From Candidatus Aegiribacteria sp. MLS_C (GTDB taxonomy: Bacteria; Fermentibacterota; Fermentibacteria; Fermentibacterales; JCC-6), in NCBI GenBank assembly GCA_002030045.1, contig LQBI01000013.1, positions 195,374 to 259,373 of the forward strand: a stretch of DNA of 64,000 nucleotides, written 5' to 3'. A program made the position numbers and the translations under genes. Shown here piece by piece: positions 1 to 64,000 of this stretch; position 1 is the first letter of the stretch, and each line of letters begins with the position of its first letter. The notes beneath the pieces were generated by a model that searched no databases, was not told where the DNA came from, and saw only the letters and a program-made list of their open reading frames with translations.

Positions 1-1658
1 CTATGGAGAGGATACTCTCCGCGCTGGAGGCCGGAGAGATAAGCGAGGCGGAAGCGGCCGAACTGCTGTTGATGAGCGTCAACGACTTCGAAAACGTACC
101 CTCCCGTTTCACGGAGGGCGCCGATTCCGAGATCTGCGGAACCCCCGCCATGATGGAGGCCCTTCGCCTGGTCGGCGATACGGATGTCCCCCTGGCCAAC
201 AGACCGGTGTTGAGCGGTCCCGAGTACACCTTGGACTCACCTTCGGGTCATTTCAAGATACACTGGACCGATTCCGGAGCTGATGCCACCAACTCCAGCT
301 ACGTTAACAGCATCGCCCTGGCAGCCGATTCGGCATGGGCGGTGCAGTGCGACCAGATGGAGTTCTTCCAGCCGCCTCCGGACAACAATGTGGGAGGCGA
401 CAACAAGTACGACATCTACGTCAAGTACCTCTCCGGGGCCACCCTGGGCTACACCACTTGTTCGGGCGAGTACCATCCCCCCGATTCAACGCACGACTGC
501 TCCGCCAGCCACATAGTGATGAACAACAACATCACGTCCATCGGCACGAGGGTCTGCACCGTGGCCCACGAGTTCCAGCACGCGATACAGATGTCCTACG
601 ACTACAACGAGCCCACCTGGTTCATGGAGAACTGCGCCGTCTGGATGGAGGAGATGACCTATCCCGACTACAACGACTACCTGCAGTACATAAGCTACGG
701 CGAGAACGCACTCCGCTACCCGTGGCTGGACATCAGGACCGGCGCCATGTACTGGTACGGAGCCTTCACCTGGCCCTGGATGATGTGGGACAGGTGGGGA
801 TACGAATCGGTCCGCAGCGTCTGGGAGTACTGCGCCGAAACAAGCGGCAACAACATGCTGGCCGCACATGACGACATGTTCGCCGACCACGGCCTGACCT
901 TCGAGCAGTTCTTCATGGACTACAGCGCCTGGAGATGGTTCACCGCCACCAACTGGTACTCCGGCTGCGGAATGTACAACCCCGAGGCCGCCCTCTGGCT
1001 TCCCGGACCAAGGGTCCTTCCCTACCACGAGGCCAGCAGTCTTCCCTTCAGCGGCGACCAGACCACGAACTTCGAACCCGAACAGTGGGGCATCCACTGG
1101 ATAAGGGTCACCCTTGACGACTACCAGGACGAATGGATCGAGTTCGACTTCGACGGCCGCGACGGCTTCGAATGGGACCTGGGCGTCATCATGCAGGACC
1201 TTGACGGCGACAGGCACTACTTCGAGTGGTACGACTGCGACCCGTCCTCCGGCGACCTTACGGTTACCGTGGGCGCTTCCGGCTGGGACTACGCCATATT
1301 CATCCCGGCCTTCATAAGCTCCTCGCCGCTTGACCACCTCTACACCTTCGACATCACCGCCATCGGGACCGGTCTCGAGGGCTCGCCGGACGTGACCGAC
1401 CAGTTCGATCTCGACGTATCCTCGAACCCCATGCCGGCGAACGGCTCCGTGAGCTTCAACATGCCACAGGCGGGCAGGGCCGAGATCCACGTGTACGACA
1501 TGAGCGGCAGGGTGGCCGCAACCCTGCTCGACGGTGAAGTGCCGGCGGGCGTCAACACCGTGGAGTTCCAGGGAACGGACCTTTCCAGCGGCACGTACTT
1601 CATAATGCTCTTCGCCGACGGCCGAATGGCATCCCAGAAGGTCGTGCTGGCCGAATAG
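1..1658 (+). CDS. Secreted HExxH metalloprotease with T9SS type-A sorting tail (5' partial)
   Basis: The gene enters from the left edge. Its first visible residues align with about residue 26 of the downstream paralog, so the signal peptide lies outside the window. A zinc motif HEFQH (codons near 568-582) is followed about 15 residues later by ENCAVWMEE, which could supply the third, glutamate ligand of a gluzincin. The last ~80 residues form a Por_Secre_tail-like module (SSNPMP start, VYDMSGR, SSGTYF), the signal for type IX secretion and surface anchoring. It resembles the MXAN_6640-type putative metalloproteases. The protease fold is inferred from the motif only; the sorting tail is convincing. 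Confidence 0.8.
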   Translation, partial: MERILSALEAGEISEAEAAELLLMSVNDFENVPSRFTEGADSEICGTPAMMEALRLVGDTDVPLANRPVLSGPEYTLDSPSGHFKIHWTDSGADATNSSYVNSIALAADSAWAVQCDQMEFFQPPPDNNVGGDNKYDIYVKYLSGATLGYTTCSGEYHPPDSTHDCSASHIVMNNNITSIGTRVCTVAHEFQHAIQMSYDYNEPTWFMENCAVWMEEMTYPDYNDYLQYISYGENALRYPWLDIRTGAMYWYGAFTWPWMMWDRWGYESVRSVWEYCAETSGNNMLAAHDDMFADHGLTFEQFFMDYSAWRWFTATNWYSGCGMYNPEAALWLPGPRVLPYHEASSLPFSGDQTTNFEPEQWGIHWIRVTLDDYQDEWIEFDFDGRDGFEWDLGVIMQDLDGDRHYFEWYDCDPSSGDLTVTVGASGWDYAIFIPAFISSSPLDHLYTFDITAIGTGLEGSPDVTDQFDLDVSSNPMPANGSVSFNMPQAGRAEIHVYDMSGRVAATLLDGEVPAGVNTVEFQGTDLSSGTYFIMLFADGRMASQKVVLAE

Positions 1659-1679
1659 CAGTCTTCTGACCGGAACGGA

Positions 1680-1706
1680 GGGGCCTCTTCACCGAGAGGC
1701 CCCTTT
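1680..1706 (+). terminator. Intrinsic terminator after first metalloprotease
   Basis: A perfect 9-bp stem (GGGGCCTCT / AGAGGCCCC) with a 6-nt loop is followed by TTT. It sits 22 bp after the stop codon of the upstream protease and ahead of its paralog, so the two copies are probably separate transcription units. Confidence 0.75.
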
Positions 1707-1769
1707 CAGTTATGTTGCCTTTGTGCTGCAGATGAATACGCAGCGTCGGACCATCGTACGGAGGTAACT

Positions 1770-3482
1770 ATGCATCCGAGACACGGAACGGCGGTTCTTA
1801 CGTGTGTTCTCCTCCTGGCGGGGGATTCCCGCGGGGACACGGTACCGGAGAGGATAACCCGGGACCTTGAAAGCGGAGGAATAACCCGGCTTGAAGCCGC
1901 AGAGCTTCTGGAGGCCTGCGTCACGGATCCCGGTGCCCTTCCCTCCCGGTACACGGAGGGGACGGAGGACCAGCCCTGCGGGACTCCCGCTCTCCTTGCC
2001 GCCCTCAGGCTTCGGGAGGAACCGCCCGGGGAGGCAAGCAGGCCCCTGCTCAGCGGCCCGGAGTACACCATCGACTCGCCCGCCGGCCATTTCAAGTTGC
2101 ACTGGACCGACTCGGGAGCGGATTCTACGAACTACGGATACGTCGTGGACCTTGCAGTGGCGGCGGACACATCCTGGCTGGTCCAGTGCGACCAGATGGG
2201 GTTCTTCCAGCCACCGCCGGACAACGGCGAGGGAGGGGACGACCTGTATGACATATACGTTGTAAACCTCTCCGGAGGCGTCCTCGGCTACTGCACCTGC
2301 TCCGGTGAGTACCAGCCTCCGGACTCCACCCACGAATGCTCGGCCAGCCACATAGTCGTAGACAGCGGAATATCATCCAAAGACCTCAGGAAATGCGTGG
2401 TGGCCCACGAGTTCCATCATGCCGTTCAGGCTTCCTACGACTACGGCGAGGGAATAGGTTTCGTGGAGCAGTGCGCGGTCTGGATGGTTGAACTGGTCTA
2501 CCCGGAGGTCGACGACTGGTACGGCAGCATCTCATCGGGTGAGAACTCGCTGAGGACTCCCTGGACAGGTGTCTTCCAGCTCACCTACGGAGGCTTCCCG
2601 TGGCCCTGGATGATGTGGGACAGATGGGGCTACGAATCGGTGCGCAGCGTCTGGGAGTACTGCGCCGCGGAACCCGGCAACAACACTCGTGAGGCGAACG
2701 GGTACATGATCGGGGACCATGGCATGACGATGGAGCAGTTCTTCATGGACTACGGGCTCTGGAGGTGGTTCACCGCAGGCAACTGGTACAGCGGCTGCGG
2801 AATGTACAACCCCGACGCGGCCCTCTGGCTTCCGGGACCCAGGGTGCTGCCCCAGCACGAGGTCGCCAGCCTTCCCTTCTCAGGGGACCAGACCGAGTAC
2901 TTCCCTCCCGACACCTACGGCATACACTGGATAAGGGTCGACCTGTCCGACATGCAGGACCAATGGGTGAGAATGGAATTCGACGGCAGGGACGGCTTCA
3001 AGTGGGACCTTGGAGTGATAATGCAGGACCTCTCAGGACGTTTCTGTTTCCAGTGGTACGAATGCGACGCGGCCACCGGGGAGGTCTCCGTCTCCGTGGG
3101 TGCGTCAGGGTGGGACTACGCCGTTTTCTTCCCGGCCTTCGTGGATGAGACTTCGCTGGACCACCTCTACCAGTTCCAGCTGTCCTCCTCCACCGGCATC
3201 GAAGGCGGGTACGGAGGGCCGGAGGGTTTCGGCCTGGCCCTCTCGTCGAACCCTCCGGGTCCGGGGGCCTTCGTCTCCTTCTCACTCCCTTCATCTGAAA
3301 GGGTCCTCCTCAGGGTGTACGACATGAGCGGAAGGGCGGCTGCCAGCATTATGGAAGGGATGGCCGGACCCGGGTCCCACGAGATCCCCCTGGACGGAAT
3401 GGACCTGGCCCCTGGTACCTACTTCGTGGTCCTCCGTGCCGGGAATGCGGCTGAATGCCTCAGGGTGACGATGGTCGAGTAG
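1770..3482 (+). CDS. Secreted HExxH metalloprotease with T9SS tail, paralog of the preceding gene
   Basis: A 570-residue protein starting with a short hydrophobic leader (TAVLTCVLLLAG). It is colinear with the upstream gene along its whole length, indicating tandem duplication. The zinc motif is HEFHH, followed by EQCAVWMVE; the first Glu is conserved in both copies, while the second motif differs (VE versus EE). The shared block PWPWMMWDRWGYESVRSVWEY is nearly identical in both. The C-terminus (VYDMSGR, APGTYF) is a type-A sorting domain. The start at 1770 follows AGGAGGT-like TACGGAGGT. The substrate is unknown; an exported peptidase is inferred. Confidence 0.82.
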   Translation: MHPRHGTAVLTCVLLLAGDSRGDTVPERITRDLESGGITRLEAAELLEACVTDPGALPSRYTEGTEDQPCGTPALLAALRLREEPPGEASRPLLSGPEYTIDSPAGHFKLHWTDSGADSTNYGYVVDLAVAADTSWLVQCDQMGFFQPPPDNGEGGDDLYDIYVVNLSGGVLGYCTCSGEYQPPDSTHECSASHIVVDSGISSKDLRKCVVAHEFHHAVQASYDYGEGIGFVEQCAVWMVELVYPEVDDWYGSISSGENSLRTPWTGVFQLTYGGFPWPWMMWDRWGYESVRSVWEYCAAEPGNNTREANGYMIGDHGMTMEQFFMDYGLWRWFTAGNWYSGCGMYNPDAALWLPGPRVLPQHEVASLPFSGDQTEYFPPDTYGIHWIRVDLSDMQDQWVRMEFDGRDGFKWDLGVIMQDLSGRFCFQWYECDAATGEVSVSVGASGWDYAVFFPAFVDETSLDHLYQFQLSSSTGIEGGYGGPEGFGLALSSNPPGPGAFVSFSLPSSERVLLRVYDMSGRAAASIMEGMAGPGSHEIPLDGMDLAPGTYFVVLRAGNAAECLRVTMVE

Positions 3483-3508
3483 AGCCACCGCCGGCCGCGG
3501 CCTTTGCT

Positions 3509-3514
3509 TATATT
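3509..3514 (+). promoter_or_regulatory. Candidate -10 box TATATT ahead of lipoprotein/GT operon
   Basis: An AT-rich TTATATTC stands out in GC-rich spacer about 42 bp upstream of the ATG at 3556. The same box occurs at a similar distance before other operon-leading genes in this window. No matching TTGACA lies 17 bp upstream. Confidence 0.4.
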
Positions 3515-3555
3515 CACGCCCGAATGGGACCGGTCCCGGTACTTCCGGAGGAAGA

Positions 3556-4341
3556 ATGCTCAGATATGTCCTTGCCTCGTTCAGATCTGTCGCTGTCTCA
3601 ATGCTGCTGCTCTCTGGATGCGGCGGCGGAGGGAACGGCATGCAGGGGGAGAGGAGCCCGCAGGCCAGGATGCCCCTGGTGGCGGTCTCGTTCAGGGAGA
3701 TGCCCTCATCCGCCGATGTTCCGTGGGCCCTCAGAAGAGGGAGGGGGGACCTCTCGGCGGCGGTCCTCGTGAATGGCGAGCAGGACCCCGGAGGATGGAT
3801 GGATATCCTCATGGAGGCACGCTCGTCCGGTCTCCTGGTCGCCCTGTTCTCTGACAGGGTGCCAGGCATGGTGATGGGACCCGACGATATCCTGATCTGG
3901 ACCGATTCGATGGACAGGGTGCATGCCGAGCCTCCGGAACTAGCCTCCCAGCTCCCTTCGACCATGGCCCTGGACAGCGCCAAGTACCACGGCCTGGTGC
4001 TAGAACTCTGTGAAATGTACAAACCGGACATAGTGGTCATCGACATAGCCCCCGGGAACGAGGGACTCCTGCTGAGCATCGCCGCCCGGTGGACATCCCC
4101 CGAGGTCCTCTCCTCGTACAGGGTGGTGCTGTTCTCCGCCGCCGGAGGCTCCGGGCGGCGGGGATGGTGCGCCATGGCCGGAAGCGGCATCAACGGGAAC
4201 GTACCGCCGGGTGTCACGGTGTCCGGCCTCTTCTCCACGGTACGGATACTGGCCGGTATGGACTGGGTTTCAAGGCTTCCGGGAAGCGTTCCCGCCCTGG
4301 CCGTCCTGGAGGACCCCTCTGCAATATGGGATTCACGTTGA
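3556..4341 (+). CDS. Lipoprotein, possibly alkaline-phosphatase-superfamily-like
   Basis: 261 residues. The signal sequence ends in the lipobox LLSGC (Cys ~22), then a Gly-rich linker, so it is a predicted lipoprotein. A central segment (YKPDIVVIDIAPGNEG) and a C-terminal segment (GVTVSGLFSTVRILAGMDWVSRLPGS) recall the phosphodiesterase/alkaline phosphatase fold, where a similar C-terminal stretch precedes the last helices. No metal-binding set can be assigned, so function is unproven. The start is supported by GGAGGA 5-6 bp upstream. It is the first gene of the 3556-10432 operon and overlaps the next gene by 16 bp. Confidence 0.6.
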   Translation: MLRYVLASFRSVAVSMLLLSGCGGGGNGMQGERSPQARMPLVAVSFREMPSSADVPWALRRGRGDLSAAVLVNGEQDPGGWMDILMEARSSGLLVALFSDRVPGMVMGPDDILIWTDSMDRVHAEPPELASQLPSTMALDSAKYHGLVLELCEMYKPDIVVIDIAPGNEGLLLSIAARWTSPEVLSSYRVVLFSAAGGSGRRGWCAMAGSGINGNVPPGVTVSGLFSTVRILAGMDWVSRLPGSVPALAVLEDPSAIWDSR

Positions 4342-6530
4342 GGCTCCGGCCCCTCCGGAACACGGTGCTTTCCCTCGCGGAGCGGGTTGCCTCCATTCCA
4401 GCCACCCCGACCCAGCTGGCGGGTCTGTTCGCCGCGACGGTCATCGTGAGGAACCTGCTGGAATCCATGGCCGCGGGGAACCTGTTCCCCGTTCCGGCCT
4501 TCGTATTCCATTTCCCCATAGCGTACGTGTTCCCCATGGCGTTTCTCACCGTACTGCTCCACCTGCTCTCCGGCTACTCCCTCCGCAAGCTCCTGAAGCT
4601 CATGGTATTCGCCTGGACCCTGACACTTCTCCCCCCTTTTCTCGATTACCTTCTCGGAACCACCTCGGCCATAGGCTACTTCCCTCTGCAGAAGGGGAAC
4701 GCCCTGCACTTCCTGCTCAACTTCTTCAATCCATCCGTGGAGCTTCAGGGAACCACCGCGGGAATAAGGATAGAGGCAGCCATAGGATGCCTGCTGGCAG
4801 GCGTCTTCGCATGGTCCGTAGCGCCTGACAGACGTTTCCTCAGGGGTATCGGCACCAGTGTCATCTTCGCTCCGGTCTTTCTTTTCTTTTTCACACGGCA
4901 CAGCCTGGTCCATCTGCTGACAGTTGACATCTTCCCCTACGCCGAGACTCTTCAGGAATACTATCAGTGGCATGCCGCCACCGCCCCGCACTTCACCGGT
5001 TCGCTCCACTACACCGCCTTCATCGTGGACCTGGTTCCGGTCACCCTCATACTGGCATGGTTCTACAGGAGGCTGTACCCTGACAGTTTCTCCGCGGCGC
5101 TGCGCTCTCTCCGCTCAAGGGCGTGGGTCCTTGCCGTTCCTCCGGCAGGAACCCTGTGCTTCGCCGCGGCCTCCGGGGGCAGCATCACCTTCGCCGACGC
5201 GGTATCCGCAGCGGGAGCGTTCATGTCCTCGACGTTACTCGTCGCCTCGTCGGCGGCTGAGAACAGGGTCGCATGGACCATGAGAGCGATGGCGCTGGCG
5301 GCGGCGGCGGCCGTTGGGTGGCCCACATCGGCCTTTCTTGTCCTAGGCGTCTCGATGGCGATGCTTCCCGGTCCCGCATGGGTGCCGGGTTCTCTCAGCG
5401 CAGCATCCGCATTCCTGGTGGCATGCAGCCCTGCCGGTCTATCGTGGGGCGCATGGTTCCCGGTGCCAGTTCTGCTCTGTGGACTGGCCGGAGCCGCCGG
5501 GAAGTGGCCCGTCGGAAGTGCCGCCGCAGCAGCGGCGGCGGTCGCTGTACTTCTTGCCGGTCCTTCGGGAACCACTTCCTACAGAGAGCATTTCACGGGG
5601 CTGTTCGACGCCGTAAGCAGGAACGGCAGGCTGGACATGTCCCTTCAGCTTGCCAGGGAGATGGCCGCATCCGGCGGGGACATCCTGAATCTCGGAAAGG
5701 CAGAGCTGGAGGCCGGGAACGAGGACCGGGCCCTGTGGTGCTACGGCATCGCCTCGAAAATGGACGGTACCTCGACCGACGCCTACCGGCTGGGACTCAA
5801 CCTTGCTCTGGCACGGGAGGACGAAGATGCCTTCGACCGGCTCATGGATGACGTGATGTCCGACGAGGAACTCCGCCGGGAGATGGATATAGGAAGCATC
5901 ATGCTGGCCCGGGCATCCAGCCGGGGCGACACTCTCTTCATTCGAAGGGCGATCGAGATGGCCGGACCGTCACCCCAGCTGTTCCACGCCTTCTCCACGG
6001 CCTGCGCCGCCTCCGGGGATCCTGAGAGGGCATCGGCCTACGCCGCTGCAGCGCTGTCCCATCCCGACGCCAGGGCAGGTCAGTACGCGTGGGCCATCAT
6101 CCTTACCGCATCCACCGGAGGGGACTTCGATTCCCTCTTTCGGGCCGGAATGGACAGGTTCCCCCGTTCAACGGCGATCATGCGGGCCCGCCTCATGGTG
6201 CCCCTGTCCCTGAGTGAACCGCCGGACCGGGAGGACCTCCTGGACAGGGTACTGAAACTGCAACCAGCCTCGCCGGCTGTGCTGAGGACGGCCGCACTCT
6301 GGTCACTGGGCGCGGGCAGGTTCCGTGACGCGACAGATTACTCAGTGAGGGCCATAGCGGCGACCGGAGAACCCGATGCCGCACTTCTACTGGCAGCCTG
6401 TACCGCGGCGGATGCCGCAGGGGACAGTACGGTGCTGGACGCAATGGCCAGCTACGCCCGTTCCATGTTCCCCGGGGATCCTGCCTTCCTCCGGTACCTG
6501 GAGGTCCCGGCGCCGGGAGACGGACCCTAG
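4326..6530 (+). CDS. Polytopic membrane protein with C-terminal TPR-like region
   Basis: About 734 residues from the ATG at 4326, with GGAGG at 4308-4312. The open frame extends further upstream, but that part runs antiparallel to sense in the preceding gene's frame and is not protein-like. The N-terminal ~420 residues hold roughly ten hydrophobic segments. The C-terminal ~300 residues are soluble, Ala/Leu-rich and helical with TPR-like periodicity (for example ALWCYGIASKMDGTSTDAYRLGLNLALA). No family is recognised with confidence. Its position between a lipoprotein and a DUF2723 protein suggests a role in surface glycan or envelope assembly, which is inference. Confidence 0.7.
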   Translation: MGFTLRLRPLRNTVLSLAERVASIPATPTQLAGLFAATVIVRNLLESMAAGNLFPVPAFVFHFPIAYVFPMAFLTVLLHLLSGYSLRKLLKLMVFAWTLTLLPPFLDYLLGTTSAIGYFPLQKGNALHFLLNFFNPSVELQGTTAGIRIEAAIGCLLAGVFAWSVAPDRRFLRGIGTSVIFAPVFLFFFTRHSLVHLLTVDIFPYAETLQEYYQWHAATAPHFTGSLHYTAFIVDLVPVTLILAWFYRRLYPDSFSAALRSLRSRAWVLAVPPAGTLCFAAASGGSITFADAVSAAGAFMSSTLLVASSAAENRVAWTMRAMALAAAAAVGWPTSAFLVLGVSMAMLPGPAWVPGSLSAASAFLVACSPAGLSWGAWFPVPVLLCGLAGAAGKWPVGSAAAAAAAVAVLLAGPSGTTSYREHFTGLFDAVSRNGRLDMSLQLAREMAASGGDILNLGKAELEAGNEDRALWCYGIASKMDGTSTDAYRLGLNLALAREDEDAFDRLMDDVMSDEELRREMDIGSIMLARASSRGDTLFIRRAIEMAGPSPQLFHAFSTACAASGDPERASAYAAAALSHPDARAGQYAWAIILTASTGGDFDSLFRAGMDRFPRSTAIMRARLMVPLSLSEPPDREDLLDRVLKLQPASPAVLRTAALWSLGAGRFRDATDYSVRAIAATGEPDAALLLAACTAADAAGDSTVLDAMASYARSMFPGDPAFLRYLEVPAPGDGP

Positions 6531-6531
6531 A

Positions 6532-8019
6532 GTGCCGGGCCGCACACCTGTCCTTCCCCTGCTAGGCCTGGTCCTGGCCGTAGGCGGGCTCGCTCTCTTC
6601 TCAGGCCCCCCCTCCTTCGATTACATCGACGGGACCGAGTTCGTCGTGGCAGGCAGGAACATGGACCTGCCCCATCCGCCCGGTTACCCTCTCTACATTT
6701 CCTTCCTCAGGCTGTTCTCGATCGCCGCTCCCTGCGGCACACCGGACTACTCCTGCTTCAGGCTCCTCTCCGCGATTGTGGCAGGTGCTCTTGCCGTATC
6801 CGCCTGGGCCGCGGCAAGGAGCCTGGGTGTCGGTGTCCGGCCTGCCCTGGCCGGAGCGGCCATGGTGGCGACTTCGGCACCCGTCATGGGACAGCTGAAC
6901 CTCGTGGAGGTACATGGCGTCGCCATGACACTGGTTCTGGCGGCCATAGCCCTGAGAAGGTCCCCCCTGGGGCCCTACTCTTTCTCGCTGGCCCTCTTCG
7001 GAGGACACCCCGTATCCCTGTGCCTCCTTCCGGCAGCGGCAACCAGGCGCTTCAGTGAGAGATGGGTGGTCCTGGCCGCGGTTCCGGCATCCCTCTGGCT
7101 GTTCATACCGCTGCGCTCCACCTTCCCGGGGCTCAGCCACTTCTCGCGTCCGGACTCCGCGATCCCGGTGTGGCGATACCTGAGCCTCTACGGCCAGAGG
7201 CTGGGAACGCCCTCACTTGATGGTCCCGAGGCACTTGCCGGCTCCATGGGCGTTCCCGCACTGATCTCGGTCCTGCTGCTGGTCCTTCTTTCCAGGAAAT
7301 GGTCCTGGAGGCTTTTCACGAGTTCCGCCTGCGGTCTTCTCTTCATCTCCTGCTACTCGATACCCGACACGGGGAGCATAGCCTGGATAGCGGCGCTGCC
7401 GCTCCTTATCTGGGCCTCCCTTGGTCTCGACAGGCTTATGGGAGGCAGATTCCCGGATAGGTGCATCGCGCTCCTGCTGCTTGCGGTATCGGTGGCGGGC
7501 GGCACCCTGCATGCCTGGCGGGGAGGCGACCGGGCCGCGGAGACCATTGCGGGCGACTACCTCAGGGGAGCCCCTCCGGAAGCCGCGTTCGTCACTTCGG
7601 GCATGTCCACCTTTCACACCGCCTACATGCTGGAAGTCCTCGACAGGAGACCCGACATCGTACCGATGGACGTTCACAGGTGCTTTTTCAGGATACCTCC
7701 ACCCCGGGTCCTGCCCGACACCGTGGGAGGGAGGCCGCTGGTTGCGGTCAGGGCCTGGGAAAGCGATTGCCTGTACCTCCACGGTCTGCTCTTCAGCTCC
7801 GCTCACGGACCGGTGGACTGGTCTGCGTACGAGGTTTACTCCTACGAGGGACGCATCCATGACGGCTTCGCTTCCGACGAAATGGCGGAGATGTGGGCCA
7901 GGCGCGGTATTCAGGCCGGCTCCACCGATGAGAGGGACCGATGCAGGGAGAGGGCGCTGGAGCTGGCGGTATCCGACATTACCAGAGAGAGGGTGAGGAC
8001 CCTTTTTGAAGTCTACTGA
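6532..8019 (+). CDS. DUF2723 / GT117-like membrane glycosyltransferase
   Basis: 495 residues from a GTG placed one base after the previous stop. The N-terminus carries the family hallmark: DYIDGTEFVVAGRNMDLPHPPGYPLY, with acidic residues in the first luminal loop and the HPPGYPLY block. About ten hydrophobic segments follow, then a soluble tail. DUF2723 proteins are GT-C fold enzymes related to the eukaryotic O-mannosyltransferase TMEM260, so transfer of a lipid-linked sugar at the membrane is the likely reaction; donor and acceptor are unknown. It is co-transcribed with the flanking membrane proteins. Confidence 0.78.
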   Translation: MPGRTPVLPLLGLVLAVGGLALFSGPPSFDYIDGTEFVVAGRNMDLPHPPGYPLYISFLRLFSIAAPCGTPDYSCFRLLSAIVAGALAVSAWAAARSLGVGVRPALAGAAMVATSAPVMGQLNLVEVHGVAMTLVLAAIALRRSPLGPYSFSLALFGGHPVSLCLLPAAATRRFSERWVVLAAVPASLWLFIPLRSTFPGLSHFSRPDSAIPVWRYLSLYGQRLGTPSLDGPEALAGSMGVPALISVLLLVLLSRKWSWRLFTSSACGLLFISCYSIPDTGSIAWIAALPLLIWASLGLDRLMGGRFPDRCIALLLLAVSVAGGTLHAWRGGDRAAETIAGDYLRGAPPEAAFVTSGMSTFHTAYMLEVLDRRPDIVPMDVHRCFFRIPPPRVLPDTVGGRPLVAVRAWESDCLYLHGLLFSSAHGPVDWSAYEVYSYEGRIHDGFASDEMAEMWARRGIQAGSTDERDRCRERALELAVSDITRERVRTLFEVY

Positions 8020-8044
8020 TACGACGACGGCGAGGGGAGCACTG

Positions 8045-10432
8045 ATGGCGTTTTTCGTGCTTGTCTGCGCCCTCTACGCCATGACACCGGTCCACAACGG
8101 CAATTTCTTCTGGCATCTGCGCAACGGCGAGGACATCCTTGACACCGGCGTCATAAGGACCGTCGATCCCTTCACCTGGACCCGGTGCGGAGAGACCTGG
8201 CTGCAGCAGGAATGGGGATCGGAAGTCCTGTTCGCAGTCTCCTGGCGCATCCTGGGGGAACCCGGACCCGTTCTCATGAAGATGGCGGTAGTGGCCGCCG
8301 CGGTCCTTCTGACCGCTCTGGCGGCAAGGAGGCGGGGGGCCTGTGCCTCCGCCGTGGTCCTTACGGGGCTGCTCTGGTTCGCGGTCAGCCACGGCAGGTG
8401 GATAGTAAGGCCCCACATCCTCTCCATACTGATGTTCGCGCTGTACCTCTATCTGCTGGAGAGGGGAACGGGTGGCATCCTGTCTTCCATGGCGGTTTTC
8501 GTCATCCTGCAGGTCGTATGGACCAACCTGCACGCAGGATTCGTCATGGGCTGGTTCCTGCTCGGAGTCCCGGTACTGGAAGGGTTCCTGGCGGGAAGGG
8601 TGCGGGAGGCCCTCGGGAGGTCGGCGGTGCTGGGCGCGGCGGTTCTCAGCGCCGGGATACATCCCAACGGGTTCGGTTCCTTCACCTACATCACGGATTT
8701 CCTGTCGAGGCCGCTGTTCAGGGAGACCATACGGGAATGGTGGAGCCCCTTCCATCCGATGTACCAGCCGGGACGGACCCTCTCCACCACGGCGGTGCTG
8801 CTGACGGTCCTGCTGGGACTAACCTGGCTCGTGATCGCCAGGAGGTGGAGGCGGATCGGCGCAGCCAGGATACTGGCACTGGGCGCCCTTTCGGCGGCCT
8901 CCCTCCTTTCCAGCAGGAACATCGATTTCCTGGCTCTTGCGGCGGCGGCCTGGGTGTCGCCGCTGCTCGGAAGGGTGAGGACCTCCCTGCCCGCCGCCCT
9001 TCTCTGCATTGCCGCCGCCGTACCGTTCACGGCGGGAGTGCCCAGGGAATTCGGGCCTCCCAGGCCGCCGGGACTGGGCATCGACTGGTCGATCTACCCC
9101 CGGGCGCTGGCCGGCTTCCTGCGTCGCAACCCTTCCCTCATGGAGGCCAGGGTGTACAACACGAACGAGATATCCGGATACCTCGAATACAGTCTGGGAG
9201 AGAACCTTCTCCTGTACATGGACGGAAGGTGTCACCTCTACCCGGAGAGGCTCTACGCCCGGTATCTCATTCTGGCCTACGCGACCCCGGATGACGCCGG
9301 AAGGGTCATGTCCATCATGGACGAGGAGGGGATCGAGCTGGCCCTCTACGACTGGCCCAGGCCCGGTGAATCATCGGCCTACGTCCTGTCCGCCAGTCCC
9401 CTGTGGCTTCCGGTCTACTGGGACAGCATCACGGTGGTCTACGGCAGGAGGTCCTTCCTCGAGGAGCAGGTATACACCGACAGCAGTTTCTCCACTGTCG
9501 ACCCACTCGCCCCGCAGGTCCTCATGCAGCTTCCCTACTATCTCATGCCGGCCTCCCTGGAGGACGAACTCGTCCGTGCGGCGTCGCCCCCCATGAGCTT
9601 CGGCCCGGCCATGGTCCCGGCAGCCGCGCTGCTGCTTTCCCGGGAGACCGTTCCGGACAGCCTTCCCTTCAGCTTCGAGAACGACAGCCTGGGGATCTCC
9701 CTCAGGGCGGCCTTTCTGGGAGATGACCCTCTTCTCGAGGACCCGAGGCTCAGATTGGTCCAGTCCTGGGCGCTGGCGGCCAGGGGACGGCTGGAGGAAG
9801 CCTTCGAAGCGGCGGAAAGGTCCGAGGACCCCGTTCTGTACAGCAGCTTCCATGTCCTCCTCGGCCGGACGCCGGACAGGTCCGGCCCGGCCGGCGCGGC
9901 GCCGCCGATGATGGTACCGGTCGGGGCCTGGAGCGACTATCTAGACGGGAAGGCTACGCCGGGGGATTCAGCGGTCATTCTGGCCGCCTCGGCCTTCACC
10001 GCCGGAATGAGGGGACCGTCCCTGGACTCGGTCCGTGCGCTTCTCGAAAGCGGGATGGAACTCCATCCCTGGGGTTACTCCGTCTCGGGAGGGATCGCCT
10101 CCCTCTCGGGCCTGGACTCCATGGCGCTGGACCTGGGGAAGACGGCCGTATCCATGAACAGGAACCCCTACACCCTCCTGATCCTTGGAAGCATACAGGA
10201 GAGGTCCGGCTATCTCGAAGACGCTCTCGGGAGCTATTCCGACTGCCTGGAGATATCCGGCCTGTTCCTCGAGGCAAGGATGAGCAGGGCCGACCTCCTC
10301 TGGGAGACCGGACGCATCGACGAGGCTCTTGCGGACTACCGCTTGCTCGGCGAACTGGATTATCTTAGTCCTTCAGCCGAATTCCGCCTCTACTGGGGTG
10401 GACGCTTCTCACGCTCCGGGACGGCTGACTGA
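8045..10432 (+). CDS. GT-C-like polytopic membrane protein with TPR tail
   Basis: 795 residues from the ATG at 8045, which has AGGGGAG at 8033-8039. An in-frame TTG at 8006, overlapping the previous gene, is the alternative start. The early block (NFFWHLRNGEDILDTGVIRTVDPFTWT...GETWLQQEWGSEVLF) is typical of a widespread GT-C-like membrane family in which WHLRxGExIL and DPFS/TxT are conserved. About ten membrane segments precede a soluble half with TPR-like repeats near the end (NPYTLLILGSIQERSGYLEDALGSY). Sugar transfer is inferred from fold resemblance; the substrate is unknown. It is the last gene of the 3556-10432 operon. Confidence 0.7.
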   Translation: MAFFVLVCALYAMTPVHNGNFFWHLRNGEDILDTGVIRTVDPFTWTRCGETWLQQEWGSEVLFAVSWRILGEPGPVLMKMAVVAAAVLLTALAARRRGACASAVVLTGLLWFAVSHGRWIVRPHILSILMFALYLYLLERGTGGILSSMAVFVILQVVWTNLHAGFVMGWFLLGVPVLEGFLAGRVREALGRSAVLGAAVLSAGIHPNGFGSFTYITDFLSRPLFRETIREWWSPFHPMYQPGRTLSTTAVLLTVLLGLTWLVIARRWRRIGAARILALGALSAASLLSSRNIDFLALAAAAWVSPLLGRVRTSLPAALLCIAAAVPFTAGVPREFGPPRPPGLGIDWSIYPRALAGFLRRNPSLMEARVYNTNEISGYLEYSLGENLLLYMDGRCHLYPERLYARYLILAYATPDDAGRVMSIMDEEGIELALYDWPRPGESSAYVLSASPLWLPVYWDSITVVYGRRSFLEEQVYTDSSFSTVDPLAPQVLMQLPYYLMPASLEDELVRAASPPMSFGPAMVPAAALLLSRETVPDSLPFSFENDSLGISLRAAFLGDDPLLEDPRLRLVQSWALAARGRLEEAFEAAERSEDPVLYSSFHVLLGRTPDRSGPAGAAPPMMVPVGAWSDYLDGKATPGDSAVILAASAFTAGMRGPSLDSVRALLESGMELHPWGYSVSGGIASLSGLDSMALDLGKTAVSMNRNPYTLLILGSIQERSGYLEDALGSYSDCLEISGLFLEARMSRADLLWETGRIDEALADYRLLGELDYLSPSAEFRLYWGGRFSRSGTAD

Positions 10433-10475
10433 TGGCGTCCTTTTGAAACAGCATGATTCCTGAGGGGAACCGATT

Positions 10476-12011
10476 ATGTCGATAATGAAGTCCGTCAACG
10501 ATTTTCTCAGCCTCCTCGCCAGCAAGCTCAAGGGCGGCGATGAGAAGGCCATCGATCAGCAGAGGAAAAAGGGCAAGAACACCGCCAGGGAAAGGGTGGA
10601 GCTGCTGCTCCTCGATCCGGAGTCCTTCATTGAGATAGACCTCTTCGTGGAGCACTCGGTCAAGGATTTCGGAATGGAGAGGAAGGACCTTGCCGGGGAC
10701 GGAGTCATCACCGGTTACGGGAAGGTGGAGAACAGGCCCGTGGCGGTCTTCGCCCAGGACTTCACCGTGGCGGGAGGCTCCCTGGGCAGGGCCCACTCAA
10801 AGAAGATAGTCAAGGTGATGGACGGTGCCGCAGAAGCCGGCATACCGTTGATAGGGATAAACGATTCGGGCGGCGCCAGGATACAGGAGGGGGTGGAGTC
10901 CCTCTGCGGTTACGGCGAGATATTCTACCGCAACACGAAGCTCAGCGGGCGGGTTCCTCAGATCTCGGTGATACTCGGTCCCTGCGCCGGGGGAGCCGTC
11001 TATTCACCGGCCCTCACCGACTTCGTCTTCGTGGTGGACAGGATATCGAACATGTTCATAACCGGCCCGCAGGTCATCAAGACGGTCCTCGGGGAGGAGA
11101 TCTCCCAGGAGGAACTGGGAGGGGCCATGACGCAGGCCTCGATCACCGGGAACGCCCATTTCTATTCCAGGAGCGAACCCGAGGCCTTCGACACACTGAA
11201 GAGACTCCTTTCCTTCCTTCCTCCCAACTCCGGGGAGCAACCACCAGAAAGGAAGGACGTGCTTCCCGAGAAGCAGCTGGGAGACGATGTCATACCTGAC
11301 AACCGCAGGCGGGCGTACTGCGTCAAGGAGCTGATCAGGGGCATAGTAGACGGATCCGACTTCCTGGAGGTCCACGAGCACTACGCCAGGAACATAGTGG
11401 TCGGTTTCGCCAGGCTGTCGGGCAGGTCCATCGGCATCATAGCCAACCAGCCCCGGGTACTGGCGGGCGTCCTCGATGTCAACGCATCGGACAAGGCGGC
11501 CAGGTTCATCAGATTCTGCGACTCCTTCAACATCCCGCTTCTCACTATGGTGGACACACCCGGTTACCTTCCCGGCGTCGACCAGGAGCATGCCGGGGTC
11601 ATCAGGCACGGGGCCAAGGTACTCTACGCGTACAGCGAGGCAACCGTCCCCAAGATGACGCTGATAATGCGAAAGGCCTACGGAGGTGCCTACATCGCCA
11701 TGTGCAGCCGTCATCTGGGCGCCGACTTCGTTGCTTCCTGGCCCAGCGGCGAGATCGCGGTAATGGGTCCGGAGGGGGCGGCCAACATCATATTCAGGAA
11801 GGAGATCGCCGAGGCCGACGACCCCGACGCCTGCAGGCAGGAGAAGGTCAGGGAGTACGAGGAGAAGTTCGCCAATCCCTACGTGGCTGCAAAGAAGGGT
11901 TACATCGACACCATCATCAGGTCCAGCGAGACAAGGAACACCCTGATAAAGGCCCTCTCCATGCTCAAGCAGTCCAGGACGGGCGCCGCCCACGGCAACA
12001 TCCCGCTGTAG
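10476..12011 (+). CDS. Acyl-CoA carboxyltransferase subunit (MmdA/PccB-like)
   Basis: 511 residues, full length for the biotin-dependent carboxyltransferase family. It has the two crotonase-like halves: GINDSGGARIQEGVESL and GPCAGGAVYSPALTD in the first (CoA/oxyanion region), and DTPGYLPGVDQEHAGVIRHGAKVLYAYSEATVPKMTLI plus KAYGGAYIAM in the second. This fits propionyl-CoA carboxylase beta or methylmalonyl-CoA decarboxylase alpha. The start follows GAGGGG. A biotin carrier gene follows at 12021. No biotin carboxylase or membrane decarboxylase beta subunit is visible, so carboxylase versus sodium-pump decarboxylase cannot be decided here. Confidence 0.92.
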   Translation: MSIMKSVNDFLSLLASKLKGGDEKAIDQQRKKGKNTARERVELLLLDPESFIEIDLFVEHSVKDFGMERKDLAGDGVITGYGKVENRPVAVFAQDFTVAGGSLGRAHSKKIVKVMDGAAEAGIPLIGINDSGGARIQEGVESLCGYGEIFYRNTKLSGRVPQISVILGPCAGGAVYSPALTDFVFVVDRISNMFITGPQVIKTVLGEEISQEELGGAMTQASITGNAHFYSRSEPEAFDTLKRLLSFLPPNSGEQPPERKDVLPEKQLGDDVIPDNRRRAYCVKELIRGIVDGSDFLEVHEHYARNIVVGFARLSGRSIGIIANQPRVLAGVLDVNASDKAARFIRFCDSFNIPLLTMVDTPGYLPGVDQEHAGVIRHGAKVLYAYSEATVPKMTLIMRKAYGGAYIAMCSRHLGADFVASWPSGEIAVMGPEGAANIIFRKEIAEADDPDACRQEKVREYEEKFANPYVAAKKGYIDTIIRSSETRNTLIKALSMLKQSRTGAAHGNIPL

Positions 12012-12020
12012 AGGGGGCTG

Positions 12021-12338
12021 ATGATGGATAATGAATCCAGGAAGCTGGTCGTAGATGACACCGAGTACATGACGGAGGTGCCGGAGGAAAGCGTAAGGCC
12101 CTACAAAGGATTGCCGGACCCTTCGGAGGTCCGGGCCTTCATACCGGGAACCATCGTCGAGGTCAGGGTCGGCAGGGGCGACACGGTGGAGGAGGGCCAG
12201 GTCCTCCTGCTGCTGGACGCGATGAAGATGTACAACGAGATATGTTCGAGGATAAGGGGAAGGGTCAGCGAGGTGATGGTGTCAGAGAACGATACGGTGG
12301 TCAAGGACCAGCTGCTCGTGACACTGAGGAAGGGATGA
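12021..12338 (+). CDS. Biotin carboxyl carrier protein of acyl-CoA carboxylase/decarboxylase
   Basis: 105 residues. The C-terminal ~75 residues form a biotinyl/lipoyl domain with the biotinylation motif DAMKM; the Lys is the attachment site. Conserved glycine turns lie on either side (GDTVEEGQVLLLLDAMKM, ENDTVVKDQLLVTL). It sits 9 bp after the carboxyltransferase and very likely carries CO2 for it. ATGATG at 12021/12024 gives two equivalent starts. The short N-terminus lacks the long Pro/Ala linker seen in some oxaloacetate decarboxylases. Confidence 0.92.
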   Translation: MMDNESRKLVVDDTEYMTEVPEESVRPYKGLPDPSEVRAFIPGTIVEVRVGRGDTVEEGQVLLLLDAMKMYNEICSRIRGRVSEVMVSENDTVVKDQLLVTLRKG

Positions 12339-12373
12339 ACCTGCAGCTCTTTTCAGTACTCGTCTGATGGAGC

Positions 12374-12407
12374 AACGGGGGAAGGCGAACTTCCCCCGTT
12401 ACGTTTT
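12374..12407. terminator. Bidirectional-type hairpin between convergent genes
   Basis: A perfect 11-bp stem (AACGGGGGAAG / CTTCCCCCGTT) with a 5-nt loop is followed by ACGTTTT. It lies between the carrier gene (+) and the TPR lipoprotein (-) and may serve both. Confidence 0.75.
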
Positions 12408-12424
12408 CCGTCAGTCCTTCGGCC

Positions 12425-13726
12425 CTATTCGCCGGGTTCCAGCTCCTCGGCCCTCTCCATGGCCTCGATGGCTTCGTTCCTTCTTCCAAGCCTGCTGTAA
12501 GTGCTGGCCAGGTACCGCCAGTAGTCGGCATTGTCAGGATCGAACTGGAGCGCGGTCTCGAGGGACTCGGCCGCCTCCTCGTCCATCTCGAGCCTGTTGT
12601 AGCAGGCGTAGGTCGTGTAGTAGGTGTTGGCCAGCTCGTCGGGACCCAGTCCGTCTATCATGAGTACCGCCTCAAGGTCGGCCAGGGCTTCATGGTAGTT
12701 CTCCATGACAAAGTTCGCGTGGGCCATGGACGCCAGCACGATGTAATCGTCGCCGATGATGCCCCTTGCCTGTTCCAGCACTGAGACTGCCTGCTGGTAA
12801 TCCTCCATCTCGATAAGGGCATACCCCTTGGAGACCAGCATGTTGGCCCTTAACTGCTCTGCTCCCTCAGGCTGCAGCCATCCCTCGGATACTCCGAGGT
12901 CGATGTTGACCATGGCCTGATCGTAGACCTCCAGGGCCGACTGGTAGTCCTCCTCGATGAGGTATGCGCCGGCCAGTGCATCGAGGACATCCACGTTGGT
13001 GGGATCCACCTCGAGGGCCTTCATGTAGGCTTCCTCTGCCTGAAGGGCGTACTGGGAGACCTGATCCCCCTCGGCTTCCATGGCCATCAATCTCAGTATG
13101 GTGCCGCTGTTGAACAGGGACTGTATCCAGATGCTCTCGGCCTGCTGCAGGTTCTGTGAATAGTAGTCCAGCTCGTAGGGATCGCTGGTCTCCTCCAGGA
13201 TGGTCCTGATGTCGGCAACCAGTGTCCCGGCCTTCCCGGCGGCAGCCTGGAAGTTATCGAGAGCCGCCTGGAGGTCGTTGTTCATGTTCAGCTCCACATC
13301 TCCAAGCATGAGCTGGAAGTCCGGCCTGTGGGGGGCCAGCTGCATCCCTTTCTCCAGCAATTCAACGGCGGTGCCTACATCACCCTCGTTCATGGTGTTG
13401 GCCGCGCTGTTGAAGAAGACGAACCAGTACTCGTCTATGGCCATATCCTCCGGCGCGCCTATCTCGTGGGCCTTCCAGAAGGATTCCGCGGCATCCGACC
13501 ACTGGCTCATCTCGGTAAGGGCGCTCCCCCTCCAGAACCAGACCTCGGGATCGAGGGAATCGCCCATGGCGATGACGCTGTCGGCCAGGAGAACCACGTC
13601 CTGGTACTCCTGGTTCTGCATGTGGACCTTCATTCCTGTTACGGCCGGAGTGCTGCAGGCGCCAGCGAGGACGGCCGAGAGCAACGCCATCAGCAGCAGA
13701 CTTCTCCTGATAGGGAAGGTAGACAA
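12425..13726 (-). CDS. TPR-repeat lipoprotein
   Basis: About 433 residues with a signal peptide ending in lipobox VLAGAC, then TPR repeats through the rest. Recognisable units include TNVDVLDALAGAYLIEEDYQSALEVY and NADYWRYLASTYSRLGRRNEAIEAM. A TTG at 13726 has GGAGG 6 bp upstream and gives a compact signal peptide; the ATG at 13744, with a poor ribosome site, is the alternative. TPR lipoproteins usually act as periplasmic scaffolds or assembly factors. The partner is not evident. Convergent with the biotin carrier gene. Confidence 0.82.
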   Translation of the reverse strand: MSTFPIRRSLLLMALLSAVLAGACSTPAVTGMKVHMQNQEYQDVVLLADSVIAMGDSLDPEVWFWRGSALTEMSQWSDAAESFWKAHEIGAPEDMAIDEYWFVFFNSAANTMNEGDVGTAVELLEKGMQLAPHRPDFQLMLGDVELNMNNDLQAALDNFQAAAGKAGTLVADIRTILEETSDPYELDYYSQNLQQAESIWIQSLFNSGTILRLMAMEAEGDQVSQYALQAEEAYMKALEVDPTNVDVLDALAGAYLIEEDYQSALEVYDQAMVNIDLGVSEGWLQPEGAEQLRANMLVSKGYALIEMEDYQQAVSVLEQARGIIGDDYIVLASMAHANFVMENYHEALADLEAVLMIDGLGPDELANTYYTTYACYNRLEMDEEAAESLETALQFDPDNADYWRYLASTYSRLGRRNEAIEAMERAEELEPGE

Positions 13727-13897
13727 ATCGATCCTCCATTTCATCTTTGGTATTCAGAGAAATCATGGGACAGTATATGGAATCTGACCCCTGTATCCTT
13801 TGAAGTCAATAAGGCTCCCGTGCCGCGGAACGCTCCCAGTATTGACAAAGACACTGACACCTATCAGTTTAGGTTCCCACTTGGGAGGTGGTCTTCG

Positions 13898-14383
13898 ATG
13901 ATGGGAATCGCCGAGCTGTTCCGTATCTTCAGCGGTATCCTCGCCGTTTCCGTAAGCGCCTCCCTGCCTGCGGAAACTCCGGATCCCGTTCTTTTGCAGC
14001 GGGAGGCCGTAGTGCTGATAGACCTGCAGACCATCGTCTTCCTGGAGAATGGCAGGGAAGCCAACCTGGCCCTGGTCTCCACGGGCAGGGCGGGGTACGG
14101 CACGCCGGTGGGGGAATTCTCGGTGCTCTACCGCAGGAGGGCTCCGGTGTCCAGCACGTACAACGTAAGGATGCCCTACTGGCTCTGCATTGATCCCTCC
14201 GGACAGATAGGCATGCACCAGACATTCCTCTCCGGTATTAACCTCCTGGGGACCAGGCGCTCCCATGGCTGCATCAGGATGGGAGAGAACACGGCCAGGT
14301 GGAGCTACTACTGGCTGAGTGTGGGTTCGAAGGTAACCGTCAGGGAATTGAGCCCGGGATCGGAAGCCTTCTCCTCTCCCTAG
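13898..14383 (+). CDS. L,D-transpeptidase (YkuD domain)
   Basis: 161 residues from ATG 13898, preceded by GGGAGGTGG (13883-13891). A hydrophobic leader is followed by a YkuD domain: GTPVGEFSV, then MHQTFL (catalytic His region) and RRSHGCIRM with the nucleophile Cys. Such enzymes make 3-3 peptidoglycan crosslinks or attach lipoproteins to the wall in the periplasm. It is short, essentially the catalytic domain alone. Its TAG stop overlaps head-on with the stop of the response regulator: both use the palindrome CTAG at 14380-14383. Confidence 0.87.
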   Translation: MMGIAELFRIFSGILAVSVSASLPAETPDPVLLQREAVVLIDLQTIVFLENGREANLALVSTGRAGYGTPVGEFSVLYRRRAPVSSTYNVRMPYWLCIDPSGQIGMHQTFLSGINLLGTRRSHGCIRMGENTARWSYYWLSVGSKVTVRELSPGSEAFSSP

Positions 14384-14970
14384 ACCTCCCTTTTCCTGCA
14401 TTCTGAACAGAGGCAGGCTTCCCTCTCGGCCGAATTCAGTTCATCGAAAAGGGCGCTGAGCCTTCCGTCGTAATCCCCGCCGGTCCTGCTCCCCCCGCAT
14501 GAGGGACAGACGGGAAGCAGGGACGCGATCCTGACCGCCCTCCTTTTCGCATCCTCCAGCTCGAGCGCAAGCTGACGGATACGCATCATGTCCCCGAACC
14601 TTTCCACCGCCGTCTCTATGGCCCACGAAAGCTCATCGGGCTTGGGTGGCTTGATCACGTAGGCCCCGACGCCGGCGCGGTCCGCCTCCTCCCGAAGCTC
14701 CTCCGTGTCGTAGGCGGTCAGCACCACCACCGGAGTGGGGAAGTGCTTCTGAATGAGTATGGCGGCCTGAATGCCTGACATCCTGGGCATCTTCAGGTCC
14801 ATGATGACCGCATCGGGCCTGAGTTCCCTCACCTTCTCAAGGGCTTCGTGCCCGTCCTCGGCTTCCCCCGCAACCCGGTATTCCAGTTCCTCCAGCATTC
14901 CCCTCACCATCTCTGTGACCAGGTGGTCGTCCTCCACCACCAGTACGGAGAGTTCCCTATTCCTCCTCAT
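14380..14970 (-). CDS. Response regulator with C-terminal cysteine-rich tail
   Basis: 196 residues. The receiver domain (residues ~8-125) has the acidic pair VVEDD, phospho-acceptor Asp in AVIMDLKMP, Thr in VVLTAYD and Lys in VIKPPKP. A short coiled coil leads to LLPVCPSCGGSR...ACLCSECRK, a four-cysteine module like the LLPICxxCKKIR tails found at the ends of many bacterial sensory proteins; metal binding is likely. There is no DNA-binding domain. It overlaps the kinase gene by 14 bp and is surely its partner. ATG 14970 is chosen over TTG 14973. Confidence 0.87.
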   Translation of the reverse strand: MRRNRELSVLVVEDDHLVTEMVRGMLEELEYRVAGEAEDGHEALEKVRELRPDAVIMDLKMPRMSGIQAAILIQKHFPTPVVVLTAYDTEELREEADRAGVGAYVIKPPKPDELSWAIETAVERFGDMMRIRQLALELEDAKRRAVRIASLLPVCPSCGGSRTGGDYDGRLSALFDELNSAEREACLCSECRKREV

Positions 14971-16930
14971 CAATCGTCTCCTCCTCCGGCGGACGGATGC
15001 TGAACACGATTCGGGCCGCGGCGCCTCCGTCGTTGAGCAGGGTCAGATCGCCCTGCAGGTTCTTGGTTACAAGGTTGCGTATCAGGTCGAGTCCGAGGTT
15101 GCCCCGTTCCGTGCTGACCACCTGCTCCGGGTATCCCGGTCCGTCGTCGCTGTACGTCAGCGTCACCCTTCCGTTCCGGTCCTTGCGCATTCGCACCTTT
15201 ATGAGCAGTCGGTCGATGTGCCGGAGGGCATGCTTCATGGAGTTCCTCACAAGCTCGTTAAGTATCAGGGCAAGGGCATGGGCCCGGTTTGGATCCACGG
15301 TTACCGAGCTGCTGGATACGGAGGTCCTGAGTTCCTTGCCCTCCGGAGCGTTCCCTATGGCTCCGCCTACGATCCCCCTGGCGAGCCTGGTCAGTTCGAG
15401 GGGTTTCCAGCCTGTCCTGGAGAGCATGTCGTGCACTGTAGCCAGACCCCGGATCCTCCCCGTGAGATTGGTTATGAAATCGCTGTAATCACCGTTCGAG
15501 AATCGTCTCTGTGCGTAGAGGAGACCGATTATCTCGGAGAGGTTGTTCTTCACCCTGTGGTTGACCTCCCGAAGAAGTACGGCATTGATCTGGGCCTCCT
15601 TCTCGGCCTTCCTGTACATCCGCAACATCTCCTTCTCCATGCGGTTGCGCTGGAGGGCGTTGCCCATGGCATCGCCGACCATGCGCAGGAGGTCGATGAC
15701 CTCGTCGCTCCAGGCGGTCTCTCTGTTGACGTATTCGAAACCCAGGAAACCGATCAGGTCCCTGCCGTGGACTATGGGTACCGCGACTATCGACTGGACG
15801 TCCTTCCCCTCGAGCAGTTCCCTCTCGGCCTCCGCCCATTCGGGCATGTCCGACAGCCTGGGTACCAGTATGGTCTCCCTCATAGCCAGCCTGTTCATCC
15901 ACCAGGGGTAACGGGAGGTCCTGAGTCCCTGCAGCCTGTCCATATAAGGCTGTATGTTGCTTGCGCACCACTCGTGGGTATTGCTCATATCCTCCAGGTC
16001 GCTGCTGAAAGTGAAGAGGAAGGCCCTGTCCGCCTCGATGGCCACTCCGATGTTCAGGAGGGCATCGTTGATCCCGAGGTTGAGCGCCGAGCCCTGCATC
16101 TCGATGAAATCAGTGGCGATGCTTATCAGCAGTCCCTCCAGCTTCTCCCTGAAACCGAGCCTCCTCCCCGCATCCTCCTCGGCGGTGACGTCCCGCAGTA
16201 CAACGGTGAGAATTCCCGGACCCGGGTGCACCGCTGTGCTGAAGGTACTTTCCCCAAAGGTTACGGCGTCGCTCGCCGGTTCTCCCGATACCAGGACCCT
16301 TTCCAGGATTTCCTTCAGGAGACCGTGGAGTTCCCTTCCCGCAGCCTCCCTGAAGGGTATCGGATCCTTCTCCGATCCATCGAAACCCGTCAGCTCCCTG
16401 AAGGCGCGGTTGCAGTGGAGAATCCTGAACCCGCCGTCCAGAAGTGCCGCAGGATCGAGAATCCGGTCCAGCAGCAGGTCCCTCCCTTCCAGGGCCCTGC
16501 CGAGGGCACTGGACCCTTCAAGTCGCAGGAGGTGAGCCCCTGCCGCCAGGGCCAGCCATTCCAGGTGAGCGGCAACGGTCCCGAAGAGCCTTGCCTGACG
16601 GGACGAAGCGGTGAACATGAAGGGACCGTCATCAGTTCCGGCAAAGAGCGGAAAGGTGCCGCTGGCATGCACCGGCGGGTCCCCATTCAGGACCGGGACC
16701 TCCGCCACGCCTTCGCGGATCGTGCGCGCAGCGGAGGTGAACCAGCCGGGAAGACCGCACCATGCGGACAGGACCAGTTCTCCGGCCTCGGTTCCCCCGG
16801 CGTAGACTCCGGCGTATTCCACCCGGCTCATTCTGCATGCCGCCATCGCCGCAGCATTCAGCAGTTCGTGCTCGTTCTCAACGGAGGCCATCTTCCTAAA
16901 AGCTTCCTTGAGTGCGGACGACGCCTTCAT
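14957..16930 (-). CDS. Cytosolic sensor histidine kinase (GAF/PAS, HisKA_2 type)
   Basis: 657 residues with no membrane segment. Order: N-terminal GAF-like region (~1-150), PAS-like region (~160-260, GFRILHCNRAFRELTGFDG), second GAF (~270-430), a coiled helix, then the HisKA_2 box REVNHRVKNNLSEI with the phospho-acceptor His, N-box LNELVRNSMKHAL and G-box DDGPGYP...GNLGLDLI. The HisKA_2 family typically pairs with receiver proteins lacking DNA-binding outputs, as seen downstream. The start has GGAAGG 5 bp upstream. The signal sensed is unknown. Confidence 0.9.
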   Translation of the reverse strand: MKASSALKEAFRKMASVENEHELLNAAAMAACRMSRVEYAGVYAGGTEAGELVLSAWCGLPGWFTSAARTIREGVAEVPVLNGDPPVHASGTFPLFAGTDDGPFMFTASSRQARLFGTVAAHLEWLALAAGAHLLRLEGSSALGRALEGRDLLLDRILDPAALLDGGFRILHCNRAFRELTGFDGSEKDPIPFREAAGRELHGLLKEILERVLVSGEPASDAVTFGESTFSTAVHPGPGILTVVLRDVTAEEDAGRRLGFREKLEGLLISIATDFIEMQGSALNLGINDALLNIGVAIEADRAFLFTFSSDLEDMSNTHEWCASNIQPYMDRLQGLRTSRYPWWMNRLAMRETILVPRLSDMPEWAEAERELLEGKDVQSIVAVPIVHGRDLIGFLGFEYVNRETAWSDEVIDLLRMVGDAMGNALQRNRMEKEMLRMYRKAEKEAQINAVLLREVNHRVKNNLSEIIGLLYAQRRFSNGDYSDFITNLTGRIRGLATVHDMLSRTGWKPLELTRLARGIVGGAIGNAPEGKELRTSVSSSSVTVDPNRAHALALILNELVRNSMKHALRHIDRLLIKVRMRKDRNGRVTLTYSDDGPGYPEQVVSTERGNLGLDLIRNLVTKNLQGDLTLLNDGGAAARIVFSIRPPEEETIDEEE

Positions 16931-17075
16931 AAGTACCTTCCATAGGTTCGGCCTTGACCGTCAAGTCCGAATATGGGTCATGCGCTCCTCACGGAAAAGG
17001 AGCTGGGCGGAAGAGCACGGTCCCGTCCCCTGCCTGCAGATGCGGCTGTATCTGACAGATCGAGGGCCCATCCCT

Positions 17076-17081
17076 TATAGA
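17076..17081 (+). promoter_or_regulatory. Candidate promoter of secreted protein gene
   Basis: TATAGA at 17076-17081 with CTGACA at 17052-17057, an 18-bp spacer, about 36 bp upstream of the ATG at 17118. This is the most sigma70-like arrangement seen in the window. Confidence 0.4.
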
Positions 17082-17117
17082 TTAGGTGTATGAGAACGTA
17101 CTGAAACGGAGGAAACA

Positions 17118-17948
17118 ATGAAGTACGCTATCCTTGCGATGATGATGGTTACGCTGGCCCTGACGGCATCCGACAGGACCGCCGGCATGAACGTGGGCAA
17201 CGATTTCGGCGGAGCCAACGGTACATATACCATAGTGTCGCAGATCGCAGGCGGTCTCACAACGTCCTACGGGCTGGCCATAAAGGACAACGTGACCAAC
17301 AGCATCTGGATACTCAACTGGAGCGACATGGTGAACTACGAGTTCGAGAAGGACACAGGCGATCCCACCGGCAACAGCTGGGCTATAACCGGCGGAGTGG
17401 ATCCCGACGACCAGGCCTACGAACTCTACGGCGGGAACGGCCAGTGGGTCATGACCGATTACGGTTCGAGTTTCTTCTCGGTCTTCGACGAGGACGGCAC
17501 CTTCAACAGGAACATCGACGGTCCGGCCGGCTATACCAACCTCTTCGGCATCGGCGCCGGCTACGGTCACATGTACGTCGGCAGCCCCAACGAATCCAAG
17601 CTGGCATGGGGCGCCTACACCGGGTCCGAGACCACCATCACCTGGTCCGAGATGGACTACGAGTCCGTCTACGGCCTTGCAGTGTGGGGCAACTACCTCT
17701 TCGTCGCCATGGGTCTCGAATCAACGGTCAACATCGCCATACACGAACTGGCCTCGGACGGTACTCCCGGCGCCACACCGGTATGGTCCACCATATTCTT
17801 CGAGGCTCCGGTCAACGGCGGCATCGACTACGATGGCGAGTATCTCTACATCTACCCCCAGAACGACTACATCTACGTGCTTGACATAGACTTCACACCC
17901 GGTGCCCTCGAGCAGAGCACCTGGGGAAGCATCAAGGCCGGCATCTAG
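17118..17948 (+). CDS. Secreted protein of unknown function, beta-rich
   Basis: 276 residues with a signal peptide (MKYAILAMMMVTLALTASD). The mature part is rich in Gly, Asn, Trp, Tyr and acidic residues, with repeated strands of the form YGLAVWGNYLFVAMG and GGIDYDGEYLYIYPQNDYIYVLDID. These look like beta-propeller blades, as in other exported propeller proteins of FCB bacteria. It has no T9SS tail. The start has CGGAGG 4-5 bp upstream; a strong terminator follows. Single-gene unit. Function not recognised. Confidence 0.75.
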   Translation: MKYAILAMMMVTLALTASDRTAGMNVGNDFGGANGTYTIVSQIAGGLTTSYGLAIKDNVTNSIWILNWSDMVNYEFEKDTGDPTGNSWAITGGVDPDDQAYELYGGNGQWVMTDYGSSFFSVFDEDGTFNRNIDGPAGYTNLFGIGAGYGHMYVGSPNESKLAWGAYTGSETTITWSEMDYESVYGLAVWGNYLFVAMGLESTVNIAIHELASDGTPGATPVWSTIFFEAPVNGGIDYDGEYLYIYPQNDYIYVLDIDFTPGALEQSTWGSIKAGI

Positions 17949-17971
17949 GCTTTCGACCGGCTTACGTGAAG

Positions 17972-18008
17972 GGGCGGGGTGAAGCATGTCCACCCCGCCC
18001 TTCCTTTT
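17972..18008 (+). terminator. Intrinsic terminator
   Basis: A perfect 10-bp stem (GGGCGGGGTG / CACCCCGCCC) with a 9-nt loop is followed by TTCCTTTT. It ends the secreted-protein transcript and, lying just past the manC stop on the other strand, may also bound the long minus-strand operon. Confidence 0.75.
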
Positions 18009-18022
18009 ACCGCCGCCGGCTC

Positions 18023-19051
18023 TCAGGTCAGCTCCGGGTGCTCCTTCTCCATTCTCGCGACCACTTCCCTGAGTTCCTGCGCATGGTCGTCGCTCATCAC
18101 CAGGGTCACTCCGCCGGACTGCACGACTGAGATGTTACTGACTCCCAGTAGAACCGTCAGCCGCCCATCGTTCCATACGGTGCATTCTCCGCTGTCGAAG
18201 CACATCACTTCGCCTTTCCCGACACCGCACATCCTTGCGGAGGGCCAGTCGCCTATGTCGTTCCAGCCGAACAGGGCCGGTACCGCAGATACATCCCCGG
18301 CCTTCTCCATGACACCGTAGTCGATAGATACCGCCTCGAGTGAAGCGTATTCGTCCATCTCCGGGGGGTTGCCGCTGCCCATGGCCGACAGACCGGCGGC
18401 AAGTCCGGGAAGATGGCGGGAGATGGCGTCTAGGATAACGTCCGCCTTCCAGATGAACATGCCGGCGTTCCACAGGTACTCCCCGCTGGCGATGTACTCC
18501 GATGCGGTCTCCAGGTCGGGTTTCTCCCTGAAGGCCAGCACGCTGCAGACCTTTCCCGGGCTGCAATCCCCGGTATGCAGGTAACCGTATCCTGTGGCCG
18601 GCCTGTCCGGCGGAATGCCTATGGTCACCAGGCTTCCCCGCTCAGCCGGCCCCTCTGCTATGCGAAGCGTCTCCCTGAATCCTTCCGGACTGTCGATTAC
18701 ATGGTCCGAGGGAACGACGGCCATCAATGACGACCCGAAACCCCTTTTCCTCAGAACACTTGCGGCCCATCCGATGCAGGGCGCCGTGTTCCTTCCCGCC
18801 GGTTCCAGCAGGAGGTTCTCCTCCTCGATCCAGGGAAGCTGGCGCAGCACGGTATCCCGGTGCCCCAGGCCCGTGACCACCATCACCCTGTCCCTGCCGC
18901 ACAGGCCCGTGAACCTGTCCGCCGTCTCCTGGAGCATGGTACGCTGACCGGTCAGCCTCAGGAACTGCTTCGGCATTTCTTCAGTGGACGCGGGCCAGAA
19001 CCTGGTCCCCCGTCCTCCGGCCATGATTACTGCGAACAGGTCCGATCCCAT
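18023..19051 (-). CDS. manC: Mannose-1-phosphate guanylyltransferase
   Basis: 342 residues. The N-terminus has the nucleotidyltransferase signature FAVIMAGGRGTRFWPAS and the family-typical PKQFLRL. Later come PSDHVI, the FREKPDLETA block and WNAGMFIWKAD. It forms GDP-mannose from mannose-1-phosphate and GTP in the cytoplasm. It is a short form without the C-terminal isomerase domain, consistent with a separate isomerase gene (manA) 11 bp upstream. It is the last gene of the long minus-strand run. Confidence 0.92.
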   Translation of the reverse strand: MGSDLFAVIMAGGRGTRFWPASTEEMPKQFLRLTGQRTMLQETADRFTGLCGRDRVMVVTGLGHRDTVLRQLPWIEEENLLLEPAGRNTAPCIGWAASVLRKRGFGSSLMAVVPSDHVIDSPEGFRETLRIAEGPAERGSLVTIGIPPDRPATGYGYLHTGDCSPGKVCSVLAFREKPDLETASEYIASGEYLWNAGMFIWKADVILDAISRHLPGLAAGLSAMGSGNPPEMDEYASLEAVSIDYGVMEKAGDVSAVPALFGWNDIGDWPSARMCGVGKGEVMCFDSGECTVWNDGRLTVLLGVSNISVVQSGGVTLVMSDDHAQELREVVARMEKEHPELT

Positions 19052-19062
19052 TTCACTTCCCT

Positions 19063-19914
19063 TCAGGGTTCGATGAGGTATCCCCGTCCATGTATCCGCA
19101 GCTCACCGCCCCCGGAATCGGCCATGACGCACGCCGGAGCTTCCATTGCCTCCCCCAGGATCAGCCCGCCCTCCGCCATGAACAGTATGCCGCCTCCGGT
19201 CAGCAGCACCGAGGCATTCCCCTCAACAGGGACTATCGAGTAGGAGGCATCCAGCAGACCGCCGTCAAGCTGACGGTCCCTGCCGAGCCTCACCGGGAGG
19301 ACCGGTCTCGACCAGTCTACGGAATCGGCGGCTTCCTCCAGATGCAGTTCCCTGGGACCGCCGGATACGTCGGTCCTTCCCCAGTCGTATAGCCTGTAGG
19401 TCACGTCGCAGTTGCTCTGTACCTCCAGCACCGTGAGTCCCGGGCCCAGCGCATGCACGGTCCCGGGAGGGATGTGCCATGCATCCCCGGTCCTCAGTTC
19501 CTCGATCCTCATCAGGGCCTCCGCCCTGCCTTCCTCGACGGCGGCAAGGAAGACCTCCCTCTCCACCGGAAGAATACCGCCCATCATCCAGGCGCCCTCC
19601 TCAGCAGCCAGCACAATCCAGGTCTCTTCCTTGAAGAGATGACCGCCGACACCCCCCGGATGGACCTGGACCGACAGCCTGTCGGCGGTGTGAAGGGTCT
19701 TCAGAAGTACAGGGTACTCGGGCGAACCGGGCAGAACGCCCCTCTCCACCAGTTCCGCCACAGTAGTCGATCCACCGTCCGCGGAGAGCAGTTCCGTTGA
19801 CCCCTCTCTGTCGTGGAAGACCCACCAGATCTCTCCCACCGGTCCGGGAAACCCGGCAGGATGGAGGGATCCCCATATCCTCGGCTTCATAACGGGTCGA
19901 ATGCCGTAGAGCAC
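19063..19914 (-). CDS. manA: Mannose-6-phosphate isomerase, class I
   Basis: 283 residues. The N-terminus LYGIRPVMKPRIWGSLHP and then PVGEIWW are type I isomerase strands. LLKTLHTADRLSVQVHP carries the metal-binding Gln/His and HIPPGTVHALGPGLTVLEVQ the second cupin block. It interconverts fructose-6- and mannose-6-phosphate. The GTG start lies one base beyond the preceding stop. With manC it supplies GDP-mannose; the phosphomannomutase is not in the window. Confidence 0.9.
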   Translation of the reverse strand: MLYGIRPVMKPRIWGSLHPAGFPGPVGEIWWVFHDREGSTELLSADGGSTTVAELVERGVLPGSPEYPVLLKTLHTADRLSVQVHPGGVGGHLFKEETWIVLAAEEGAWMMGGILPVEREVFLAAVEEGRAEALMRIEELRTGDAWHIPPGTVHALGPGLTVLEVQSNCDVTYRLYDWGRTDVSGGPRELHLEEAADSVDWSRPVLPVRLGRDRQLDGGLLDASYSIVPVEGNASVLLTGGGILFMAEGGLILGEAMEAPACVMADSGGGELRIHGRGYLIEP

Positions 19915-19915
19915 T

Positions 19916-20623
19916 TCAGTCCCTCTCCCTTACCAGCTCCACCATCCTTCTGAGCATGACGGGACCGGTTGAGTCCCTCTCGGGATGCCACTGGACCGCG
20001 ATGACCCTTCTATCGAGGGATTCCATCCCCTCTATGACCCCGTCGCCGGCGAATGCCGCCGGCCTGAAGCCGTCCGGAACACAGCAGATGGCCTGGTGGT
20101 GAAAACTGGACACCTCGACCGAATCGCCGAGGATCGAGTGCAGGAGAGTGCCCTCCACCAGAGAGACCGGATGGCCGGCAGGTTCATCGGGTGTACCGTG
20201 ATGGTGAAGGGGCTCGGTCACCTGAGTGGATATGTCCTGTATGAGCTGGACACCCTCCGCCATGCCTATCAGCTGGATCCCGAGACAGATACCGAGTATC
20301 GGCAGGTCCATCTCCCTGGCGGTCCTGTAGAGGCCCATCTCCCAGAGGGGGCGTTCCCTGGTGGAGTTTATGGAACCTTTGTCGCTCTGGCCGTAGAGTG
20401 CCGGGTCCGGGTCGCCTCCGCCGGTCATTATGAGGATATCGACCGACTCGAGGATACGCCGGAAATCCTCGGAGAAGGGTATTATGCCGAGGGGGAGCAG
20501 GTCAGCCCTCCCCAGGAGCCGGGCATAGCTCTGGTTGACCCCGAACAGCCACCTGCCGCAGGAGCCGGTCCTGCTCTCCTCGTTACGGTACCAGTTAAGG
20601 GTCACGCCCGCCACCGGTACCAC
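19916..20623 (-). CDS. Class I glutamine amidotransferase-like hydrolase (peptidase C26)
   Basis: 235 residues from a GTG that shares its first base with the nadA stop codon (TAGTG); GGAG lies 8 bp upstream. Catalytic elements: nucleophile Cys in LGICLGIQLI, and His/Glu in VQWHPE. Similar to gamma-glutamyl-gamma-aminobutyrate hydrolase (PuuD) and related stand-alone GATase proteins. The early block DILIMTGGGDPDPALYG fits the C26 family. The substrate is not known; the neighbours are mixed housekeeping genes and give no clue. Confidence 0.82.
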   Translation of the reverse strand: MVPVAGVTLNWYRNEESRTGSCGRWLFGVNQSYARLLGRADLLPLGIIPFSEDFRRILESVDILIMTGGGDPDPALYGQSDKGSINSTRERPLWEMGLYRTAREMDLPILGICLGIQLIGMAEGVQLIQDISTQVTEPLHHHGTPDEPAGHPVSLVEGTLLHSILGDSVEVSSFHHQAICCVPDGFRPAAFAGDGVIEGMESLDRRVIAVQWHPERDSTGPVMLRRMVELVRERD

Positions 20624-21528
20624 TATGACATCTCCGTCATCCTTGCCACTGCCCGGAAGGCCCTCTCGCGTATTCCCGGCGGCACTTCCACCCTGGGTTG
20701 CAGTGTCTGCAGGGAACGGAGCACTTTCGCGGGGGTTATCCTCTTCATGTCCTCGCAGTGTATGAGACCTGCGGCCATGAACTCCCTGTCCGGATAGAGG
20801 GTCTTCAGCCTGTATACCATACCCTCCTCCGTTCCTATGAGGAACCTGCCGGCCCCGGATTCTTCCACGTGCCTTATCATTCCCCCAGTGCCCAGGACGG
20901 CGTCGGCCATCTCCCATGCCTCTGGAGGGGTCTCGGGGTGGACCAGGAGTTCGGCGTCCGGCCACTGCTCCTTCCGGTAACGCATCTCTTCCAGGTCGGC
21001 GGCGGCATGACACCTGCAGGCGCCGTTCCAGATTATGATCTGTTTGTCGGTCCGGCGGCTCACGAAGGTCCCCAGGTTCCTGTCAGGGGCGAATATCACC
21101 TGCTCCGAGGGAACTGATTCCACTACCCTGAGCGCGTTGGCGGAGGTGCAGCAGGCGTAGCACTCGGCCTTGACCTCAGCCGGCGAGTTGACGTAGAGCA
21201 CGGTAAGGGCATCCGGGTACATCTCCTGCATTCTTCGAAGCGCCGGAGCCTCGATACAGTCCGCCAGGGGGCATCCTGCATCGGGGTCGGGAAGCAGCAC
21301 CGTCCTGTCGGGGGCGAGGATGCCGGCGGTCTCCGCCATGAATCTCACTCCGCAGAAGACTATCACCGATGACGAGGTAGCGGCGGCCTTCCTGCTCAGT
21401 TCGAGGGAATCCCCGACATGATCCGCCAGGTCCTGTATCTCGGGAGGCTGGTAGCTGTGGGCCAGTATGACGGCGTCCCTCTCCTCCCTGAGCCTTTCTA
21501 TTCCTGCCGCGGCAGTCTCATCGATCAT
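20623..21528 (-). CDS. nadA: Quinolinate synthase
   Basis: 301 residues. It condenses iminoaspartate with dihydroxyacetone phosphate to quinolinate for NAD synthesis. The three cysteines for the 4Fe-4S cluster are visible: FCGVRFMAE, GACRCH and HCEDMKRIT. ILAHSYQPPEIQDLADHVGDSLELS is the substrate-binding N-terminus. The start at 21528 gives the normal short form; the frame remains open upstream, antisense-like, inside mnmA. nadB and nadC are not in the window. Confidence 0.92.
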   Translation of the reverse strand: MIDETAAAGIERLREERDAVILAHSYQPPEIQDLADHVGDSLELSRKAAATSSSVIVFCGVRFMAETAGILAPDRTVLLPDPDAGCPLADCIEAPALRRMQEMYPDALTVLYVNSPAEVKAECYACCTSANALRVVESVPSEQVIFAPDRNLGTFVSRRTDKQIIIWNGACRCHAAADLEEMRYRKEQWPDAELLVHPETPPEAWEMADAVLGTGGMIRHVEESGAGRFLIGTEEGMVYRLKTLYPDREFMAAGLIHCEDMKRITPAKVLRSLQTLQPRVEVPPGIRERAFRAVARMTEMS

Positions 21529-21533
21529 GGGGA

Positions 21534-22550
21534 TCACTCCTTCCGGGTGGAGACGATGGTTCCGCCTCCTATGACCCTTGAAGCCAGATATAAGGCGCAT
21601 ACCTGCCCCGGGGCAACCGCCTCCTCGCCACCGCGGAACTCGATCGTCAGCATTCCTCCGTCCCCCGCACCGAACGTCTCGACGACCGCCGGAACGGGTC
21701 TTCTCCTGTACCTGGTCTGGGCCAGTACACTGAAGCTGCCGGAGAAGGGGCCTTCCAGCCAGTTCATCAACTCCAGGGTGCAGCCGCGGACCATGAGGTC
21801 TTCCCTTCCGCCAACGGTGACGGTCCTCCTCACCGGGTCCAGGGCCACTACATACATCCGCCTGCCAAGTGCTCCCAGACCCTTCCTCTGGCCGATGGTG
21901 AATCTCTCCACACCGGAGTGGGTCCCGAGACGGTTGCCCCGGAGGTCCACCACGTCGCCGGGAGCGCCCTTCGCTGCGGTCTGGAAGCAGAGGTCCATGC
22001 TCTCCATCCTTCTGAAGGGGAGACCTAGTTTCTCCGCCCTTCGCCTTACCTCGGTCTTGGACATGCCTCCCAGGGGGAATACGCACCTGTCCAGCACCTG
22101 TCTCCGCACCATGGAGAGGAAGTAGCTCTGGTCCTTCTCTCCGTCGACGCCCCTGTGCAGCCCATCATTCCCCATCCTGGCGTAATGCCCCGTCAGGAGG
22201 TCCTCCCTGTCGTCCAGCATCCCGAAGGGCCCCGGCATCTTCACAAGGGCGTTGCACCTGGCGCAGGGGTTCGGGGTCAGGCCCCGGGAGAGCATCTCCC
22301 CCGACCATGCCACTACCTGCCTTTCAAAGTCCCGGGACGAGTCCAGGACCTCCAGCGGTACACCCAGGTGCCCTGTCACGGCGCGGACTTCCGGGGGGAC
22401 GTTAGCGGTGGTGGTCCTCACCCATACGGCCCTGACCCTGTCGTAGGAGCGGCAGGCCAGGTGAAGGGCCATGGCGGAATCCAGCCCTCCGGATACCGCC
22501 ACCAGGGCGTGCCTGCGGGATCCGGGAACCGGAGTGCCGGGACCGGTCAA
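21534..22550 (-). CDS. mnmA: tRNA-specific 2-thiouridylase
   Basis: About 338 residues from a TTG two bases after the apgM stop; no good ATG exists and the ATP-binding loop AVSGGLDSA lies ~20 residues in. Catalytic cysteines are in TPNPCARCN and in SMDLCFQ. FTIGQRKGLG is the hallmark loop. It thiolates U34 of tRNA Lys/Glu/Gln using a cysteine-desulfurase relay. The loop reads GGLDSA instead of the usual GGVDSS, a mild deviation. Start choice is uncertain. Confidence 0.9.
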   Translation of the reverse strand: MTGPGTPVPGSRRHALVAVSGGLDSAMALHLACRSYDRVRAVWVRTTTANVPPEVRAVTGHLGVPLEVLDSSRDFERQVVAWSGEMLSRGLTPNPCARCNALVKMPGPFGMLDDREDLLTGHYARMGNDGLHRGVDGEKDQSYFLSMVRRQVLDRCVFPLGGMSKTEVRRRAEKLGLPFRRMESMDLCFQTAAKGAPGDVVDLRGNRLGTHSGVERFTIGQRKGLGALGRRMYVVALDPVRRTVTVGGREDLMVRGCTLELMNWLEGPFSGSFSVLAQTRYRRRPVPAVVETFGAGDGGMLTIEFRGGEEAVAPGQVCALYLASRVIGGGTIVSTRKE

Positions 22551-22551
22551 A

Positions 22552-23754
22552 TCATGCGCCGAACTTGGACAGCTTGCCTGCCGATGCCAGGAGCAGTGGA
22601 AGCAGGTCCGTGGACCTGAAGGTGCCCAGGGAACCGTCAAGTGCCTGCCTCTCCGAGAATGCCGAGCTGTAGCCTGTCCTCTGCGGCCCGCCGTTTATGA
22701 GTACCGGCACTGGATGCCAGCTGTGGAGCTTCATGGGACAGGGGGTGCTGTGGTCTCCAGTTACGGCTATCACCTGGAAACCTAGTTCCAGCAGACCGGG
22801 AAGGGCCCTGTCGAAGGACTCTATTGCGGAGATCTTGGCAACCGGATCGCCGTCCTCCCCGGAACTGTCCGCCGGCTTGTGATGAAGGAAAACGAAGTCG
22901 CGCCCTTCGCCGACGGCCCTGGATACGGCGGCTGTCTGACCCTGGAGCGTTTCAGGGTCGCATTCCATCACTTCCATCCCCGCGAGCCGGGCGACTCCCC
23001 TGTACATGGGATAGAGCGCCACGGCCGCCGGCTTCAGATGGAACCTCTCTCCCATGTCGGGGAACCTGCTGTACAGAGCGAAACCCCTCAGGAGAATGCA
23101 ATTGGCCGGATGCCTGCCACGGAGGATCTCCGACGCCCGGGACAGGAACTCCCTCACCAGGTCCTGAGTACGGCCCTGTCCCCTCACCTGCACCGGCCTT
23201 TGCCCGACAAGCCCCGGATCGGTATCGTTGACATCACCGCTTAGTTCTCCGCCGCGGAAGACAACGCATGCACGGTGTTCCTTGACCGGCATCAGATGCA
23301 CCTCGACGTCGTCCATCGATATCCCGCCGCTGAGAAGGGACACCAGCTCCCTGCACTTCTCGGTGGGGATCCTCCCGGCCCGTCTGTCCCGCACCACTCC
23401 GTCATCGTCCAGGGTACAGAAGTTTATTCGCGCGGCCAGGTCGCCGTGCTGCAGGGGGAAACCCACTCCCAGAGCGGACAGGACTCCTCTTCCCACCTCG
23501 TACTCGACGGGATCGTAACCGAACAGGCCCAGGTGTGCCGGTCCACTTCCCGGTGTCACACCGTGGGCGATGGGAATGTGCATTCCCAGTGCACCTCCGG
23601 CGGCCAGCCCGTCCAGGTTGGGGGTCTCCGCCGCCTCGAGAGGGGTCCTTCCTCCGAGTTCCGGAATGGAAATGTCGCCCAGGCCGTCCACTACTGCCAG
23701 CAGTATCCTGGAATCGTTCTCGACGGCCAGTCTTTCTATCAGCCCGCTGTACAT
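22552..23754 (-). CDS. apgM: 2,3-bisphosphoglycerate-independent phosphoglycerate mutase, archaeal type
   Basis: 400 residues from ATG 23754 with GAGGTG just upstream; TTG 23766 is an alternative. Alkaline phosphatase superfamily: metal Asp in LLAVVDGLGD, nucleophile Ser in HGVTPGSGPAHLGLFGYDP, and later HHKPADSSGEDGD and GDHSTP. These match the ApgM branch rather than the longer GpmI. It interconverts 3- and 2-phosphoglycerate. Confidence 0.9.
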   Translation of the reverse strand: MYSGLIERLAVENDSRILLAVVDGLGDISIPELGGRTPLEAAETPNLDGLAAGGALGMHIPIAHGVTPGSGPAHLGLFGYDPVEYEVGRGVLSALGVGFPLQHGDLAARINFCTLDDDGVVRDRRAGRIPTEKCRELVSLLSGGISMDDVEVHLMPVKEHRACVVFRGGELSGDVNDTDPGLVGQRPVQVRGQGRTQDLVREFLSRASEILRGRHPANCILLRGFALYSRFPDMGERFHLKPAAVALYPMYRGVARLAGMEVMECDPETLQGQTAAVSRAVGEGRDFVFLHHKPADSSGEDGDPVAKISAIESFDRALPGLLELGFQVIAVTGDHSTPCPMKLHSWHPVPVLINGGPQRTGYSSAFSERQALDGSLGTFRSTDLLPLLLASAGKLSKFGA

Positions 23755-23772
23755 GTCACACCTCAATCATCA

Positions 23773-24798
23773 TTAGTTCTCGAACCTGATACCTCCGCCT
23801 GCGGTTATTACGCCGGCGTGAAACCCTCCCGATCCTCCAAGGAGGTCCATTGCCCTGTCGGTATCGCCGGCGGCCACGACCACAATCATTCCCAGACCCA
23901 TGTTGAAGGCCCTTCTCATCTCTTCAGGGTCTATGGAACCGAGTTCCCCTATCATCCTGAAGATGCCGGGCACAGGCCATTCTGGCCGCACGACCGCACC
24001 GCAGCCCTTCGGCAGTATCCTCGAGAGGTTCCCGGGAATGCCTCCCCCTGTTATGTGGGCGAGTCCCTTGACAATGCCGTTCTCCAGAACCGGCTGAAGG
24101 TCCTCGAGGTAGCTCCTGTGGACCCTGAGCAGGGTCTCTCCGACGGAGGCTCCATTCAGGAGAGGATGGGAGTCGTCGGGCCCCATTCCGGCCTCCTGGA
24201 ATATCACCCTCCTGGCCAGGGAATACCCGTTGGTGTGAAGTCCGCTGGAGGGCAGACCGACCAGCCTGTCACCGGGGACTATTCCCGAACCGTCCACTAT
24301 CCTGCTCCGTTCCACAACTCCCACTATTGTGCCGGCAACGTCGTAGTCTCCGGGTTCATAGAAACCGGGCATCTCCGCAGTCTCCCCGCCGAGGAGGGCA
24401 CACCCGTTCTCCCTGCAGGCGGCTGAAAGGCCACTCACTATCTCGGCCACGGTCAGGGCGGAGAGGGTGCCGCAGGCTATGTAATCCATGAAGAAGAGCG
24501 GTCTCGCGCCCTGGACGAGTATGTCGTTGACACAGTGGTTCACCAGGTCCATGCCCACGGTGCCGTACCTGCCCGTCATCGAAGCCACCTTCAGCTTGGT
24601 GCCGACCCCGTCCGTGCTGGCCACCAGGACCGGCCTGTCCATTTCGGGGAATCCGGCGTCGAAGAGACCGCCGAACTGCCCGAGGTCGGAGAGCACCCCG
24701 GGAGTGAAGGTCCGCCTTACCGACTCCTTCATGAGTTCCACGGCCCTCTCGCCCTCGTCGATATCCACGCCGCTGCTTCGGTAGTCCATGCCGCTCAC
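23773..24798 (-). CDS. purM: Phosphoribosylformylglycinamidine cyclo-ligase (AIR synthase)
   Basis: 341 residues. N-terminus MDYRSSGVDIDEGERAV, then VASTDGVGTKLKVA, CVNDILVQGARPLFFMDYIACG and LLGGETAEMPGFY are all PurM signatures. Fifth step of purine synthesis. It starts with GTG overlapping the pfkB-family stop (GTGA); ATG 24789 is possible. Confidence 0.95.
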   Translation of the reverse strand: MSGMDYRSSGVDIDEGERAVELMKESVRRTFTPGVLSDLGQFGGLFDAGFPEMDRPVLVASTDGVGTKLKVASMTGRYGTVGMDLVNHCVNDILVQGARPLFFMDYIACGTLSALTVAEIVSGLSAACRENGCALLGGETAEMPGFYEPGDYDVAGTIVGVVERSRIVDGSGIVPGDRLVGLPSSGLHTNGYSLARRVIFQEAGMGPDDSHPLLNGASVGETLLRVHRSYLEDLQPVLENGIVKGLAHITGGGIPGNLSRILPKGCGAVVRPEWPVPGIFRMIGELGSIDPEEMRRAFNMGLGMIVVVAAGDTDRAMDLLGGSGGFHAGVITAGGGIRFEN

Positions 24799-25718
24799 AG
24801 CCTGGACTCCCTGAGCTGGTTCGTGGAGAGGTAATGGACCATGCGACGGTCTATCTCGTCCCTGGTGAGTTCCCTCAGCTTCTCCACTCCGAAGCCGCTG
24901 CAGGCAAAGCTGGCATTGACCGAGCCGTAGGCCAGCCCTCGCTTCATGCTCTCGAAGTCCAGTTCGCTGTCACTGCCCGCAAGGAAGCCAAGCAGGCCGG
25001 AGGCGAAGGTATCGCCCGCGCCTGTGGGGTCAACCACCCTTTCCAGGGGGTATGCCGGAAGAATGAAGGGCACGGGACCTCCGAAGACCATGGCGCCGGC
25101 AGGGCCCAGTTTTATCACCGCGTACCTGGGACCCGTACCCAGTATGAAGGATGCTGAATCGAACAGGTTCTGACCGCCGGAGAGCATTGCGGCCTCGGAG
25201 GCGTTCACTATCACTATGTCGGCCCTTCCGAAGACATCCAGGACCTTCTCCCTCTGGGTCTCTATCCAGAGTCTCATCGTGTCCACCGCAACCCACCTGG
25301 GGTTATGGACCTGGTCGAGAACCTCCAGCTGCAGTACCGGATCTATGTTGGCCAGGAAGATACAGGGAGTTCCGACGTAATCTTCCGGAAGCCTGGGGCG
25401 GAAGCTGGCGAACACTCCCAGCTCGGTCCTCACGGTGCGCACATCTCCGAAATCGGGACCGTACACCCCTTCCCACCTGAAGGTGGGACCCTGGCCTGTG
25501 GTCAGGCCGCGGACGTCTATTCGCCTCTCGGCCAGGAACCTCTTCTCCGACACCGGAAAATCCGGACCCACAACGCCAACGGCCTTCACTACGTCGTAGC
25601 ACCCGGCTCCGAGGGAGAAGTAGATGGCAGAACCGCCGAGTGTCTCCTCCACCCTCCCCGCCGGGGTTGTTATCGTATCAAGTGCAACCGATCCAACAAC
25701 CAGTAACGCCATCTTCAC
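24795..25718 (-). CDS. PfkB-family carbohydrate/nucleoside kinase
   Basis: 307 residues. PfkB/ribokinase fold: N-terminal LVVGSVALDTITTPAG, GGSAIYFSLGA and the C-terminal signature DPTGAGDTFASGLLGFLAG with the catalytic Asp. The middle (VIVNASEAAMLSGG) resembles a subgroup of uncharacterised bacterial sugar kinases near adenosine kinase. The phosphoryl acceptor cannot be named from sequence. GTG 25718 or ATG 25712 may be the start. Coupled to purM by a 4-bp overlap. Confidence 0.88.
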   Translation of the reverse strand: MKMALLVVGSVALDTITTPAGRVEETLGGSAIYFSLGAGCYDVVKAVGVVGPDFPVSEKRFLAERRIDVRGLTTGQGPTFRWEGVYGPDFGDVRTVRTELGVFASFRPRLPEDYVGTPCIFLANIDPVLQLEVLDQVHNPRWVAVDTMRLWIETQREKVLDVFGRADIVIVNASEAAMLSGGQNLFDSASFILGTGPRYAVIKLGPAGAMVFGGPVPFILPAYPLERVVDPTGAGDTFASGLLGFLAGSDSELDFESMKRGLAYGSVNASFACSGFGVEKLRELTRDEIDRRMVHYLSTNQLRESRL

Positions 25719-25749
25719 ACCAATCCAGGTTCGGTTTGAGTTCGGTCTC

Positions 25750-27450
25750 TCACATCCTTCGAGGAGCGTTCACGCCCAGAATTCCCAGGAGGTCGGCGAT
25801 GCATCTCATGCAGGCCCTGCACAGCATCAGCCTGGAAGAGGATTCAAAGGGACGGTCTCCGTCCACGACCCTGACGTGCTGGTAGAACCTGTGGAAACCC
25901 GTGGCCAGGGAAGCCAGGATCTCGGTGAGCCTGTGGGGTTCCAGAGACTCCGCCGCCGCGGCAGTCTCCACAGGTATCGATTCCAGTAGACGCATCAGCT
26001 CCCTCTCGTGTACACCGGACAGGATATCCTCCATTCGGGGGTCGTACTCTTCGGGAACGTTCACGCCGGCGTCCTCCGCAGTCCGAAGTATCCCCGATAT
26101 CCTGGCATGGGCGTACTGGACGTAGTAGACGGGATTCTCGCTGGATTCCCGTCTGGCCAGGTCCAGGTCGAAGTCCATGTGGGCCTCCGCCCTCCTGGTG
26201 AGGAAGAGATACCTGGTCACGTCGGCGGAACCCACGTCCTCGACCAGTCTGGAAAGGGTGACATACTCCCCTGACCTTGTGGACATCTTTATCCTTTCGC
26301 CTCCACATAGGAGGGTCACGAACTGGTGTATGACCACCCTGAGCCTGCGCCTGACCTCATCCGCACCGAATATGGCCTCGAGGGCAGCGACGACGTCCCT
26401 GCTCGTATCCAGGTGATCGGATCCGAAGACGTCTACCAGGAGGTCGTACCCTCGACGGAACTTGTCCACATGGTAGGCGATGTCCGGCATCCTGTATGTG
26501 TAGCTCCCGTCCTCCCTGCGGATGACCCTGTCCTGTGGCCTTCCGAGTTCCGTGAACCTCAGCCAGAGCTTGTTCGAGGATCCCGGGTCGGAATAGACGA
26601 GGGACTCCCCGAAGGTACCGGTCCGCTTCAGCATGTGGATGGTCCTGTCCACGGCTTCCGGTATCAGCTCGCTCTCCGTGAAGAACCTGTCGTACCCTAT
26701 GCCGAGCAGCTCCAGGTCGCTCCGGATCATGTCCATCGCCCTCTTCTCGGCATAAGAGACGAACGTATCCCTGTCGGACTCCCATTCCAGTCCGTCACCG
26801 TACTCCGACCTGAGGTCCTCCGCCCATCCGGAAAGGTAGTTCCCCCGGTAACCGCCCTCCGGTATGTCGCTCTCTTCCCCTCCACGGTACCTGACCTCGA
26901 GGGAACGCCCGAGGAGTTCCATCTGCCTTCCGCCGTCGTTGTAGTAGTACTCCCTGCTCACCTTCCAGCCCATGGCCCCCAGCAGCCTGGAGATAGCGTC
27001 ACCAAGGACCGCCTGCCGGCAGTGCCCCACTGTCAGAGGTCCAGTGGGATTCGAACTCACGAACTCCACAAGAGCGGTCCTGCCCGCACCGAGGTCGGGG
27101 AGGTGGGGTCCCAGCCCCGAGACAGCCAGGCTGTGACAGTAGGACGCCAGGAAGGAGCCGGAAAGCGTTATGTTTATGAAACCGGGACCGTCCACCGTGA
27201 ACGAGGAGACGCCCGGGACGGGACCCAGTTCCTCGACGATCCTTCGGGCCACCTCCACGGGACCGGTCCGGACCTTCCTCGCCAGCTGCATTGCAACCTG
27301 GCAGGATAGGTCCCCGAATTCCGGATTGCTCGAGCTCGCCACCTCCGCCTGCTGATCGTCCTCAAGGACCTCCGGGCCCCAGATACGGTCGACCGCTTCG
27401 GCTATCATCCGGGCCAGACCGTCCCTCATCCGTGACGGGTCAGGGATCAT
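25750..27450 (-). CDS. argS: Arginyl-tRNA synthetase
   Basis: About 566 residues. Class I synthetase: SSNPTGPLTVGHCRQAVLGD holds the HIGH-equivalent (VGHCRQ), INITLS is the N-terminal Add1 domain end, and the KMSKS-like loop is KMSTRSGEYVTL. The C-terminal anticodon-binding helical domain ends ...LCRACMRCIADLLGILGV. ATG 27450 has AAGAGG upstream; ATG 27471 lies further inside rsfS. Overlaps the rsfS end. Confidence 0.95.
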   Translation of the reverse strand: MIPDPSRMRDGLARMIAEAVDRIWGPEVLEDDQQAEVASSSNPEFGDLSCQVAMQLARKVRTGPVEVARRIVEELGPVPGVSSFTVDGPGFINITLSGSFLASYCHSLAVSGLGPHLPDLGAGRTALVEFVSSNPTGPLTVGHCRQAVLGDAISRLLGAMGWKVSREYYYNDGGRQMELLGRSLEVRYRGGEESDIPEGGYRGNYLSGWAEDLRSEYGDGLEWESDRDTFVSYAEKRAMDMIRSDLELLGIGYDRFFTESELIPEAVDRTIHMLKRTGTFGESLVYSDPGSSNKLWLRFTELGRPQDRVIRREDGSYTYRMPDIAYHVDKFRRGYDLLVDVFGSDHLDTSRDVVAALEAIFGADEVRRRLRVVIHQFVTLLCGGERIKMSTRSGEYVTLSRLVEDVGSADVTRYLFLTRRAEAHMDFDLDLARRESSENPVYYVQYAHARISGILRTAEDAGVNVPEEYDPRMEDILSGVHERELMRLLESIPVETAAAAESLEPHRLTEILASLATGFHRFYQHVRVVDGDRPFESSSRLMLCRACMRCIADLLGILGVNAPRRM

Positions 27451-27826
27451 TCCCGTCCTCTTCATCTTCATCGCGCACGGTTTCCCCGTCGTCGTATTCT
27501 ATCCTGGGAACGTCGCTCCAGAGCATCTCGAGGTTGTAGTACTCCCTCCTGTCCGGAAGGAATATGTGCACCACCAGGTCCAGGAAGTCCAGCAGTATCC
27601 AGCTCCCCTCATCGTAACCCTCCGAATGGTGCCTCACGAAACCCAGTCCCCTCGCGGTCTCCTCCACGTGGTCCGCTATGGCCCTGGCCTGAATGCGGTT
27701 CTCGGCGGTCACGATGAGGAACGCTTCCATCGTGAGAGGCACCTGGCTCATGTCCAGGGCCACCACGCGGGTCCCGTGCCTCTGGAAAACTGCTTCCACC
27801 AGGGAATCAAGGACGTCAGTCGACAA
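27440..27826 (-). CDS. rsfS: Ribosomal silencing factor
   Basis: About 128 residues. The family core is VVALDMSQVPLTMEAFLIVTAENRIQARAIADHVEE and YDEGSWILLDFLDLVVHIFLPDRREYYNLEMLW. It binds ribosomal protein uL14 and blocks subunit joining in starved cells. TTG 27826 has GGAGG with a 6-bp gap; the TTG at 27832 is too close to that site. The end is very acidic (DEDEEDGNDP) and overlaps argS. Confidence 0.92.
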   Translation of the reverse strand: MSTDVLDSLVEAVFQRHGTRVVALDMSQVPLTMEAFLIVTAENRIQARAIADHVEETARGLGFVRHHSEGYDEGSWILLDFLDLVVHIFLPDRREYYNLEMLWSDVPRIEYDDGETVRDEDEEDGNDP

Positions 27827-27855
27827 GTTCAACCTCCAAGCTCTGTATCGGGTAT

Positions 27856-28365
27856 CTAGTCAGCGAATCGCGGGTCTTCCCCAAGGTCACTCCCCAGGCA
27901 GACCGTCACGTCCACGGCGGGGGCCTGTCCCCCCCCGGGGACCTCCCATACTATGCGGTCTTCAGGCAGCCCCAGTATCCCCGCCACCGCCGCGGCAGAG
28001 GACAGGTCCTCCAGATGGGAGACGATGATGGTCTCCGAAAAGGGTTTGCCTTCAGCGTCCAAAGGATCGAAGGGGGCCATTATGACTGTGGAATCGGAGG
28101 AGGAGCGCAGCAGCTTCATCTGCGTCCTCCCTGCAAGACCGTCGACGAAGGTCCCGTTCAGCACGAGAACCCTTATGGTGTCCGGTACCGTAAGAGCAAC
28201 GGGCTCGGGCTGGGGTCCTGGAACGGGGTCCGTTGCCTCGGGGACCGGATCCGGCGTACCGTCTTCCCGGGTGCCGGGAGGGGGTACCAGAATTGTCACC
28301 GCCACAACGGAGGCGGCGAGGGAGGCTATTATCCATCTCCAGGGGAAACCGCCGGCTGCCGTCAT
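27856..28365 (-). CDS. Membrane-anchored LytR_C-domain protein
   Basis: 169 residues: one N-terminal membrane segment (WIIASLAASVVAVTILV), a Pro/Glu-rich linker (~30-55), then a domain with IRVLVLNGTFVDGLAGRTQMKLL that matches the LytR/CpsA/Psr C-terminal domain. The catalytic LCP domain is absent. The gene lies between HIT and rsfS, a common location for lytR-like genes next to rsfS. Role unknown; extracytoplasmic. The start overlaps the HIT stop. Confidence 0.72.
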   Translation of the reverse strand: MTAAGGFPWRWIIASLAASVVAVTILVPPPGTREDGTPDPVPEATDPVPGPQPEPVALTVPDTIRVLVLNGTFVDGLAGRTQMKLLRSSSDSTVIMAPFDPLDAEGKPFSETIIVSHLEDLSSAAAVAGILGLPEDRIVWEVPGGGQAPAVDVTVCLGSDLGEDPRFAD

Positions 28366-28859
28366 TCCTCCTTCCCCCCGTTGAAGAAGGGAACCAGTCT
28401 CGAATAGCTGTCATCGAGGGAGGCTGACAGTACCCGGGTCGATCCTACCGTGCTCATGAAGTTGGTGTCGCCGGACCATCTGGGAAGCATGTGGACATGA
28501 ATGTGACCCTCGATCCCGGCACCGGCGCAGCTCCCAAGGTTCCAGCCGCCGTTCATCCCCATGCATCCCATGCCCTTTGCCAGTGCCCCCTCGCACCTTG
28601 CCATGAGGCTCATCATCGTCTCGCTCTCCTCGCTGCTGAGTCCCGAGAGGTCCGGCACATGCCTCAGGGGGACTATCATGAGGTGGCCGTTTATGTAGGG
28701 ATACCTGTTGAGGACCACGAAGACCGGGCCTTCCCTGTGGAGCACGTAGTTCTCACGGTCACTGCCGGCCTCGGAACCGATGAGGCAGAGGACGCATTCG
28801 GCGCCTGCGCCGCCTCCGGTTACGTATTCCCTCCTCCATGGAGCATAAAGCCGTTTCAT
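28362..28859 (-). CDS. HIT-family nucleotide hydrolase/phosphorylase
   Basis: 165 residues from an ATG overlapping the glmU-like stop (ATGA). The N-terminus MKRLYAPWRREYV with CVLC is typical of Ap4A phosphorylase-like HIT proteins; the histidine triad is HIHVHMLPRW. It probably splits dinucleoside polyphosphates or AMP conjugates. GHLMIVPLRHVPDL is the conserved strand before the triad. Confidence 0.9.
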   Translation of the reverse strand: MKRLYAPWRREYVTGGGAGAECVLCLIGSEAGSDRENYVLHREGPVFVVLNRYPYINGHLMIVPLRHVPDLSGLSSEESETMMSLMARCEGALAKGMGCMGMNGGWNLGSCAGAGIEGHIHVHMLPRWSGDTNFMSTVGSTRVLSASLDDSYSRLVPFFNGGKEE

Positions 28860-29812
28860 GCCGGGCCTTCCCATCCCATTACCGTGTAGGGTTCGATGAC
28901 ACTGCCGGCCTCCACGGTACGGTCTTCTATCACGCAGCCGTCACCGATCCTGCAGCCGTCTCCGATCACTGTACCGCCCGAGAGCCTGACGGACCTGCCT
29001 ATGAAGACTCCCGTGCCTATTCCCACGGATTCCTCGATCCAGACCGATCCGGGATCGGGGATGTCCACCCCCTCGAGGAGATGCCGTGTGACGACCTTCT
29101 CCCTGAGGTGGTCCGTGGCCCTGGAAAGCTGCACCCTGTCGTTGATCCCGGAAACCTCCATGTAGTCTGCGGCCTTCACCGCGATGCATTCCAGTCCCAT
29201 GGCTGCCGCCGCTGACACGGTATCGGTGAGGTAGAACTCACCCTGGTCGTTGTCCCTGTCAACCCGTTGCAGCAATTCGGGCAGAAGGCCTCCGTCGAAG
29301 GACATGAGCCCGGTGTTGATCTCGCCGATACCGAGCTGTTCGGGACTGCAGTCCCTGTCCTCCACGATGCCTCTCAGCGCGGTGCCTTCACGGAGAACCC
29401 TTCCGTACCCGGCAGTCTCAGGCGGCTCCGCCGTCAGGATTGCCACCGCGGCTCCCGTTTCCCGGCGCCTTTCCTCGAGCATGCAGATGGTGGAACTCTC
29501 GAGCAGCGGCACGTCGCCGAGAAGAATCGTGAAGCTGTCAGCTGCTGCGCCTTCGATGCCGCACGACACGGCGTGAGCCGTTCCCAGCTGTTCCTCCTGC
29601 ACCGCCCACCTTATTCCGTGTCGCCTGAGGATCGGGATCACCAGATCCCTGCCGTGACCAACTACCACGACGGGATCTTCAAGCCCGGCCGCCAGCGCCT
29701 GCCTTACTACCCTGAGCACCATCGGTTCGCCCAGGACCGGGTGTACCACCTTCGGCAGTTCCGATCTCATCCTCTTCCCCTGTCCGGCGGCGAGGATGAC
29801 GCAGGCGGTCAT
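28856..29812 (-). CDS. Shortened GlmU-like UDP-GlcNAc pyrophosphorylase
   Basis: 318 residues, against ~450 for bifunctional GlmU. The uridyltransferase domain is complete: CVILAAGQGKRMRSELPKVVHPVLG, QEEQLGTAHAV, LLGDVPLL, YGRVLR and GEFYLTD, ending with the linker helix VSGINDRVQLSRA. Only about five turns of left-handed beta-helix follow (IGTGVFIGRSVRLSGGTVIGDGCRIGDGCVIED), and the acetyltransferase active site is missing. It should make UDP-sugar from sugar-1-phosphate; acetylation must come from another enzyme. Confidence 0.85.
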   Translation of the reverse strand: MTACVILAAGQGKRMRSELPKVVHPVLGEPMVLRVVRQALAAGLEDPVVVVGHGRDLVIPILRRHGIRWAVQEEQLGTAHAVSCGIEGAAADSFTILLGDVPLLESSTICMLEERRRETGAAVAILTAEPPETAGYGRVLREGTALRGIVEDRDCSPEQLGIGEINTGLMSFDGGLLPELLQRVDRDNDQGEFYLTDTVSAAAAMGLECIAVKAADYMEVSGINDRVQLSRATDHLREKVVTRHLLEGVDIPDPGSVWIEESVGIGTGVFIGRSVRLSGGTVIGDGCRIGDGCVIEDRTVEAGSVIEPYTVMGWEGPA

Positions 29813-30168
29813 GTATCCAGCAGACTCGGGTTCAGATTGCGGTCGTCTGCGACTATCACCCTGGGACGGGGAGGGGTCTCGTCCCCTGCCACCCAGACGA
29901 ACTGGAGCACTATGGCCCTGTCCCCGATATGCACCAGTCTGGCCGCGGCTCCGTTGATACAGACCGTGCCGCTTCCCCTCGCGCCTTCCAGTACGTAGGT
30001 CTCGAATCGCTTGCCACTGTCAAGATCGGCAACCAGCACCCGCTCTCCCGGCATTATGCCGGACATGTCCAGAAGGTCGACATCCAGGGTTATGGACCCG
30101 ACGTAGTCGAGATCGGCTTCGGTTATCACCACTCTGTGGAGCTTTGCTCCAAGGAAGCACCTGTACAA
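29809..30168 (-). CDS. panD: Aspartate 1-decarboxylase
   Basis: 119 residues. Proenzyme with the self-cleavage site YVGSITLD (pyruvoyl forms from the Ser) and KLHRVVITEADLDYVGS. Makes beta-alanine for pantothenate. TTG 30168 is preferred: AAGGAG lies upstream and the N-terminus (MYRCFLGAKLHR) matches family length; the GTG at 30192, overlapping the panC stop, is the alternative. Overlaps the glmU-like start. Confidence 0.92.
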   Translation of the reverse strand: MYRCFLGAKLHRVVITEADLDYVGSITLDVDLLDMSGIMPGERVLVADLDSGKRFETYVLEGARGSGTVCINGAAARLVHIGDRAIVLQFVWVAGDETPPRPRVIVADDRNLNPSLLDT

Positions 30169-30188
30169 ATGAGACTCCTTCCTCAGGA

Positions 30189-31064
30189 TCACTGCCCCCT
30201 GGGGGGCACCGGGGCTTCAAGTTCCATGTTGTCGATCAGCCTCGTCCTTCCGAAATATACAGCAACGGCAAGCAGACCGTTTGGGCTGATCCTTCCGACG
30301 GGCTTCAGGCTCAGAGGATCCACCAGCTCCAGATACTGGATCCTTGCCAGAGGGGCTTCCTCAATGGTCTGCCTGGCCGCCTCCAGTATCCTGCCCGCGT
30401 CGGTCTCGCCCCGGGCTGCCATTCCTGCTGCCTCGACAAGTGCACGATGGATCGCCGTCGCCTGTGCCCTCTCTTCCTCCTTCAAGTACCGGTTCCTTGA
30501 ACTCATGGCAAGACCGTCGGGTTCCCTGACCGTCTCCGATCCCTCTATTCTGACACCGAGCCTCAGGTCCCCGGTCATCCTCCTGATGACCGCCAGCTGC
30601 TGCGCGTCCTTTCTTCCGAAGACCGCAAAATGCGGGGTCACCATTCCGAAGAGTATCGCAACAACGGTGGACACCCCGTCGAAGTGTCCCGGGCGGTACC
30701 TCCCGCAGAGGCCCTCGGTCAGGCCCGAGACATGTACGGTAGTGGCGTGGCCTTCAGGATACACGTCATCCTCCGACGGCGTGAAGACGCAGTGGGCGCC
30801 GGCCTTCCCCAGCAGTCGAAGGTCCTCCTCCAGGGTCCTGGGGTACCTGTCCAGGTCCTCTCCCGGTCCGAACTGTTTGGGGTTTACGAATATGGAGACC
30901 ACTACCCTGTCCCCGAGCATGATAGCCCTTTTCACCAGGCTGAGATGCCCTTCATGGAGAGCCCCCATTGTGGGGACGAATCCGACCTCCAGCCCTTCGT
31001 CCCGCCACCGGGCTGAGAGCATCCGCATCTCGTCGGGATCAGATATCCTGACGACGGAGTTCAC
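30189..31064 (-). CDS. panC: Pantoate--beta-alanine ligase
   Basis: 291 residues. ATP-binding PTMGALHEGHLSLV, VVVSIFVNPKQFGPGEDLDRYPR, FGRKDAQQLAVIRRM and MSSRNRYL are family signatures. It joins pantoate and panD's beta-alanine to pantothenate. The start is four bases inside the deoxynucleoside kinase end (ATGA). panB is not in the window. Confidence 0.95.
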   Translation of the reverse strand: MNSVVRISDPDEMRMLSARWRDEGLEVGFVPTMGALHEGHLSLVKRAIMLGDRVVVSIFVNPKQFGPGEDLDRYPRTLEEDLRLLGKAGAHCVFTPSEDDVYPEGHATTVHVSGLTEGLCGRYRPGHFDGVSTVVAILFGMVTPHFAVFGRKDAQQLAVIRRMTGDLRLGVRIEGSETVREPDGLAMSSRNRYLKEEERAQATAIHRALVEAAGMAARGETDAGRILEAARQTIEEAPLARIQYLELVDPLSLKPVGRISPNGLLAVAVYFGRTRLIDNMELEAPVPPRGQ

Positions 31065-31687
31065 CTCCTGCCGCCCAGTCTGGGCACGAAACTCTCCACT
31101 CCTCCCGAATGGCCCGCTATCGCCTCGAGGAGACGGCTGAAGTCCTCCCCGTGGCGCCTGAAGTCGGCATGGTCTGTATTGACCACCAGGGTGGGGTGCT
31201 TCCTGGCCCTGAAGAAGTAGTCGTTGTAGGCATCGGTAAGCTGCTGCAGGTACGATCTGCCTATGTCCGTCTCGAAGGGTCTGCCCCTGCTTGATATCCT
31301 TCTCAGGAGGGAATCGCAGGAGGCCTGCAGGTAGATGACAAGGTCAGGCTGCGGAACGTCATGGTCCAGTACCGAACAGAGCTTCTCGTAAAGGGCGAAT
31401 TCGTCGTCCTGCAGGTTGATGGATGCGAATATCCTGTCCTTGGCGAACATATAGTCGGCCACCAGCCTGCGGCTGAAGAGGTCCAGCTGCGCCAGCTTCC
31501 TCTGCTGCCTGTACCTGCTGAGCATGAAGAAGAGCTGCGTCTGGAAGGCCCAGGCCCTCCTGTTACGGTAGAACCTCTCCAGGAACGGGTTCTCCTCCAC
31601 CTCCTCCAGGACGGTCTCAGCCTTCCAGCTGGCGGCGAGGAGGTTGCACACCGTGGTCTTCCCCACTCCTATGGGGCCTTCCACCAC
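31061..31687 (-). CDS. Deoxynucleoside kinase (dAdo/dCyd type)
   Basis: 208 residues. P-loop VEGPIGVGKTT at the very start, LVADYMFAKDRIFA (DRS/ERS-like region), then the lid SSRGRPFETDIGRSYLQQL. It phosphorylates deoxynucleosides in salvage. The start is GTG (GTGGTGGAA); the preceding strand residues YV would usually be included, so a slightly longer protein using a rare start inside folK cannot be excluded. Often found next to folK, as here. Confidence 0.9.
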   Translation of the reverse strand: MVEGPIGVGKTTVCNLLAASWKAETVLEEVEENPFLERFYRNRRAWAFQTQLFFMLSRYRQQRKLAQLDLFSRRLVADYMFAKDRIFASINLQDDEFALYEKLCSVLDHDVPQPDLVIYLQASCDSLLRRISSRGRPFETDIGRSYLQQLTDAYNDYFFRARKHPTLVVNTDHADFRRHGEDFSRLLEAIAGHSGGVESFVPRLGGRR

Positions 31688-31707
31688 AACATACCTGAGA
31701 GGGGGTG

Positions 31708-32229
31708 TCAGTTCCGCACCTCCCAGAAGCAGCCGCTGTCAGGCTTCTCCAGCACCAGTTCCGCACCGCCCCCTTCCCCGCATTCATTCAGCAGTTCTTC
31801 GGCCGTAGCCCCCAGCCCCGGCACCTTTTCCACCCATACCTCGGCCAGGGGCTCGAGGACGAACCTGCGCCTTCCGATCCCGGGATGGGGCAGGATGAGC
31901 TTCGGACCGGACCTGGTCTCATCGCCGAAGAAGAGAAGGTCGATATCTATGGTCCTCGAGGAGTTGTTCTTTTCTATTCTGGACCCCAGGAGTATCTCCG
32001 CCTCCCGGCAGCTGCACTGCAGTTCCTCCGAGGAACCGTAGAAATTACCGACCATGACGCAGTTGTAGAAGTTATCTCCCCCGACGCCCTCCCCTGGTTC
32101 GGTCTCGTAGATACCGGAGAGCCTGAAGCGGCCCATCCCGGGACGTGTAAGGATGTACCTCACCGCTTCGGTCAGATTCTCCAGTCGGTCTCCCAGGTTG
32201 CTGCCCATTCCCAGGGCGAATTCAGCCAT
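31708..32229 (-). CDS. folK: 6-hydroxymethyl-dihydropterin pyrophosphokinase
   Basis: 173 residues. FALGMGSNLGDRLENL, GIYETEP, NFYNCVMVG, RTIDIDLLFFG (metal Asp pair) and LPHPGIGRRRFVLEPLAEV are HPPK signatures. Folate pathway enzyme acting after folB, whose end it overlaps by 8 bp. ATG 32229 gives the normal N-terminus; ATG 32250 is the alternative. Confidence 0.93.
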   Translation of the reverse strand: MAEFALGMGSNLGDRLENLTEAVRYILTRPGMGRFRLSGIYETEPGEGVGGDNFYNCVMVGNFYGSSEELQCSCREAEILLGSRIEKNNSSRTIDIDLLFFGDETRSGPKLILPHPGIGRRRFVLEPLAEVWVEKVPGLGATAEELLNECGEGGGAELVLEKPDSGCFWEVRN

Positions 32230-32605
32230 CTTCGCCTCCGGTTCCTTCATCCGACCCGCCCTGGACGGTTACGGCCGCGCTCCGGAGCCTCAGACCGGCG
32301 GGAGGGAAGGGCTTGCTGACCCTCACGGACCATACGCCGCCTTTGAATTCCCCTGTGAGTAGACGAAGAACGTCCGCGGCAAGGTCCTCTATGTAATCGT
32401 AGTCGGATCCCTGCAGCCCGGCCAGCCTGTGGCAGACATCCCCGTAGTCAATTGCGGGAGGGCTGCCGAGTTCCCCTGTCCAGGATATGTCCAGGGGCAC
32501 GTCCCTTTCAGAGAGCTTCTCTTCGGGGAGCACCCCCAGTCTCAGACGCAGCACAAGGCCCTGCAGGTCCAGCCTTCCCCTCACTTCATACCCTTCTTCA
32601 GCCAT
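32222..32605 (-). CDS. folB: Dihydroneopterin aldolase
   Basis: About 127 residues. LDLQGLVLRLRLGVLPEEKLSERDVPLDIS, then IDYGDVCHRL and YDYIEDLAADVLRLL match the FolB tunnel-fold; the DYGDV block and the E of YIEDLA are conserved. It forms 6-hydroxymethyl-dihydropterin, the folK substrate. The start is inside the dapL end. The usual glutamate-rich N-terminal motif is a little divergent, so the call rests partly on adjacency. Confidence 0.85.
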   Translation of the reverse strand: MAEEGYEVRGRLDLQGLVLRLRLGVLPEEKLSERDVPLDISWTGELGSPPAIDYGDVCHRLAGLQGSDYDYIEDLAADVLRLLTGEFKGGVWSVRVSKPFPPAGLRLRSAAVTVQGGSDEGTGGEDG

Positions 32606-33807
32606 GCCTTTATCCTGTGGCTGTAGAGTTCCTTCTGCTCGAGCCTGCCCACGGCCTGGTGAATGGAATCCTCCGGTATCGTGAGCGCGAAGCGGACGTA
32701 GCCTTCTCCGAACGTTCCGAAACCGCTTCCCGGCGTCACAATGATACCGGTATGGGATATAAGCTTCCTCGCGAAGGTCATCGATTCCGTCCCTCTGGGA
32801 AGCCTTACCCATACATAGAAGGTCCCCGGCGAGTCGCAGACGTCCCAGTCAAGTTTCTTGAGTCCGGCGACAAGGACTTCCCTGCGTCTGGCGTATATGT
32901 CGAAATAGCCGGCTATGTTCGACCTGAGGGCAGCCTCACCCGCCTTCTGGATGGCGGTGAAGACTCCGGAGTCGATGTTCTCCTTGGCCCCCATGAACGC
33001 TCTAACCAGGTTCGTGCCTCCCACCACGAATCCTATGCGCCAGCCGGTCATGTTGAATGTCTTGGACAGGCTGTGGAACTCCAGGCATACGTCGCCCGCC
33101 CCGGGTATCTGAAGGAAGGAGGCCGGAGGTCTTCCGTCAAAACGGATATGGCTGTAGGAGTTGTCACTGATGATGAGGACGTCCTCGCGGCGTGCCCATT
33201 CCACTATCCTCTGAATCTGGTCAAGGGTGATGACCGCACCGGTGGGATTGTTGGGATAGTTCAGGAAGACCAGCCTCGTCCCCGCGACCACTTCCCTTGC
33301 CATGGCGCCGAAATCTGGCAGGAACCCGTTCTCCCTCTGAAGCGGGAGGTCTACCGGTACGGCGTCCGCCAGGATTGCGGATGCCCTGTAGACCGGATAA
33401 CCCGGATTGGGGACCAGGACTATGTCCCCGGGGTTGCAGAAGAAGATGGGAACATGGGCGAGGCCCTCCTTCGTGCCTATCACGGCGCCGACATCCAGAC
33501 CGTCCTCCACCGCCACTCCGAACTGCTCCCTCATCCAGTTCCTTGCGGCCTCCCTGAAGAATTCGCTGCCCGTCCCCTTCGGGTATCTGTGGTATGCAGG
33601 CACTTCAACCGCATCCCTGGCAGCCCTGAGTATGTGTTCCGGTGTGGGCATGTCAGGGTCGCCTATTCCGAAATCGATCAGCTCCATACCCTTCTTCAGG
33701 GCAGCCTCCTTCTGCCTGTCGATCTCGGCGAACAGGTACGGAGGGAGCATGCTCACCCTCTCGGAAGCCGTGACTACCACCCTCCTGCCCTTCCTATTGT
33801 CTTTCAA
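32581..33807 (-). CDS. dapL: LL-diaminopimelate aminotransferase-like PLP enzyme
   Basis: 408 residues. Fold-type I aminotransferase: YPKGTGSEFFREAARNWM, GTKEGLAHVPIFFCNPGD, YPNNPTGA, and SLSKTFNMTGWRIGF with the PLP Lys. The GTKEGLAH block favours DapL over aspartate aminotransferase. It converts tetrahydrodipicolinate to LL-diaminopimelate for lysine and peptidoglycan. First gene of the long minus-strand run. Confidence 0.87.
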   Translation of the reverse strand: MKDNRKGRRVVVTASERVSMLPPYLFAEIDRQKEAALKKGMELIDFGIGDPDMPTPEHILRAARDAVEVPAYHRYPKGTGSEFFREAARNWMREQFGVAVEDGLDVGAVIGTKEGLAHVPIFFCNPGDIVLVPNPGYPVYRASAILADAVPVDLPLQRENGFLPDFGAMAREVVAGTRLVFLNYPNNPTGAVITLDQIQRIVEWARREDVLIISDNSYSHIRFDGRPPASFLQIPGAGDVCLEFHSLSKTFNMTGWRIGFVVGGTNLVRAFMGAKENIDSGVFTAIQKAGEAALRSNIAGYFDIYARRREVLVAGLKKLDWDVCDSPGTFYVWVRLPRGTESMTFARKLISHTGIIVTPGSGFGTFGEGYVRFALTIPEDSIHQAVGRLEQKELYSHRIKAWLKKGMK

Positions 33808-33862
33808 ATCGACCTCTTCCGTGGAAATCCGCGGGATGGGACCGCACTTCTCTTCGGTGGCT

Positions 33863-33868
33863 AATATA
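33863..33868 (-). promoter_or_regulatory. Candidate -10 box for the 18-33.8 kb minus-strand operon
   Basis: TATATT on the minus strand, about 56 bp upstream of the dapL ATG, in an otherwise GC-rich spacer. It matches the boxes seen at 3509, 33948, 40435 and near 46440-46465. Confidence 0.4.
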
Positions 33869-33947
33869 CCAACCGAGGGCCATCACCGTAAGAGCATGAT
33901 CGACCGACCCTTGTGACCAGCTGCTGCATTCCCGTCACCGGGGCGGT

Positions 33948-33953
33948 TATATT
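33948..33953 (+). promoter_or_regulatory. Candidate -10 box for oligopeptidase B-like gene
   Basis: GGTTATATTCCC about 40 bp upstream of the ATG at 33992, which itself has CGGAGGTAG. Same box type as the others in this window. Confidence 0.4.
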
Positions 33954-33991
33954 CCCCCGTTCCCTTCAACCAGTACCCGGACGGAGGTAGT

Positions 33992-36055
33992 ATGACTTCT
34001 GCGTGCATGCTGACCCTTGCTGCTCTGGCCCTCCAGGCGCCGGAGGCTTCCAGGATCCCCTTTGAAATCTCGGCGCATGGGCATACCAGGATCGACCATT
34101 ACTTCTGGCTCCGCGACCTGGACGACCCGGCGGTGACGGAGTACCTGGATGCCGAGAACCGGTGGACCGACTCGGTCACAGGCGCCTGGGCCCCGCTGGT
34201 GGATACACTGGTGACGGAGATGAGGGCCAGGATCCCCGACCTCGATTCCTCAGTGCCCTACTACAGGAACGGCTACTGGTACTGGCACGAGTACAGGGAA
34301 GGCGAGGACTACGCCGTCAACATGCGCAGGTCCCACCCGGACGGGGCCCCGGAGGTCCTGCTGGACGAGAACCCCCTGGCCTCCTGCCATGACTACTTCA
34401 TGATAGAAGCCATGAGCGTCAGCCCCGACAACAGGACCCTCGCCTGGGCCTACGATACCACCGGCGGACACTGGAACACCCTGGTGTTCCAGGACATCCG
34501 CACCGGAGGGATACTGGACGAGATACACGACACTTCCTCCGACTTAGCATGGGGAGCCGATTCCAGGACGGTGTTCTACGGGCTCAACGACGACACCGGC
34601 CGCACCGAGAGGATAATGCGGAGGACCGTAGGATGCGACGACGAGGTATGCGTCCACTACGAGGGGGACCCGACTTTCTGGCCATGGGTCTGGAACTCGG
34701 TGGACATGGAATGGGTGGTGATATCCTCTTCCAGCACGCTGGAATCGGAGAACATGGTGATCCCCGCCAGGTCACCCCGGGAGGACCCCCGCCTGATCCA
34801 TCCAAGGACGGAGGGCCTCGAGTACTACATGGAGCCCGTCGGTGACACCTTCTACATCTGGACCAACCTGCAGGGCGAAAACTACTCAGTCATGGAGGCT
34901 CCGGCGGAGGACCCCTCCGTCGAGAACTGGAGTACCGTGCTGCCCGCTTCCGACAGCGTGCTGATCACCGGCTTGCACGTCCTTGACGACATCCTGGCGG
35001 TATCCGTAAGGTCAGGCGGCCTCAGGAGGCTCCTGCTGGTGGACAGGGTCGGCGGCGGGACACGTTACGCCGACCTCGGCCGGGAGGCTGCCACCATCTA
35101 CACCACCTCCAACTACGACGTCTCCGCGGACTCCATCAACCTCTGGTACTCCTCGCTGACCACGCCCTGGTCCACGGTGGCCTACTACATCGAGGCCGAT
35201 TCCATGCGGGTTCTCAAGATGGAATACGCCGGAGAGGATTTCGACAGGGACCTGTATACCACGGAGAGGCTCATGGTCCCGTCCAGGGACGGTGTACCGG
35301 TACCGGTCAGTCTCGTTTACAGGAACGACCTCTTCTCCCCCGGAGAGAACCCGCTGCTGCTATACGGGTACGGTGCCTACGGCGCCAGCATGGACCCCTC
35401 CTTCAGCTCCAACAGGCTCTCGCTGCTGAACAGGGGGTTCGTCTATGCCATAGCCCATGTCAGGGGCGGCAGCGAGATGGGCAGATGGTGGTACGACCAG
35501 GGAAGGGTGCTGAACAAGATGAACACCTTCAACGACTTCATCGACTGCGCCGAGTACCTCGTCAGCAGCGGATACTGCGATCCGGGGAACGTATTCGCAA
35601 TGGGCGAGAGCGCCGGGGGGCTCCTCATGGGTGCGGTGATGAACATGAGACCCGACCTGTGGAGGGGCATCGTGGCAGGCGTACCCTTCGTCGACGCGCT
35701 CACAACGATGCTGGACCCCACCATTCCGCTGACCACCAACGAGTACGACGAGTGGGGGAACCCCGGTGCCAGCGAGGAGGAATACTACTACATCCTGTCC
35801 TACTCGCCGGTGGACAACGTCCGGGCCGTGGACCATCCGGCACTGTACGTGTACACAGGGCTGAACGACACCCAGGTGGGATACTGGGAACCCGCCAAGT
35901 GGGTGGCGAAGATCCGTTACATGAACACGGGGACCGACCCGGTGCTCCTGCGGGTGAGCGGTACCGGCCACGGCGGCGCTTCCGGCAGGTTCGGCTGGCT
36001 GGAGGACATCGCCGTTGAGTACGCCTTCCTGCTGAAAATGTCGGAAGCGGAGTAA
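33992..36055 (+). CDS. Exported oligopeptidase B-like serine peptidase (S9A)
   Basis: 687 residues with a short hydrophobic N-terminus that may be a signal peptide. N-terminal HTRIDHYFWLRDLDDPAVTEYLDAEN is the S9A hallmark; a seven-bladed propeller follows. Catalytic domain: YGYGAYGASMDPSF, VRGGSEMGRWWY, Ser in MGESAGGLLMG, Asp in LNDTQVGYWEPAKW, and His in GTGHGGASGRF. Cleaves short peptides, often after basic residues. Monocistronic, with its own ribosome site. Confidence 0.92.
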   Translation: MTSACMLTLAALALQAPEASRIPFEISAHGHTRIDHYFWLRDLDDPAVTEYLDAENRWTDSVTGAWAPLVDTLVTEMRARIPDLDSSVPYYRNGYWYWHEYREGEDYAVNMRRSHPDGAPEVLLDENPLASCHDYFMIEAMSVSPDNRTLAWAYDTTGGHWNTLVFQDIRTGGILDEIHDTSSDLAWGADSRTVFYGLNDDTGRTERIMRRTVGCDDEVCVHYEGDPTFWPWVWNSVDMEWVVISSSSTLESENMVIPARSPREDPRLIHPRTEGLEYYMEPVGDTFYIWTNLQGENYSVMEAPAEDPSVENWSTVLPASDSVLITGLHVLDDILAVSVRSGGLRRLLLVDRVGGGTRYADLGREAATIYTTSNYDVSADSINLWYSSLTTPWSTVAYYIEADSMRVLKMEYAGEDFDRDLYTTERLMVPSRDGVPVPVSLVYRNDLFSPGENPLLLYGYGAYGASMDPSFSSNRLSLLNRGFVYAIAHVRGGSEMGRWWYDQGRVLNKMNTFNDFIDCAEYLVSSGYCDPGNVFAMGESAGGLLMGAVMNMRPDLWRGIVAGVPFVDALTTMLDPTIPLTTNEYDEWGNPGASEEEYYYILSYSPVDNVRAVDHPALYVYTGLNDTQVGYWEPAKWVAKIRYMNTGTDPVLLRVSGTGHGGASGRFGWLEDIAVEYAFLLKMSEAE

Positions 36056-36093
36056 GCATTCTGCCCGGGCTGCGCCTACCTCTGGCTGCCCTT

Positions 36094-37461
36094 TCAGATG
36101 TACTCGTACGCTCCCATGTCGTACCCGGCTCCCTGTGGCCTGGCGTTGCCCTCGAAATCAACAGGCGGAGCACCGTCAGGGGATCCTGTGTCGATGGCGG
36201 GGGATGCGGGCTGAAGGTGCATGTCCCCGCTGGCGGGATCGACAAGCCCCGGGTCCTCGGTGAGGTACGCGGACCCGTAGGGGTCCCCGGTACCGAAGAA
36301 GAGGTTGTGGTCCACCACGAGTCCCGTGCCCGACTCCTCCACCAGTATCTGCGCGTAGAGGTTTCCGCTCAGGATGTTGTTCCTGACCGTTACATCGTCC
36401 GCATCGGGGTTCTCGATGCTTATTCCCACTCCCCAGCCCTGGGACCCGTTCCCGAAGAACGTGTTGTTGATTATGACGAGATCGGATATCGGATGGCTTG
36501 ATACAGGCTCTCCCCAGGACGCCACCGTTATTCCGGAGTTGGCGTTCCCGTAGGCGATGTTGTTGCAGACTAGGACATCCGTGAGGAGCCCGCCGGCCTC
36601 GGACGCCACAGCGAACCCGTCATCCGCGGTATTGTGGACAAGGTTACCGCATACGGTTATCAGTTCGGTCCTCTTGTCCCATGCGTCCACGTAGATACCG
36701 ATCCTGTTTATGTCATGAACGGTGTTGCCGCTGACGGTGCCGGAGCTGCTCCCGTCCTTTATGTCGATGCCCTCGCCGCCGATGGAGCCCGGGCCGGAAT
36801 CATGGACGTGGTTGTTGCTCACGGTGAACACGTCCGTGCCGGCCACAGTTATGCACTCCTGCTCACCGTCGTTGCAGGCCAGCTCGACCTCGTTCCCTTC
36901 GATGACGACGGAACTGCAGTCCCAGACCCCTATCCCGGAGGAGACGGTATTGTACGTGCGGCAGTTCCTGACGGTCAGGGAACTGCTGCCGTCCAGGAGG
37001 ATGCCGCAGTGATTGTCCTCTATCCCGGCATTCCTCACCGTGAAACCTTCGAAGACTATGTGAGAGACTCCGGACAGCTCCACGAGACCTCCCATGTCCC
37101 CTGGAATGTCCACCCCGGTACCGTCGATGACAGGTTCCTCCCCGGAATATGCCGAGTAGACGATGCTCAGGGAGGACGAGGTGCCGGAGTTCGCAGGCAC
37201 CACCCTCTCGGAGTAGGTTCCCGCCCGCACGAACACGGTATCACCGGCCTCGATGGTCGCTGCGGCCATTCCTATGGTCCTCCAGGGGGAGTCGAGTGTG
37301 CCCGGATCGTCGTCGTCACCGTACGGAGCCACGTAATAAGCGTTCCCCGGTCCCTGCTCGGGACCGGTGGCGTCCGAATCCCCGCAGCCGGCAGCCACGG
37401 AGAGTAATGAAAGGACCAGGACCTCCAGGACGAGACCGGCAGCAGACGCTCTTCTGTGCAT
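36094..37461 (-). CDS. Right-handed parallel beta-helix lipoprotein
   Basis: 455 residues with lipobox SVAAGC. YYVAPYGDDDDPGTLDSPWRTIGMAAATIEAGDTVFVRAGTYSE is the DUF1565/NosD-like entry to a beta-helix, followed by many Asn-rich turns (VRNCRTYN, VIEGNEVE, VSNNHVHD). The end ARPQGAGYDMGAYEY is a common C-terminal cap in such proteins. Related folds bind or cleave polysaccharides, but no catalytic set is visible. AAGGAGGG precedes the ATG. Confidence 0.85.
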   Translation of the reverse strand: MHRRASAAGLVLEVLVLSLLSVAAGCGDSDATGPEQGPGNAYYVAPYGDDDDPGTLDSPWRTIGMAAATIEAGDTVFVRAGTYSERVVPANSGTSSSLSIVYSAYSGEEPVIDGTGVDIPGDMGGLVELSGVSHIVFEGFTVRNAGIEDNHCGILLDGSSSLTVRNCRTYNTVSSGIGVWDCSSVVIEGNEVELACNDGEQECITVAGTDVFTVSNNHVHDSGPGSIGGEGIDIKDGSSSGTVSGNTVHDINRIGIYVDAWDKRTELITVCGNLVHNTADDGFAVASEAGGLLTDVLVCNNIAYGNANSGITVASWGEPVSSHPISDLVIINNTFFGNGSQGWGVGISIENPDADDVTVRNNILSGNLYAQILVEESGTGLVVDHNLFFGTGDPYGSAYLTEDPGLVDPASGDMHLQPASPAIDTGSPDGAPPVDFEGNARPQGAGYDMGAYEYI

Positions 37462-37514
37462 AGTATCCCTCCTTGATCAACCTTAATCCATAAATGACCA
37501 CTATCCCGCCACGG

Positions 37515-37976
37515 CTAGAAATCCCCTTCCCCCGACCTCCTCACCCCTGTGGCCAGCGAGCTGACGTTGAAGAGCTTCCAGTAACCATCTTCGTTCCTTC
37601 TGAGGTGCACCGGTGAGGGAAGGTCCTTGCCTCCGCTCTGTACGAAGACCTTGGATTCGGTCTCGCCCCTGTCCGACTGTGGCAGGATGACCAGGGGACT
37701 GCCGTAGTCGTACCGGTATCCGTTCTCGGGAGTGCCTCCCAGGTAGGACTTCGCGGCGTTCCCGCCGTCATTCGAGAAGTACTCCAGGAAGGCGTCCCTT
37801 CCGGGAGTGCCGTCCTTCCGGAGGTAATCGTCCGGAAGGGTGAGGGCCACCATCCTCCCGCCCGCATCCGGGTCCTCCAGGTATTCGATGACTCCTATCA
37901 GGAAAGCCCTGACGGCCCCCTCCTCGGTAAGCCCCCACTCCTCTTCCCACCTTCTCCTGAACTCCTCCAGCTCCAT
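37515..37976 (-). CDS. DUF6935-like protein of unknown function
   Basis: 153 residues, no signal peptide. An acidic helix-rich start is followed by SYLGGTPENGYRYDY...VFVQSGGKDLPSPVHLRR...YWKLFNVSSL. The NGY, SxGxDxPRP-like and W-K-L positions recall DUF6935 proteins; this family call is from memory of the pattern. It lies 21 bp downstream of the frameshifted S9 peptidase and is likely co-transcribed. Confidence 0.6.
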   Translation of the reverse strand: MELEEFRRRWEEEWGLTEEGAVRAFLIGVIEYLEDPDAGGRMVALTLPDDYLRKDGTPGRDAFLEYFSNDGGNAAKSYLGGTPENGYRYDYGSPLVILPQSDRGETESKVFVQSGGKDLPSPVHLRRNEDGYWKLFNVSSLATGVRRSGEGDF

Positions 37977-37997
37977 TCCTGCTCCTTCCTCCGGCGT

Positions 37998-40384
<2,387 letters not shown>

Positions 40385-40434
40385 CGGCACCTCCCTGTTC
40401 CTCTGATCCTCTGTCTTCCCTTATCCCCGGGGTG

Positions 40435-40440
40435 AATATA
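40435..40440 (-). promoter_or_regulatory. Candidate -10 box for the S9 peptidase gene
   Basis: TATATTCACC on the minus strand, about 51 bp upstream of the ATG at 40384; same box as elsewhere in the window. Confidence 0.35.
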
Positions 40441-40506
40441 GAGCTTGAAGGAACCATCTGCACCGTCTGTCGTGACACCGCAGGGCGGCGGGAGTATACT
40501 AAACGC

Positions 40507-42852
40507 ATGATTACCGGATACGATCCCGACAAGAAGCTCCTCACCACCGGCATAGGCGACCTGATCGAACTGGGCAGGCTGCCGGACAGCCTGGTGCCCT
40601 CGGAGAACGCTGTCAGCCTGCAGGAGAGGCAGAGGATACACGGTGCCTACCAGAGGAGAATGGAGAAGGAGGGCTGGGAAAGGGAGGTACAGGTGGAACT
40701 CGGCCTCGAGAGGCAGGGGATGCGCTTCCTGATCAGAGGCAGGATAGATCTCCTCAGGCGCACCGGCGAGCCCGATGAGATCATCGAGGTAAAGACCGCC
40801 GCCGGCGGTCCGGGACCGCTGGACCCCGTCCTCTCCCGCAGCAGGGACGTACTGCAGCTCTACTTCTACGCAATGGCCCTGGCCGGCGGTGACAAGGACG
40901 GGCTGGAGAGGCTCAGAGCGAGCCTCGTCTACCTCGACCCCAGGACCCGCCGCGGAAGCGTGAGTGAAACGGTCATCAGCCTGGACCTGGCTGACCGGAG
41001 GCTTCGGACCATCTGGAACGGGATGCTGGACGACACCGCCCGCATGCTGGCACTGGAGGACGAAAGGAAGGAAGTGCAGGTCCATGCACTCGAGTCCTTC
41101 GTTTTCCCGTACCCGGTGATGAGACCCGGCCAGCAGCTCATGGTGGACCACGTCGAGAAATGCGTCCATCAGGGCGGCCGTCTCCTTATGCAGGCACCCA
41201 CCGGCACCGGCAAGACGGCGGCGATCCTCACCGGGGCCCTGAGACGGGCACTGCCCGGAAGGCTTGCTGTCTTTTTCCTGACGGCGAAGAACACCCACAA
41301 GGCGATAGTCTCCGAGACCCTCCGGCTCATCATGGAAGGGGGCGTCCCCCTGAGGGCGATCTCCATCGCCTCCAGGTCCTCGGTGTGCCACATGGGGAGG
41401 GAGCGGTGCCTTCCCCACGACTGCCCCTACGCCATCGATTTCGGAGGAAGGGTAAGGGGATCGGGGGTAATGGAGCGTCTCCTGGACGGCGGGATCATCA
41501 GTACCGCTTCCCTGGTGGAAGCATCGGCGGAGGCCGGAGTATGCGCCTTCGAACTCGGTCTCTGTCTATCCACCCGTTGCGACCTGGTCATCTGCGACTA
41601 CAACTATGCGTTCGATCCCCATGTGTTCCTGAGAAGGTTCTTCCTCGAGAGGACCACGGCCTCCAGGTGCTTGCTGCTCATAGATGAAGCGGCCAACCTG
41701 CCGGCAAGGGCCCGTGACTTCCATTCGCCGGAGGTAAGGCTCAGCTGGGTGGAGGGAATGCTGGAAGACCCTGACCGCAGAGCTGCATGGCGAAGGCTCC
41801 TGTCCCCCTGGACCGCCTGCTTCCGTGAATGGTCCTCCCTTCTGGATTCTGCCGGGGAACCCGAGACGGAACTGCCCCACGGGACGGAGGTCCCCTCGGA
41901 CACTGACCGCTGGCTGGACATCATCGGAGGCCTGCCCGAGCCCACCGAGCATATGATCAACCTTGTGAGGTCCCTGGTGGATTTCTCCCGGATCGACCCC
42001 GATGACCGCAGGTACCACCTTCTCATCAGGAGGGAGCAGGAGGACACGGTCCTCCAGTGGTTCTGCGCCGATCCTTCAGCGATGCTGGGGGAGAGGATCG
42101 CCGCCTGCAGCAGCACAGTGGCGTTCTCCGCGACCATGTCTCCCCTGGAACATTTCGGCGGAATGCTCGGTTTCCCCGAGGATGCGGATACCGTGGACGT
42201 TCCCTACCCGTTCCCCCCGGAGAACCTCGGGGTGTGGATATGCCCGGGGATGGATACCAGGTACAGGAATCGCGACCGGTACGCTCCTGCACTGTCGAGG
42301 ATGATCGCCGGCCTGAGGGATTCGGTTCCCGGCTCGTGGCTTGTCTTCTTTCCTTCCTATGGATATTCGGAAAGGATCGCCGGTCTCCTCTCCTCCCGAG
42401 GTGTTCCGTTCCTGGTCCAGGAGCCCGGAATGAAGGAGGCGGAGAGAGTGGAGTTCATCTCCAGGCTGGAGGATGAGGACGTCCTGGCCCTAATGGTGTC
42501 GGGCGGCATCTTCTCCGAGGGAGTGGACATCAGGTCCGACAGGCTCAGGGGAGCCGTGGTCGTCGGACCTTCGCTGCCGGGAGTCGACCTCAGGTCGAGG
42601 CTGCTGAGTGAAGACTTCGAGAGAAGGGGCATGGACGGTTTCCTTCACACATGGGCGATACCGGGAATGGTGAGGGTCGTACAGGCGGCTGGAAGACTGG
42701 TAAGGAACAGCGCCCAGAGGCGGGTGCTGGTGCTGGTGGGCAGGAGGTTCACCATTCAGCCCTATCTCGGGCTCCTGCCGAAGTACTGGTTCAGCTCCGG
42801 AGCCATCCGTCTCCTGAAGGAGGACATGTCCGACATTGCAGGGTTCTTCTGA
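40507..42852 (+). CDS. XPD/DinG-like Fe-S helicase fused to PD-(D/E)XK nuclease
   Basis: 781 residues. N-terminal ~180: nuclease-like domain with IRGRIDLLRRTGEPDEIIEVKTA (Asp, then E-x-K). From ~200: Walker A QAPTGTGKTAA, Fe-S cysteines VCHMGRERCLPHDCPYA and the later GVCAFELGL, DYNYAFDPHVF, and a Walker B LLIDEAANLPARARD that reads DEAA rather than DEAH. C-terminal helicase motifs: VAFSATMSPLEHFG, SGGIFSEGVDI and motif VI RVVQAAGRLVRN. Likely a 5'-3' DNA repair helicase-nuclease. ATG 40507 chosen; the open frame upstream covers the divergent promoter region. Confidence 0.88.
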   Translation: MITGYDPDKKLLTTGIGDLIELGRLPDSLVPSENAVSLQERQRIHGAYQRRMEKEGWEREVQVELGLERQGMRFLIRGRIDLLRRTGEPDEIIEVKTAAGGPGPLDPVLSRSRDVLQLYFYAMALAGGDKDGLERLRASLVYLDPRTRRGSVSETVISLDLADRRLRTIWNGMLDDTARMLALEDERKEVQVHALESFVFPYPVMRPGQQLMVDHVEKCVHQGGRLLMQAPTGTGKTAAILTGALRRALPGRLAVFFLTAKNTHKAIVSETLRLIMEGGVPLRAISIASRSSVCHMGRERCLPHDCPYAIDFGGRVRGSGVMERLLDGGIISTASLVEASAEAGVCAFELGLCLSTRCDLVICDYNYAFDPHVFLRRFFLERTTASRCLLLIDEAANLPARARDFHSPEVRLSWVEGMLEDPDRRAAWRRLLSPWTACFREWSSLLDSAGEPETELPHGTEVPSDTDRWLDIIGGLPEPTEHMINLVRSLVDFSRIDPDDRRYHLLIRREQEDTVLQWFCADPSAMLGERIAACSSTVAFSATMSPLEHFGGMLGFPEDADTVDVPYPFPPENLGVWICPGMDTRYRNRDRYAPALSRMIAGLRDSVPGSWLVFFPSYGYSERIAGLLSSRGVPFLVQEPGMKEAERVEFISRLEDEDVLALMVSGGIFSEGVDIRSDRLRGAVVVGPSLPGVDLRSRLLSEDFERRGMDGFLHTWAIPGMVRVVQAAGRLVRNSAQRRVLVLVGRRFTIQPYLGLLPKYWFSSGAIRLLKEDMSDIAGFF

Positions 42853-42857
42853 CGGAT

Positions 42858-42888
42858 AAAAAAAGGGACGGCACGAGGGTGCCGTCCC
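42858..42888 (-). terminator. Intrinsic terminator of the Glu-rich lipoprotein gene
   Basis: A perfect 10-bp stem (GGGACGGCAC / GTGCCGTCCC) with a 4-nt loop has seven A on the plus-strand left side, which read as a U-tract on the minus strand. It therefore serves the minus-strand gene at 42906, and the helicase transcript ends into its reverse. Confidence 0.8.
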
Positions 42889-42905
42889 CTGCAGTCTCAG
42901 CCAGG

Positions 42906-43268
42906 CTACTGAGTGATCTCCTCGATTGTTTCCTCAGATGCTTCCTCGACGGCTTCCTGAGTCTCCTCGATTGTCTCCTCAGCTGCTTCCTCGACGGCTT
43001 CCTGAGTCTCCTCGATTGTCTCCTCAGCTGCTTCCTCGACGGCCTCTACGGCCTCCTCGGCCTGCTCCATGGCTTCCTCGGCATCCTCCTCGGCGGCCTC
43101 TACGGCCTCCTCGGCCTGCTCCATGGCTTCCTCGGCAGCCTCCTCGGCGGCCTCTACGGCCTCCTCGGCGGTCTCGGGGACCTCGGTAGTCTCCTCGGCC
43201 TGCTCACCGCATCCGGCGGCGAGAACAAGCAGGAAAGCGGTCATGATCCCAGTTACAAGATACTTCAC
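42906..43268 (-). CDS. Glu-rich coiled-coil repeat lipoprotein
   Basis: 120 residues from a GTG with AAGGAG 7 bp upstream; the ATG further upstream would spoil the signal peptide. Signal peptide and lipobox VLAAGC, then ~95 residues made almost only of Glu, Ala, Val, Thr, Gln and Ile with no aromatics. The repeats are EEAMEQAEEAVEAAEEDA-like (18 residues) then EETIEETQEAVEEAA (15 residues). A long acidic helix or coiled coil anchored by lipid is predicted; a periplasmic spacer is one possibility. Function unknown. Confidence 0.75.
   Translation of the reverse strand: MKYLVTGIMTAFLLVLAAGCGEQAEETTEVPETAEEAVEAAEEAAEEAMEQAEEAVEAAEEDAEEAMEQAEEAVEAVEEAAEETIEETQEAVEEAAEETIEETQEAVEEASEETIEEITQ
42919..43043. 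repeat. 45-bp tandem repeats, ~2.8 copies
   Basis: CTCGATTG recurs at 42921, 42966 and 43011, exactly 45 bp apart. The repeats encode the C-terminal 15-residue units of the Glu-rich lipoprotein. Confidence 0.85.
43041..43180. repeat. 54-bp tandem repeats, ~2.6 copies
   Basis: GGCCTCTACGGCCTCCTCGG recurs at 43041, 43095 and 43149, exactly 54 bp apart, encoding 18-residue acidic units in the same lipoprotein. Confidence 0.85.
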
Positions 43269-43421
43269 GGTAACTCCTTTCGGGATTTCCATTCTGCAAG
43301 TATACGAAACGGAAATGAAGAGTTCTCTCTGTCCGTACACAAGCGTGATTAATATATCAAAGCGGAACTGCCGTCAAGTTCTCGGTGACCCTTCGGGAAC
43401 ACCTGAATGGAGTGATGCGGA

Positions 43422-44486
43422 TCAGTCCAGACGCAGTCTTGAGATCCTGCCGGTGTTGCTGAAATGGAGTTTTGCGACCCTTCCTAGGACTTCGGGCCCG
43501 TACTCCTCCACGAACCTCCTGGCAACGGCGTCGGTCGAGCTTCCCGAACCCGGCACGGCTTTTATCCCGTACTCCCTGGAAATACGGACCAGGCCGTCCA
43601 TGTATGCGTCCCGCGCCAGTATGGATGCCGCCGCAACCGCCGGGTCGGACTCCGCCCTCTCCCTGATCTCCAGAGCGTATTCTCCCGGGGGAAGCAGGCC
43701 GGCTATCCTCTTGTCGGGACAGAAGCGGTCTATCACGACCCTGTCCGGCGGGGGACCCGACTCGAACAACCGGCCTATCGCCCGGGCATGGCAGATCGCG
43801 AGCAGATCGAGGCTGTTCCTGCCCTCCATCAGGAGATCATTCAGCCGGGAATTGTATTCCTCGGGCATCAGGACAACGGTGGAGATCCCGTCAGGTAACA
43901 TCCCGCGGATCGCGGAGGCGAGCCTTTCCAGGGATGCAGCACCGATGAGCTTTGAATCCCGCACGCCGATCCGTCTGAACTCCCGGGTCGAATACCGGTC
44001 CACCCTGACCGCCGCCACCACCAGCGGTCCCATGTAATCGCCCTTCCCTGCCTCATCCGAACCAATCCAGTTTCCTGGCGAGGATGAGACCTCATTCGAT
44101 CCTATCCTCATATCATGAACGGATGAGGCGTCATCCGTACTATGCTGTTCTCCGCGCCCGGATGAGGCGTCATCCGTACCAATCCAGATGACGGGCGAAA
44201 TCCCCGACGGTGCACCGGGGTCATCCGGATCGGTAGGGAAGAGGGATGGCACTCCCTTCAGAAGCATCCTGATCCTCTCCGCCAGATGCCGGTCCCCTCC
44301 GGATGGTACTACGGAGAAGCCCTTCCTGTCCGAGTAGTAGAAGTTGATACCGCACGCGGCTTCACCGGACCGGAACCGGCAGCGCACCCCGTTTGCGAGG
44401 TCCCGCCTGGAGACGGTCCCTATCCCCTCGCGTTCCAGCTCCTCCTGCGCATGGCGGACCAGCAGGTCCAGGTTCCGGGAGATCAC
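43422..44486 (-). CDS. rnhC: Ribonuclease HIII with duplicated active-site segment
   Basis: 354 residues from a GTG overlapping the upstream stop (GTGA). The N-terminal ~85 residues are a TBP-like substrate-binding domain typical of RNase HIII. Catalytic domain: NWIGSDEAGKGDYMGPLVVAAV with the Asp-Glu pair, VRDSKLI, and AVAAASILARDAYM. It cleaves RNA in RNA-DNA hybrids. Just before the active site, residues ~99-137 are three degenerate 13-residue copies of the same segment (IGTDDASS, HSTDDASS, IGSNEVSS). This extra linker is absent from ordinary family members. Confidence 0.9.
   Translation of the reverse strand: MISRNLDLLVRHAQEELEREGIGTVSRRDLANGVRCRFRSGEAACGINFYYSDRKGFSVVPSGGDRHLAERIRMLLKGVPSLFPTDPDDPGAPSGISPVIWIGTDDASSGRGEQHSTDDASSVHDMRIGSNEVSSSPGNWIGSDEAGKGDYMGPLVVAAVRVDRYSTREFRRIGVRDSKLIGAASLERLASAIRGMLPDGISTVVLMPEEYNSRLNDLLMEGRNSLDLLAICHARAIGRLFESGPPPDRVVIDRFCPDKRIAGLLPPGEYALEIRERAESDPAVAAASILARDAYMDGLVRISREYGIKAVPGSGSSTDAVARRFVEEYGPEVLGRVAKLHFSNTGRISRLRLD
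44059..44199. repeat. Four degenerate 39-bp tandem units in rnhC
   Basis: Translation splits exactly into four 13-residue units, the last being the real catalytic motif. Two units share a perfect 21-bp match at 44120-44140 and 44159-44179, each containing the palindrome GGATGA-GGCG-TCATCC. Unit boundaries are approximate. Confidence 0.75.
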
Positions 44487-45301
44487 CGGCCGTCCAGCGG
44501 GTAGACCTCGAACCCCGGGTTCTCGACTTCTATCGGAGGCCCTTCGGTGTAGTCCTTCAGGACGCAGACTATCTCGCCTATGACTATGGCGCTGCGCATC
44601 AGGACCGGCATGTGACGCTGGTCGTCGGTGAGCCATATCCAGATCTCACCCTGCTGGTCGAAGAGCCCCTGCGACCGGAGGCCGGGCTGCACCATCACGC
44701 AGTCGAACTCCCCGGCGGGTACCCTGATACGGTCCCTCTCCACGACGGTTACCTCCAGCGGGTAGTTCTCGTTGTCGATATGGCAGTCGATGAAGTAGGT
44801 CTCACCGACCTCCAGGGGAAGCGTACGGGCGAAGTAGAAGGCGCTGAGAACGTCCAGGGCGTGGGGCGGTATCTCCATTTCCCTGAGCGTGGTGTCCCGC
44901 TCCTGGGGATAATGGACCAGACCGGCGTCCTGGTCGTAGATAACCTCCTCGCTGTAGTGGAAATCACCTTCGTTCAGGTCCTTGAAGAATCTTAGAGTGT
45001 GGAACTGGACCATGTCCAGCAGAGCCTCGTTGATGTCGTTCACCTCGAAGAAGGAACCGAATGCGGGATTCGACCTGGCTGTGGCGGTTATCCTGTAGGC
45101 CATGAGACCCTGGTACTGTTCGGGACCCGTGACAGAGAGTACCGCCGTGCCGGCCTTGATTATTCCGTACTCGACGCTGAACTCCAGTCTCTCCCCCGGG
45201 CCGAAGGCACAGTTCTCGACGAACCGAGGCGAGTAGTCCTCTCCGCCGGTCTCCAGGGAATCGGCCATGAACACGCCCAGTGCGATGAGAAGATGGATCA
45301 T
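44483..45301 (-). CDS. DUF3108 domain secreted protein
   Basis: 272 residues with an N-terminal hydrophobic leader. FGPGERLEFSVEYGIIKAGTAVLSV is the family opening, followed by YRITATARSNPAFGSFFEVND, the PHALDVLSAFYFARTLPLEVGE block and WIWLTDDQRHMPVLMRSAIVIG. DUF3108 proteins are exported beta-rich proteins of unknown role. Overlaps rnhC by four bases. Confidence 0.82.
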   Translation of the reverse strand: MIHLLIALGVFMADSLETGGEDYSPRFVENCAFGPGERLEFSVEYGIIKAGTAVLSVTGPEQYQGLMAYRITATARSNPAFGSFFEVNDINEALLDMVQFHTLRFFKDLNEGDFHYSEEVIYDQDAGLVHYPQERDTTLREMEIPPHALDVLSAFYFARTLPLEVGETYFIDCHIDNENYPLEVTVVERDRIRVPAGEFDCVMVQPGLRSQGLFDQQGEIWIWLTDDQRHMPVLMRSAIVIGEIVCVLKDYTEGPPIEVENPGFEVYPLDGR

Positions 45302-45339
45302 TGGCTACCTGCCTTCCTCATTTACTGTATGATACCCGG

Positions 45340-46404
45340 TCAACGCGGGAACTGTTCCCTGCCGGCGATCCTCGAGAGGACCGATTCCCATTCCCCGGCT
45401 ACGGCCCCGAAGCTGTACCTCTCGACACAGAGTCTCCTTGCTTTCCTTCCCATGCTTTCGGCAAGGGAGGGATTGTTCAGGAGGAATTCGGCCTGTGCGG
45501 CCAGCTGGCGGTGGTTCCCCGGTGAATGCAGCATCCCCGTGACGCCGTCGCCGACCAGGTCGGTCAGACCGTTGGTGGCGGCCGCCAGGAGGGGCAGACC
45601 GCAGCTCATCATCTCCATGCCCGACCTGGATACCACCTCGCTGCCGAGGCTTGTAACAACACCCGCCCGTGCTGTGGATATGAGATCCGCGGGGTCGTCC
45701 ACGTTTCCCGGAAGGTCCAGCCGGTGTTCGACACCCAGTTCGAATGCCAGATCGAGAAGATCCCTCCTCGACTGCTGGCTGGGTGGCCCGGCTATGACGG
45801 CACGGACGTCTTCCGGAAGGAGAGAAAGGGCGCGGATCAGTGTCCTGTGCCCCTTCATGGGGCTCAATCTTCCGATGCTCACCAGAAGTGACCCGCTGAC
45901 CGCTACCTCACCCGGTCCCCGGAAGCGGTCGGTGTCCACCGGATGGGGTATCACCGCCACCGGTCCGGACCGCTCACCCTCGTAGCCCCTTTCCAGCATG
46001 AAAGGCGAGGGGAATACCACCAGGTCCGTCCTGCGGTCAACGTAACGCCAGAGCCGGCCGGAGGAGGGTTTCCTTATGTCGCACCGGACCCTGACCAGGG
46101 GTACCCCCGGTGCCGCGATGACGGCGGCTGTCTGACCCTCTGCCCTGGTGGAGCATATCACATCGGGAGAGAACCTGCGCAGGAGCTTGGCGAATGGGGG
46201 AAGTCCCGTGAGGATGGCGGCCTTCCTGAGGAAGGGACCGGATGTCTCCAGACCCCATTCAAGAGCCTTCCCGGCCACGGGACCGCCCGGCCTTGTCTGG
46301 ACGAGTACAGTGTGTCCGCCCCTGTCCAGCATCCTGGCCAGCGCCAGCCCCCCCTCTGCGGAAGCATCGACTCCGTGGCAGTTGATGGTGACCAGTACTC
46401 TCAT
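45340..46404 (-). CDS. Glycosyltransferase family 4
   Basis: 354 residues. GT-B fold: N-terminal VLVTINCHGVDASAEGGLALARMLDRGGHTVLV; C-terminal GRLSPMKGHRTLIRAL, then the E-x7-E region SEVVSRSGMEMMSCGLPLLAAATNGLTDLVGDGVTGML. It transfers a sugar from a nucleotide-sugar donor, likely in surface glycan synthesis. The donor cannot be named. No membrane segment. The divergent spacer to 46487 carries back-to-back TATAT boxes. Confidence 0.88.
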   Translation of the reverse strand: MRVLVTINCHGVDASAEGGLALARMLDRGGHTVLVQTRPGGPVAGKALEWGLETSGPFLRKAAILTGLPPFAKLLRRFSPDVICSTRAEGQTAAVIAAPGVPLVRVRCDIRKPSSGRLWRYVDRRTDLVVFPSPFMLERGYEGERSGPVAVIPHPVDTDRFRGPGEVAVSGSLLVSIGRLSPMKGHRTLIRALSLLPEDVRAVIAGPPSQQSRRDLLDLAFELGVEHRLDLPGNVDDPADLISTARAGVVTSLGSEVVSRSGMEMMSCGLPLLAAATNGLTDLVGDGVTGMLHSPGNHRQLAAQAEFLLNNPSLAESMGRKARRLCVERYSFGAVAGEWESVLSRIAGREQFPR

Positions 46405-46438
46405 TCGTCTCCAGAGGTTTCGATGACCGCCGGCCTGT

Positions 46439-46467
46439 TATATGTTCCGGCTGCAATGATGCAATAT
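46439..46467. promoter_or_regulatory. Divergent candidate -10 boxes
   Basis: The 82-bp spacer between the minus-strand glycosyltransferase and the plus-strand aminotransferase holds TTATATG (plus strand, ~45 bp from its ATG) and, further right, AATATA (TATATT on the minus strand, ~60 bp from its ATG). Confidence 0.35.
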
Positions 46468-46486
46468 ACCAACGAAAGGGTCGCCC

Positions 46487-47659
46487 ATGAACCGTTTTCC
46501 CCCCTCCGCCAGGATGGCCTCGGTGGTGATGCCGCCCATCTCCGGCATCATGGGCAGGATATTCGACCTCCGCGGCCGGGGCAGGACCGTGTACAGCATG
46601 GCCCAGGCCGTTCCCTGGTACTCACCCCCCGACCGTGTGCTGCAGAGGTTCAGGAAAAGGCTCGAGGATCCGGGAATGCACAGCTACAGTCCCGATCCCG
46701 GCTTCCTCAGCACCAGGGAGGCCGTAGCATCGGATCTCGCTGCCAGAAGAGGGATAGGGCTGGACCCGGAAAGGGAGGTCCAGCTGACCTGCGGTGCCAG
46801 CCAGGCGTTCCTGAACGCCCTCCTTTCGGTCACATCCGCAGGGGATACCGTGTGTCTCATAGAGCCATACTACTTCGACCACCTGTTCGCCGTCCAGTTC
46901 AGCGACCTCAGGCATCTGTCCATACCGATGGAGGAGTACGGCGGGACCTGGGGTTTCCCCTGGGACGGACTCAGGGAAAAGATCGACTCTATCGATGTCC
47001 TGGTACTGGTCAATCCCGGCAACCCCACCGGGGCGGTGCTCACCGACCGGGAGATGGAGGAGCTGGTGTCCCTGACCGGCGATTCAGAAACCTTCCTGCT
47101 GATAGACGAGACCTACGAGAGGTTCGTATTTACCGGGCACAAATGGCATCCCTGGATGGACGGCGGACCGGAACACGTGCTGACCTTCGGCAGCTTTTCC
47201 AAGAGCCTGGGTATCCCCGGCTGGAGGCTGGGCTACCTTTTCGGGTCGGGAAGGTTCCTGGAACAGGCCATTAAGGTTCAGGACTCGGTGGTAATCTGCC
47301 CCCCCTCCCCGGCACAGTTCCTGCTGGAGGAGGCCATTTCGGAGAAGGAATGGATAAGTGAGATGTCCGCCGGCGTTCTGTACCGTCTGAACGAATGCAG
47401 GAAGGCACTGGAGGCCAATCCGGGATTCCACTGGAGGGATGCGGGGGGTGCATTCTTCACTCTTGCGGCCTACGAAGGGGAAATGTCCTCTCAGGACGCG
47501 GCCATTCATCTCCTTGAGGAATACGGGATCGGGACCATACCCGGTTCGGTCTTCGGACCCGCCGGCGAGGGTCACCTGAGGATAAGCTTCGGATGCCTGG
47601 CCCCCGGGGAGATCGGGCCTGCCATGGAGCTTCTGTCAGAGGTCTCCGTCCCCGGCTGA
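46487..47659 (+). CDS. Class I/II aminotransferase
   Basis: 390 residues. PLP fold-type I: MHSYSPDPGFLSTREAVASDLA, CGASQAFLNALLSV, NPGNPTGAVL, LLIDETYERFVF and FGSFSKSLGIPGWRLGYL with the PLP Lys. Closest in pattern to aspartate/aromatic aminotransferases, but the substrate is not decidable. Its end overlaps the convergent DUF4416 gene by 24 bp. Confidence 0.88.
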   Translation: MNRFPPSARMASVVMPPISGIMGRIFDLRGRGRTVYSMAQAVPWYSPPDRVLQRFRKRLEDPGMHSYSPDPGFLSTREAVASDLAARRGIGLDPEREVQLTCGASQAFLNALLSVTSAGDTVCLIEPYYFDHLFAVQFSDLRHLSIPMEEYGGTWGFPWDGLREKIDSIDVLVLVNPGNPTGAVLTDREMEELVSLTGDSETFLLIDETYERFVFTGHKWHPWMDGGPEHVLTFGSFSKSLGIPGWRLGYLFGSGRFLEQAIKVQDSVVICPPSPAQFLLEEAISEKEWISEMSAGVLYRLNECRKALEANPGFHWRDAGGAFFTLAAYEGEMSSQDAAIHLLEEYGIGTIPGSVFGPAGEGHLRISFGCLAPGEIGPAMELLSEVSVPG

Positions 47660-48181
47660 CCTTAGGATCCGTCTGAATGCCCTCCTCGCCTCCAGCATGA
47701 AACCGTCGAACCTCCCGTCCCTGAAATCGGGGAAACTGTGGTCGGGGGCGCTGAAACCCCCGTGGCCGTACCTAAGGCAAGTGTGGGCCCATACCCCGTC
47801 TCCCATGTAGACCTTGTCCGGAGCCTCCTTGAAGGAAGCCAGCACCAGCTTCCCGAAATCCAGGTACCCGGGGTCGATGTTCACCAGCCGCGAACCGTCC
47901 TCCCTCGAGAGACGGATCTCGATGGCATGGCATTCGTGCTTCCATGCCGGCAGGCGGGACGGGTCCACGAGACGTTCGAATGCAAGCCAGTTCCTTCTCA
48001 GTCCGGGTCCCATCTCCTCCGCGTAGTAGTCCGAGAGTTCGAAGGGGTACTCACCGCTGACCATTGCCACCCTCCCGAACAGCTTCACCAGCGCTTCAAC
48101 CGCTGCCTCCAGGCACCCGCCGGAGGAATGCATCACGCTGGCGATGAACATGACGGACGGAGCACTCAGCGGTTCAGACAT
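47636..48181 (-). CDS. DUF4416 family protein
   Basis: 181 residues from ATG 48181. Family pattern: VMFIASVMHSSGGCLEAAVEALVKLFG, EYPFELSDYYAEEMGPGLRRNWLAFERLVDPSRLP, then IEIRLSREDGSRLVNIDPGYLDFGKLVLAS. DUF4416 is conserved in many anaerobes without known role; soluble. Overlaps the NAT gene by 16 bp and likely forms one transcript with it. Confidence 0.87.
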   Translation of the reverse strand: MSEPLSAPSVMFIASVMHSSGGCLEAAVEALVKLFGRVAMVSGEYPFELSDYYAEEMGPGLRRNWLAFERLVDPSRLPAWKHECHAIEIRLSREDGSRLVNIDPGYLDFGKLVLASFKEAPDKVYMGDGVWAHTCLRYGHGGFSAPDHSFPDFRDGRFDGFMLEARRAFRRILRSAGDGDL

Positions 48182-48981
48182 GACCGTCTCCATTCCTCCT
48201 GGGCGGCCTTAGCGATACGGGAGCTGATGCCGAAGAAGGTCTCCATACGCGCCGCATAGTCCTCCCGCAGCTTCTCGTTGAATTTACCGCCCCCCTCCGT
48301 CCTCCGGAGGTTCATATTGTGGGCGTAGATCCTGCCGCTGTCGACCCTGAGGTTGGCGTGCAGGCTGTTCATGCCGGTGGCATCGAAGGATTCCTGCCAG
48401 TGACCCAGGAACTCCGACCTGCCCACCGGCCCGGTCCTCAGACGGTACCTCCAGATGCTCCTCCCCTCCTCAGCGGTGTAGAGGTCGAAGACCCCCTCCC
48501 CGCAGGGTCTCCATTCCAGCTCCTGTCCGGGAAGGCTCAGCCTGGCTCCGACACCGCTCCGCAGAGGTACCGGGAATGGGACAAGGTAGCCCGGATCCGC
48601 AAGGAAGGTCCCTGTGTCGGGAACCGCTACGATCAGCCCGCAGTGGATGTTCTTCCCGTGGCTCATGTCGGCCATCACCGGTCCGCACCTGTAGCCGGCC
48701 CTGCGGAGCACCGCGGCCAGCGCCTCGGTGAGGGAGAAGCATGTACCCCCGGTGCCATCCTCTATATGCTTCCTGATGACGGTCTCCGGCGACCTGAGCC
48801 TGGACTGCCCCCGCAGGCCCTCCGCCTTCACCAGGAATTTCGTGAGGTTCTCCCAGGGTATGCGGGAGAACTCGGCCAGGATGCTCTCCAGGCCTTCCAG
48901 GTCGGGAGCGGCCCGGGGCGACACGCCGAAATGGTCGAGGAACATCTCGGCGGCCATGCTGTCCGAAGGAACTCGCTGCAC
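48166..48981 (-). CDS. Arylamine N-acetyltransferase family protein
   Basis: 271 residues from GTG 48981, which has AAGGGGAG 7 bp upstream; ATG 48957 is the alternative. Cys-His-Asp triad: GTGGTCFSLTEAL (Cys), KNIHCGLIV (His) and FLADPGYLVPFP (Asp). FSRIPWENLTKFL is the N-terminal helix motif. It moves an acyl group from CoA to an amine, or may act as an amide synthase. Native substrate unknown. Confidence 0.87.
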   Translation of the reverse strand: MQRVPSDSMAAEMFLDHFGVSPRAAPDLEGLESILAEFSRIPWENLTKFLVKAEGLRGQSRLRSPETVIRKHIEDGTGGTCFSLTEALAAVLRRAGYRCGPVMADMSHGKNIHCGLIVAVPDTGTFLADPGYLVPFPVPLRSGVGARLSLPGQELEWRPCGEGVFDLYTAEEGRSIWRYRLRTGPVGRSEFLGHWQESFDATGMNSLHANLRVDSGRIYAHNMNLRRTEGGGKFNEKLREDYAARMETFFGISSRIAKAAQEEWRRSCLNR

Positions 48982-49050
48982 TCGGCGGCTCCCCTTTCCA
49001 TTTTGTATCTTTCGCTGACGGAACCGCTCCAAGGGAGGTACGAGAGTTTA

Positions 49051-50070
49051 ATGCAGACGGAAGGTTCGCGCAAGCTCGCAAGGTTCCGGAGGCTGAGCAG
49101 GTTCATGAGGGAAACCTTCGGCGGCCGCGTTCACAAGGTGGGTCTGTGGGGAGGGTTCGGCTGCCCCAACAGGGACGGGACCCTCAGCTCGAAGGGATGC
49201 AGCTTCTGCAATCCCTTGGCATCCAGACCGATCAGCATTCGGCCTGGAATGACCGTGAATGAACAGCTCAGGGATGGATGCGCACATGTGGCCTCCAGGT
49301 TCGGAGCCTCGCTGTTCCTGCCCTATTTCCAGGACTACACCACCACATACGCGGGACCTGATGAGCTGGAAGCGATGTTCTCGGGCGTCCTCGAGGCACC
49401 GGGAGTGGTGGGTCTCTCCCTGTGCACCAGGCCCGACTGCCTGGACGAAGACATCCTTGATGTGCTGGAGGGACTTGCCGCGAGGACCTTCCTCTGGGTG
49501 GAGATCGGTGTGCAGACCTTCGACGAAGGGCTTCTGAGGGACATGAACAGGTGCCATACCGCGGCTGACACCCTTGAAGCCTTCCGGAAGCTTCACGGTA
49601 GAGGCATCACCACCGCCGCACACATGATCCTGGGTTACCCCGGATACACGGCGGGAACAGCGGTGGAGGATGCCGGGATGCTGCTGAGCACAGGCACCGC
49701 CGGGGTCAAGCTGCAGAACTTCCACGTTGTGGCGGGCACCGGAATGGAGAGAAGGTTCCGTGAAGGTCGCTTCCCTCCGCTGGAAATGGACTCCTATGTT
49801 GAGATGGCGGTGGCCTTCCTGGAGCACACCCATCCGATGGTCACGGTGCTCAGGACCAGCGCGCAGGCCCCGGCGGCACTCACGGTGTCACCCCCCTGGT
49901 CCCTGGACAAGGGTATGGTCCTCAGGAAGATCGAATCGGTCCTGGAACAGGCTGATACCTGGCAGGGAAGGGCCCTTGGCTCGGCCAGGTCCGAACTGGA
50001 GCTGCCTGTGCCGTTTCGGGGGTCCCCCGGAGGCCGGGTGGCTATTGCAGCGGACATCGGGCCTGAATAG
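49051..50070 (+). CDS. Radical SAM protein, TIGR01212/YhcC family
   Basis: 339 residues from ATG 49051 with AAGGGAGGT upstream. Cluster motif CPNRDGTLSSKGCSFC (the TIGR01212 spacing C-x-x-R-D-G...C-x-F-C), then LFLPYFQDYTTTYA, LCTRPDCL, WVEIGVQTFDE and HMILGYPG. Cytoplasmic 4Fe-4S enzyme generating a 5'-deoxyadenosyl radical; the family's substrate is not established. The long open frame upstream is antisense to the NAT gene. Confidence 0.92.
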   Translation: MQTEGSRKLARFRRLSRFMRETFGGRVHKVGLWGGFGCPNRDGTLSSKGCSFCNPLASRPISIRPGMTVNEQLRDGCAHVASRFGASLFLPYFQDYTTTYAGPDELEAMFSGVLEAPGVVGLSLCTRPDCLDEDILDVLEGLAARTFLWVEIGVQTFDEGLLRDMNRCHTAADTLEAFRKLHGRGITTAAHMILGYPGYTAGTAVEDAGMLLSTGTAGVKLQNFHVVAGTGMERRFREGRFPPLEMDSYVEMAVAFLEHTHPMVTVLRTSAQAPAALTVSPPWSLDKGMVLRKIESVLEQADTWQGRALGSARSELELPVPFRGSPGGRVAIAADIGPE

Positions 50071-50102
50071 ATTTAAGACTCCGAGTAGTAGACATCAACC
50101 GG

Positions 50103-50121
50103 TCCCGAGCCATTCTCGGGA
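50103..50121 (+). other. Hairpin in the asnS leader
   Basis: A perfect 7-bp stem (TCCCGAG / CTCGGGA) with a 5-nt loop, no U-tract, 24 bp before the asnS start. It may be an RNA processing or weak stop element for the radical SAM gene. Confidence 0.35.
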
Positions 50122-50144
50122 ATACCCCAGGACCTGGAGTCGCG

Positions 50145-51521
50145 ATGATTGACCGCACGCCCCTGGTGTCAGTGCTTGACGGCAGCGCCGCTGACGGCGA
50201 GATAACCGTGTACGGCTGGGTGAGGACCGCCAGGTCGGGAAAGAGCGTAACCTTCGCCGAGATAACCGACGGTTCCACATCCTCATCGCTCCAGGTCGTC
50301 TTCCACAGGGACCGTTTCGGTGACCTGTCGGAACTGACCACCGGAGCATGCGTGAGAATAACCGGCAGACTGGTCGAGTCCCCGGGACAGGAGCAGTCGA
50401 GGGAGCTTGAGGCCACCGGGCTCCAGGTGATAGGACCCTCGGGCGACGACTACCCGCTCCAGAAGAAGAAGCATTCCCTTGAGTTCCTCAGGTCCATCCC
50501 CCATCTCAGGGTCAGGACCAACACCTTCGGGGCTGTGTTCCGAATGAGCCACCACCTCAGCCTTGCAATTCACAGGTTCTTTGACGAGAACGGTTTCTAT
50601 TTCATCCACGCGCCCATAATCACCACCAGCGACGCCGAGGGCGCCGGGGAATCCTTCCAGGTCACCAGCATGCCCCTTGACAGCGTCAGCCTGGTGGACG
50701 GCCGGGTGGACTACACCTCCGATTACTTCAGGCGGAAGGCCTTCCTCACCGTCAGCGCCCAGCTGGAGGCCGAACCCATGGCGCTTGCCATGGGGAAGGT
50801 GTACACATTCGGACCGATCTTCCGTGCCGACCCCTCCGATACCAGGTTCCACACGGCCGAATTCTGGATGATAGAACCCGAGATGGCCTTCTTCGACCTG
50901 GACGACGACATCCGGCTCATACAGGAGTTCGTCAGGTACACGGCCCGCTACCTCCACGAACGCTGCGGCGAGGAAATAGCCTTCTTCGGCAGGTTCTACG
51001 AGAGGGAGCTGGAGGAACGTTACAGGATGCTCACCGCGAGCGACTTCGCGAGAATAACTTATACCGACGCCATCGACCTGATCAGGAGGAGCGGCCGCCA
51101 CTTCGAGGTGGCACCCGAGTGGGGATGCGAGATCTCGACGGAATACGAGAGGTTCCTCACCGACGAGCACTTCGGTTCCCCCGTCTTCGTGACCGACTAC
51201 CCCGCCGCTATCAAGCCTTTCTACATGAGGCTCAACGATGACGGAAGAACGGTTGCCTGCACCGATCTCCTCTTCCCGAAGGTCGGGGAGATCGTGGGCG
51301 GCAGTCAGAGGGAGGAGAGGCTGGAGATCCTCGGGAAGCGGGCCGAAGAATGCGGTATTGACATCGGCGACTACTCATGGTACTTCGATCTGAGAAGATG
51401 GGGTTCCGCTCCCCATTCCGGATTCGGCCTTGGTTTCGAGAGGCTGCTCATGTACTTCACCGGAATGGAGAACATCAGGGACGTGATACCCTTCCCGAGG
51501 TCCAGGGGAAGGATGCTCTAA
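50145..51521 (+). CDS. asnS: Asparaginyl-tRNA synthetase
   Basis: 458 residues. N-terminal OB-fold (ITVYGWVRTARSGKSVTFAEITDGS), class II motif 2 region TFGPIFRADPSDTRFHTAEFWMIEPEMAF and motif 3 GFGLGFERLLMYFTGMENIRDVIPFPRSRGRM. The PFPRSRGRM ending and length mark AsnS rather than AspS. Charges tRNA-Asn. CTGGAG precedes the ATG. Confidence 0.95.
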   Translation: MIDRTPLVSVLDGSAADGEITVYGWVRTARSGKSVTFAEITDGSTSSSLQVVFHRDRFGDLSELTTGACVRITGRLVESPGQEQSRELEATGLQVIGPSGDDYPLQKKKHSLEFLRSIPHLRVRTNTFGAVFRMSHHLSLAIHRFFDENGFYFIHAPIITTSDAEGAGESFQVTSMPLDSVSLVDGRVDYTSDYFRRKAFLTVSAQLEAEPMALAMGKVYTFGPIFRADPSDTRFHTAEFWMIEPEMAFFDLDDDIRLIQEFVRYTARYLHERCGEEIAFFGRFYERELEERYRMLTASDFARITYTDAIDLIRRSGRHFEVAPEWGCEISTEYERFLTDEHFGSPVFVTDYPAAIKPFYMRLNDDGRTVACTDLLFPKVGEIVGGSQREERLEILGKRAEECGIDIGDYSWYFDLRRWGSAPHSGFGLGFERLLMYFTGMENIRDVIPFPRSRGRML

Positions 51522-51567
51522 CGATCAGGGTCTTTTCTCGACGCGGACAGGAACAGGACGGAGAAAC

Positions 51568-54500
51568 ATGGACAAGCGAATGATAACCATCGACGGCAAC
51601 GAGGCCGCGGCATGGATAGGCCACAAGCTCAGCGAGGTGGTGGCCATCTACCCCATCACTCCATCCAGCTCCATGGGCGAACATGCAGACGCATGGTCCG
51701 CCCAGGGCAGGACCAACATCTGGGGCACCGTTCCCCTTGTCCAGGAGATGCAGAGCGAGGGCGGCGCCTCGGCGGCAGTGCACGGAGCGTTGCAGACCGG
51801 AGCGCTTACCACCACTTTCACGGCCTCCCAGGGTCTTATGCTCATGATCCCCTCCATGTACAAGATCGCGGCTGAGCTTACCCCCGCGGTATTCCACGTT
51901 TCCGCCAGGAGCCTGGCCTGCCAGGCGCTTTCCATCTTCGGGGACCACAGCGACACTATGGGCGTCAGGCAGACCGGCTTCGCACTCCTGGCCAGCGCAT
52001 CTGTCCAGGAGGCCATGGACCTGGCGGTGATCGCCCACGCCTCCACACTGAAGGCGAGGGTTCCCTTCGTGCACTTCTTCGACGGTTTCCGCACCAGCCA
52101 CGAGATACAGAAGATAGAGCTGGTGCCCGACGAGGTAATGAAGAGCATGATGGACGACGAACTGGTCATAGCCGCCAGGAACCGGGGAATGAACCCCAAC
52201 CACCCGGTTATAAGGGGCACCAGCCAGAACCCGGACGTTTATTTCCAGGGCAGGGAAACGGTGAACCCCTACTACCTGGCTACCCCGGGCATAGTTCAGG
52301 ATTACATGGACAGGTTCGCCGAACTCACCGGCCGAAGCTACCATCTCTTTGACTACGTCGGCCACCCGGAGGCCGAGACCGTCATCATCCAGATGGCTTC
52401 GGGATGCGAGACGGCTCATGCCACCGTGGAACACCTGGTAGCCGGCGGAGAGAAGGTCGGCCTTATCAAGGTGAGACTGTACAGACCATTCCACATTGAA
52501 TCCCTGCTCTCGTCCATACCGGACACGGTCAGGAACATCGCGGTCCTCGACAGGACCAAGGAGCCGGGAGCCCCTGGCGAACCCCTCTACCTTGACGTTG
52601 TGACCGCTCTTGTCGAAAGCGGAAGGAACGACATCAGGGTCGTAGGAGGCAGGTACGGGCTTTCCAGCAAGGAGTACTGCCCCGCCATGGTTAACGCCGT
52701 CATGAAGGAAGCCTCGAAGGACAGGCCGAAGAACCACTTCACGGTGGGCATAACCGACGACGTGACCAATACCTCCATCGATGTCGACTACGACTTCGAG
52801 CTCAAGTTCCCGGACACCATACAGGCCGTGTTCATAGGCCTCGGTTCCGACGGAACGGTAGGCGCCAACAAGAACAGCATCAAGATCATCGGTGAGGAGA
52901 CGGACAACTACGCTCAGGGCTACTTCGTCTACGACTCCAAGAAGGCCGGCGCCAGGACCGTGAGCCATCTCAGGTTCGGTCCGGATCCGATCAAGCAGAC
53001 CTGCCTGATAAGCAGGGCGGATTTCGTGGGATGCCACCAGTTCATCTTCCTGGAGAAGTACGATGTCCTGGGTTACGCCGCCAGGGGAGCGACCTTCCTT
53101 CTCAACTCGCCCTACGGGAAGGACCAGGTCTGGGACATGCTCCCGAGAAAGGTCCAGGAGGCCATAATAAGCAAACAGGTCAAGTTCTACGTGATCGACG
53201 CCTACGAGGTGGCCCGCGAGACCGGCATGGGCGTACGTATAAACACGATCATGCAGACCTGCTTCTTCGCCATCTCCGGAGTGCTGCCCCGGGACGAGGC
53301 CATAGCCAAGATCAAAGAGGCAATAGAGAAGACCTACGGCAGGAAGGGCGAGGAGATCGTACGGAAGAACTTCGAGGCGGTGGACCATACCCTGGCCAAC
53401 CTCCATCGGGTTGAATTCCCCGCCGAAGCCGCCGGCGACATTCCCATGCCGCCCACAGTGCCCGAGGAGGCTCCGGAGTTCGTGAAGAGGGTCACTGCCA
53501 GGATAATAGCCATGGAGGGGGACAGCGTGCCCGTTTCCGACATGCCAGCAGACGGCAGCTGGCCGCTGGGGACCACCCGGTGGGAGAAGAGGAACGTGGC
53601 CCTGGAGATCCCCGTATGGGATCCCGATACCTGCATCCAGTGCGGTTTCTGCAGTCTGGTATGCCCACACGCAGCCATACGCATGAAGGTCTACGAGGAG
53701 AAGCACCTGAAGGGCGCTCCAGGCACCTTCAAGCACACGGATGCAAAGGGCGGCAAGTTCAAGGACCTCAGGTTCACCGTCCAGGTGGCTCCGGAGGACT
53801 GCACGGGCTGCGGCACCTGCGTCCATGTCTGTCCAGCCAAGAACAGGCAGGATCCTGACAGGAAGGCCATCAATCTCGAGAACCAGATGCCTCTGAGGGA
53901 GCCGGAGAGGGAGAACTACGCCTTCTTCCTGGACATACCCGAGTACGACAGGTGCGAGGTGAACACCAGCAGTCCAAAGGAGACTCAGCTCCTCAGGCCC
54001 CTCTTCGAGTACTCCGGCGCCTGCGCCGGCTGCGGTGAGACAGGCTACGTGAAGCTCCTCACCCAGCTCTACGGTGACAGGGCCGTCATCGCCAACGCCA
54101 CCGGCTGCAGCTCCATCTACGGAGGCAACCTGCCCACGACCCCCTACACCACTGACGAGAACGGACGGGGTCCGGCCTGGAACAACAGCCTTTTCGAGGA
54201 TGCGGCGGAGTTCGGCTTCGGTTTCCGGCTGACAGCCGACAAGCACACGCAGATAGCCCGGGAACTGCTTGAGAAGCTCTCGGGGAAGATCGGTGACATC
54301 CTGGTCGGGGAACTCCTCGAAGCCGGGCAGGGAACCGAACGCGACATCGCGCGTCAGCGTGAGCGTGTGTCCGAGCTGCGGAAGAAGCTTGCGGAGATCG
54401 ATTCCATGGATGCCCGTATGCTGGAGAGCGTCGCAGACTACCTGGTCCACAGGAGCGTTTGGGTCATCGGAGGCGACGGATGGGCCTACGACATAGGTTA

Positions 54501-55101
54501 CGGCGGACTGGACCATGTCCTTGCCCAGGGAAGGGATGTGAACCTTCTGGTACTGGACACGGGAGTGTATTCCAACACTGGCGGTCAGTGCTCCAAGGCG
54601 ACCCCCCTGGCGGCGGTGGCCAAGTTCGCCTACTCCGGTAAGCCTCAGCCCAAGAAGGACCTTGCCATGCTCTCCGTGAGCTATGGCAACATCTATGTCG
54701 CCCAGGTGGCCCTGGGAGCCAACTACGGTCAGGCCGTGAAGGCCTTCAACGAGGCTGAGAGTTACAGGGGATCCAGCATAATCATCGCCTACTCTCACTG
54801 CATAGCCCACGGGATCGACATGACCTGCGGACTGGACGAGCAGAAGTTGGCGGTTGAGTCCGGGTTCTGGCCTCTTCTGAGGTTCGATCCCAGGAAGATC
54901 GAGGTGGACGGCAAGCCTCTCGCACTGGACAGCAAGGACCCGTCGATCCCGTTCAAGGATTTCGCCTACAACGAATCCAGGTTCAGGAGCCTGGCGGACT
55001 CCATGCCCGAGCACGCCGAGAAGCTGCTCGATGACGCGCAGACAGAGATAGACCGCAGGTGGGGCATCTGGAAGCAGATGGAGCAGATGACCTGGAAGTA
55101 G
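51568..55101 (+). CDS. nifJ: Pyruvate:ferredoxin (flavodoxin) oxidoreductase
   Basis: 1177 residues, single-chain form. Order: pyrimidine-binding domain (YPITPSSSMGEHAD, residues ~28-41), transketolase-C-like domain, gamma domain (~420-620), two 4Fe-4S ferredoxin motifs (CIQCGFCSLVCP and CTGCGTCVHVCP, ~690-760), and the TPP domain with GACAGCGETGY, NATGCSSIYGG and GGDGWAYDIGYGGLDHVLA. It splits pyruvate to acetyl-CoA, CO2 and reduced ferredoxin, central to anaerobic fermentation. Monocistronic, closed by a hairpin. Confidence 0.97.
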   Translation: MDKRMITIDGNEAAAWIGHKLSEVVAIYPITPSSSMGEHADAWSAQGRTNIWGTVPLVQEMQSEGGASAAVHGALQTGALTTTFTASQGLMLMIPSMYKIAAELTPAVFHVSARSLACQALSIFGDHSDTMGVRQTGFALLASASVQEAMDLAVIAHASTLKARVPFVHFFDGFRTSHEIQKIELVPDEVMKSMMDDELVIAARNRGMNPNHPVIRGTSQNPDVYFQGRETVNPYYLATPGIVQDYMDRFAELTGRSYHLFDYVGHPEAETVIIQMASGCETAHATVEHLVAGGEKVGLIKVRLYRPFHIESLLSSIPDTVRNIAVLDRTKEPGAPGEPLYLDVVTALVESGRNDIRVVGGRYGLSSKEYCPAMVNAVMKEASKDRPKNHFTVGITDDVTNTSIDVDYDFELKFPDTIQAVFIGLGSDGTVGANKNSIKIIGEETDNYAQGYFVYDSKKAGARTVSHLRFGPDPIKQTCLISRADFVGCHQFIFLEKYDVLGYAARGATFLLNSPYGKDQVWDMLPRKVQEAIISKQVKFYVIDAYEVARETGMGVRINTIMQTCFFAISGVLPRDEAIAKIKEAIEKTYGRKGEEIVRKNFEAVDHTLANLHRVEFPAEAAGDIPMPPTVPEEAPEFVKRVTARIIAMEGDSVPVSDMPADGSWPLGTTRWEKRNVALEIPVWDPDTCIQCGFCSLVCPHAAIRMKVYEEKHLKGAPGTFKHTDAKGGKFKDLRFTVQVAPEDCTGCGTCVHVCPAKNRQDPDRKAINLENQMPLREPERENYAFFLDIPEYDRCEVNTSSPKETQLLRPLFEYSGACAGCGETGYVKLLTQLYGDRAVIANATGCSSIYGGNLPTTPYTTDENGRGPAWNNSLFEDAAEFGFGFRLTADKHTQIARELLEKLSGKIGDILVGELLEAGQGTERDIARQRERVSELRKKLAEIDSMDARMLESVADYLVHRSVWVIGGDGWAYDIGYGGLDHVLAQGRDVNLLVLDTGVYSNTGGQCSKATPLAAVAKFAYSGKPQPKKDLAMLSVSYGNIYVAQVALGANYGQAVKAFNEAESYRGSSIIIAYSHCIAHGIDMTCGLDEQKLAVESGFWPLLRFDPRKIEVDGKPLALDSKDPSIPFKDFAYNESRFRSLADSMPEHAEKLLDDAQTEIDRRWGIWKQMEQMTWK

Positions 55102-55139
55102 AGCTGAATGTGCTGATCGCGCGATCCACGTTAACGAAC

Positions 55140-55170
55140 GGCCCGGTCACCGTCGAAGTGGCCGGGCCTT
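55140..55170 (+). terminator. Probable terminator after nifJ
   Basis: An 11-bp stem (GGCCCGGTCAC / GTGGCCGGGCC, one G-T pair) with a 7-nt loop is followed by TTCCGTT; the U-tract is weak. Confidence 0.6.
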
Positions 55171-55263
55171 CCGTTACTCGGTCAGGGTGATTGAACCGGC
55201 TGTGGGAGGCCTGGTATGGTGCGGGGCTGGGCTGATATGGATGCGGTCCTGAAACCGGGATAA

Positions 55264-55497
55264 CCCGCGGGAGTATTCCTTCAGCATCGACCGGAGACAG
55301 GACCCTCCCATACTCCATATACCCGGCTGTCTCCGGGGCCCGATCTGTGTTTCCCGTCCAGACCCGAGCAGGAGGAATGGCTCAACGGACTGTCTGAATA
55401 CATGATCCCCTACTGGCACTGCCAGTGGAAGTTCAACAGCTCAAAGGCCTGCGAGGACTTCCTCAGATTCCTCCGAGAAGCCTCAGCAGCTCCATGA
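55264..55497 (+). pseudogene. Possible 3' remnant of an unidentified gene
   Basis: The 361-bp gap between nifJ and the next gene is mostly non-coding. One plus-strand frame opens after a TAA at 55261 and runs to a TGA at 55497 without a usable start. Its end reads EEWLNGLSEYMIPYWHCQWK and looks protein-like (Trp/Tyr/Cys-rich). It overlaps the end of the minus-strand gene by 35 bp. It may be a decayed gene; no family is recognised. Confidence 0.25.
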
Positions 55498-56908
55498 AAC
55501 CGCTCTCCCCCTCGAACTCCATTACTACGGCCACGGCAAAGACCCCTTCGGAGTAGCCGGCCGACGAGGACAATCTCTTGATCCCGGATTCTCCGATGCT
55601 CTCCCGGAAAGAGTCATCGACAAGGTCACCGGAAGCGATGGACTCAAGGTCCGCTGTCAGTATCATTCCGCTGTTCTGTTCCAGACCAAGTGCGTTGTCT
55701 TCCGTGTAATCCTCGAAGGTCGTCCCTCCGGCTATCTGCTCCAGGGAAACTCCGGCACCGATCACTATTGCCTCGTCCACAACTCCGAACTCGATGAACT
55801 CCATCCCGATGGATCCCGTGCTGCTGGTCCGGTAGCAGTTCCTTCCCCGGAACTCGAAGGTGGTCATGCCGGGATCACCGCTGCCGGCGGCGACCAGGAA
55901 TATCATGTCGAGCAACCTCGTGACCGCTTCCATGTCCCGGACACCTAGTTGCAGGAAACCGGCAGGTGTGTCGCCGGAGAATAGAGCGCCCGCATAGAGA
56001 TCCCCACCGAAGCTGTCGAACAGCTCCTCGAAGGACGATAACCCGAACTCCTCCAGACCAGTGCCCACTTCCCTGTCCAGACCGGCCTCCATGGCCAGCT
56101 GCTTCAGGTAGGGCATGTTGAAGCTGAGACGCATTGCGGCGTCGGTTCCCGCAGGGACCGTCACCCCTTCGGACGATCCCTCCGAGGCAAGGAACGGAAG
56201 GTACGGAACATCCTCCTCGGTGGAGAAACTCAGAGCGACCGATACTAGACCGCCTGATTCGCGGCACTCCAGCAGCATCGCCCGAAATCCCTCGGTGCCG
56301 GGGAAGGAACCGGTATCCGCGAAGAACCTGAGGACGGTATCCTCCCGCCGCCCTTCCCCGGAGAGACGGGAGTAATCGTTGTCGTCCAGGATCGAGCCAT
56401 CGAGCTGGTAATCGTCTACCGGTCCGGCATCGCTTCCCTCCTCGAACAAGGAGACCGCTGTGTATTCGCCGGTGCTCAGGAGGCTCATGCCGGCCCTGGC
56501 TTCGGTGGCCCTGTCCCTCAGGCCGGTAGCGAACTCCTCCAGAGAGGCAGCGTCATCGGTGGGCAGGTAGAAGGTGACGACCCTGATGTCGTTCCGGCCT
56601 CCGTCGATCACCAGTCCGATCTCATCACCGGGCCTCAGTGCCAGGACATCGACCCACTCCCGCCAGTCGAAGGGATCGAAACCGACGATGCTGACCATGT
56701 CCGCCCTGCCAAGCTCGTCTGCATCAGCGTAACCGGCGATAAGCCGGAGAACCTGATCGAGCCCTGCCAGTTCAGGGTTCAGTGTCAGGTAGAAATCATG
56801 CCCCGCAGGCATGGAACACATCAGGGAATCTGGTTCTGCTGGCCCGCCGCATCCGGCATGGAGAACCAGAAGCGACAGCATCCCTGCAACCTTCGCACAA
56901 CCTCCCAT
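55463..56908 (-). CDS. Large lipoprotein of unknown function
   Basis: 481 residues. Signal peptide with lipobox VLHAGC, then an acidic, Ser/Gly-rich mature protein. VSIVGFDPFDWREWVDVLALRPGDEIGLVIDGG and two similar alpha/beta halves resemble DUF3352/DUF4836-like exported proteins, but no family is firmly recognised. A GGAGGG ribosome site sits directly before ATG 56908. An inverted-repeat element begins only 20 bp upstream, so its native promoter has been displaced or replaced. Confidence 0.7.
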   Translation of the reverse strand: MGGCAKVAGMLSLLVLHAGCGGPAEPDSLMCSMPAGHDFYLTLNPELAGLDQVLRLIAGYADADELGRADMVSIVGFDPFDWREWVDVLALRPGDEIGLVIDGGRNDIRVVTFYLPTDDAASLEEFATGLRDRATEARAGMSLLSTGEYTAVSLFEEGSDAGPVDDYQLDGSILDDNDYSRLSGEGRREDTVLRFFADTGSFPGTEGFRAMLLECRESGGLVSVALSFSTEEDVPYLPFLASEGSSEGVTVPAGTDAAMRLSFNMPYLKQLAMEAGLDREVGTGLEEFGLSSFEELFDSFGGDLYAGALFSGDTPAGFLQLGVRDMEAVTRLLDMIFLVAAGSGDPGMTTFEFRGRNCYRTSSTGSIGMEFIEFGVVDEAIVIGAGVSLEQIAGGTTFEDYTEDNALGLEQNSGMILTADLESIASGDLVDDSFRESIGESGIKRLSSSAGYSEGVFAVAVVMEFEGESGFMELLRLLGGI

Positions 56909-56927
56909 ACATCACCCTCCATCCGTA

Positions 56928-56952
56928 AGCTCAGGTTAAACTATTTCAACTC
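56928..56952. repeat. Left terminal inverted repeat, copy A
   Basis: 25 bp starting AGCTCAGGTT and ending TCAACTC, followed by AATTGACC as in copy B. Perfect inverse of 57803-57827. Confidence 0.85.
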
Positions 56953-56974
56953 AATTGACCTTTTAACTTATTGT

Positions 56975-57590
56975 TTATGATAATAGAGTGGAAGATTCCG
57001 GATCCTTCTGAAGGTATCGGGCAGCCATCATGAAAGAAGGTCCCATGAAACGTGCTGCATCAGAAAAGTTCATACCGAAATCATCAACGAGCAGTCTCGC
57101 GGGTTTCCTTCTATTTCCGGACGCTGCCCTGTCCCCCAAATCTCCTCGGTGATCGGGCGTAAATCCGGAATAATCGGAAACAGTATGCAATAGGTTCATG
57201 GCAGCAATATGCTCATCCTGTCTATTCCTGATCCTTATCTTCCTATCATTCCTGAGCTTATCGTATACATCGCACATAAGGGAGCCGGTGCCAGTACTCT
57301 TCTACTGCCTTTTTCATGTTGCTCGTCACTTGAACTTTGTATAGCTGTCATTCCTCAGCTGCTGATAATATGGGAGCCATGCTTGCACCTGTCACTTTCA
57401 GCTTATGAACCCATCCCGAAGTGAGTCCGGGAATTTGCTTACCCAGTCTCTTTTCTGCAGTGTATTGAGAACCGCGACCTGACAGTGTCCATTGTCTGCA
57501 GAAGAAGGTGAAAACGATCGAAGTGAGTGCACCTGCATACAGTCTGAAGAATCCTTTTCGACCCGCTTATGAACTTCCTTCTAGATCATC
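56975..57590 (-). pseudogene. Truncated RAYT-like transposase remnant
   Basis: The C-terminal part is still open (56975-57277: YDKLRNDRKIRIRNRQDEHIA, TVSDYSGFTP, LLVDDFGMNFSDAARFMG), closely matching the intact copy. Upstream, traces continue out of frame: the nucleotide stretch near 57450-57510 matches 60055-60110 of copy B, then jumps to the part matching ~60370-60430. An internal deletion of about 270 bp is implied. The N-terminal HxH region is lost, so it is inactive. The right boundary of homology is approximate. Confidence 0.75.
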
Positions 57591-57802
57591 TGCCTCATGG
57601 CTCCACTGTCGCAGAGTGACTTCCGGATATTCCCCTCGAATTTTTCCACAGTGAATAATTCTCCTCCTCCTGGTTTGCTGGTTGGTTGTGCACAGCAAAA
57701 ACAATCGAGGGAATGATGGGGGGCTCCTAATCAGCTGCTAGGGTTTCAAGAAAAAAAAGGATACGATCTACTATTTTGCTGGTAGCATTAAACTGCTCTA
57801 AA

Positions 57803-57827
57803 GAGTTGAAATAGTTTAACCTGAGCT
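57803..57827. repeat. Right terminal inverted repeat, copy A
   Basis: GAGTTGAAATAGTTTAACCT... ending GAGCT. Identical in sequence to the right end of copy B at 60644-60668. Confidence 0.85.
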
Positions 57828-57926
57828 GGGTTGCGCTCGGCTGAAGGGAGTTGGCGGCGCTCTCTTCATCGGCAATAGTATGTGTCCGGTCCGGTGACCA
57901 CCCTGACCCGAAGGGAGATCCCGTAA

Positions 57927-59537
57927 ATGCCTTCGATTCGATCAAGTGATACGATATCGACCGAAGGACGTCGCGATCTGCTCTTCTACGGTCTGGCACT
58001 GGTCGCCGTGAGCCTTCTCTATCTTCTGGTTTTCGCCGATATGCCCATCTACGGAGACGCCTGGGGTTACGGATACAACAGCTCCAGATGGATCTCCGAA
58101 AACGGGATGCCCCTCCTGCCATCCGGCACCGGTCGGGGAGAGAACGCCGGAGGTCACGCTGCTTTCTACTTCTGGATGTGGGCCGTGCTGATGCGTCTGA
58201 TGGGCGATAGCGTTGAGGTTGCCCACCTGCTGCCGGCGCTCTTCGCCTTCATGACCGTTGCAGGTACCTACCGTCTGGGCCGGGAACTCTCCGGCAGGAC
58301 ACTGGGGGTTCTCGCCGGGACGGCAGTTCTGATCAGTCCGATCTTCCTTGCACAGGCATTCCGTCCTCTCCCCATCTCCGCTGCGATGGCTGCTTCGGTA
58401 TGGTCACTGCTGATGTACCGGAGAGGAAGATACGCGGCAGCGGCGGGACTCTGTTTCTTCGCCGTGATGATGAGGGAACAGGCTCTTCTTCTGGCTGTCA
58501 GTTACGTGGCCGCGGAACTCGTAGGCAAGGGCGACCGGAAATGGTCAAGAATAGCACTTCTAGCAACTCCTGTGCTGGTACCGGTGGTTAACGGAATATC
58601 GAACTACCTGGTGAACGGTTACGTGCTTCCCGCCGGGAACACGCCAGGTTTCGACCAGCCGTTTTCCCTAGGTCTTTTCCTTCACCGGCTGAAGTTCTTC
58701 GGTTACCTACTTGTGGGCGATCTCCGCTGGCTGCCCATATCCGTGTCGTCCGGCATCGCCCTGGGCAGAACGACCGGCAGCATGAGGGCGGGAACAGTCG
58801 CTGCAGTCATACTGTGCTTGACCGGTGCGTTCACGAGGTTCACCAACTACTTCCTTGTGCTTCTTTCGATGGTCCTTCTGCTTGCAGTGATTGCCAAAAA
58901 GAGCAGACCGGACCGGACCACGGTTGCTATGGTACTATTCCCTTGCCTGATGGTACTTTCGTTCACGGCCATAGTGTTCTTCACATCCACGAGAATGGAA
59001 TACATGTTCCTGCGATACCTGCTGCCGGTGTTCCCCGCCCTGGTCCTGATCATGCTGTGGCCTCTGGATGGATACGGCTGGAAAGGAAGGGTGCTGCTTG
59101 CGCTTTTCCTTGCCGGAACGGCAGCCAGCAACCTGTCGGTAAGGAACAGGGTCAACTACGTCGACTCCACCCTTGCAGGTTACCTCATGCCTTTGAGTGC
59201 CATTCGAGAAGCAGGGGTCTGGGCGGCGGATACCGGTCTGCCCATAGTAGCCGCTGGAGAAGCTCCAATGCATTTCGGGAATCCGGCCCTGGGCTATTCC
59301 GATACCTCCCTTACGGTGGTTCCTATCTGGGATATTCCCGGTGGTCTACTGGAAAGGGAACTTGCCATTGTGGTGCCGCCGATTCTGCCTTGGGGGCATG
59401 ACGGTGAAGCACTGCTGGATGAATTCCTGAGAGATGTGGGGTGTGAGGACCGGCTTACTCATGAACTCACCGTAAGAAGGGGACCTTTCACAGCCGACTG
59501 CTACATCCTGAAAGCTTCTGCTCAAGCTCAGGATTAA
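57927..59537 (+). CDS. GT39-like (ArnT/PMT type) membrane glycosyltransferase
   Basis: 536 residues with about eleven membrane segments. The first luminal loop FADMPIYGDAWGYGYNSSRWISENGMP carries the acidic residue expected of GT-C enzymes, and the loop after it GGHAAFYFWMWAVLMRLMG fits the GT39/PMT_2 pattern. A soluble C-terminal part follows. It would use a lipid-linked sugar to modify protein or lipid on the outer face. The last residues (QAQD) and the TAA stop are supplied by the left repeat of element B, so the original C-terminus may have been altered. AAGGGAG precedes the ATG. Confidence 0.78.
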   Translation: MPSIRSSDTISTEGRRDLLFYGLALVAVSLLYLLVFADMPIYGDAWGYGYNSSRWISENGMPLLPSGTGRGENAGGHAAFYFWMWAVLMRLMGDSVEVAHLLPALFAFMTVAGTYRLGRELSGRTLGVLAGTAVLISPIFLAQAFRPLPISAAMAASVWSLLMYRRGRYAAAAGLCFFAVMMREQALLLAVSYVAAELVGKGDRKWSRIALLATPVLVPVVNGISNYLVNGYVLPAGNTPGFDQPFSLGLFLHRLKFFGYLLVGDLRWLPISVSSGIALGRTTGSMRAGTVAAVILCLTGAFTRFTNYFLVLLSMVLLLAVIAKKSRPDRTTVAMVLFPCLMVLSFTAIVFFTSTRMEYMFLRYLLPVFPALVLIMLWPLDGYGWKGRVLLALFLAGTAASNLSVRNRVNYVDSTLAGYLMPLSAIREAGVWAADTGLPIVAAGEAPMHFGNPALGYSDTSLTVVPIWDIPGGLLERELAIVVPPILPWGHDGEALLDEFLRDVGCEDRLTHELTVRRGPFTADCYILKASAQAQD

Positions 59538-59549
59538 CTATCTTAACTC
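59525..59549. repeat. Left terminal inverted repeat, copy B
   Basis: AGCTCAGGATTAACTATCTT then AACTC, followed by AATTGACCC. Holds the stop codons of both the GT39-like gene (59535-59537) and the transposase (59538-59540). Confidence 0.8.
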
Positions 59550-60563
59550 AATTGACCCTTTAATCCTTTTTTCTAATAATAGAGTAGATGGATCAAGTTC
59601 CTCGTGAACGTAGCGCGCCACGATCGTAACCGAAAGCCCCATGAAACGTGCTGCATCCGAATAGTTCATACCGCAATCCTCAACGAGCAGTCTCGCGAGT
59701 ATCCTTCTGTATCTGGACAGTTTCCTTGTCCCTCCCGATCTTCTCAATGACTCGGGTGTGAATCCGGAATAATCAGAAACTGTATTCAGTACGTGTATGA
59801 CAGCAAGATGCTCATCCTGTCTGTTCCTGATCCTTATCTTCCTCTCATTCCTGAGCTTATCGTATGCGCTCCTCACAAAGGACTCTGTACCCACCAGCCT
59901 GATCATTCCCCTGTCAGAGCGATCGTTATGACGGTTTTCTACTTTAGATATTCCTTTGCTGTTTATGATATGGGATCCATGTTCACACCTGTCACTTTCT
60001 GTCTGTGAACCATCCCGCAGGAAATCAAGGTAATTGCTTGTCCAGTTTTTCACTCTGCAGTGCATAGAGAACTGCGACCTGACCATGTCTGTTGTCTGCC
60101 AGGGATACTCCCTCAGTCCTGTGATGTGCAGGTGACCACTCGGCATGTACCCGCCAAGGTCCTCGACAGAACTGACTATTCCAGCTCGAAGAGGATTCAG
60201 ATGGATGTATCTTACCAGCTCCATGAAATAACTATCCTTGTCGACGAGTATGGACCTGAACCTGCTCTGGAAAAGGTGGCCCTGCCTGTTCCTCGTCTTG
60301 TTGAAACGCATGGCGTAACCCCCGAGCAGCCTTTGCATGCTTCTCGAAACGCTCTCATCCGTGCGCTCAAGAAGCAGGTGAAAGTGATTGGACATGAGTA
60401 CCCATGCATGCAGTCTGAAGCATCCCTCCTCGACCAGGGTTCTCATCCTTTCGGTGAAATCAGCCTGATCTGACTTACGAGAGAATATCGCTCTTCCATC
60501 CACCGCCCTGCATATGACGTGATGGAACGAACCCGGTTCATCCACCCTGCCGTTGTATCTCAT
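59538..60563 (-). CDS. RAYT/Y1-family HUH transposase with C-terminal HTH extension
   Basis: 341 residues. N-terminal Y1 domain: FHHVICRAVDGRAIF, LHAWVLMSNHFHLLLER (HxH metal pair), GHLFQSRFRSILVDKDSYFMELVRYIHLNPLRAGIV with the nucleophile Tyr region. A variable middle (~180-230) leads to a C-terminal DnaA/HTH-like domain (NYSDAARFMGLSVTIVARYVHEE). Such enzymes cut single-stranded DNA at hairpins. Here the gene is tightly enclosed by 25-bp inverted repeats and its TAG lies inside the left one. All visible motifs are intact. Confidence 0.87.
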   Translation of the reverse strand: MRYNGRVDEPGSFHHVICRAVDGRAIFSRKSDQADFTERMRTLVEEGCFRLHAWVLMSNHFHLLLERTDESVSRSMQRLLGGYAMRFNKTRNRQGHLFQSRFRSILVDKDSYFMELVRYIHLNPLRAGIVSSVEDLGGYMPSGHLHITGLREYPWQTTDMVRSQFSMHCRVKNWTSNYLDFLRDGSQTESDRCEHGSHIINSKGISKVENRHNDRSDRGMIRLVGTESFVRSAYDKLRNERKIRIRNRQDEHLAVIHVLNTVSDYSGFTPESLRRSGGTRKLSRYRRILARLLVEDCGMNYSDAARFMGLSVTIVARYVHEELDPSTLLLEKRIKGSIELR

Positions 60564-60643
60564 GGAATGATTGTACTCCGCATCCAGGGATATTTCAAGA
60601 GCCCGGGGTTCCCCCAGCTGGTTAAGTAATAAAATGCGGAAAA

Positions 60644-60668
60644 GAGTTGAAATAGTTTAACCTGAGCT
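60644..60668. repeat. Right terminal inverted repeat, copy B
   Basis: GAGTTGAAATAGTTTAACCT then GAGCT, identical to 57803-57827. Confidence 0.85.
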
Positions 60669-60734
60669 GGAGTTCCTATGGGATTACAACTTGGGTATAT
60701 TCAATCAATGTATTCACCAGTGAGAGGATCCGTA

Positions 60735-61001
60735 ATGAGTGAAAACTCCAGCCTTGACGAAGCCATGAATCTGATGGAACGGTACGAAGCCAGCAGGACT
60801 GAGACTCACTACTTCGATCTTCAGGAGAACGAGAGAGTACTGGTTCAGACAGCTGGCCGCATATTCGGATCGTATGTGGAGGCAGGTCTTGTAACGCCCG
60901 ATACCAGAGACGAATACATCGACAGAGCCATCAGGGACGCGATAACTATTGCATCCCGCATCGAGAATATCGTCTCCGAGAAAGAGGAACAGCCCGACTG
61001 A
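60735..61001 (+). CDS. Small acidic helical protein, unknown
   Basis: 88 residues from ATG 60735 (GAGAGG 8 bp upstream); an ATG at 60678 would add 19 residues that look unlike protein. SSLDEAMNLMERYEAS and TPDTRDEYIDRAIRDAITIASRIENIV are helical; no membrane segment or known motif. It starts 66 bp after element B and is followed by a hairpin terminator. Confidence 0.6.
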   Translation: MSENSSLDEAMNLMERYEASRTETHYFDLQENERVLVQTAGRIFGSYVEAGLVTPDTRDEYIDRAIRDAITIASRIENIVSEKEEQPD

Positions 61002-61037
61002 TACGCACAGCGGTGTGAACAGCTCAGGATTCCTCTA

Positions 61038-61065
61038 AGACCCGATCGTTGGGTCTGCTGCTTTT
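61038..61065 (+). terminator. Probable terminator after small gene
   Basis: AGACCC / GGGTCT stem with a 7-nt loop, then GCTGCTTTT. Modest stem. Confidence 0.5.
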
Positions 61066-61191
61066 CAGGCATTCCTGACCCAGACAATTCATGAAAGCAC
61101 TCTGGCGTATAGAACCTTCCCTGCGGCGAGGGGCACACGATAGGAACAGACCTGGCTTGATATAGGGGAAACACTCATTTATTCTAATCAC

Positions 61192-62250
61192 ATGGGTAAT
61201 GTACGATGGGGAGTCATTGGCTCCGGGTATGTGGCTCGGGAGTTCGCCCAGGCTCTGGCCGAGGTTGCCGGTGGGCAGATCAACGCGATCTGGTCGAACA
61301 CAAATGAACATGCAAAGCGATTTGCTTCATCTTTCGGAATACCCAACGTAGTCCGAACAGTGGAAGAGCTTGCTCATAGTGATGATGTTGATGCGGTATA
61401 TGTGGCATCACTGAACCATTTGCATTTCCCGCATGCCTATCAGGCGATCCAGGCAGGAAAACCGGTCCTCGTTGAGAAACCCTTCACCCTGAACGCACAG
61501 GAGGCCGAAAAACTCATTGATGCCGCCAGGGAAAAACGGGTCCTCTGCATGGAGGCCATGTGGACCCGGTTCGTGCCGGCGGTAAGAGAAGCTAGAAGAC
61601 TTGCAGGAACCGGCGTTATCGGTGATGTACTTGGAGTCGAGGCGGCTCTGGGAATGTGCCAGAAAAAAGACGTCGACTCCCGCTTCTTCAGAAAAGAGTT
61701 CGGAGGTGGAGCCCTCTATGACATGGGGGTTTACCCGCTCTATCTGGTAATGGACTTCATGGGCATGCCGACCGCGACAGAATCAACTGCCGCCATACTC
61801 CAGGAAACGCAGGTTGATGAATCCTGCTCGCTTTCTTTAAGGTATCCGAATGGCCGTTCTGCGAGCATTCGCTGCAGCATCACCGGAGTGATCGAAGAAG
61901 ATGCGGTAATCACCGGTGAGCGCGGCTCCATAATCATTCATCCTCCTCTCTTTCGCCCGTACAGGCTGACCCTGACTACTATGCCGACAGAACAAGTCTC
62001 CAGGTCAGAAAGAACTAAGAAAGGATTCCTGGCGAGTGTTCTTAGCCGGCTTTCTGGTGCCGGCAAGCCCAGGAGTCGAACTTTCAAGATTCCCTTCAAC
62101 AACAATGGTTACGGATACCAGGTTGAGGAGTTCATGGCCTCCCTGGAAAAAGGCGAGATCGAGAATCCGACAATGCCATTGTCCGACACATTGAATGCGA
62201 TGCGTATCATGGATGAAGCCAGAGCCCAATGGAGAACGGCGAGGATATGA
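61192..62250 (+). CDS. Gfo/Idh/MocA family oxidoreductase
   Basis: 352 residues. Rossmann start WGVIGSGYVAREFAQAL, YVASLNHLHFPHAYQAIQAGKPVLVEKPF (EKP motif with the catalytic Lys), and GGGALYDMGVYPLYLVMDFMG in the substrate domain. NAD(P)-dependent dehydrogenase or epimerase acting on a sugar or sugar derivative. Immediately followed by a second, distantly related member, suggesting a joint pathway. Codon use appears less GC-rich than in the first 55 kb. Confidence 0.9.
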   Translation: MGNVRWGVIGSGYVAREFAQALAEVAGGQINAIWSNTNEHAKRFASSFGIPNVVRTVEELAHSDDVDAVYVASLNHLHFPHAYQAIQAGKPVLVEKPFTLNAQEAEKLIDAAREKRVLCMEAMWTRFVPAVREARRLAGTGVIGDVLGVEAALGMCQKKDVDSRFFRKEFGGGALYDMGVYPLYLVMDFMGMPTATESTAAILQETQVDESCSLSLRYPNGRSASIRCSITGVIEEDAVITGERGSIIIHPPLFRPYRLTLTTMPTEQVSRSERTKKGFLASVLSRLSGAGKPRSRTFKIPFNNNGYGYQVEEFMASLEKGEIENPTMPLSDTLNAMRIMDEARAQWRTARI

Positions 62251-62254
62251 GTCT

Positions 62255-63403
62255 ATGACTAGGATAGCGCTTGTGGGCTGCGGTTTCGTAGCAGATTACT
62301 ATGCGGTCACATTGAGAACGCATCCCGAACTGGAGGTGGCCTGCATATTCGACCGGAAACCCGAGCGCAGTAAACGTTTTTCCGAACACTATGGATACAG
62401 GGCTGCAGAATCGATCGACGTTATTCTAAGCGACCCGGATATCGGTATCGTGGTCAACCTGACCAATCCGTCAGAGCACCATGGTATCAATATGGCGTGC
62501 CTCGAGGCCGGCAAACACGTTTACTGTGAAAAACCTCTGGCCATGAGCTTTGAGGAGGCGAAGAAAGCTGTCGACCTGTCAAAGAGCCGAGGTCTGATCC
62601 TCAGCGGTGCGCCCTGCACGGCGTTGAGCGACACCGCCCAGACGATCTGGAAAAGCATTCGCCAGGGTCTCGTGGGCCGGGTAGAGATGGTATATGCGGA
62701 ACTCGATGATGGGGTCATTCACCGAGAAGGATGCGAGAACTGGAAGTCCATGAGCGGAGCTCCCTGGCCTTACGCCGACGAGTTCGCGGTCGGTTGTACA
62801 CTGGAGCATTCGGGCTACTACCTTACCTGGCTGGCCATGATGTTCGGACCGGCCCGGGAAATACACTCCTATTCCACATGCCTCTTCCCTGACAAGACCC
62901 CTCACGGTCTGAACGGAAAATTCTGTACTGGCTGCGCGCCGGACTTCTCGGTGGCGAACATCACATACGACGAAAACATCCACGTTCGCCTGACCTGTAG
63001 TATCGTGACTCCAAGCGATCACAGGTTCAGGATAATGGGCGATAAAGGCCGAATCGAAATAGATGATTGCTGGCAGAACTCGCTGCCGATCAGGTATTTC
63101 GATTACAGTCAGCCCAGAAGACGATTCAAATCCGGAAAACCCTACAAGATCCTGCCAATGGCCCGGAAGATCAAAACAAAGCGTTACTACCACAAGAATT
63201 ACAGAACGAACATTGACTACGCCAGGGGAATCAACGAACTGGCGGAGGCGATAGACAACAAGCGGCCCTGTCGTCTGTCGTCTGATTTCGTTCTGCATAT
63301 TACTGAAACGGCACTCGCTATCCAGCACCCTCTCGAAAACGGCCTTCCGTACCTTGTCAGAACGGGTTTCGAGCCCATTGAACCGATGGATTGGGCCAAG
63401 TAA
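62255..63403 (+). CDS. Gfo/Idh/MocA family oxidoreductase, second
   Basis: 382 residues from ATG 62255, four bases after the previous stop. ALVGCGFVADYYAVTLRTHPELEVACIFDRKPER is the NAD-binding fold; NPSEHHGINMACLEAGKHVYCEKPLAMSFEEA holds the EKP motif. The substrate domain contains GCTLEHSGYYLTWLAMMFGPA and a Cys-bearing loop (KFCTGCAPDFSVANITYDENIHVRLTC). The target is probably a nucleotide sugar or sugar acid. The stop codon lies in the loop of a TGGGCC / GGCCCA hairpin (63392-63409). Confidence 0.88.
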   Translation: MTRIALVGCGFVADYYAVTLRTHPELEVACIFDRKPERSKRFSEHYGYRAAESIDVILSDPDIGIVVNLTNPSEHHGINMACLEAGKHVYCEKPLAMSFEEAKKAVDLSKSRGLILSGAPCTALSDTAQTIWKSIRQGLVGRVEMVYAELDDGVIHREGCENWKSMSGAPWPYADEFAVGCTLEHSGYYLTWLAMMFGPAREIHSYSTCLFPDKTPHGLNGKFCTGCAPDFSVANITYDENIHVRLTCSIVTPSDHRFRIMGDKGRIEIDDCWQNSLPIRYFDYSQPRRRFKSGKPYKILPMARKIKTKRYYHKNYRTNIDYARGINELAEAIDNKRPCRLSSDFVLHITETALAIQHPLENGLPYLVRTGFEPIEPMDWAK

Positions 63404-63741
63404 GGCCCACTCAGAGAGGCCAATGCCCCCCTGGCAGGAGCATGCAGTTCCGAAATCATGAATCTAGAGTTCCTTCGATCAGACGGCTCCTGCAAATAAT
63501 GAGCATCCGCTGAAGGGTTTCGTTGCCTCCTGTAGCAACTTTATCCATATCGGAAAAAAGCGCGTAGAAATCGCGATGATGCAGCATAGATGGTTGAGCG
63601 GAATACCCTGCTCCATCATTGTGAGGGACTCTCACCCTCGTTTGACACGGCTAGCCACACAATAGCGGTGTAACTATAAGATGCACATACAGTAACCTGC
63701 GTTACTGCAAAAACAGGCGTGTATCCATGTATTTTGTGGGG
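63404..63741. other. 338-bp AT-richer spacer without recognisable gene
   Basis: No open frame with a start, RNA gene or clear promoter is seen. The left edge holds the hairpin over the preceding stop codon; the right edge approaches the transposase fragment and may contain its terminal repeat, which I could not define. Confidence 0.5.
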
Positions 63742-64000
63742 CTATTCGACCTTCATGATTTTGTGCGGAGGCTCTATATTCATCTGTTTATAGAGCTTAC
63801 CTGCTTCCGGACCCGGTTCTGAAGATTGATAGATACGTCCATTCGGCGTCAACAATTGACCGATCTTTTGTCTGCGAAGGGTATTTCGAATAGTGCGCCA
63901 GGTTTCACCCGTCGATTTTTCTGCAACCCTTTCAACAAGAAGACCGAGTACGCAGAGGTAAACATGAGCTCTGATCCGCTGAGGTGTCCTGTGATACACC
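63742..64000 (-). CDS. IS1634-like (IS4 superfamily) transposase, C-terminal part
   Basis: The gene runs off the right edge; only its last ~86 residues are visible. YHRTPQRIRAHVYLCVLGLLVERVAEKSTGETWRTIRNTL is the typical tail of IS1634-type DDE transposases (R-x-x-x-R-I-x-A-H), including the helix after the catalytic Glu. The ending IEPPHKIMKVE also fits. Whether the whole copy is intact cannot be judged. Confidence 0.75.
   Translation of the reverse strand, partial: VYHRTPQRIRAHVYLCVLGLLVERVAEKSTGETWRTIRNTLRRQKIGQLLTPNGRIYQSSEPGPEAGKLYKQMNIEPPHKIMKVE

Follow-up and report, generated by a model that had tools for sequence, protein, structure and literature searches.

A probable TIRtron in Candidatus Aegiribacteria sp. 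MLS_C: a Y1/HUH transposase gene between inverted ends with tandem 9-bp iterons

The window (the whole 64-kb stretch of DNA that was analysed) in all likelihood holds a TIRtron, that is, a TIRYT-type Y1/HUH transposase gene with its cognate terminal inverted repeats, present as one intact copy (copy B, 59525-60668) and one decayed copy (copy A, 56928-57827). The assignment was made by comparing features (signature, repeats and C-terminal domain) with the published description. In the working proposed with it, the C-terminal domain of the enzyme, which resembles domain IV of DnaA, would bind the two tandem 9-bp iterons of each end and so bring the Y1 domain to the outer box to nick and rejoin a single strand there; the unit would mostly be inherited at a fixed site and occasionally be re-inserted elsewhere, often just past the 3' end of a gene.

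Table 1. Features of the two units and their surroundings (positions in the window).
Feature	Position	Strand	Basis
Intact Y1/HUH transposase gene, probably TIRYT-type, 341 aa	59538..60563	-	PF01797, REP_Tyr_transpos, AlphaFold2 model
Catalytic core motifs NHFH (aa 59-62) and YIHLNP (aa 119-124)	60192..60389	-	Alignment of relatives
C-terminal DnaA domain-IV-like predicted DNA-binding domain, aa 253-341	59541..59807	-	Structure and profile match
Copy B, 5' terminal inverted repeat	60644..60668	+	Exact 25-mer, lag-9 repeat test
Parts of the copy B 5' repeat: iterons AGTTGAAAT and AGTTTAACC, outer box TGAGCT	60645-60653, 60654-60662; 60663-60668		
Copy B, 3' terminal inverted repeat, diverged, with the stop codons of two genes	59525..59549	-	
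Copy A, decayed transposase, N-terminal catalytic part lost	56953..57802	-	Comparison with copy B
Copy A, 5' terminal inverted repeat, same as copy B 5' repeat	57803..57827	+	
Copy A, 3' terminal inverted repeat, same as copy A 5' repeat	56928..56952	-	
Membrane glycosyltransferase-like neighbour, last codons and stop in copy B repeat	57927..59537	+	Weak PMT_2 match

Two copies with shared ends

The two copies lie in the same orientation with 1.7 kb between them. The 25-mer GAGTTGAAATAGTTTAACCTGAGCT, expected 0 times in 100 shuffles, occurs exactly at three of their four ends (56928-56952 on the minus strand, 57803-57827 and 60644-60668 on the plus strand), the exception being the left (3') end of copy B, which reads GAGTTAAGATAGTTAATCCTGAGCT on the minus strand and differs from it by four mismatches. 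The first-pass annotation had described two RAYT-like units with common 25-bp inverted ends, a perfect repeat pair in copy A, identical right ends in both copies, and a transposase stop codon lying within its own repeat, all of which is borne out. The transposase stop (59538-59540) and that of the convergent neighbour are both inside the copy B 3' repeat, so that two stop codons abut in one repeat (59535-59540). The neighbour, whose product has a PMT_2 match just below the cut-off, is a host gene outside the element. Copy A is, judging from its 75% nucleotide identity to copy B over 579 bp, a decayed sister of the latter in which the 5' third, including the HUH region, has been lost or scrambled. 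The two copies have flanks unlike each other, a target-site duplication was not observed, and an Rfam search at the site returned no RNA family.

The transposase

The copy B protein matches Pfam Y1_Tnp (PF01797, E 4.7e-10) and, just above the model cut-off, NCBIfam REP_Tyr_transpos. It carries the class 2 Y---NP signature (YIHLNP) together with NHFH, and H60, H62, Y119 and N123, as well as P124, are invariant in the alignment of 21 relatives. In an AlphaFold2 model built with these relatives (mean pLDDT 87.5), the N-terminal part aligns with TnpA-REP (4er8, Z 14.4, VIA-align), and residues 253-341 align with DnaA domain IV on DnaA-box DNA (3pvp, Z 14.7, rmsd 1.5 over 89 residues) and with 1j1v (Z 14.6); helical folds may inflate such Z values, and for the DnaA match the sequence profile concurs (match to DnaA chains, E 2.4e-4). 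The Pfam Bac_DnaA_C match is below the cut-off (E 0.02). The enzyme is, as modelled, a Y1/HUH domain joined to a predicted DnaA domain-IV fold.

Construction of the ends

The window ends read AGTTGAAAT-AGTTTAACC-TGAGCT, i.e. two tandem 9-bp iterons followed by an outer box. Among 25 non-redundant ends, the lag-9 autocorrelation reaches z 5.8 at the 5' ends and z 6.0 at the 3' ends, with z at most 2.8 for every other lag and a lag-9 z of 0.6 in an inner control 50 bp further in; the pattern had been spotted before its test, and the relatives are not fully independent. The repeated words vary by group (TTAACT, GCTTGAG, TTCAGAT, AAGAAAC), so the sequence changes but the 9-bp period does not. Six distinct TIRYT ends from another phylum did not show the pattern, and one protein from that phylum, with ends lacking it, also has a Bac_DnaA_C match. 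Given this absence, the post hoc test and the kinship of the relatives, the iterons are for now to be regarded as a trait of the present lineage. In the literature, no description of tandem 9-bp iterons in TIRYT ends was found.

The other-phylum ends (loci L146-L170) have a design that differs from the 9-bp iterons: they read GGGGTCAAGTC, a short inverted repeat, GTCAAG/CTTGAC, is present in some, and the 3' end reaches up to 22 bp into the coding frame. In two distant genomes, the Y1 genes (L053 and L054) are flanked by strong direct repeats or by self-palindromic units, an arrangement more like REP clusters.

The proposal in the first-pass annotation that hairpins stand at both borders was rejected, single-strand folding of the ends being no better than that of shuffles. 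The periodicity suggests instead that the DnaA-like domain may read the iterons. Quentin and colleagues noted that the published repeats are unlike DnaA boxes (PMC6006769), from which it follows that the C-terminal domain may not read the repeats at all, or that it has acquired a new target; the 9-bp iterons favour a newly evolved target over non-reading.

Ends and positions in relatives

Inverted ends scoring at least 14 flank 44 of the 46 relatives' genes that were scored, the maximum for the control (68 window ORFs) being 13. Both genes without such ends belong to one genome (G025), and three more relatives, missed by the gene finder of the scoring script, also have inverted ends. The distance from the 5' repeat to the start codon is fairly constant, at 76-97 or 121-127 bp in most members. 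According to their flanking genes, the relatives occupy a few fixed loci. Of the eight nearest relatives, seven (L026-L031, L034) are placed immediately 3' of ssrA, which encodes tmRNA, with the repeat usually starting at or beside the terminal CCA; the remaining one (L032, in G014) has the other flank in common with them but not ssrA. The elements of the ssrA group are 1119-1150 bp long. This position 3' of ssrA is a new observation, as is the concerted evolution of the ends described below. An element directly follows ssrA in G003, G005, G007 (L108), G009, G012, G017, G018 and G019, and none does in G000, G002, G004, G010, G015 and G016. Across the genus, the 3' side of ssrA varies (L102 1-256, L089-L101, L108), being occupied by a TIRtron, a terminator-like sequence or an unrelated one. 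G007 has two different ssrA genes on two contigs and is possibly a mixed bin. A peptide-pattern scan of genome contigs found no close relatives.

In the protein tree, copy B is nested within the ssrA-resident clade (supports 98/94 and 100/95), with L026-L029 as its sister and L032/L034 and L030 branching outside. In its own genome, the 256 bp between ssrA and the end of the contig are unrelated sequence, so a further copy could hide in the assembly gap. Since the window copies fall inside the ssrA clade, are located elsewhere, and nothing abuts their own ssrA, the unit has probably moved, as far as phylogeny can tell; the simplest reading would be one relocation, within or between genomes, and a further copying event giving A and B.

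For copies A and B, the search for a filled and an empty orthologous site that keep both flanks gave no such pair: orthologues of their flanking genes exist, and the gene order around them is not conserved. In the comparison of filled and empty sites called for in the first-pass annotation, the ssrA site is filled in some genomes and not in others, and synteny is broken at A and B. A CCTCC/GGAGG-like run considered as a target motif beside the ends turned out in several cases to be the tmRNA 3' end (CCGCCTCCACCA), and for this reason no target is claimed.

Solo ends

The whole genome (2.98 Mb in 35 contigs), searched for the ends by pattern and protein searches, contains ten end sites, four in units A and B and six solo, with none for the reversed-pattern control. 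Four of the six solo ends adjoin a gene whose stop codon is either within the repeat itself or no more than 13 bp from the repeat's outer edge. One solo repeat (L012, 1501-1525) has its neighbour's stop codon inside, as does the copy B 3' repeat. In the 18 other genomes of the genus, the same pattern gives only isolated matches with three mismatches, so this end family is specific to its own genome. The solo ends do not appear to be halves of small paired elements, as no inverted partner above chance was found within 1.4 kb. Three of them lie within 8 kb of one contig (L125 6187, 12310 and 14053) with an IS-like transposase ORF (10997-11991) between them; that these sites on contig C30 are the ends of one large unit was considered and rejected, the ORFs between looking unrelated. 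Probably the same enzyme produced the solo ends or left them behind as relics, and they fit the published solo TIRs (PMC3733652).

The first-pass annotation had envisaged a self-mobile family, and had named ends occurring widely without a transposase, and a single fixed locus with the same flanks in relatives, as observations against it. Both were found in part, the former as the six solo sites and the latter in most close relatives, and they make frequent recent mobility unlikely. The shared ends are real, and the lineage has changed position according to the tree and ssrA; occasional movement is supported, and mobility on an evolutionary scale is likely.

Concerted change of both ends

At fixed sites the two ends show concerted evolution. 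In the ssrA group, the 5' and 3' ends of one genome have an identity of 0.93 to each other, against 0.73-0.76 for the same end compared between genomes, with 8 of 40320 permutations reaching the observed value. At a second locus the corresponding identities are 0.93 and 0.82-0.83 (264 of 40320 permutations). The sequence just inside the ends, with an identity of 0.58-0.63 within a genome, has no such pattern. The cause may be selection exerted by the enzyme as the common reader of both ends, or it may be physical homogenisation.

Alternative explanations

Because the relatives are mostly at fixed loci and in low copy number, the enzyme may be domesticated rather than self-moving, the repeats then being autoregulatory operators or sites with a role in the chromosome, and rare recombination having given rise to both copies A and B. 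The fairly constant spacing between the 5' repeat and the start codon is operator-like, and the solo sites lie mostly just past stop codons. Domestication is nevertheless rather unlikely: a matching repeat is present at the 3' end too, often overlapping the stop codon, the window lineage is at another site than its sister clade, and its genome has two copies with unlike flanks. It is also conceivable, and less probable still, that the ends are kept alike without the enzyme or any selection, by template switching or gene conversion between the inverted arms. Template-switch correction is known to act on inverted repeats, and the ends are near-identical even in copy A, decayed as it is, and in L031, whose frame is broken. 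However, about 1.1 kb separates the arms (0.85 kb in copy A), the likeness is confined to the ends, with no spread inwards, and the 9-bp period stays while the words change.

A REP/RAYT unit with degenerate REP hairpins as flanking repeats is very improbable. The NCBIfam match points that way, and inverted REPs are reported to flank RAYTs in all cases (PMC2817692). The REPtron of TnpA-REP (4er8) shares with the window unit the fold of the catalytic domain and the flanking inverted elements. In contrast, no GT[AG]G head with a foldable palindrome flanks the copy B gene, the ends form no stable hairpin, abundant cognate REPs are absent from the genome with its ten sites in all, and the large DnaA-like C-terminal domain is absent from typical REP-associated members. 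With IS200/IS605 elements (IS608, ISDra2) the HUH/Y1 catalytic fold is shared, whereas the window enzyme has Y---NP instead of Y---Q, is 341 aa long, and belongs to a unit with terminal inverted repeats and without subterminal hairpins.

Relation to known TIRtrons

The probable TIRtron of the window would be of an already known kind, since published TIRYT/TIRtron units have the same anatomy (PMC3733652, PMC6006769). The view in the first-pass annotation that RAYTs lack terminal inverted repeats was incorrect (PMC2817692, PMC3733652), and inverted ends are no novelty. TIRYTs, RAYT relatives flanked by long repeats that are not REPs, were named in 2013 (PMC3733652). As in that description, a Y1 gene lies between long inverted repeats unrelated to REPs, and there are several TIRYTs per genome with their own repeats, as well as solo repeat copies. 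Most published examples have been placed in subclass 2.1 of TnpAY1, listed as Bertels group 1, with HTH or DnaA_C-like C-termini (Quentin 2018, PMC6006769). The window enzyme resembles that subclass in its long protein, the Y---NP signature, a C-terminal HTH of the kinds that include Bac_DnaA_C, a low similarity between copies in one genome and the lack of REPs (PMC6006769). The window ends differ from the published ones by having AGCTCAGG instead of GGGGWSAS, a motif common to many published TIRs and not defining, the other TIRs being mutually unrelated, and by their tandem iterons. GGGGACG/GGGGTCG forms are found in the ends of paralogues and relatives.

Implications

TIRYTs are a known but unstudied kind of enzyme, and among the papers searched the name is used by two only. 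Quentin and colleagues did not settle if the repeats beside the gene are read by the C-terminal domain (PMC6006769), and the 9-bp periodicity is a reason to test it; together with the paired change of the ends, the iterons make reading by the DnaA domain testable by a simple binding assay. What is chiefly new is that a DnaA-type domain is paired with 9-bp iterons in co-evolving ends. Possibly, and we put this forward tentatively, an HUH family has taken the DNA-reading domain of DnaA and reads duplex 9-bp iterons with it, enzyme and ends co-evolving, residing for long beside ssrA and rarely moving. If this is true, HUH transposases would gain a mode of double-strand recognition, unlike that of IS608 and TnpA-REP, which read hairpins.
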